A stretch of DNA of 26,036 nucleotides from a virus: IMG/VR virus record IMGVR_UViG_3300025093_000107, positions 1-26,036 of that record; one strand, given 5' to 3'. A program made the position numbers and the translations under genes. The notes under the pieces were generated by a model. That model did no database searches, was not told the DNA's origin, and saw only the letters and a program-made list of their open reading frames with translations. The number at the start of each line of letters is the position of its first letter. Within the stretch, counting starts at the first letter, position 1. Below are positions 1 through 26,036 of this stretch, piece after piece.

Positions 1-256
1 TAAAGGAGGCGGTAAGACATTGGATAGTATTGAGACTAGCTCAGAGACACTAAATAATGCTCTAAAATTCCCACGCAAGGTATTGGAAGATAATGGCAAG
101 GAGTTCCTAGATAAGAATGTAACTGACCCTAGTGCTGTACTTATTGCAAGTATTGAAACTGCAGTATCAACTGCTTGTAACTTATTAGAAACAGGAAGTA
201 TATCTGCTAAGGAAAGAGAGAAGAAAGAAGACGATAAGAACAAACTGAATTTCTAG
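1..256 (+). CDS. C-terminal part of an unknown phage protein (probably cut by the window edge)
   Basis: The frame is open to the left edge and ends with TAG at 254-256. I do not recognise the family. The visible protein is helical and hydrophilic, with a Cys/Ala-rich middle (IETAVSTACNLLETG) and a charged Lys/Glu tail. Two readings are possible. A TTG at 20 could be the start, because AAAGGAGG at 3-9 is the only strong Shine-Dalgarno match seen in the window. Alternatively the frame continues upstream as KGGGKTLDS and the gene is truncated. I prefer truncation because the other genes here start with ATG and lack such a site. It lies just upstream of the packaging genes, but nothing in the sequence fixes its role. 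Confidence 0.5.
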   Translation, partial: KGGGKTLDSIETSSETLNNALKFPRKVLEDNGKEFLDKNVTDPSAVLIASIETAVSTACNLLETGSISAKEREKKEDDKNKLNF

Positions 257-258
257 TG

Positions 259-267
259 TGGTACAAT
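259..267 (+). promoter_or_regulatory. Candidate extended -10 promoter before the packaging genes
   Basis: TGG followed by TACAAT (262-267) fits an extended -10 element (TGN-TATAAT, one mismatch). No good -35 is seen at 17 bp upstream. It lies in the short gap between the first gene and the 61-aa gene and could start the late + strand unit. The overlapping inverted repeat at 265-292 makes a regulated promoter plausible. Confidence 0.35.
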
Positions 268-292
268 ATAGTTATTACAAATAAACTATATT
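265..292. repeat. 9-bp perfect inverted repeat overlapping the candidate -10 box
   Basis: AATATAGTT (265-273) and AACTATATT (284-292) are perfectly complementary around a 10-nt spacer. The left arm overlaps the last bases of the TACAAT box. It could be an operator for a dimeric repressor or a hairpin at the 5' end of the transcript. An all-A/T palindrome can also arise by chance in AT-rich DNA. Confidence 0.4.
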
Positions 293-295
293 ACT

Positions 296-481
296 ATGCC
301 AGCAATAGGAAGAAGGCGTGCAAGAAGTCTTAGAAGTACAAATAAAATAAAAAAATCTCCGTCTATTGTTTCTAAATTGAAAGAATTGAAAAAAAGATAT
401 GATAGTTCATACAATAAATCTCAACAAACAGAAAGAAGAAATAAGTTAAGAAAGATGATGGAGCATGGCTATAGACCATAA
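296..481 (+). CDS. Small, highly basic hypothetical protein (61 aa)
   Basis: The protein is rich in Arg and Lys throughout (MPAIGRRRARSLRS near the start, then KELKKRYD and RRNKLRKMM). No known domain is recognised. The charge suggests nucleic-acid binding, which would suit a place just before the terminase genes, but that is inference. The ATG at 296 follows an AT-rich leader without a Shine-Dalgarno sequence. The next gene starts 23 nt after its stop. Confidence 0.6.
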   Translation: MPAIGRRRARSLRSTNKIKKSPSIVSKLKELKKRYDSSYNKSQQTERRNKLRKMMEHGYRP

Positions 482-488
482 TTCATTG

Positions 489-494
489 TATAAT
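489..494 (+). promoter_or_regulatory. Perfect TATAAT box 10 nt before the small terminase ATG
   Basis: TATAAT lies between the stop of the basic protein and the ATG at 505. TGGCTA at 466-471 is a weak -35 at 17-bp spacing. If functional, transcription would begin about 2-5 nt before the ATG, giving a nearly leaderless mRNA. It could also be plain AT-rich sequence. Confidence 0.3.
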
Positions 495-504
495 TGAAGT
501 AATA

Positions 505-882
505 ATGCCTACTACAAAACAAAAAGAGGCTTTTAACAACATCATTGAAAATCGTGGAAACGTCTCTAAGGGAATGAGAGACGCAGGATATTCAGATAAC
601 AGTGCTAAAAATCCTTGCAATCTTACGAATAGTAAAGGGTGGGAAGAATTAGTAGAAGAATACTTACCTGATGATTTGTTAGCTAAGGTTCATAAAGAAG
701 GTTTAGAAGCTATTAAAGTAGTTAGGAAATTTAACTATGAAAAAGGAAAAGAAGAAGATTTAGAAGAACCTGACTATGCAACAAGACATAGGTATTTAGA
801 CACAGCTTATAAGATTAAAAACAAAGTAACTGATAAACTAGAAGTGAGTGTTGGCCCTAGTTTTATCAGGCTGGACGAATAA
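505..882 (+). CDS. terS: Terminase small subunit
   Basis: The 125-aa protein begins with a helix-turn-helix-type segment (KQKEAFNNIIENRGNVSKGM, then RDAGYSDNSAKNP). This resembles the DNA-recognition domain of phage small terminases (Terminase_2-like, 'GNxxxAxRxAGYS'). A helical oligomerisation region follows, with EEYLPDDLLAKVHKEGLEA. In the family, this subunit recognises the packaging site and presents DNA to the large subunit. The order small terminase, one structural gene, small ORF, large terminase supports the call. The ATG has no Shine-Dalgarno sequence. The next gene starts 5 nt after its TAA. Confidence 0.8.
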   Translation: MPTTKQKEAFNNIIENRGNVSKGMRDAGYSDNSAKNPCNLTNSKGWEELVEEYLPDDLLAKVHKEGLEAIKVVRKFNYEKGKEEDLEEPDYATRHRYLDTAYKIKNKVTDKLEVSVGPSFIRLDE

Positions 883-887
883 CAATT

Positions 888-2963
888 ATGGCAGAAGGAG
901 AAGATTTCATTCGATTACCAAGTGACGGAAATGGCAAAAGGTCTAGGACTATTTCTAGTACTGTAGGAACTGCAAACAATGGAAATGTGGTTGTTCATAC
1001 TGGTGTAGTTCAGTTATCAAATCCAAACGGAGTTTTAAATAACTTTGGAGGTTTTGTATCAACAGACAATAGCACAAGTGAAACACTAGGTGCTAGTGAA
1101 GCATATACAGGAACTTGGGAAGAAATAACTAACTATGGTTCTATTTCAATTATAGGTAGTGCAACAGCCAATGCTACATTGTTTGCCGAGTTTTCTACTG
1201 ATGGCTCTACAGTAGCTAGAACAGTTCAGTTATCTACTGGAACAGATACTTCACTTGGTATTCATAGTTTAATTCCAGTCTCTCAATACTTCAGAGTAAG
1301 AGTTACAGATTCAGGTAGTGGCTCAAATGCTATTGTTATTCAAACCTTGTATCACAACAACGCTAGAATATCCCAACCAACATCAAGATTAGGACAAAAT
1401 CTAACTACATATTCTGATGTATTAAACACAAGGGCAGTATTAGCTAATGTTAATGGAACAAATGTAGCTGTTACAGACCACCAAGCCCTTCAAGTTACAC
1501 CTCCTGCTGAGGGTAAAACAGCTTTTGGAGAAACACTAACAGCAACACTTTCTCATGAATTACTTGCTGATTTCATTTACAATATCAATTCTGAACAGGT
1601 AACTTCTCAAGCTAATCAAAGTGGCTCTGTTACACAAGCAAACACAATGGCTAAAGCATCAACAGGAGCGGCTGCTAATTCATCAGGAACACTATTTACA
1701 AAAGACCGAGTTAGATACCAACCTGGACATGGAACAAGAGCTAGATTTACTGCTCTATTTACAACAGGAGTAGCAAATTCAACACAAATTGCAGGAATTG
1801 GAGATAGTTCTAATGGATTTTTCTTTGGATATAATGGAACTTCTTTTGGTGTATTACACAGGAGAGATGGTTCAAAAGAGGTAAGAACTCTAACTGTAAC
1901 AACAGCTTCAAGTGATGCAGAAGATATAACTATTACTTTAGATGGAGATGCTGCTTCTGATGTGTCTGTTACTGCTTCTGGTGTAATAACCACAACAGCA
2001 AATGAAATAGCAGCACATGACTATTCAGATGTTGGTAGAGGTTGGGATGCTACTGCTGTTGGAGATAAAGTTATCTTTACTTCTTGGGATTCTACTACAC
2101 ATACTGGTTCATATTCATTAAGTGGAGCTACAAGTGCAGTTGGAACATTTGCTCAAACAGTAGCAGGTGCTGCACCTACTGAAACTTGGACAGCACAAGC
2201 AAGTTGGAATGGAGATGATATTTTTGATGGTAATGGACAAACAGGAGAAACCCTTGACCCCACTAAAGGTAATGTTTATCAAATAACTTATCAATGGCTT
2301 GGATATGGAAAAATTTCATTCTTTATAGAAGACCGTGAAACTGGTGAATACCATGAAGTACATAAAATCCAATATGCCAATGCAAATACCACACCATCAC
2401 TTTCAAGCCCTACTCAGCCAATACTTATATCAGCAGAAAATACATCTAATACTACTGATATAAGTATCCAAAGTGCATCAATGGGAGCATTTACAGATGG
2501 AGAGTCAGAACTTATTGGCCCTAGATTTGGTGTAGATGCTTCTGTAACTTTAGGTGCTACTGCTGCTGAAACACCATTTTTAACTTTAAGATGTAAAGAG
2601 GTTTATCAGAGTAAGGTTAATACTAACTTTATTAAGATATTACTTGCTGCTTGTTCTGTGGAACATTCAAAACCAGTAGAATTAGTATTTTATAGAAATG
2701 CTACCTTAACAGGTGCTTCATTCTCTGATTACAGCACAAATACCTCTGCTCTTGAAACAGATACTTCTGCAACTGCATTTAGTGGCGGAACAAAACTATT
2801 TGCTGTTGCTCTTGGTAAAACAGGAAATACTATCTTTGATTTATCACAGGATAAATTTAATGGTGTTATTAAAGCAGGAGATTCTGTAACTGTTACAATT
2901 AAACCAAAATCAGGTAATGCTGCTGAAGCCACAGTATCATTAAATTTGGTAGAATTATTCTAA
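888..2963 (+). CDS. Large beta-rich virion structural protein (fibre/decoration type)
   Basis: This 691-aa protein is rich in Ser, Thr, Gly, Ala and Asn and has the pattern of stacked beta-sandwiches. Residues about 25-160 look like one beta domain (SQYFRVRVTDSGSGSN). Residues about 207-330 and 438-570 look like two halves of a second (RVRYQPGHGTRARFTALF ... GKISFFIEDRETGEYHEVH). They are interrupted by an extra domain at about 331-437 (DITITLDGDAASDVSV ... GTFAQTVAGAAP) of a kind I recall from other phage surface proteins. No catalytic motif is seen. Its place between the small and large terminase genes is unusual for a fibre. A head fibre, capsid decoration or receptor-binding role is inferred from composition only. 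Confidence 0.6.
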   Translation: MAEGEDFIRLPSDGNGKRSRTISSTVGTANNGNVVVHTGVVQLSNPNGVLNNFGGFVSTDNSTSETLGASEAYTGTWEEITNYGSISIIGSATANATLFAEFSTDGSTVARTVQLSTGTDTSLGIHSLIPVSQYFRVRVTDSGSGSNAIVIQTLYHNNARISQPTSRLGQNLTTYSDVLNTRAVLANVNGTNVAVTDHQALQVTPPAEGKTAFGETLTATLSHELLADFIYNINSEQVTSQANQSGSVTQANTMAKASTGAAANSSGTLFTKDRVRYQPGHGTRARFTALFTTGVANSTQIAGIGDSSNGFFFGYNGTSFGVLHRRDGSKEVRTLTVTTASSDAEDITITLDGDAASDVSVTASGVITTTANEIAAHDYSDVGRGWDATAVGDKVIFTSWDSTTHTGSYSLSGATSAVGTFAQTVAGAAPTETWTAQASWNGDDIFDGNGQTGETLDPTKGNVYQITYQWLGYGKISFFIEDRETGEYHEVHKIQYANANTTPSLSSPTQPILISAENTSNTTDISIQSASMGAFTDGESELIGPRFGVDASVTLGATAAETPFLTLRCKEVYQSKVNTNFIKILLAACSVEHSKPVELVFYRNATLTGASFSDYSTNTSALETDTSATAFSGGTKLFAVALGKTGNTIFDLSQDKFNGVIKAGDSVTVTIKPKSGNAAEATVSLNLVELF

Positions 2964-2964
2964 T

Positions 2965-3243
2965 ATGAATCCAATAACTTACGATTATCTATTATGGGAC
3001 AGGTGGAACTATAACCACTGGCTTAGTCAAGGAGTAACTGATTATGCAAAGCGTGGCATCAAGAAGAAAGAAGAAATTACAAAAGCTATTATGTCAACTG
3101 GTGTAGTAATGAATACGCATAAACCATATCACCCTAAATTAAATCCAAGAAGGCCTGTAGACGAACATCAGGCTAAAGTTATAGCTCATGCAATAACAGC
3201 TAAATCAGGAAACTATGCAGGACAAAGACCAAAAAGAACTTAA
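2965..3243 (+). CDS. Small hypothetical protein overlapping the terminase gene (92 aa)
   Basis: I do not recognise this protein. It starts with an aromatic segment (YDYLLWDRWNYNHWLSQG) and has a basic C-terminus (AGQRPKRT). The last 29 nt overlap the start of the large terminase gene, so the two are probably translationally coupled. It begins 1 nt after the stop of the structural gene (TAATATG). Its position suggests a packaging or head role, but no domain supports that directly. Confidence 0.6.
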   Translation: MNPITYDYLLWDRWNYNHWLSQGVTDYAKRGIKKKEEITKAIMSTGVVMNTHKPYHPKLNPRRPVDEHQAKVIAHAITAKSGNYAGQRPKRT

Positions 3244-4621
3244 ATTCAGCGACCTATGTAAATTCTTTCCTAAACAGGAAGAAGCGTTATTAGCTGCTAA
3301 ACGTTTTAAATTCACATTGTTCGGAGGTTCAGTGGGGTCAGGTAAATCATATTGGATCAGATGGAGTGTGGTGTGGTTCTTAATGGATTACTATCAACGC
3401 TATGGAATAGAGGGAGTTAGAGCAGGGATATTTTGTGAAGATTATCCAGCATTAAACGATAGACATTTAACAAAGATTAAGTTTGAGTTTCCTGATTGGC
3501 TAGGAACATACAATCAACAAAGAAATGAGTTTACATTAAAGAAGAAATGGGGAGGTGGAATTATTGCCTTCCGTAACCTAGATGATCCTGGTAAGTATCT
3601 ATCTGTTGAGTTCGCTGTTATTGCCATTGATGAGGTTAATCGTAATCCTAAGTCAACGTTCGATATGTTGCGTTCACGACATAGATGGCCTGGTATCTCT
3701 GATGTTAGATTCATAGCAGGTTGTAACCCTCTTGGTGAAGCATGGGTAAAGAACATGTGGGTTAAGAGAATGTTCCCACCAGAAGAAAAGGAACAGTATG
3801 AGTTTGTCTTTGTGCCAGCGTTACCAACAGACAATCCACATTTACCTAAGTCTTATTACACCGCTCTTGAGTCATTACCAGACAATGAAAGGAAGGCATA
3901 TCTTGAAGGAGACTGGGACGCATTTGATGAGGCAATTGATGAGAAAGGTTACATACGATTAGTAGCAGATAGAGAGTTGCAAGGAGCTACTGTTTATAGC
4001 GGTGATCACTCTGGCTTTATTGTATTAGGTGTTGATCCTGCTGCGGGTGGAGATAAATCAGCTATGGTAGTTAAGTCAGCAAACTTACAAGAGATTGTCT
4101 TTAATCAGAAGATGCCAGACACAATGGATTTGATAGGTATCATCATGGAGAAGTATCGAGAGTATAAAGTTGACTACATTGTTATTGACCAAACTGGTGT
4201 GGGACAAGGAGTTTATGATAGACTAAAGGAGTTAGACTATCCTGTTCGTGGTGTTCAGTTTGGATCAAAGCCTGAAGACCCAATGTTCCAGAACCTGAAA
4301 GCAGAACTCCACTGGAAAGAAAGGAAATGGTTATTATCAGGAGGCAGGCTAGTTCACGATTCTGGTTGGAATGAGTTTGAGTATGTGAAATACAAGAACA
4401 AAGATGGTAAAATATTAATACAACCAAAAGAGGACTTATTCAAAGAAGGTATTATGTCTCCTAACTGTGTAGACGCAGCTGTTCTTACTCAAGTAGTTGG
4501 CGACAGTGCTATAAAAAATAAGAGACTAATTAAACAAAGAGGAGGAAAGTTCCATGATGTTACAGAGAACATCTGGTCTGATAATCCTAAAATAGACAGA
4601 TGGGTAGGAAACCAAGTATAA
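3215..4621 (+). CDS. terL: Terminase large subunit (packaging ATPase and nuclease)
   Basis: The 468-aa length is normal for the family, which powers DNA entry into the prohead and cuts the concatemer. The ATPase domain shows Walker A GGSVGSGKS (residues 37-45), Walker B VIAIDE with D139 and E140, and a coupling motif GCNP (169-172). The RNase H-like nuclease domain has the three expected acidic positions: D274 in VLGVDPAAGG, D325 in YIVIDQTG and D420 in SPNCVDAAVL. All key residues are present, so it should be active. The ATG at 3215 lies inside the previous gene. The 3' end overlaps the next gene by 22 nt. Confidence 0.95.
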   Translation: MQDKDQKELKFSDLCKFFPKQEEALLAAKRFKFTLFGGSVGSGKSYWIRWSVVWFLMDYYQRYGIEGVRAGIFCEDYPALNDRHLTKIKFEFPDWLGTYNQQRNEFTLKKKWGGGIIAFRNLDDPGKYLSVEFAVIAIDEVNRNPKSTFDMLRSRHRWPGISDVRFIAGCNPLGEAWVKNMWVKRMFPPEEKEQYEFVFVPALPTDNPHLPKSYYTALESLPDNERKAYLEGDWDAFDEAIDEKGYIRLVADRELQGATVYSGDHSGFIVLGVDPAAGGDKSAMVVKSANLQEIVFNQKMPDTMDLIGIIMEKYREYKVDYIVIDQTGVGQGVYDRLKELDYPVRGVQFGSKPEDPMFQNLKAELHWKERKWLLSGGRLVHDSGWNEFEYVKYKNKDGKILIQPKEDLFKEGIMSPNCVDAAVLTQVVGDSAIKNKRLIKQRGGKFHDVTENIWSDNPKIDRWVGNQV

Positions 4622-5016
4622 AAAAAGAATTTGATCTTATCGAAGAAGATGCAAAGAACGCTCCAGTTGATGACATTCACTGGAAGGGTAAAGAAATGGA
4701 CGTTGAGTCTGACACTCACTTAGAAGATGACAAAGGAGAAGGTAAGGCAGTTATCATACGTAAATTCTCATTTGCTAAAAACCCAGATATTTTTAATACA
4801 AAAGAACCGACACGACAAGATATTTTTAATAGTCATGTGAAGGGAATAGAGGTAATGCTTTGGAAAGATGGTTTAAAGATTATGACAGATGTAGAACCTC
4901 GCATAACTTTTGATGAAGAACATTATTCGATATTTGTAGGAGCAGAACCACAAAGGGGACACAGCTTAACCGAAGCTCCTAAGAAACTAAAAGAATTGAT
5001 CCATGAAAGTCGCTGA
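4600..5016 (+). CDS. Hypothetical protein coupled to terminase and portal (138 aa)
   Basis: I do not recognise a family. The first third is charged (KKEFDLIEEDAKNAP). The rest has a mixed alpha/beta pattern (KGIEVMLWKDGLKIMTDV, EEHYSIFVGAEPQRG). It overlaps the terminase end by 22 nt and the portal start by 14 nt, so its expression is tied to both. It ends in TGA, one of the codons showing that TGA is a stop here. A packaging-motor or portal-assembly accessory is possible but unproven. Confidence 0.6.
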   Translation: MGRKPSIKKEFDLIEEDAKNAPVDDIHWKGKEMDVESDTHLEDDKGEGKAVIIRKFSFAKNPDIFNTKEPTRQDIFNSHVKGIEVMLWKDGLKIMTDVEPRITFDEEHYSIFVGAEPQRGHSLTEAPKKLKELIHESR

Positions 5017-6913
5017 TATTGCAACAAAGTATACAGAAAGTCAACAGTTCCTAGAAGAAAGGAAAAGGAGACAAGTAGCTCAGTTAGTGCTACTTAATAA
5101 CCTACAAAGAGGTGATATGAACATTGCCTCAACTCTTTTAATTACTCTATTTAATCGTATTCTCTCATCTCTCTATGATGATAGATTGCAGATTAAGTTC
5201 GTGCCATCAGAAGAAGTCTCGCAAGAAAAGATCAACTCATTTAATCTTTTAGCTCAAAGTGATTACATGGAAATGGAGAAATCCAAGTTAGATTATGATT
5301 GGTGTTGGGATACTCTATTTTTTGGTAGAGGTTACATGGAAACTCTTAGCTTTAATAAGAAAAGAAAGATCATGGAGCCTGTTGTCATTAATCCACTGAT
5401 GTTTGGCCATGATCCTTATAACGCTGATCCACAACACTGGCGATACTATTGGAAATGGGTAACTAAGAATAAATGGGAGATAGAAAAGTTAATCAAGGCT
5501 AAGGCTATTACTGGTGTTAAGAAAGCAGAGGAAATTGCATCTGGAATGGAAGAAAGAGTATGGGAATACAAGACTAGGAGAGATAGAGCTAAACTAGCTG
5601 TTGAACCTGCAGAAACAAGCAGACAAGAAGATATTTACCAGATATTAGAGTTCTACGGACATGATGAGAAAGGAGATAAGTGTGTATGGTGGGTAGATAA
5701 GAAATTCAGTCAAATACTATTGAAAGAGAAACTAGATTTGAAAGATGGTGAAGGTATTACAGCTCCTAATGGAGATACAATAAAGGTTGATTCTAAATGG
5801 CCTATTGTGTGTAAGGAAGCATTTAGAGAGCCACATTCATCAATCATGTTTAGTGTTGCTGATCTATTAGAAGATAAGCACAGAGCTAAATCAGTGTTGC
5901 TTAACCTTGCATTTATCGCAGCTAAGGATCGAGCTAACCCTATTTATGGATATAATCCTGATAAGGTTCAAGACATTACTCAGTTCTTCAGTCGTCAGAT
6001 AAACCAACACATTCCGATGGACGATCCAGACGCAGCATGGCCACTAAATACAGAAGATCCAATGAGTGCAGGATTAGTACAATTCATCTCAATGCTTACT
6101 CAAGAAGCTAACGAGCCTATTGGAACAGGTATGGCTATGCAACCACTTGATAAGAAAACAAGCGATACAGCTACAGAAGCAGCTATTACACAACAGTTAA
6201 ATGACATGGCTCAATCACTACAGTCTAAAGTTATGCAGTTTGGTGAAAAGGAATTTTGGAGTCATTGGTTTCATAGATACCAAGCTAACTATAAAGAAGG
6301 AGATACAAAGATGGCTGCTATTGTTGGTGTTAAAGGTACTAACTTTGAGAAAGTTGACTTAGGAGACTTTAAAACATCTTATCCGCCTGGTGTTTTGGTC
6401 TATAGTGCTAAAGAAGCAGAGTATAAGGAGTTAGTAATGAGAAGGGACTTGATGCAACTGTACCCACAATTGCAAATGTCATTAGGCCCTGATGGAATGA
6501 GGAACTTTAACAAGTACGTGTTCTTCCCTAAATTCTTGCAAGACCCTACTCTGGTAGATATAATGTTACCAAAGACTCTTGACGAGCTTAAAGCAGAAGA
6601 AGAAAACGAGATGTTAAGAGACAATGAGATGTTAGATGTTGCAGAAACAGATAACCATGAGACACACATTTATACTCATTACATGGTAACTCCTAAGACT
6701 AATGCCACATGGTTCCACATTGCATGGCATGAAGAAGAACTTGCTAAACAAAAAGCACAGGAAGCACAACAACAAAGGCAGATGATGGTCGAGCAACAAA
6801 GTCAGTCTCTAGGGCAGAAACCAGAAGTAAGCAAAGAGGATAAATCACCTATGAACGCAGCTTCTCCTCTTGAGAGTGAAATTAGCAATGATAAATCAAT
6901 GATAAATAACTAA
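5003..6913 (+). CDS. Portal protein
   Basis: This 636-aa protein follows the large terminase and has the pattern of large podovirus-type portals. It opens with a helical N-terminus (KVADIATKYTESQQFLEERK) and has aromatic-rich wing segments (DYDWCWDTLFFGRGYMETLS, WRYYWKWVTKNKWE). A long central helical part follows (QQLNDMAQSLQSKVMQFGEK), then a Gln-rich tail near residues 575-605. In the family a dodecamer forms the DNA channel at one capsid vertex and docks the terminase. No single motif proves the call. It rests on size, helical pattern and position before scaffold and coat. It lacks a Shine-Dalgarno sequence. Confidence 0.8.
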   Translation: MKVADIATKYTESQQFLEERKRRQVAQLVLLNNLQRGDMNIASTLLITLFNRILSSLYDDRLQIKFVPSEEVSQEKINSFNLLAQSDYMEMEKSKLDYDWCWDTLFFGRGYMETLSFNKKRKIMEPVVINPLMFGHDPYNADPQHWRYYWKWVTKNKWEIEKLIKAKAITGVKKAEEIASGMEERVWEYKTRRDRAKLAVEPAETSRQEDIYQILEFYGHDEKGDKCVWWVDKKFSQILLKEKLDLKDGEGITAPNGDTIKVDSKWPIVCKEAFREPHSSIMFSVADLLEDKHRAKSVLLNLAFIAAKDRANPIYGYNPDKVQDITQFFSRQINQHIPMDDPDAAWPLNTEDPMSAGLVQFISMLTQEANEPIGTGMAMQPLDKKTSDTATEAAITQQLNDMAQSLQSKVMQFGEKEFWSHWFHRYQANYKEGDTKMAAIVGVKGTNFEKVDLGDFKTSYPPGVLVYSAKEAEYKELVMRRDLMQLYPQLQMSLGPDGMRNFNKYVFFPKFLQDPTLVDIMLPKTLDELKAEEENEMLRDNEMLDVAETDNHETHIYTHYMVTPKTNATWFHIAWHEEELAKQKAQEAQQQRQMMVEQQSQSLGQKPEVSKEDKSPMNAASPLESEISNDKSMINN

Positions 6914-6914
6914 T

Positions 6915-7322
6915 ATGAATAATTATTCGCCAAGAATTCCACGAGACAAAACAGGTGAACCACTACAGCATGTGGTGAGTGAACCTGCATTAGCACAGTA
7001 CTCCAGTGAAAATGCAAGCTCATCTTCAGTAATCAGTGTTACACATGACACAACAGCACTAGAAATCTCTGCCGTAGGTGGAGCTGCAGTTATGAGATGG
7101 GTAACCACTGGAGATTCACAGGCTAGTGTTGTCAGTGGTGCTACAGGGGAGAACTTTGATTACAGTATCCCTGCAGACACAGTTCGTAGATTTGTAATCC
7201 CACAAGAAACAGAAGGATTAGCACAAGGTAGTGCAGTAGGTGTTAATCGTGGAGAGGGATTGTATCAACGAGTAGCCTACAAGACAGTAGGGGTCGCAAG
7301 TATATTAGCAACTGAATATTAA
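6915..7322 (+). CDS. Small beta-type structural protein (135 aa)
   Basis: Ser, Val, Ala and Gly dominate, with alternating hydrophobic residues typical of a beta sandwich (TTALEISAVGGAAVMRWV, FDYSIPADTVRRFVIP). The N-terminus (NNYSPRIPRDKTGEPLQ) looks extended. No enzyme motif is seen. It starts 1 nt after the portal stop, within the head gene cluster. A head decoration or minor capsid protein is a reasonable inference, though a tail-related role cannot be excluded. Confidence 0.55.
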   Translation: MNNYSPRIPRDKTGEPLQHVVSEPALAQYSSENASSSSVISVTHDTTALEISAVGGAAVMRWVTTGDSQASVVSGATGENFDYSIPADTVRRFVIPQETEGLAQGSAVGVNRGEGLYQRVAYKTVGVASILATEY

Positions 7323-7327
7323 GAAAT

Positions 7328-7498
7328 ATGCCTAAAAAAAAGAATGAAGAAGTAGTAGAAGAAGTAGTAGAAGAAGTAGCAGTTGAGGAAACTCCTGCTG
7401 AAACAGGTATCGGTCTTTTCACTGATAGCTTTCAGAGAGATGACTTGAACCGACTTAGAGATAAACTTAATGAGGTTATCGCTAAGATAAATGGTTAA
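7328..7498 (+). CDS. Small acidic protein with an EEVV repeat (56 aa)
   Basis: The ATG at 7328 comes 5 nt after the previous stop and the ORF ends at TAA 7496-7498. The N-terminus is MPKKKN followed by EEVVEEVVEEVA, encoded by three 12-nt tandem repeats. The C-terminal part (SFQRDDLNRLRDKLNEVIAK) should form an amphipathic helix. Tight spacing to its neighbours and the clean start support a real gene. The function is unknown. It may be a small head-assembly or scaffold-like factor. Confidence 0.55.
   Translation: MPKKKNEEVVEEVVEEVAVEETPAETGIGLFTDSFQRDDLNRLRDKLNEVIAKING
7346..7381 (+). repeat. Three 12-nt tandem repeats inside the 56-aa gene
   Basis: GAAGAAGTAGTA occurs twice in a row and a third copy differs by one base (GTAGCA). 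The unit keeps the reading frame and encodes Glu-Glu-Val-Val. Copy number could vary by slippage between related phages. Confidence 0.8.
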
Positions 7499-7517
7499 GT
7501 TAAGGTCGAATTATTAG

Positions 7518-7523
7518 TATAAT
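7518..7523 (+). promoter_or_regulatory. TATAAT box 11 nt before the 154-aa gene
   Basis: A perfect TATAAT sits in the 36-nt gap before the ATG at 7535, with a weak -35 (TTAAGT, 7495-7500) at 17-bp spacing. Transcription from it would give a leader of only a few nucleotides. The very AT-rich context lowers confidence. Confidence 0.3.
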
Positions 7524-7534
7524 AAATAATAAAT

Positions 7535-7999
7535 ATGTCAATTAGAAAACCATTAAAGACTGTTGCACAGTTCACAGATGCAAATGACACAGGAACAGGA
7601 TCAGTTGCAGGAGGTATACAACACACATTTACGCTTCCTCAAGATACTGACAATGTGGTTGTTAAAGTAACTGCATCAGTAGCAGGTACTGGTGTATCTG
7701 CAGTTCTTCAAACAACTGATGATGGTGGAACAACCTACTATGATGTTGCTAGAACAAGTATTGTTTCTAATGCAAACGGAACAATAGCTGAATGGTTAGC
7801 AGCAGGTACTATCTCTGATGGAGTTAGAATCGGTAGTGCAGCTGCTTCATCATTGGGTGCTGAATCAGCATCAGGTCTTCCAATTCTTTCAGAAAGAGGA
7901 AGAATCTTTATCATCATAAACGGCAACGTTACATCAGCAGCTTCAAATGAGGTTGTCAGCACAGTTTTGGTGAACTCACAATCAGCTTCATCAAATTAG
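7535..7999 (+). CDS. Beta-type structural protein (154 aa)
   Basis: The protein has alternating small and hydrophobic residues (QHTFTLPQDTDNVVVKVTAS, SAVLQTTDDGGTTYYDVA) and ends with RIFIIINGNVTSAASNEVVS, as in single-domain beta-sandwich virion proteins. The 'ttddGGtTYYDV' type of strand is common in phage structural proteins. There is no catalytic motif. It lies between portal and scaffold, so a capsid decoration or minor head protein is the best inference. Confidence 0.55.
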   Translation: MSIRKPLKTVAQFTDANDTGTGSVAGGIQHTFTLPQDTDNVVVKVTASVAGTGVSAVLQTTDDGGTTYYDVARTSIVSNANGTIAEWLAAGTISDGVRIGSAAASSLGAESASGLPILSERGRIFIIINGNVTSAASNEVVSTVLVNSQSASSN

Positions 8000-8001
8000 T
8001 T

Positions 8002-8397
8002 ATGAATAATTCCAAAATCGTAAACGAATCAAATACGCTTCAAGAGGAGATCGAGGTAGATAGAAAACCTTATATCCGAGAAAGAATGTCAGAATTGACT
8101 GCAAACTTGAATGCAATAGATGGATTATTGAAAAACGATGATTGGAAATTACTCGAAGAAAAAGTTTTTAAGCCAGCTGTAGATAAACTTGAAAAGGATA
8201 TAATAGCTGAAGCAAAGAAAAGTAGTATTGATACAGCTAAAATACACCAACTTCAAGGAAGTATCGCTTGGGCTAAAATCTATAGCGATATAAGCAAGTT
8301 TGGCGAAAGACTGAAGTCAGAATTAATAGCACTTCGTAAACAATTAAAAAAGTATGAAAAATCCGACTACGGAGAGTCCAAAAGCTCCAGAAACTGA
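8002..8397 (+). CDS. Helical, charged hypothetical protein (131 aa)
   Basis: The whole protein is predicted helical with heptad-like spacing (RERMSELTANLNAIDGLLKN, VDKLEKDIIAEAKKSS, GERLKSELIALRKQLKKY), suggesting a coiled coil. It starts 2 nt after the previous stop. The final 44 nt overlap the zinc-ribbon gene in another frame, so the pair is probably coupled. An assembly chaperone or scaffold accessory is possible. No family is recognised. Confidence 0.6.
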   Translation: MNNSKIVNESNTLQEEIEVDRKPYIRERMSELTANLNAIDGLLKNDDWKLLEEKVFKPAVDKLEKDIIAEAKKSSIDTAKIHQLQGSIAWAKIYSDISKFGERLKSELIALRKQLKKYEKSDYGESKSSRN

Positions 8398-8740
8398 AGC
8401 ACCAGTGGCACAACCACGAATGCGTACGATAGAACGACAGGGGGATAAATCAGAACCATATACACACCGATTACCACAAGTAAGAGGAGGTGTATGTGAA
8501 TATTGCGGTATTTTAGACCCTAATGTACCTTCACAACATCAGTATAAACTTTGTGGTCATTACAGGAATATAGGTCAACTTCGTTGTTCTTACTGTGATG
8601 AAACAAAAGACCCAGATGAAGTAATAGGTATGAGTGCCTTAAATGTCGCAGAACACCCTGATAACCCTGACAAATTAGTCGTATGGTGTGACAGGTATGA
8701 ATGCTCAAGGAAACACGAGAAGCGATTTAAACGCTCTTAA
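8354..8740 (+). CDS. Cysteine-rich zinc-ribbon-like protein (128 aa)
   Basis: After a Pro/Glu-rich, probably disordered N-terminus (residues 1-40), the protein shows CEYCG (C48, C51), LCGHY (C67, H69), CSYCDE (C78, C81) and WCDRYEC (C112, C117), with H121 near the end. Paired cysteines at this spacing fit one or two structural zinc sites. The C-terminus is basic (RKHEKRFKRS). The gene overlaps its upstream neighbour by 44 nt and precedes the scaffold gene. Zinc ribbons are more usual in transcription or replication factors than in head modules. It may bind nucleic acid or regulate the capsid genes downstream, which is inference. Confidence 0.65.
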   Translation: MKNPTTESPKAPETEAPVAQPRMRTIERQGDKSEPYTHRLPQVRGGVCEYCGILDPNVPSQHQYKLCGHYRNIGQLRCSYCDETKDPDEVIGMSALNVAEHPDNPDKLVVWCDRYECSRKHEKRFKRS

Positions 8741-8744
8741 TCTT

Positions 8745-8769
8745 GTTGTTAAGCTAGTCACTTATCAAC
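8745..8769 (+). promoter_or_regulatory. Hairpin 1 in the leader before the scaffold gene
   Basis: GTTG-t-TAAG (8745-8753) pairs with CTTA-t-CAAC (8761-8769): eight base pairs with one U.U mismatch and a 7-nt loop. It begins just after the zinc-ribbon stop codon. No T-run follows, so it is not a classical terminator. It could be an RNA processing or stability element between the two transcript segments. Confidence 0.4.
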
Positions 8770-8794
8770 CACGTATTTTAATAGACTTAATCTT

Positions 8795-8818
8795 AATGTA
8801 GGGTTCGCCTCCTACGTT
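8795..8818 (+). promoter_or_regulatory. Hairpin 2 in the leader before the scaffold gene
   Basis: AATGTAGG (8795-8802) pairs with CCTACGTT (8811-8818), eight pairs including one U.G, around the 8-nt loop GTTCGCCT. It ends 8 nt before the scaffold ATG. The loop looks like a tRNA T-loop, but no cloverleaf surrounds it. It may affect translation or stability of the scaffold and coat mRNA. Confidence 0.4.
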
Positions 8819-8826
8819 CACGTAAT

Positions 8827-9354
8827 ATGGCAGAAGATACAAATAATTTACAAGAATCAAACGAACAATTAGAAGGAGAGGAGAAAGCAGTCGAAAATTC
8901 TCCGCAAGAGGAGGTTAGAGAAGAAGTTAAATCTGAAGAGCCTAAGAAGAATCCACTAATTGAACGTACAAGAAATCTTGCTGATAAAGCTAAGTTAGCA
9001 GAAGAAGAAAAGTCTCAAGTTCTTGCTGAAAAGGAAGCACTTGAAAAAGAAAGAGATTTCTATCAAGACTTTTCAGAGTCAGTTTCACTTTATCCTGAAG
9101 CTAGAGATTATCAAGAACAGATAAAAGAAAAAGTTATGTCTGGATATACAGTAGAAGATGCAACGATTACAACTTTAGCTAAGGAAGGGAAACTAGGAGG
9201 AGGAGAAGTTGAAAGACCAGTACAAACTATTGGAGGATCAGCTTCAACACCGCCAACTGCTAGTGAGAATAGATCAATTTCAGAAATGAGCAGAGAGGAG
9301 AAGCGACAAGCTCTTGTCGAAGCAGAAGAAAGAGGTGATCTAGGAATTCAATAG
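8827..9354 (+). CDS. Capsid scaffold protein
   Basis: The 175-aa protein is acidic and mostly helical, with a long coiled-coil stretch (ADKAKLAEEEKSQVLAEKEA, LEKERDFYQDFSESV), a Gly/Pro/Thr-rich hinge (GGSASTPPTASE) and a charged C-terminal helix (EMSREEKRQALVEAEERG). This composition and its place directly before the major capsid gene are the normal signs of a scaffold that guides prohead assembly and is then removed. Sequence similarity between scaffolds is always low, so the call rests on these features. The ATG at 8827 has no Shine-Dalgarno sequence. Confidence 0.8.
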   Translation: MAEDTNNLQESNEQLEGEEKAVENSPQEEVREEVKSEEPKKNPLIERTRNLADKAKLAEEEKSQVLAEKEALEKERDFYQDFSESVSLYPEARDYQEQIKEKVMSGYTVEDATITTLAKEGKLGGGEVERPVQTIGGSASTPPTASENRSISEMSREEKRQALVEAEERGDLGIQ

Positions 9355-9378
9355 CCTTATCGCAAGTGCAACTAATAT

Positions 9379-10461
9379 ATGGCAGTAACAGTCAGAGGAA
9401 CAGATTGGGGAGGTAGTTCAAATAACACTTCAGAATTGCTTGTTTCATACATCAATGATGAAATCAAGGTGCTAGAACCTCAACTACAGTATGCTCGATT
9501 GGGCGTACAAAGAAATGCTCCAAAGGGATATGATCGAATCCTATTCCCACAAACAAACCAAGTGCCAGTAAAGATAAACGTATCTATGCTGACAGTTGGA
9601 GGGCCTGGTGTTGGAGGATCAGGTTCAGTATTTGGTGCAGGTGCATCAATTCAAGGAGGCCAAACATCTGATGCAGCAGGATACCCAGTATCATCAACAG
9701 AAGGTGTGGCAGCAATCACAGAAGGAACAAACCCTACAGCTATTACATGGGGTGCAACTTCATACAGCTCAGGGCCAGCACAATATGGTGTGCTAGTCGA
9801 AGTATCAGATTTATTGGTACAAAACTCAGCTATTGAAGTTATCGACTCATGTACAATGCAAGTAAGAAATTCACTTGCACGTATGGTTGATACAGTTATT
9901 CAAAACGTAGTAAACGCTGGAACAAACGGAGTTATCTACGCAGGTGGAAAGACTACACGAGCAGGTTTGGGAGCAGGAGATACAGCTACTCAAACAGAGA
10001 TGAACAAGGCATATAAATATCTTGCTTCATCAAACGCAGCAGGTCTAAAACCATTTGAAGGAAAATACTATGTAGCCGTTGTTCACCCTCAAGTTGAAGG
10101 TGATCTAATGGAGAATACAAGCACTGGTTCATTTGTAGATGTTGGACGATATACATCTGTAGATGATCTACGAGCTGGAGCTTTGGGAGACTTTAGAGGT
10201 ATTAGATACCTACGAAGTGCATACCAAAACTACTTCAATTCAACAGTTAATGTATTCCCTACAACAGTTCTAGGAGACCAATCATTTGGTTGGGGATACT
10301 TCCAAGAGCCACAAGCTATTATTACTTCAACACCAGACTCAAATAACCCTCTAAATCTATACACAAGTATCGGTGGAAAGGTTACTCTAGGAGTTACAAG
10401 GTTTGAAGACACAGTTGGTACACAACGAATTATTCGAGTGGAATCAGCAATCACAAACTAG
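9379..10461 (+). CDS. Major capsid protein, N4 gp56-like
   Basis: This 360-aa protein follows the scaffold gene and matches the pattern I know for N4 gp56-family coat proteins. There is an N-terminal helical segment (SELLVSYINDEIKVLEPQLQ), then AAITEGTNPTAI (about 111-122) and the core motif AQYGVLVEVSDLL (134-146). The helix NSLARMVDTVIQNVVNAGT follows, then EGKYYVAVVHPQVEGDL and a C-terminal beta part (GGKVTLGVTRFEDTVGTQ). It should adopt the HK97 fold and form the capsid shell. The ATG sits in AATATATGGC without a Shine-Dalgarno sequence. The 66-nt gap after it holds a stable hairpin. Confidence 0.85.
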   Translation: MAVTVRGTDWGGSSNNTSELLVSYINDEIKVLEPQLQYARLGVQRNAPKGYDRILFPQTNQVPVKINVSMLTVGGPGVGGSGSVFGAGASIQGGQTSDAAGYPVSSTEGVAAITEGTNPTAITWGATSYSSGPAQYGVLVEVSDLLVQNSAIEVIDSCTMQVRNSLARMVDTVIQNVVNAGTNGVIYAGGKTTRAGLGAGDTATQTEMNKAYKYLASSNAAGLKPFEGKYYVAVVHPQVEGDLMENTSTGSFVDVGRYTSVDDLRAGALGDFRGIRYLRSAYQNYFNSTVNVFPTTVLGDQSFGWGYFQEPQAIITSTPDSNNPLNLYTSIGGKVTLGVTRFEDTVGTQRIIRVESAITN

Positions 10462-10471
10462 CATTGTGCTT

Positions 10472-10500
10472 TGTGAGGTTGTCCTTCGGGGCAACCCACA
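10472..10500 (+). promoter_or_regulatory. UUCG-tetraloop hairpin after the major capsid gene
   Basis: GGTTGTCC (10477-10484), loop TTCG (10485-10488) and GGGCAACC (10489-10496) form an 8-bp stem with one G.U pair and the very stable C(UUCG)G loop. TGTG (10472-10475) and CACA (10497-10500) extend it past a bulged A. The UUCG sense and the wobble pair show that the + strand RNA folds. No T-run follows. It is best read as an mRNA 3'-end or stability hairpin, or a partial terminator, that sets coat expression apart from the tail genes. Confidence 0.7.
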
Positions 10501-10501
10501 C

Positions 10502-10518
10502 AGGGCATAATCCTGTAC
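10502..10518 (+). promoter_or_regulatory. Small second hairpin before the adaptor gene
   Basis: ACAGG (10502-10506) pairs with CCTGT (10514-10518) around a 7-nt loop, just upstream of the ATG at 10528. It directly follows the UUCG hairpin and may stack on it. The stem is short, so support is modest. Confidence 0.3.
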
Positions 10519-10527
10519 CAACAAACT

Positions 10528-11232
10528 ATGGCTACACTTCAAAATGCGATTACATTCGCTAGAACACAAACACAAACAGATGCAAATGGTTTAACTGATG
10601 CTAATGCTATTGTGTTTGCCAATGAAGCATTACTCGATCTACATAGAAGATTTATACTAAAAGGTATAGACGCTTCACAGTTACAAGAGTCTTACAGAGA
10701 CGGAGCTGTCCCATCTACTGATGGTGATGGTTCTACTTTTCTATATCCAACAGATATGTTCTTCTTGAAAGCGATAGAAGTAAACTTTACTGATACGGCT
10801 GCAAATAACTACAGAAAGGCAGAACAAGTAGATGTCTCTAACTTACCTGCAGGACGATCATTTAGTTGGTTAAGAAAAAATGCTAGTCAACAAAAGCCAA
10901 TGTTTGATGATAGGGGAGATTGGTACGAGATATTCCCTGCGTTTACTGGTGGAGATAACACTTCACAAGCAATTAGAATCTTCTATTACTTAGAACCGAC
11001 AGAATATACAGCAACTACTGATACTCTAACTTATCCAGTAACACTTGATTATCGAGTGTTAGGCTGGAGAATTGGTGCTAACTATCTGTATTCACTTGAG
11101 AAGTATGATCAAGGAGACAGGTTGATGACTAGATATGAAGAAAGAATTAATCAACTGACTAGAACTTTAGGTCGAGGATCACAGCAACCGATAAAGTCAA
11201 CACCAATCCAGCTAACTGGTTGGGAGTTCTAG
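10528..11232 (+). CDS. Head-tail adaptor (connector) protein
   Basis: The 234-aa protein comes first after the coat gene. It opens with helices (LTDANAIVFANEALLDLHRR), continues with a beta/aromatic part (RGDWYEIFPAFTGG, AIRIFYYLEPTEYTATTDTL), then a helix (DYRVLGWRIGANYLYSLEKY) and a C-terminal helix of RYEERINQLTRTLGRG type. This layout is what I know from adaptor proteins that dock under the portal in podoviruses. The call is by pattern and position. A tail-completion role is an alternative. Confidence 0.65.
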   Translation: MATLQNAITFARTQTQTDANGLTDANAIVFANEALLDLHRRFILKGIDASQLQESYRDGAVPSTDGDGSTFLYPTDMFFLKAIEVNFTDTAANNYRKAEQVDVSNLPAGRSFSWLRKNASQQKPMFDDRGDWYEIFPAFTGGDNTSQAIRIFYYLEPTEYTATTDTLTYPVTLDYRVLGWRIGANYLYSLEKYDQGDRLMTRYEERINQLTRTLGRGSQQPIKSTPIQLTGWEF

Positions 11233-11233
11233 T

Positions 11234-11515
11234 ATGAGCTATACAAAAATAGCAAAACCTTCAAACACTGATTACACTGTAATTAGGCCTGAAGGAAAAG
11301 ATATATACGATTCAGTATCGCTTGAGTATGATGATTCATCAGGATTCTATGATGGTGTTGATCCAAACTTATATACGGATTTATCTAAACCAACAAATGA
11401 TGAAGCTATATTACTAGCAGGCATGACAGTAGGATTATTAATGCCTTTAACCAATCCAGTTAGAAAAACCATAGGATTTGATAATTGGACTGATGTAAAC
11501 AAACCAACAACATGA
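11234..11515 (+). CDS. Small hypothetical protein of the connector region (93 aa)
   Basis: No family is recognised. The N-terminus (SYTKIAKPSNTDYTVIRPEG) resembles openings of small structural proteins in uncultured phages. It is acidic and aromatic in the middle (DSSGFYDGVDPNLYTDL), with a hydrophobic patch (AILLAGMTVGLLMPL) that may pack in a complex rather than span a membrane. Its TGA stop overlaps the next ATG (ATGA), so the two genes are coupled. A minor virion protein is likely. Confidence 0.55.
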   Translation: MSYTKIAKPSNTDYTVIRPEGKDIYDSVSLEYDDSSGFYDGVDPNLYTDLSKPTNDEAILLAGMTVGLLMPLTNPVRKTIGFDNWTDVNKPTT

Positions 11516-12396
11516 GTTATGATTTCTTAGATGCACATGCTTCTATCTTAACTGCAGATTCATCTGTAGTATCAGGGAGTACACAAAGACCTGTAATTAA
11601 TATAGGTTCTGTATTAAGCACTATTCCAACTTCAAGTGGAGCTAGTTCTGTTTCAGGAACAGTAGGAGCTAGTGTTATAGGGACTGTTCCTACAACACAA
11701 TCAGGAACAGTTATAACATCAGTGGCTGGAACAACAGAAGTGTCCGTTTTGGGTACTGTTCCTGTAACTAATTCAAACTCTAGTGTTTTCCAAACTCTAA
11801 CTGGTTTGATGAGTACAAATTCATCAGTTATATCTGTATCAACAAACGTTGGTTCTGTTGTATCACTAAATGTTGGTTCTGTTATTACAGTTAATCAAGC
11901 TAATTCGATAGTTGGAACATACACTGAGGATAGCGGACATTCAACTGGAGACAGAGGATTGTTTACACTAGGAGTTAGGAATGATGCGGTGGCTTCATTT
12001 GTTAGTGCTGACTTAGATTATGGCCCTACTGCAACAGATTCAGCAGGAAGACCAATAACAAAGCCTTTTGCTCCAGAGGAATCAAGAGTTGAAGGTTATA
12101 TATCTCTAACAAGTGCTAGTGTTACTACATTAGTAGCAGCTGGTGGTGCAGGCATTAGAAACTACATTACTGACGTAATGGTAGCTAATACAGGTGCAAG
12201 TGATTCACTTATAACATTCTCTTCTAATGGAGGAGCTTCAATACTAGGTTATACAATAGCTCCATCAGGAGGAGGTTCTAATATAATTGGATTACAAACA
12301 CCGATAAGAACACCAGCAAACCACACATTCAATGTTCAACCAGCGACACAAAGCTCAACAATATATGTAACAGTTAAAGGATTTAAAGCACCTTAA
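11512..12396 (+). CDS. Repetitive beta-strand virion protein (294 aa)
   Basis: Residues about 20-135 are a run of short imperfect repeats of the kind S-V-x-G-T-V (SVSGTVGASVIGTVPTTQSG, then TEVSVLGTVPVTNSN and VGSVVSLNVGSVITV), as in beta-solenoid or extended fibre shafts. A globular beta domain follows (LDYGPTATDSAGRPITKPFA, GIRNYITDVMVANTGASD, ending in TIYVTVKGFKAP). I have seen this pairing of a 'SGTV' shaft and a C-terminal beta domain in structural proteins of uncultured phages. It is probably a surface or tail-associated protein. No enzymatic motif is seen. Confidence 0.6.
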   Translation: MSYDFLDAHASILTADSSVVSGSTQRPVINIGSVLSTIPTSSGASSVSGTVGASVIGTVPTTQSGTVITSVAGTTEVSVLGTVPVTNSNSSVFQTLTGLMSTNSSVISVSTNVGSVVSLNVGSVITVNQANSIVGTYTEDSGHSTGDRGLFTLGVRNDAVASFVSADLDYGPTATDSAGRPITKPFAPEESRVEGYISLTSASVTTLVAAGGAGIRNYITDVMVANTGASDSLITFSSNGGASILGYTIAPSGGGSNIIGLQTPIRTPANHTFNVQPATQSSTIYVTVKGFKAP

Positions 12397-12397
12397 A

Positions 12398-12676
12398 ATG
12401 ACTAGGCCCACCTCAACAAAAGAAGAATTAATAACAAGACTTTCTTCCGAAGCAGAAACTAATAAGGGCGATAGATATACACAAGTTATTAGAAAGCAAG
12501 ACGCAGATGGAGATTATGAAGTTCACGAGTATTACACCCCAAGTGGTGAAATTGGCTACCAGATAATTATGTATGAAACAAAGAATAAAGTTGAATATGG
12601 TAAATCTGTCAGTCATGGCCCAGAAGCTAGTAATAGAACTTGGGACTGGTTAGAAGTAAGTGAATTTACAGAATAA
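12398..12676 (+). CDS. Small hypothetical protein (92 aa)
   Basis: The protein is hydrophilic, with a helical start (STKEELITRLSSEAETNKGD) and then beta-strand-like segments (TQVIRKQDADGDYEVHEYYT, EIGYQIIMYETKNKVEYG). It starts 1 nt after the preceding stop and its TAA shares a base with the next ATG (TAATGG). No family is recognised. It may be a minor structural protein. Confidence 0.55.
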   Translation: MTRPTSTKEELITRLSSEAETNKGDRYTQVIRKQDADGDYEVHEYYTPSGEIGYQIIMYETKNKVEYGKSVSHGPEASNRTWDWLEVSEFTE

Positions 12677-13413
12677 TGGCTTTTGGATTAACACAATCTG
12701 CTGATCTTGAGAGAGGAAGTTCACAGAATTTCTCTATCACTGACGCTTCTCAAACAGGGCTAGACTTCACTGGAGACTTCACATTTGAATTTTGGTGGAA
12801 GCCTGAAAGTTTAGTTTCTGGAGAGGAACAACAGTTGGTGAATAAGTATGGAGATGCAAACAACAGACCTTATCGTTTCTTCTTCATTAATTCAGGCGGA
12901 ACACAAACATTCCAACTAGACACAGATTCTGTAGCAGGAAGCTCACCTGAAGAATCATCAGTTTGGCAAGGAGGAGGTACTGATTTTTCTGATCTTTCTA
13001 CAGGGACTTGGTATCATATAGCTGTATCTAAAGCTTCTACAACAGCAACACTGTACATAGATGCTGATTCAAAAGGTGGTAAAACAGCAGCAGGATCACA
13101 GTTCAATGGTAACGGAGACCTTACTATAGGAGGAAAAGGGTCTGATATGTCTGATGGTCGTTTATCTCTGATGAGATTATGGAGTGAAGCAAGAAGTCAA
13201 TCAGAGATAGATGATCAAAAGTGTAACGTCTTAGGATCAACAACAAATTTACAAGCGGAGTGGAAATTTGATGGAGATGCTAATGACAACTCAGGTAATG
13301 GTAACAACCTTACTGAAAACAATACACCAACATATCCAGAAGATGTACCAGGAACTTGTACAGCAGTAGTAGCAACCACACCAACATTAGGTTTATTAGG
13401 AGTAGGAAAATAA
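12676..13413 (+). CDS. LamG/concanavalin-A-like domain virion protein
   Basis: This 245-aa protein has the marks of a laminin-G (concanavalin-A-like jelly-roll) domain: FTFEFWWKPESLVSGE (about 34-49), LSTGTWYHIAVSKASTTATL, YIDADSKGG and DLTIGGKGSDMSDGRLSLMR with LWSEARSQSEI. The end carries WKFDGDANDNSGNGNNLTEN, also common after LamG domains. In the family these domains bind carbohydrates or other surface ligands. In a tail gene region this suggests adsorption to a surface polysaccharide or glycoprotein. The C-terminus (TPTLGLLGVGK) is short and hydrophobic. It has no signal peptide. Confidence 0.75.
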   Translation: MAFGLTQSADLERGSSQNFSITDASQTGLDFTGDFTFEFWWKPESLVSGEEQQLVNKYGDANNRPYRFFFINSGGTQTFQLDTDSVAGSSPEESSVWQGGGTDFSDLSTGTWYHIAVSKASTTATLYIDADSKGGKTAAGSQFNGNGDLTIGGKGSDMSDGRLSLMRLWSEARSQSEIDDQKCNVLGSTTNLQAEWKFDGDANDNSGNGNNLTENNTPTYPEDVPGTCTAVVATTPTLGLLGVGK

Positions 13414-13416
13414 TAT

Positions 13417-14283
13417 ATGGCATACCCTTCAACACTTTCAACATTCTCATATCCAAATTCAACAGATAAGCTAAATAGCCCATCTCATTCGGCTATTGAA
13501 AATGCACAATCATCAGCAATAGGACAGATAGAAACTGTTTTAGGGCAAGATGGTGGGCCAAGTGCATCTACACTAGGAACAATAATTGGAGACATTAGAA
13601 ATCCATCATCAGATGGTGGTGGCCATGTGCAATCTGCAGAGAAAGGAGGAACAGGCCAAACAGCCTTTACAAAAGGAGATGTATTAGTTGGACAATCATC
13701 ATCTGTTATATCAAAACTAGCAGTTGGCCCAGATGGAAGTTTTCTAAAAGCAGATTCCTCAAAAGCTACAGGTTTAACATATTCTCCAGCAGCAGGTCTT
13801 GTAACAAGTAGTTTAATTGCTGCGACTTTCCTAAAGAATAGTGAAACCTCAATTATTAGCACCACTATTGGAGGTAGTGTCTTGGGAACAGCAAACGCAT
13901 TGAGAGCGACTGTGTATTGGACATTGGCAAGATTTACCGGAGCTTCACACAACATAACTGCTAAACTTCAATATGGAGGACAAGCAATAGGATCAGTAAT
14001 TGCTGTATCAAAAGCAGCTATTGAGGCCTCAAGTGTTCTTGGTCGAACAGATGCTATGTTAATCAACAATGGAGCAGCCAACGCTCAACGAGCTGTAATA
14101 GACATGAGAATACCTCAGTCATCAGTATTAAATGAACTAACACTAACTGCCCCTAGTTATACAACCAGTTCAGTAGAATCAAGTGTTGATCAGACATTTG
14201 GTATGACAATGATTCATAATACAGGAGGAGGATCAAATGTAGATGTCGCTATTCAAGGAGTAGTAGTAGAAAAAATATCATAA
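13417..14283 (+). CDS. Tail-fibre-like protein (288 aa)
   Basis: Residues 1-70 form an attachment-type N-terminus (PNSTDKLNSPSHSAIENAQS with GQIETVLGQDGG). This is followed by the fibre motif EKGGTGQTAFTKGDVLVGQS and ISKLAVGPDGSFLKADSSKA, which is widespread in phage tail fibres and collagen-like spikes. The C-terminal 130 residues form a beta domain (ATVYWTLARFTGASHNITAK ... ESSVDQTFGMTMIHNTGGGS). It is likely a trimeric fibre or spike used in host contact. Its TAA overlaps the next ATG (TAATG). Confidence 0.7.
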   Translation: MAYPSTLSTFSYPNSTDKLNSPSHSAIENAQSSAIGQIETVLGQDGGPSASTLGTIIGDIRNPSSDGGGHVQSAEKGGTGQTAFTKGDVLVGQSSSVISKLAVGPDGSFLKADSSKATGLTYSPAAGLVTSSLIAATFLKNSETSIISTTIGGSVLGTANALRATVYWTLARFTGASHNITAKLQYGGQAIGSVIAVSKAAIEASSVLGRTDAMLINNGAANAQRAVIDMRIPQSSVLNELTLTAPSYTTSSVESSVDQTFGMTMIHNTGGGSNVDVAIQGVVVEKIS

Positions 14284-15869
14284 TGAGAACTTTAGTAATA
14301 GACAACTTTCAAGGAAGATTAACTCGATACTTAAATGGAGATATTAATTCAGGATATGCAAAATATACTACTACTTTTGGTAATGATCCGTTTACTAAGC
14401 CAGGAGACTTAACATGGTTTGAACAACCTACAAGAATTGACGCAGATGAAAGTGTCATTACCGATCTTATCGTAGCTAGTAGGGCTAGGTTAGAGTCTGG
14501 AGTTACTTATGTTTATGCTATTGGCCATACAGGACGACTGTATAAGATACAAGTAAATGATCCTACAACTTTTGAACCTGATTATGATAATCCAGTTCTA
14601 TTAGCAACTCTTACTGAAGAAAGCCCGACATTTAAGTACGGATCATCAATAGAGTTTTTTGGAGATACTGAAAGGATATATATTGGACATGATATTGGAG
14701 TAACTAGGATAGATTTTGATGGAACTAATGAGGCTTTTGTAGGAGCTACAGGTTCTTACACTGCAAATGTGCCAAGACCATCAGCTCAATTTACTGGAAA
14801 GATGTTTTTTGGAAATGGAACTAATATTCTTGAGATTGATTCAACTGCAACAGTTACTGATTACACAAAATTAGACCCCAGTTTTCCAGTAGGTACACAG
14901 TGTCGTGACTTAGATGTTTCTCCAGATGGAAACTACCTACAAATAATTGTATCTCGTGTGTCTGCTCCAGATTTAACATCATCTGATCAAGACACCTCAT
15001 CATTGTCATCTGCTGATTCATATAAGATTTATTGGAACGGAACAGATACTGGCTATACAGCATATAATCCATATAATTCATATTCTTTAAACTCAAATAT
15101 CGCTTTTGGGCCTTTTACATACACAATGGGTTATGACTTAGGAGGAGCTGCTATGTATTCTGAGCAACAGAAGATTATTTCTTTACCAAACTCATTATCT
15201 CCTAACTTTGGAGCAATGTTTTCAACAGGAAACCTTGTTGGATTTGCTGCCCCTGAACAAGCAGATAATGTTTTAAAGGCTTCTTTACTGACTTATGGAA
15301 ACTACGATGTAGAAAACCCACAAGGTCTGTATAGATTCTTTAGAATCTCAGCAACAACTCAAACTGACATTATCCAACTTCCAATGTGTAACATTGTCTC
15401 AAACTTATTCTATGGATCATCATCAGCAGGTTACGATAACGATCAAGTTGGTACAGCAAAGCTATATTTCTCTACATTTGAAACTGACGATACTCCGACA
15501 AGTAAGTATAAATTATATAAATTCAACACAGTTCCTACTGGTGATGGAACTGCTATTGCGGGGGTCTATGAGACGCAAACACAGCTATTTTCACAGAAAA
15601 TAAAACCATCGGAAGTCAGGGTGTATGTTGATCCTCTTGTTACCAACAATGAGTTTACTGTTGCTTTAATCGGTAGTGATGGGAATGTTATTGCTAATTC
15701 AAGTGAAACATTTACAGCAGGAACGACTGAAGCTGTTGGGGAAGATTTATGTGATTACTCTCCAGCAATTGCTCCGACTTATGCTATGGGTGTAAGAATT
15801 ACTAACTCAGGGAGTGCAAATATGACATTTAATAAAATTGAAATAGATTATGAACAGGCTGGAAGATAA
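14283..15869 (+). CDS. Beta-propeller-like tail hub or stabilisation protein (528 aa)
   Basis: This long protein has repeated beta-blade-like segments (VTYVYAIGHTGRLYKIQVND, GDTERIYIGHDIGVTRIDFD, AQFTGKMFFGNGTNILEID, RDLDVSPDGNYLQIIVSR). It ends in a beta-sandwich-like domain (PSEVRVYVDPLVTNNEFTVA ... YAMGVRITNSGSANMTFNKI). Podovirus tail hub and stabilisation proteins (P22 gp10 type) share this size and composition, and the place between adaptor and internal proteins fits. Direct sequence similarity is not claimed. It overlaps the next gene by 20 nt. Confidence 0.6.
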   Translation: MRTLVIDNFQGRLTRYLNGDINSGYAKYTTTFGNDPFTKPGDLTWFEQPTRIDADESVITDLIVASRARLESGVTYVYAIGHTGRLYKIQVNDPTTFEPDYDNPVLLATLTEESPTFKYGSSIEFFGDTERIYIGHDIGVTRIDFDGTNEAFVGATGSYTANVPRPSAQFTGKMFFGNGTNILEIDSTATVTDYTKLDPSFPVGTQCRDLDVSPDGNYLQIIVSRVSAPDLTSSDQDTSSLSSADSYKIYWNGTDTGYTAYNPYNSYSLNSNIAFGPFTYTMGYDLGGAAMYSEQQKIISLPNSLSPNFGAMFSTGNLVGFAAPEQADNVLKASLLTYGNYDVENPQGLYRFFRISATTQTDIIQLPMCNIVSNLFYGSSSAGYDNDQVGTAKLYFSTFETDDTPTSKYKLYKFNTVPTGDGTAIAGVYETQTQLFSQKIKPSEVRVYVDPLVTNNEFTVALIGSDGNVIANSSETFTAGTTEAVGEDLCDYSPAIAPTYAMGVRITNSGSANMTFNKIEIDYEQAGR

Positions 15870-16128
15870 CAACGGTATAAACATAAAAAAAACAGTTATT
15901 GATGTTGTAAAGGAATACAACAAAACTTCTGCTTTTACTGATCGTAAGATAGTAGACACTCCGACAGATGATTTACAGGTTGTTAATAGAAAGTTTGTAA
16001 CAAATAACGGGTCGACGTTACCAGTTAGTCCAGTAACAGGACAAATGTTTTTTTCATCAGTTTTATCAAAACCAGTGTGGTATAATTCAACTAATTGGGT
16101 TGACTCCACCGCTAGTATAATCGCATAA
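15850..16128 (+). CDS. Small tail-fibre or tip protein (92 aa)
   Basis: The middle carries DTPTDDLQVVNRKFVTNNG and the end PVWYNSTNWVDSTASI. Both are typical of phage fibre adaptors, in which a 'DxPTDxxxVVNRKYV' helix is followed by a 'xPxWYNGTNW' beta hairpin. The N-terminus is helical (KKTVIDVVKEYNKTSAF). It overlaps the upstream gene by 20 nt, so it is probably coupled to it. A short adaptor or tip subunit is the best reading. Confidence 0.6.
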   Translation: MNRLEDNNGINIKKTVIDVVKEYNKTSAFTDRKIVDTPTDDLQVVNRKFVTNNGSTLPVSPVTGQMFFSSVLSKPVWYNSTNWVDSTASIIA

Positions 16129-16130
16129 AT

Positions 16131-17948
16131 ATGCCAGTAATAGGAAAATATAAAGGAAGAGAGATAACGGGTGGTTCACAAGATGTTGTGAATGCACAAG
16201 TAAGGGCTATAGAAGCTCTTGGTAATTCTAATAGTGCTTCGCAGACTACTCCACAGTCAACAGGGGGAGGTCAACTAACTCCTACATTCACAGCAGGAAA
16301 TACAAGAGGAGGACAAGCAATGCCTGATCGTATTAATATCGGAGGTAAATCTTACTCATTTGATAAAGTTCAAGGAAGTCCAGATTTAAGAGAACAGTAT
16401 TTAGCACAACAAAATCAACAACAAGAACAAGCTCCTGAAATAGCTCCACAAGAGGTTGAAGAACAAGCAGAGGTTACACCTTTTGAGCCACAAGTAACTA
16501 CACAACCAGAAGATATACGCTCACAAGCACTAGAGTTTTTAAGAGAGCGTGGATTTGATTCTCCAGATGATGAAACAATACAAGGAGTGGCAGAACAATT
16601 AAGCGGAGGTGTTCAAGGAACAGGAGCTACTGGTTCTGAAAGCCCTTTTGTTCAAGGATTCATAGGGGCTACACAAAGAGGAGTAGAAGCACCAACTGGC
16701 CCAGCACAAGGACAATCATTAGTTCAAAGTTACTTGCCAGAACAACCAGAAACTCAGATAGCTAACGATCTTTTTGCTACCGATCCTTTCTTTTCACAAT
16801 TACAACAATCGCTTCAAGATTATTTCAATCCTAGAAGTCAGAGAGAGTCTTTGACTAGTATATATCAAGATATGTTAGAGGATTCTGGTATTGAAGCTAT
16901 TGATATGGAACTCATTGACATGAAAAATGTTATTGAGGGAACTGAAGATGATATTAGAACTGAGGTAACAAAGGCAGGAGGATTTGCTAGTGATTCACAG
17001 GTTCTTGCACTTGCTAATGCTAGAAACAAACAGTTGATAAAGAACTACAATACATTGCTTGAAACTAGAAATGCTAAACAACAGTACCTAGATAAAATGA
17101 TGGATTTAAGTGTTCAAGATAGAGAAGTTGCAGACAGACAGTTTAATACTATGATGAACTTTGGATTCCAAGTTGCAAACTTTAAACAACAAGCACGACA
17201 GAATGCCATATCTCAATACAACACAATAGCTGCTAATGTTGGATACGATGGACTTATGGATATGGTCGGTAATGATCCTTATCAAATTCAATCAGTTGAA
17301 CGATTAATGGGTATGAGTCCTGGAGGATTACAACAACTATCTGATTTGTCAGCACAAGAAAGAGCTAGAGAACAACAACTGTTTGATCTTGAGGTTGCTG
17401 ACAGGAGAGCTTCTATTGCAATGAGCAATGCTAAGATTGCTGCTCTTGCACAAGAGAAGCAGATGAATGTTGATAAGCTACAAAAGAAAGCTGATATTGC
17501 ATTAGAAAAAGCAGGAATAGTAACTGGAAAAGTTCACGAAGCTATTGATAGGATAGGCCCACTCTCTCATACTCCGATTGTCGGAGGAGCTACAGGCTTC
17601 GTTGGAGGGGTTACTAGATGGATTCCAGGAACACCATCTTATAAATTGAACAAGACAATCGATACGATCAAAGCAAACTTAGGTTTTGACACACTACAGG
17701 CTATGAGAGATGCATCTCCAACAGGAGGTGCTTTAGGTCAAGTTGCTGTTCAAGAATTGGAAAATCTACAAGCGACTATTTCTTCATTGGATATTGGTCA
17801 AGATGCTGAAACATTAGAGCAAAACCTAGGTGCGATTGAAGGACATTATGTTAAATGGATAGCTATTTCATACCCAGAGAGATTAGGAGAAATTGGATAC
17901 GGGCTAAAGCCTAATGGAGAAGTCTTTAGGTTTGCAGATGGTCTATAA
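16131..17948 (+). CDS. Large internal virion (ejection-type) protein, coiled coil
   Basis: The 605-aa protein has a Gln/Gly/Pro-rich, probably disordered N-terminal third (REQYLAQQNQQQEQAPEIAP). Residues about 230-465 are mainly long helices and coiled coil (MELIDMKNVIEGTEDDIRTE, QERAREQQLFDLEVADRRAS, KQMNVDKLQKKADIALEKAG). A short Gly-rich hydrophobic stretch follows (HTPIVGGATGFVGGVTRW). In podoviruses, proteins of this type lie inside the capsid and are ejected to extend the short tail through the envelope. There is no lysozyme motif. The call is from composition and order, with the next gene as partner. Confidence 0.55.
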   Translation: MPVIGKYKGREITGGSQDVVNAQVRAIEALGNSNSASQTTPQSTGGGQLTPTFTAGNTRGGQAMPDRINIGGKSYSFDKVQGSPDLREQYLAQQNQQQEQAPEIAPQEVEEQAEVTPFEPQVTTQPEDIRSQALEFLRERGFDSPDDETIQGVAEQLSGGVQGTGATGSESPFVQGFIGATQRGVEAPTGPAQGQSLVQSYLPEQPETQIANDLFATDPFFSQLQQSLQDYFNPRSQRESLTSIYQDMLEDSGIEAIDMELIDMKNVIEGTEDDIRTEVTKAGGFASDSQVLALANARNKQLIKNYNTLLETRNAKQQYLDKMMDLSVQDREVADRQFNTMMNFGFQVANFKQQARQNAISQYNTIAANVGYDGLMDMVGNDPYQIQSVERLMGMSPGGLQQLSDLSAQERAREQQLFDLEVADRRASIAMSNAKIAALAQEKQMNVDKLQKKADIALEKAGIVTGKVHEAIDRIGPLSHTPIVGGATGFVGGVTRWIPGTPSYKLNKTIDTIKANLGFDTLQAMRDASPTGGALGQVAVQELENLQATISSLDIGQDAETLEQNLGAIEGHYVKWIAISYPERLGEIGYGLKPNGEVFRFADGL

Positions 17949-17960
17949 AATATAATTATT

Positions 17961-19475
17961 ATGGCAATAGAAACAATAACAAGAGAAGAATATATTGAAA
18001 GATATGGGACAACTCCAGAACAAGTTGCTATTAGTAGCTCTACGCCTAGAGTGTCTTTGGGTTCTCTTTATGATCCACAAGAACAAGAAGACCCTAGCTT
18101 TCTAGAAAGAGCTGATCGTTTCGGTAATCTAGCTATAGATTTATTAGGAGGCAGAGGAATAAGTGATTTGTTTGCATCCACATTAGCTAAAGGTTATTTA
18201 GTTCCAAAAGATCAGAGAAAATATGTCAATCAATATATAGAAGACCCCTCATTTAAAGAAGTCTTAGGTAGTGCTATTCAAACAAGTGCGTTAATGCTAC
18301 CAGGAGCAGGTAAAGGATTAGGGTTGCTTGGAAAGACTGCTGTTGGAGCAGGCACAGGATATATTTTTGATGTTGGTGCAGGGCTACAAAGAAAAGACGA
18401 AACAGTAGGTCAAGCCTTTAAGCCAGGCATAGGTACAGCTATAGGTACTGCTTTTCCATTAGGAGGAGCATTAATAGGGCCTGCAAAATCAATTACTGGC
18501 AGAATAATGAAAGGATTAGGTTCTGGACTATCAGGAACATCTGAAAAGGCAATAGAAGCAGTCGTAAAAGATCCAAGATCTGCCCAGATTGCAACTAAGG
18601 TAATAGAGCAAGAAGGAGGAAGTAAGATTATAAGACAAAATGCAGAAAATATTGTAAAAGGAATATCTCAAATTAGGAAAGAAGCTCGAAAATCTTATGG
18701 TGAAGGTTTGGAGAAATTGTCAGAAACAGATATTGACCCTACAATTTTTAGACAGCAAACACAGGGGATACTAGATAAATATGGATCTACGGTTAAAGGA
18801 GAGGAGAGAATATTAAGAAATGTTGAATTCGAAGACCCAAAGAACATAAAGAAAGCCTCTGATTTAATAGAGAGATTACAAACAGTAGATCTTGATGGTA
18901 AATCATTAAGAAAGTTGGCAGATGACATTGCTGAATCTAAGTATAAAACAGCAACAAGCGATGAGAGATTGTCTTACAATGCTTTTGTTCAAGATTTCTC
19001 AGATTCATTAAAAAAAGCCATCAACCAATCTAGTGGAGATGCTTTAACTGAAATAAATCAGAAATTTTCTCAAGATATGCAATTAGCAGAAGCTACCGAG
19101 CAAGTTTTTGGCAATGTTAAGTACCAAAACTTAGATGAAACGTTAAGAGCATCTAAGAAATTAGAAAGCCTGTTCAGTCAAAAAGGTTTTTCAGATGATG
19201 TAATAGACGATTTCTTTAGAAGGGTTGGGATTGATCAAGATGCTTTTAGGGCGACAGAGGCAACACGGCAGATGATGATGAAAGTGATACCGAAGAACCT
19301 ACAAGGACTTCATCCTGGAGAGTTTATAAGAATAATATCTAGTTCATTTATTACACCTGAGTTTGTAAAAGATATGTCAATAAGAACAGGTCTAGCTGAG
19401 CAACAGTTAGTACCAATTCTTACATCTGTAAGAAACTTATTAATAGATTCTGCTTTATTAGAAAATCAGGAATAG
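17961..19475 (+). CDS. Internal virion protein with membrane-active Gly-rich segments
   Basis: The 504-aa protein has two Gly/Ala-rich hydrophobic stretches at about 102-141 (AIQTSALMLPGAGKGLGLLG, VGAGTGYIFDVGAGLQ) and 156-173 (GIGTAIGTAFPLGGALIG). Long helices fill the rest (IVKGISQIRKEARKSYGEGL, DFSDSLKKAINQSSGDALTE). Such segments are typical of ejected proteins that insert in the host membrane and form a DNA channel. It follows the other ejection-type gene by 12 nt. A TATAAT at 17951-17956 lies close before the ATG, probably too close to act as its promoter. Confidence 0.55.
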   Translation: MAIETITREEYIERYGTTPEQVAISSSTPRVSLGSLYDPQEQEDPSFLERADRFGNLAIDLLGGRGISDLFASTLAKGYLVPKDQRKYVNQYIEDPSFKEVLGSAIQTSALMLPGAGKGLGLLGKTAVGAGTGYIFDVGAGLQRKDETVGQAFKPGIGTAIGTAFPLGGALIGPAKSITGRIMKGLGSGLSGTSEKAIEAVVKDPRSAQIATKVIEQEGGSKIIRQNAENIVKGISQIRKEARKSYGEGLEKLSETDIDPTIFRQQTQGILDKYGSTVKGEERILRNVEFEDPKNIKKASDLIERLQTVDLDGKSLRKLADDIAESKYKTATSDERLSYNAFVQDFSDSLKKAINQSSGDALTEINQKFSQDMQLAEATEQVFGNVKYQNLDETLRASKKLESLFSQKGFSDDVIDDFFRRVGIDQDAFRATEATRQMMMKVIPKNLQGLHPGEFIRIISSSFITPEFVKDMSIRTGLAEQQLVPILTSVRNLLIDSALLENQE

Positions 19476-19482
19476 CTTTTAA

Positions 19483-19620
19483 CTATTCTGTTAATCTTTT
19501 GTTAGATGGTTTTAACACAAATTGATGGAAAATTTCCACGAAAAAGCCTCCGATAAGTGTTAAAATTAACAAAGCTATCGGTAAAACAAATATTGCTAAT
19601 ATAATAAATAATATTATCAT
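19483..19620 (-). CDS. Antisense-oriented small membrane protein (45 aa)
   Basis: On the - strand, ATG at 19620 runs to TAG at 19483. It encodes MIILFIILAIFVLPIALLIL and TLIGGFFVEIF, then a short basic tail (KPSNKRLTE). Residues 2-28 are nearly all hydrophobic, so one or two membrane spans are expected, with the basic tail probably cytoplasmic. The gene fills a gap between two + strand genes and has its own promoter-like boxes upstream. This is the layout of a phage 'moron' gene expressed apart from the late operon, for example for superinfection exclusion. The function is unknown and the ORF is short. Confidence 0.55.
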   Translation of the reverse strand: MIILFIILAIFVLPIALLILTLIGGFFVEIFHQFVLKPSNKRLTE

Positions 19621-19628
19621 ATAACTAT

Positions 19629-19658
19629 ATTATAACATGGATCAAGAAGAATTGCAAG
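19629..19658 (-). promoter_or_regulatory. Candidate promoter for the antisense membrane gene
   Basis: On the - strand, TATAAT (19629-19634) lies 8 nt before the ATG of the 45-aa gene. TTGCAA, four of six matches to TTGACA, lies 18 bp further upstream. The boxes overlap the start of the + strand acidic protein gene. On the + strand the same AT-rich stretch contains TATATT/TATTAT shortly before ATG 19637, so the gap may fire in both directions. Confidence 0.4.
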
Positions 19659-19981
19659 TACAAAATGACGGTCTTGAAAATACGGCTCAACTGAGCGATA
19701 TGTCAGCAGATGAATTGGCTGCTTCTTTAGCTTTAGCTACTCGTCTATCAGAGGACATGCTTAGATCAGCTAATCCTCAAATGAACGAGGAAGAAACTTT
19801 ACCAGAGGAAGAAATGCCTCAAATAGAGGAAAACGCTGAAGAACAGGAAGTTGTTGAGGAAGAATCTAATGAAGAATTTAAAGAGGAAATTAGAACTATC
19901 ATTCAAGAAGAAATAGGAAGTTTGAAAGATCTAATAAAAGAAGTATTAGAAGAAGAAAAAGATGACGACGACGATAAATAG
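19637..19981 (+). CDS. Acidic helical protein (114 aa)
   Basis: The protein is strongly acidic (EEETLPEEEMPQIEENAEEQ) with two helical parts: ADELAASLALATRLSEDMLR and KEEIRTIIQEEIGSLKDLIK. It ends in a Glu/Asp-rich tail. This composition suggests a coiled-coil assembly factor or linker. It overlaps the next (fibre-like) gene by 20 nt, so the two may act together, for instance as chaperone and fibre. No family is recognised. Confidence 0.6.
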   Translation: MDQEELQVQNDGLENTAQLSDMSADELAASLALATRLSEDMLRSANPQMNEEETLPEEEMPQIEENAEEQEVVEEESNEEFKEEIRTIIQEEIGSLKDLIKEVLEEEKDDDDDK

Positions 19982-20846
19982 AAAAAAGAAGAACTTAAAT
20001 AAGTTGTTAGTAGGTTTAGATTATTATGGAAGCAAAGATGTTGTCGGAAAGAAACTTGAAAGGAATAGAGATAAACTACGAACACTTAACAAAGAACTAA
20101 AATCATTAAAAGATGATGATTCTATTAATGTTGTAAAAGAGACTATAAAAGCTCTATCTGAAGAAATTGAATTAATTAAATACAAAACTCTATCAATAGA
20201 ATTATTAGAAGAAACCTTAAACGATTTAGATACATCTATAACGTCAGAAATAGAGAGATTAAGCACTGAAAGAGAGTTAGACGCTAAGGAAATACAGTCA
20301 GTTAGTGAGAAATACGATAAGACTATCGAAGACCTGAAAGATAACGTAAGTAAAGAGATAGATAAAATCTACAAAAGCAAAGATACTGCCGAGCTTAACA
20401 GTAAGATAAAAGACTTAAAAAGTTATCTTGATAAGAACCTAAAGTCAAACGAAGAATCACTTACTAGATGGAAAAGCCAGATAATGTCTAATGTTGGCGG
20501 AGGTAATGCTAACAGAAACATCACTGTTAATGGTGCTAGTGTTTTGAGTAAATATACTGATATTAACTTTGTAGATTCTGGTACAGAATGGTCAACTGAA
20601 GTAGATGATACAAATAAAAGAGTAAATATCACTGCTTCCGTTGCAGGTAATCAAGGTCTAAGGCTAGAAGTCCCAACAGGCTCGGTTGATGGTTCTAACA
20701 CCACATTTACAGTAAGTAATGATCCTACTGTAGTTGTTATTGACGATATGATGAGGAGAGAAGGAAAAGGATATACCTATAGTGGAGGGATAATCACTGT
20801 TGATCCTTTAACCCCTCCTGTTTACGATATTTACAGTTTATATTAA
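19962..20846 (+). CDS. Coiled-coil tail-fibre-like protein (294 aa)
   Basis: Residues about 10-165 form a long Lys/Glu/Leu-rich coiled coil (ERNRDKLRTLNKELKSLKDD, IYKSKDTAELNSKIKDLKSY). This is followed by a Gly hinge (NVGGGNANRNITVNGASVL) and a beta domain (NFVDSGTEWSTEVDDTNKRV, GLRLEVPTGSVDGSNTTFTV). A helical stalk with a beta head is the usual plan of trimeric phage fibres. The ATG overlaps the acidic gene upstream. The downstream gene encodes a secreted-type protein with similar beta repeats, so all three may belong to one host-contact module. Confidence 0.65.
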   Translation: MTTTINRKKKNLNKLLVGLDYYGSKDVVGKKLERNRDKLRTLNKELKSLKDDDSINVVKETIKALSEEIELIKYKTLSIELLEETLNDLDTSITSEIERLSTERELDAKEIQSVSEKYDKTIEDLKDNVSKEIDKIYKSKDTAELNSKIKDLKSYLDKNLKSNEESLTRWKSQIMSNVGGGNANRNITVNGASVLSKYTDINFVDSGTEWSTEVDDTNKRVNITASVAGNQGLRLEVPTGSVDGSNTTFTVSNDPTVVVIDDMMRREGKGYTYSGGIITVDPLTPPVYDIYSLY

Positions 20847-20852
20847 TTGCCT

Positions 20853-22457
20853 ATGAAAAAAATACACTACCTAATTATATTAATATTCATTGCGTTACCT
20901 TTTTTTGTTAATGCCATTACAATACCCTGGCAAAAGACTGAGGTCGGCACGACATTTCCTCTTTATACTACTGACACCATAGTTGTCGGTGCTAGTGCGA
21001 CTTCTACAACAGGTAATATATTTGAGGCTGTAGGAGATTCCCTATTTAGAGGAGCTTTAACTGCTTATGATGTCATTACTGCTCCCAACTACTCAGCGAC
21101 ATCAACAACTGCAACTTCAACTATTGCCGGAGGTCTTGCTATTGAAACTTCAGGTTTTGTTTATGACTACTCAAGTAACAATGTGGGTATTGGTACTGCG
21201 AGTCCAAGCTCCGCTCTACATTTAAATGGAGGCACAGGAGATATTACAACAGGAATTGTTTTTGGTGACGGTGATACAGGATTTTATGAACAGGCTGACG
21301 ACGCACTTAGATTAGATGTTGTGAGTAGTGGAGCTCGATATAATTGGAATAGTACAGGATTCTCTACTGTGGGTGGTGGAGTTATGCCTGTGAATAACTC
21401 TTTGTACCCATCATTTGCTTTTACTGCTGATCTAAATACTGGAGTAGATTGGGGTGGGTCTTCTGACACCATGGACTTTGTTACTGGAGGAGTAGATAGA
21501 GTTAGAATTGACTCATCAGGCAATGTCGGAATCGGAACCGCCACCCCAAGTTACAAACTAGACGTAGCAGGTGACATTAGAGCCACAGGACTTATTGATG
21601 CTTCTCACTTTGTAGCAACGAGTACTTCGGCTACTTCGACTTTTGCAGGAGGTTTTGCCATTGATACTTCTGGATTTATTTACGATTATTCAAGTAATAA
21701 TATTGGAATCGGAACTACTTCACCATCAAACAACCTAGAAGTGGCAGGTACATCATATTTCTCTGCAACATCGACTTTTGAAGGAAGTATTGGAATCAGG
21801 GATAATTTCGGTACTTCAGGTGCTTTTGGTAAGTCATTGCTTTCTATCGAAGGGACAGCTGGAAATGTTATAGAGCTTAATGTAAATAATGCAGTAACTC
21901 CTTTGGCCTCTACTTTTCCAGTAGCTATTATTTCAGACAACAAAAATGGTATTAGTGGTGTTACTATGGGTAATGCAAACACGGGAATTTTCGCAGACTT
22001 TCGGTTTTCGCTTGTAGATACAACGGATCACTATCTTGCATTTGCACAGCCTGGAGTAAATTATAGTGGTAATCTTTTTGAACAAGCTAGAAGCTCGGCA
22101 GATTATATATTCAACAATGGTGGAACATCAAGAGATATAATAATTGGAACATTAAACGAAAATAGTTTAATTTTTGGAACAAACGGTAATCAGAGAATGA
22201 GAGTAGCTTCTGACGGTAACGTCGGCATCGGGACCACTTCTCCAAACTCACTACTTGATCTAGGAGAAAAGAATGACGGTACAGATAGTTACTTACAAAT
22301 TGATTCAGAAAGCGGAACACCACCAGCAGGAGATTGTACAGATGGTGATGCAAATGAAGCAGGAAGAATGATTGTAGATCATACAAATGATCGGCTATAT
22401 GTATGTAATTCTCTATCAAGTGGTAGAGGGTGGGATTATATCGGATTAACAGATTAA
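20853..22457 (+). CDS. Signal-peptide-bearing, repeat-containing surface/fibre protein (534 aa)
   Basis: I choose the ATG at 20853 over an in-frame TTG at 20847 because it gives a clean signal peptide: MKKIHYLIILIFIALPFFVN, with likely cleavage after A21. The mature part is beta-rich. Residues 81-120 and 254-293 are two copies of a 40-residue unit (ATSTTATST..AGG..I-TSGF-YDYSSNN-GIGT-SP). NVGIGT(A/T)(S/T)P-type motifs also occur near 224 and 456. The C-terminal domain has C495 and C518 (RMIVDHTNDRLYVCNS). I associate these repeats with surface proteins of Patescibacteria. A signal peptide is unusual for a virion protein, so it may be exported by the host cell, or be a fibre captured from a host gene. 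No S74 chaperone domain is seen. Confidence 0.7.
   Translation: MKKIHYLIILIFIALPFFVNAITIPWQKTEVGTTFPLYTTDTIVVGASATSTTGNIFEAVGDSLFRGALTAYDVITAPNYSATSTTATSTIAGGLAIETSGFVYDYSSNNVGIGTASPSSALHLNGGTGDITTGIVFGDGDTGFYEQADDALRLDVVSSGARYNWNSTGFSTVGGGVMPVNNSLYPSFAFTADLNTGVDWGGSSDTMDFVTGGVDRVRIDSSGNVGIGTATPSYKLDVAGDIRATGLIDASHFVATSTSATSTFAGGFAIDTSGFIYDYSSNNIGIGTTSPSNNLEVAGTSYFSATSTFEGSIGIRDNFGTSGAFGKSLLSIEGTAGNVIELNVNNAVTPLASTFPVAIISDNKNGISGVTMGNANTGIFADFRFSLVDTTDHYLAFAQPGVNYSGNLFEQARSSADYIFNNGGTSRDIIIGTLNENSLIFGTNGNQRMRVASDGNVGIGTTSPNSLLDLGEKNDGTDSYLQIDSESGTPPAGDCTDGDANEAGRMIVDHTNDRLYVCNSLSSGRGWDYIGLTD
21093..21212 (+). repeat. Repeat copy 1 of the ATST/NVGIGT unit
   Basis: This encodes residues 81-120 of the secreted-type protein (ATSTTATSTIAGG ... 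YDYSSNNVGIGTASP). The copy at 21612-21731 matches closely in protein but differs at many third positions, so the duplication is old or under protein-level selection. Confidence 0.75.
21612..21731 (+). repeat. Repeat copy 2 of the ATST/NVGIGT unit
   Basis: This encodes residues 254-293 (ATSTSATSTFAGGF ... YDYSSNNIGIGTTSP), the partner of the unit at 21093-21212. A shorter related fragment (SATSTFEGSIGI) follows at residues 304-315. Confidence 0.75.
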
Positions 22458-22461
22458 GCAA

Positions 22462-22845
22462 ATGGACGAGGAAATCAAAAAAAAGATAGAAATGGCAAAA
22501 TTTCATCAAAAGATAATTGATGATCTTGAGTATATTAAGAAACAAACCACTGATACCAATGGTAGAGTTTCTGGCTTGGAAGAAAAGATGATAGAAGCTC
22601 AGAATAACATAGCAGAAGCCTTTAGGAGGCTATCAGGTGTTGACTCGATTGCCTTGAAATTTAAATCTGATGCTGAGCAATCAAAAGATGATCTTATAAA
22701 AGAATTGAAAAGAAAGGTTGACTCTCACCGCAGAATCGAAGAGAAAAGAAATGAAAGAATTAGTTGGATAATAGTTTCTTCTCTGCTATTTATCTTAGGC
22801 GTTCTTGGTATAATTAATGCAGACTTTATAAAAGCAATAATATAA
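22462..22845 (+). CDS. Coiled-coil protein with C-terminal membrane anchor (XhlA-like, lysis)
   Basis: Residues 1-98 are charged and helical (KKKIEMAKFHQKIIDDLEYI, GRVSGLEEKMIEAQNNIAEA). Residues about 101-120 form one membrane span (SWIIVSSLLFILGVLGIINA), followed by a short tail. An N-terminal coiled coil with a single C-terminal span is the plan of XhlA-type phage lysis proteins. The next two genes are a peptidoglycan hydrolase and a holin-like protein, which supports a lysis role. A membrane-anchored fibre chaperone is less likely. Confidence 0.6.
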   Translation: MDEEIKKKIEMAKFHQKIIDDLEYIKKQTTDTNGRVSGLEEKMIEAQNNIAEAFRRLSGVDSIALKFKSDAEQSKDDLIKELKRKVDSHRRIEEKRNERISWIIVSSLLFILGVLGIINADFIKAII

Positions 22846-22850
22846 ACATT

Positions 22851-23492
22851 ATGATTACTAGATTCTTATTTAGACCAACAAAACCTTTTAAGGTAAACCA
22901 AAAGTTTGGAGAAAACATGGCTTGCATAGATGAAAATGGAAAAGTTTTTGTGAAAACAAACGAAAGCGATCCTTGTCCTAGTGGAACTAAATCTGTATAT
23001 GGAAATATGGATGGTCATAATGGTTTAGACTTACAAGCTAAAAAGTATCAAAACATATCATCATCAACTGATGGAATTGTAACAGAGCTTGTTTCAGAAG
23101 AAGATAGGGGTTTAGGAATCGGAATAACCACAACAAGTAAATTTTACTGTTTTGAAACAGATAAAAAAGAATACTTTAAAATTAGATATTGGCATAATGC
23201 AGTCAATCTAGTAAAGCTAGGACAAGAGGTAAGAATAGGTGATCTAATTGCTCTAGCTGATTCGACTGGTTATTCATCAGGTAATCATTTGCATTTTGAA
23301 ATTAAACCTGTAGATGTTGTTTTAGATCGAAAAGGCAAGATAGTTAAAACTGTTAATTTATTAGCAAATAACGGCTATTTTGGAGCAGTAAACCCTACTA
23401 AATACATGAACCATGAGTATGCTAAGACATTTACTGGCGTTAAGACATTAGTGCAAAGACTGATGTTTATATTAAAGCTAATTAAGAATTAA
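22851..23492 (+). CDS. M23-family peptidase endolysin
   Basis: The 213-aa protein has the full M23 (LytM-type zinc endopeptidase) signature: HNGLDL with H56 and D60, RYWHNAV with H115, and HLHFE with H146 and H148. VKLGQEVRIGDLIALADSTG is the typical stretch before the last motif. H56, D60 and H148 should bind zinc. The family cleaves peptide cross-links in peptidoglycan. There is no signal peptide, so release would need a holin, and a candidate follows 10 nt downstream. Two cysteines (C25, C42) occur near the N-terminus. A virion-associated lysin is possible, but the lysis-gene context favours an endolysin. Confidence 0.85.
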   Translation: MITRFLFRPTKPFKVNQKFGENMACIDENGKVFVKTNESDPCPSGTKSVYGNMDGHNGLDLQAKKYQNISSSTDGIVTELVSEEDRGLGIGITTTSKFYCFETDKKEYFKIRYWHNAVNLVKLGQEVRIGDLIALADSTGYSSGNHLHFEIKPVDVVLDRKGKIVKTVNLLANNGYFGAVNPTKYMNHEYAKTFTGVKTLVQRLMFILKLIKN

Positions 23493-23502
23493 TATCAGAT
23501 AT

Positions 23503-23694
23503 ATGAATATAAAAAAATGGTATAAAAGTAAGACAATTATATTTAATACAGTCACAGTATTAGTAGCGATTTTAACTGTTTTCGGATATACTCCAGATCA
23601 AGAATTGGCGGAAATTACATCAAGCGTTTTAGTATCTATTTCACCTCTAGTTAATATTGGTTTAAGATTTGTTACTAATAAAGGTATAATGTAA
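23503..23694 (+). CDS. Holin-like small membrane protein (63 aa)
   Basis: It has a basic N-terminus (MNIKKWYKSKT), a first hydrophobic span at about 12-29 (IIFNTVTVLVAILTVFGY), a short acidic turn (TPDQELAE) and a second span at about 40-57 (SSVLVSISPLVNIGLRFV), then NKGIM. The 'KSKTI-FN--TVLVA' opening is common in small phage holins. It directly follows the M23 peptidase. In this role it would permeabilise the inner membrane to release the hydrolase. It is the last gene of the late + strand block. Confidence 0.7.
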   Translation: MNIKKWYKSKTIIFNTVTVLVAILTVFGYTPDQELAEITSSVLVSISPLVNIGLRFVTNKGIM

Positions 23695-23740
23695 TTAAGT
23701 CATTGTGTTCTTTTTGGGAATTTAGTGTCTGTTTACGTCT

Positions 23741-23770
23741 TTGACAGAACCAACAAACAATAATGCTAAT
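23741..23770 (+). promoter_or_regulatory. Candidate promoter with perfect -35
   Basis: TTGACA (23741-23746) is followed after 18 bp by GCTAAT (23765-23770), four of six matches to TATAAT. It lies 46 nt after the holin stop and would start a transcript near 23777 that covers the hairpins at 23881-24042, the 52-aa ORF and the terminator at 24297-24335. Confidence 0.4.
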
Positions 23771-23776
23771 AACGGA

Positions 23777-24083
23777 AAAGATATATTACTTAGGACATAA
23801 ATATATTTCTCACTACTAAAGTTATTCTGCTGAATTCCCCACATAATTGTTGGAAAGAATATCTCATCAATACATGCAAGTAGTGTATTGGTGTGATATA
23901 AGGCAAGGACTCTGTGTCTGTTATCCTTCCTTATATCGCATTAGTACACTATGTTATAGTGTAACCGAATGATCCAGTTGTTATTATTCAAATTCCACAC
24001 GTGGGCTTACATAAAGGCACATAGTAATGCTGTTTTTGTAAGGGAACTAGAACAAAAAACCAAAACAATAAGGAAACTAAAGC
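23777..24083 (+). ncRNA. Structured leader or candidate non-coding RNA
   Basis: About 300 nt without a convincing gene. TAGTGTATTG... (23881-23909) pairs with ...TTAGTACACTA (23924-23951) in a 28-bp stem with one bulged C and a 14-nt loop. Its four non-Watson-Crick positions are all G.U in the + strand RNA. TACACTAT (23945-23952) can instead pair with ATAGTGTA (23956-23963) over a 3-nt loop, so the two folds exclude each other. A third hairpin spans 24006-24042 (CTTACA/TGTAAG outside, GGCA/TGCT inside). A promoter lies upstream and a terminator downstream. It may be a long structured leader of the 52-aa ORF or an independent RNA. No known family is assigned. Confidence 0.5.
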
Positions 24084-24242
24084 ATGAGCAAGCCAACAGA
24101 ACTGGTAGACAGATACCTTAAATGGTTATCACGAACAGAAAAACAGCCCCGAATCGAAGATGATATGGGGCTACCAAGACGGCTAAGACGTAAGAAATAT
24201 AAGAAGATTGTCAGATTCAGAAAAGACAGCCATAGTGATTAG
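24084..24242 (+). CDS. Small basic hypothetical protein (52 aa)
   Basis: ATG at 24084 runs to TAG at 24240-24242. AGGA lies 9 nt upstream, a better Shine-Dalgarno match than most genes here have. The N-terminal half looks helical (SKPTELVDRYLKWLSRTEKQ) and the C-terminal half is very basic (PRRLRRKKYKKIVRFRKD), suggesting nucleic-acid binding. It sits alone between the structured leader and the terminator. Because the coding stretch also contains a hairpin (AGCCCC 24145-24150 with GGGGCT 24167-24172), the region could instead be RNA only. Confidence 0.45.
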   Translation: MSKPTELVDRYLKWLSRTEKQPRIEDDMGLPRRLRRKKYKKIVRFRKDSHSD

Positions 24243-24256
24243 TGGTGAAAACCACT
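24241..24256 (+). promoter_or_regulatory. GAAA-tetraloop hairpin at the end of the 52-aa ORF
   Basis: AGTGGT (24241-24246), loop GAAA, ACCACT (24251-24256) form a perfect 6-bp stem with a GNRA loop, overlapping the stop codon. GTGGTG (24242-24247) can alternatively pair with CACCAC (24290-24295) just before the terminator, which would open this hairpin. Confidence 0.45.
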
Positions 24257-24296
24257 GACGTTTCATTACGTTTAGTTGTTTATGTTCAACACCACA

Positions 24297-24335
24297 GGGG
24301 CAGTAGGTAAATAAGTCCTACTGCCCCACTTTTAT
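24297..24335 (+). terminator. Rho-independent terminator for + strand transcription
   Basis: GGGGCAGTAGG (24297-24307) and CCTACTGCCCC (24317-24327) form a perfect 11-bp GC-rich stem with a 9-nt loop, followed by ACTTTTATT. On the - strand no T-run follows, so it mainly ends + strand transcripts (late genes and the small RNA/52-aa unit). It lies 4 nt from the end of the - strand block and separates the convergent units. Confidence 0.85.
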
Positions 24336-24448
24336 TCTCTTATAACATCTATAATTACTAATACTATTAATAGTAGAAAGAATACTCCTAATAATGTTAT
24401 TAAGTCATCTATACTAGCGTTGTGATAGATAGGGTTATGTACTCTCAT
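24332..24448 (-). CDS. Tiny membrane protein (38 aa)
   Basis: ATG at 24448 starts 2 nt after the stop of the SSB-like gene and the ORF ends at TAA 24332-24334, just before the terminator stem. The protein is MRVHNPIYHNASIDDLITLL followed by a hydrophobic span (GVFFLLLIVLVIIDVI) and RE. One membrane helix is expected. Spacing and clean ends support a real gene, the last of the - strand operon. The function is unknown. Confidence 0.5.
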   Translation of the reverse strand: MRVHNPIYHNASIDDLITLLGVFFLLLIVLVIIDVIRE

Positions 24449-24450
24449 AT

Positions 24451-24747
24451 TTAGAACGGATCATCTAATGGGTCAGTAGTTTTCTCAAAGATAATTCCAG
24501 AGCCAAGAAATTTAGTATCTTTCTTTTCTTCCCTTTCTTCTTTAGTTTGAGTTTCTGCAACAAAGTGTGTCTTTTTTAATATCCAACCTTGACCTGTCTT
24601 AGTCACTTTTGGTTCTTTTAGAGCAACTACATCTAGTTTGTAATCTTTTGCGTGATGAACATTACCATCAGCGTCTTTATATTCCCTATCTATTATTTTG
24701 CTTTTATCGATTTTTGATAAGTCGATTGTTAGTAGTATTTTCCCCAT
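24451..24747 (-). CDS. SSB-like protein with acidic Pro-Phe tail (98 aa)
   Basis: The first 85 residues are beta-rich and charged (MGKILLTIDLSKIDKSKIID, YKLDVVALKEPKVTKTGQGW, FLGSGIIFEK), compatible with a small OB-type fold. The C-terminus is TTDPLDDPF, much like the acidic tip of bacterial SSB (DDDIPF), which recruits partner proteins. It lies in one operon with an ERF-type annealing protein, a usual neighbour of phage single-strand binding proteins. No canonical SSB signature is seen in the body, so the call depends on the tail and context. Confidence 0.5.
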   Translation of the reverse strand: MGKILLTIDLSKIDKSKIIDREYKDADGNVHHAKDYKLDVVALKEPKVTKTGQGWILKKTHFVAETQTKEEREEKKDTKFLGSGIIFEKTTDPLDDPF

Positions 24748-24750
24748 AGT

Positions 24751-24915
24751 TTAAAGTGCGTTTATACCAAATGTTAATAACCCTATTAGTCCGATAACTA
24801 TAAATAGTACACCATATACTGCTAAGACGATCATGAACCATCTCCACATTATTGCCCAAACAAGTCTATATACGTTTTTATTTTCTAATTTTTCTATTAA
24901 TTCTCTTGTTGTCAT
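24751..24915 (-). CDS. Small membrane protein (54 aa)
   Basis: ATG at 24915 to TAA at 24751-24753 encodes a short charged helix (MTTRELIEKLENKNVYRLVW) followed by a long hydrophobic part (AIMWRWFMIVLAVYGVLFIV, IGLIGLLTFGINAL). One or two membrane spans are expected. It fits between the SSB-like and ERF-like genes with gaps of 3 and 16 nt, so it is almost certainly co-transcribed. The function is unknown. Confidence 0.55.
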   Translation of the reverse strand: MTTRELIEKLENKNVYRLVWAIMWRWFMIVLAVYGVLFIVIGLIGLLTFGINAL

Positions 24916-24931
24916 GTTTATGTTTTAGTTT

Positions 24932-25372
24932 TTAAAAAGGAACACCGTCCTTATCTACTGGTGATTTAGCTTTAACACCATCGTGTTTTTGAGAGTCAAA
25001 ATCCATATTGTTATCTTTAATCTGAAATACTTTTTGTTTTATGTATCTTTCTGAATATGTATCTGTACCACCCATTTGTTGTGTTGCATTCGTTGCTTTC
25101 ATTTCTCCTCTTTCTGTTCTTAATTGAAATTTAAGTGTTTCATCACTCTCTAAATCAATTAATATCAATTCTTGATAATAGCCAAATTTATCTGCTTTTA
25201 GGTTACAGACAGTAAGAAGTTTATTTTTTGTACATACTTCCGAAACAATCTTTTCAATCATTTCTGGTGTGAAATAATCATATTTAGAATAGTCATTCCT
25301 GCCGTCTTTTTTGTAATTGCCTTTGACGACCATTTCCCTAGCATTATTTAATTTTTTATATATTTCTTTCAT
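24932..25372 (-). CDS. ERF-family single-strand annealing protein (recombinase)
   Basis: The 146-aa protein resembles the ERF family of phage annealing proteins. It has an N-terminal helix (MKEIYKKLNNAREMVVKGNY), then YDYFTPEMIEKIVSEVCTKN, strands (YQELILIDLESDETLKFQLR) and the key region QMGGTDTYSERYIKQKVFQI followed by DNNMDFDS. This corresponds to the family's 'GsaxTYAxRYaL...D.DDD' motif. The family pairs complementary single strands in phage recombination. The C-terminus DKDGVPF is again acidic and ends in Pro-Phe. AGAGGA lies 3 nt before the ATG, and the start overlaps the endonuclease stop (ATGA). Confidence 0.7.
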   Translation of the reverse strand: MKEIYKKLNNAREMVVKGNYKKDGRNDYSKYDYFTPEMIEKIVSEVCTKNKLLTVCNLKADKFGYYQELILIDLESDETLKFQLRTERGEMKATNATQQMGGTDTYSERYIKQKVFQIKDNNMDFDSQKHDGVKAKSPVDKDGVPF

Positions 25373-25806
25373 AATCCTCTTTTATTGAGATTTAGTAATT
25401 CTTGGTAAATCTGATTAAATCTATTTAATTCTTTTTCATCTCTCCCACCATACTTACAGGGTATACTTTTCATCTCAAGAATTTCTTTCAATAGAATAAG
25501 TTGTCTCTTTTTAACTATTGAGTATTTAATAAAATCGTCAATATACAATCTTATAATTGGCTTAGTAAGTTCTATTTTATAGAAGGTCTTACAATTAGCT
25601 TTACCAAGTTTTTCAATCATGTAATGTCCACCAAAATTATCTTTGATCCACTTCATAATTTTTTTATTTGTATTTCCTACTGAAATAGTAGGATTATAAA
25701 CTGGATTTTTTTGCCTAGATTTTTTTGATGGTTTTACTTTTTTTACACCAACGTAACCTTCTCCATCTAAGAAACCTACAAAATATATTAATTCGTTCTT
25801 TCCCAT
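25369..25806 (-). CDS. LAGLIDADG homing endonuclease, free-standing
   Basis: The 145-aa protein has one LAGLIDADG motif near the N-terminus, YFVGFLDGEGYVGV (about residues 8-21), with D14 and E16 in the acidic catalytic positions. A basic stretch (KKVKPSKKSRQKNPVY) and the typical later parts NTNKKIMKWIKDNFGGHYMI and KKRQLILLKEILEMKS follow. One motif means it should act as a homodimer, cutting a long DNA site. It is not inside an intron or intein here but sits as a separate gene between two others. Its stop overlaps the ERF ATG and its start is 3 nt from the upstream gene, so it is fully integrated in the operon. Confidence 0.85.
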   Translation of the reverse strand: MGKNELIYFVGFLDGEGYVGVKKVKPSKKSRQKNPVYNPTISVGNTNKKIMKWIKDNFGGHYMIEKLGKANCKTFYKIELTKPIIRLYIDDFIKYSIVKKRQLILLKEILEMKSIPCKYGGRDEKELNRFNQIYQELLNLNKRGL

Positions 25807-25809
25807 ACG

Positions 25810-26036
25810 TTAATTTTCATATTTGTTGTCTTTATCAAGGAATTGGTAATAGCTTATTTCTGCTCTGTTATATTCGTCTGTCTCATCAATTAATTCATCT
25901 CTATTCCAAACTTGGTAATACTCTCCGTCTTTTACAAGGCGAACACTTTTATCACTAAGGATAACTCCGTCTTCTTCTGCTAAATATTGCATTGACTTAT
26001 CTATGTCAATTACTCCGTCAGTTGTTTTTAATGTCA
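25810..26036 (-). CDS. C-terminal part of an unknown protein, cut by the right edge
   Basis: The frame is open to the window end. Reading in from the edge it starts TLKTTDGVIDIDKSMQYLAE, and the internal Met at 25992 need not be the start. The fragment is acidic, with VRLVKDGEYYQVWNRDELID and an aromatic end (ISYYQFLDKDNKYEN). No family is recognised. It is the first visible gene of the - strand operon. The rest of that operon and its promoter lie outside the window. Confidence 0.55.
   Translation of the reverse strand, partial: TLKTTDGVIDIDKSMQYLAEEDGVILSDKSVRLVKDGEYYQVWNRDELIDETDEYNRAEISYYQFLDKDNKYEN

Follow-up and report, generated by a model that had tools for sequence, protein, structure and literature searches.

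A strand-specific RNA structure between the lysis genes and the early module of an uncultured phage

The gap between the late and early modules of the phage record IMGVR_UViG_3300025093_000107 contains a real, strand-specific and lineage-specific RNA structure of an ordinary kind. Its most prominent feature is a long stem-loop at positions 23880-23952 of the + strand, and the folded region is larger than the limits given in a first-pass annotation of this DNA, reaching up to a terminator at ~24337. The reading tentatively preferred here is that the late lysis mRNA carries a lineage-specific cis-acting element in its 3' part, probably a processing or stability hairpin of the RNase III type. A processing or stability signal would show how late mRNA is handled in an uncultured phage group without recognisable relatives in genome collections, while a discrete RNA would extend the short list of large phage RNAs whose function is unknown. 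Either question concerns a single well-defined locus.

Gene layout of the record

The window, meaning the whole stretch of DNA that was analyzed, is an IMG/VR record of 26,036 nt that is classed as linear. The first ORF (20-256, + strand) encodes the C terminus of a chaperonin-like protein, and its homologue in a related phage (L003:66-1586) matches Cpn60_TCP1 (E 1.2e-31). A GroEL-like gene lies upstream of the packaging genes in related phages (L003:66-1586; L129:8045-9367). Further along the + strand are genes for the terminase large subunit (3215-4621), a portal-like protein assigned by position (5003-6913), the major capsid protein (9379-10461), a tail fibre (20847-22457), an M23 peptidase (22851-23492) and a holin (23503-23694; PHROGs holin families, E 0.0014-0.0015). 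The holin gene is the final clear gene of the late operon ahead of the structured stretch, which fills the gap between the convergent late and early modules.

The early module is encoded on the - strand from 24451 and includes an ERF recombination gene (24932-25372, - strand). A LAGLIDADG/HNH-type endonuclease gene (25369-25806, - strand) is directly upstream of the ERF gene, with a 4-nt overlap. Taken as window positions 24332-26036, the early module opposes the late operon in the window and in the relatives G026 and G049, and it runs in the same direction in G018, G020 and G027; the junction of the two modules is the structured stretch. A small membrane-protein-like ORF (24332-24448, - strand) adjoins the terminator. 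It is possibly a conserved small gene, judging from a 22-nt stretch that is 95% identical in G015 and 21 nt at 90% in G029.

Shine-Dalgarno motifs are absent upstream of most + strand genes in the window, and ATSTT/GIGT-type repeats occur within the tail-fibre gene (20847-22457). The scarcity of these motifs together with the repeats hints at a patescibacterial host, as a candidate only. When the capsid alignment was used to look for a host among 84,980 genomes, no match was returned.

The main stem-loop

The main stem-loop (23880-23952, + strand) consists of 29 pairs, five of which are G·U including the outermost, with one bulged C and a 14-nt loop. The outer stem (23881-23903/23929-23951) has 23 pairs with no mismatch and four G·U pairs (23888, 23890, 23891 and 23894), and the bulged C23904 separates it from an inner stem of five pairs (23905-23909/23924-23928). 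The first-pass annotation had described a stem of 28 pairs with one bulge, in which the non-Watson-Crick positions are all G·U on the + strand. This description was borne out at the same positions, and the added outermost pair G23880·U23952 brings the 28 pairs to 29.

The data support an RNA structure in this stretch that exceeds chance and is biased to one strand. Folded as RNA, 23875-23970 reaches -38.2 kcal/mol on the + strand versus -26.3 on the - strand, and the fold has a z of -6.55, with 0 of 200 shuffles as good. With a gapless-stem score of 22.5, the main stem-loop ranks first among the hairpins of the 26-kb record. By chance, this score is expected 0.0017 times per strand per 26 kb, a rate obtained from 30 Mb of Markov sequence with the same dinucleotide make-up as the record. 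When the full structured stretch is folded, the pairs of the main stem have probabilities of 0.98-1.0. The coding potential of the stem is poor, with a codon score of -0.5 per codon over 23847-23972. Additionally, the folding bias towards the + strand agrees with the direction of both the late operon and the terminator. It had been proposed earlier that the G·U pairs reflect selection on RNA folding. The strand-biased fold beyond chance is in keeping with this proposal, but the four G·U pairs are weak evidence alone, because a perfect palindrome decaying by transitions would put all of them on the + strand with p ~1/16.

No U-run follows the main stem, after which GTTATAGTGTAACCG comes next, so the main stem itself is not a terminator; it is also much longer than an intrinsic terminator, a role that was ruled out for it. 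No other copy of the main stem was found in the record, and a 17-mer scan of 257 Gb of genomes gave five matches, which are due to chance and do not extend. With no further copy in the record or in these genomes, a palindromic mobile element of the REP/MITE type is not supported either.

Competing hairpins

Two short hairpins on the + strand compete with the main stem. The 5' competitor (23865-23893), which is absent from the first-pass annotation, has 10 bp (23865-23874/23884-23893) with one G·U and pairs with the outer left arm of the main stem. Its duplex energy is -13.8 versus a mean of -7.0 for shuffled flanks (p 0.007), and folds of growing transcripts show that it is the earliest to form as the transcript grows. 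The 3' competitor (23945-23963) is a perfect 8-bp helix (23945-23952/23956-23963) with a 3-nt loop, and it beats shuffled flanks marginally (p 0.04).

The 8-bp helix had earlier been taken to mean that the RNA can switch. The helix is indeed perfect and a switch is physically possible, but the alternative is unfavourable at equilibrium. The long hairpin has an energy of -41.7 versus -33.9 to -35.8 for a form with three hairpins, a gap of 6-8 kcal/mol. The pair probabilities of the competitors are ~0.001 across the full stretch, and the long hairpin therefore clearly wins at equilibrium. The complementarity of the right arm UUCCUUAU to AUAAGGAA, the AAGGA region of the small ORF downstream, is no better than that of shuffled arms (p 0.27), which ruled out sequestering of the ribosome site by the right arm of the main stem.

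The second block, the small ORF and the terminator

A 200-nt z scan of both strands of the record (n=520 windows) ranked the segment from 24101 first and that from 23801 second; both are on the + strand and within 23801-24300. The second block (24145-24281, + strand) begins with a hairpin at 24145-24172 (AGCCCCG/UGGGGCU), followed by a second long stem at 24177-24281 (24177-24198/24260-24281) that has 21 pairs, five G·U and two single-base bulges and encloses two hairpins. The fold of 24140-24292 has a z of -5.7 on the + strand and -3.0 on the - strand, and that of 24060-24334 has a z of -6.25.

The second block runs into a + strand intrinsic terminator (24297-24337), in which an 11-bp stem, GGGGCAGTAGG/CCTACTGCCCC (24297-24307/24317-24327), closes a 9-nt loop and is followed by ACTTTTATTC. 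The stem is GC-rich, and the U-run ACTTTTATT after it is present on the + strand only. The 11-bp terminator claimed downstream in the earlier annotation is thus confirmed by stem and U-run, although the automatic terminator scan missed it because of the 9-nt loop.

From holin to terminator, a stretch of ~640 nt, the overall fold has a z of -6.4 (20 shuffles). Within it, 23695-23860 is unstructured (z -0.2), and the 170 nt between the blocks (23968-24140) are at chance level (z +0.7). A further hairpin that had been described at 24006-24042 is present in the MFE fold, but 23968-24080 folds at chance level (z +0.2).

A small ORF that may encode a basic protein of 52 aa (24084-24242, + strand) has AAGGA upstream. 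The most unpaired 30-nt block of the stretch (24055-24084) is at its start, and the open stretch after the main stem may hold the start of this small gene. The left arm of the second long stem is inside the second half of the ORF. The codon score of the ORF is -0.149 per codon, which is lower than that of all trusted genes (-0.06 to +0.55); the median of spurious ORFs is -0.38. A translated-pattern scan of IMG/VR found no homologue of it. An upstream TTGACA promoter had also been proposed. TTGACA is present at 23741, but it has no acceptable -10 element at 16-18 nt and the promoter scan found none there, so this promoter was dropped as only half a consensus.

Search for relatives

The blastn searches of the region, against phages and plasmids and against 63 phage contigs belonging mostly to the same group, found no homologue, and translated-pattern scans of IMG/VR found no relative. 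Covariance models were built from single sequences for the hairpin (R1) and the second block (R2). Over ~1.9 Mb of mostly related phage contigs, they matched the window itself and one further sequence by chance (E 0.35). The collections searched may omit records that are very close to the window. The earlier idea of a new phage structured RNA consequently stands as far as the strand-biased fold beyond chance is concerned, but a family is not shown, as no search gave a homologue.

Searches with the terminase, portal and capsid yielded >100 related loci, and 38 related contigs were taken whole or nearly whole. Only one near-identical contig was encountered, L058, with 100% identity in portal and capsid, and its coverage is confined to about 5.0-16.7 kb. 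The lysis regions of the relatives are not syntenic with that of the window. The best peptidase relative (G049) has 42% identity, other genes next to the peptidase and no comparable long stem. The late operons of related phages have ordinary terminators and different genes at the end, with compact terminators mostly found after the lysis genes; the main stem is longer than these. Relatives that share the packaging and capsid genes are without the element, which appears to be lineage-specific.

A search of the whole window against Rfam gave no gathering-level match. When E was allowed up to 10, 23690-24460 gave two chance matches and no others, one to mir-340 (18 bits against a cut-off of 70) and one to a plant-virus pseudoknot; there was no match in 16 loci from related phages. 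Known RNA families, meaning ROOL, GOLLD, OLE and all others in Rfam, were ruled out as no covariance model matched.

Other structures were seen in the relatives. In several of them, a strong long hairpin is found just upstream of the homologue of the gene at window 7535-7999 (G013 740-827, L126; G015 2257-2314, L128; G020 17637-17709, L107), where the window itself has only 36 nt. As a target for covariation, this hairpin, which recurs at one position across phages, may be preferable to the main stem. A run of TGGCTATGGC/TCTGGC repeats in another relative (G009 6235-6387, L097) is self-complementary as RNA over ~90 nt.

Possible functions

Judged by operon direction, strand bias and the terminator, 23695-24337 probably forms the 3' part of the late (lysis) transcript. 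This RNA would carry the 28-29-pair hairpin, then a mostly open stretch, the second folded block and finally the intrinsic terminator. A stem of 28-29 pairs that lacks a U-run and lies between cistrons is most readily explained as an element for mRNA processing or stability. RNase III acts on continuous double-stranded RNA of ~20 bp or more, and the stem provides 28-29 pairs with one bulge on the transcribed strand. Its length would be sufficient for cleavage by this enzyme at an mRNA processing site. The long hairpin could instead serve as a protective barrier, so that the lysis mRNA and the sequence after it have separate fates. While the RNA is being transcribed, the competing hairpins might slow the formation of the long stem. 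Against the preferred reading, no homologue was found in the collections searched, and the same position carries no such stem in other phages of the group.

The structure might also have no function; it would then be a decaying intergenic inverted repeat or an insert gained by horizontal transfer, such as a small palindromic mobile element. Its confinement to one lineage, without conservation in relatives, fits this explanation, and some very long palindromes are expected by chance in any reading of hundreds of phages. It is nevertheless rather unlikely, considering that every wobble is on the transcribed strand, that the adjoining second block is also biased to the + strand, and that neither a second copy in the record nor a credible copy in the 257 Gb of genomes was found. 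A DNA-level element, such as an operator or a recombination or replication site whose inverted repeats fold as RNA only incidentally, is improbable. Four CATYARTACA/TAGTGTA units surround the stem in alternating orientation, the site is the boundary of convergent modules at which the GC skew turns, and the orientation of the early module varies among relatives. As DNA, however, the stem has four mismatches, since the wobbles pair on the + strand only. Moreover, the unit is not enriched elsewhere in the record (56 matches versus 70 expected with 3 mismatches; TAGTGTAW found 4 times versus 3.2 expected), and gene orientation also accounts for the turn in skew.

Two further explanations assign another role to the RNA. 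One is a discrete noncoding RNA of ~480-640 nt, starting at about 23860 or 23695 and ending at 24337, which would form a new phage class in the manner of GOLLD or ROOL. It would agree with the z of -6.4 from holin to terminator, the two structured blocks and the poor codon score of the ORF within, and an increase of GOLLD in the course of phage lysis has been reported (PMC12286853). This is unlikely, however, as it has no promoter, the blocks are parted by 170 nt at chance level, 23695-23860 is unstructured, and neither an Rfam match nor a homologue was found in any collection searched. The more specific proposal of a new ncRNA class of this size, made late with the lysis genes and combining a bistable 28-pair hairpin, a second junction domain and its own terminator, is quite doubtful. 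Very unlikely is a bistable switch in which the long hairpin alternates with three short ones (23865-23893, the inner stem and 23945-23963) and so regulates the small downstream ORF. Each competitor outdoes shuffled flanks, with p 0.007 for the 5' one, which forms first co-transcriptionally, and p 0.04 for the 3' one, but the alternative is 6-8 kcal/mol weaker, with pair probabilities of 0.001 in the full stretch. In addition, the three-hairpin form sequesters no ribosome site and no terminator, and the complementarity of the right arm to the AAGGA of the ORF is at the shuffled level (p 0.27). Overall, a cis-acting processing or stability hairpin in the lysis mRNA is still preferred, with the reservations given above.

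Comparison with known systems

The first-pass annotation had likened the element to GOLLD and ROOL. The likeness is limited to the context, a phage and its late region; there is no Rfam match even at E 10 and no tRNA was found in the 26-kb record, which may be incomplete; ROOL and GOLLD are often near tRNA islands in phages (PMC12286853). Like GOLLD, the element is phage-encoded, has a late or lysis context and extends over hundreds of nucleotides (PMC12286853). Unlike GOLLD, it has no Rfam match, no tRNA nearby and no conserved 3' domain identified, and much of its length is unstructured. It shares with ROOL a phage origin, a length of several hundred nucleotides and the lack of a clear ORF, whereas it differs in having neither an Rfam match nor a tRNA and in consisting of two simple blocks rather than the multi-stem fold of ROOL. 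Filing the element with GOLLD and ROOL is disfavoured because of its two unstructured stretches, the missing promoter and the lack of an Rfam or other relative.

Late-operon intrinsic terminators are represented here by 24297-24337, which is one by sequence, and relatives have them after the lysis genes. In contrast, the main stem has no U-run and is much longer. Hairpins processed by RNase III are known in phage mRNAs, namely the T7 early and late mRNAs and lambda sib. The main stem departs from them in its 14-nt loop and larger number of wobbles, and it resembles them in its length, its nearly perfect pairing and its place on the coding strand between cistrons.
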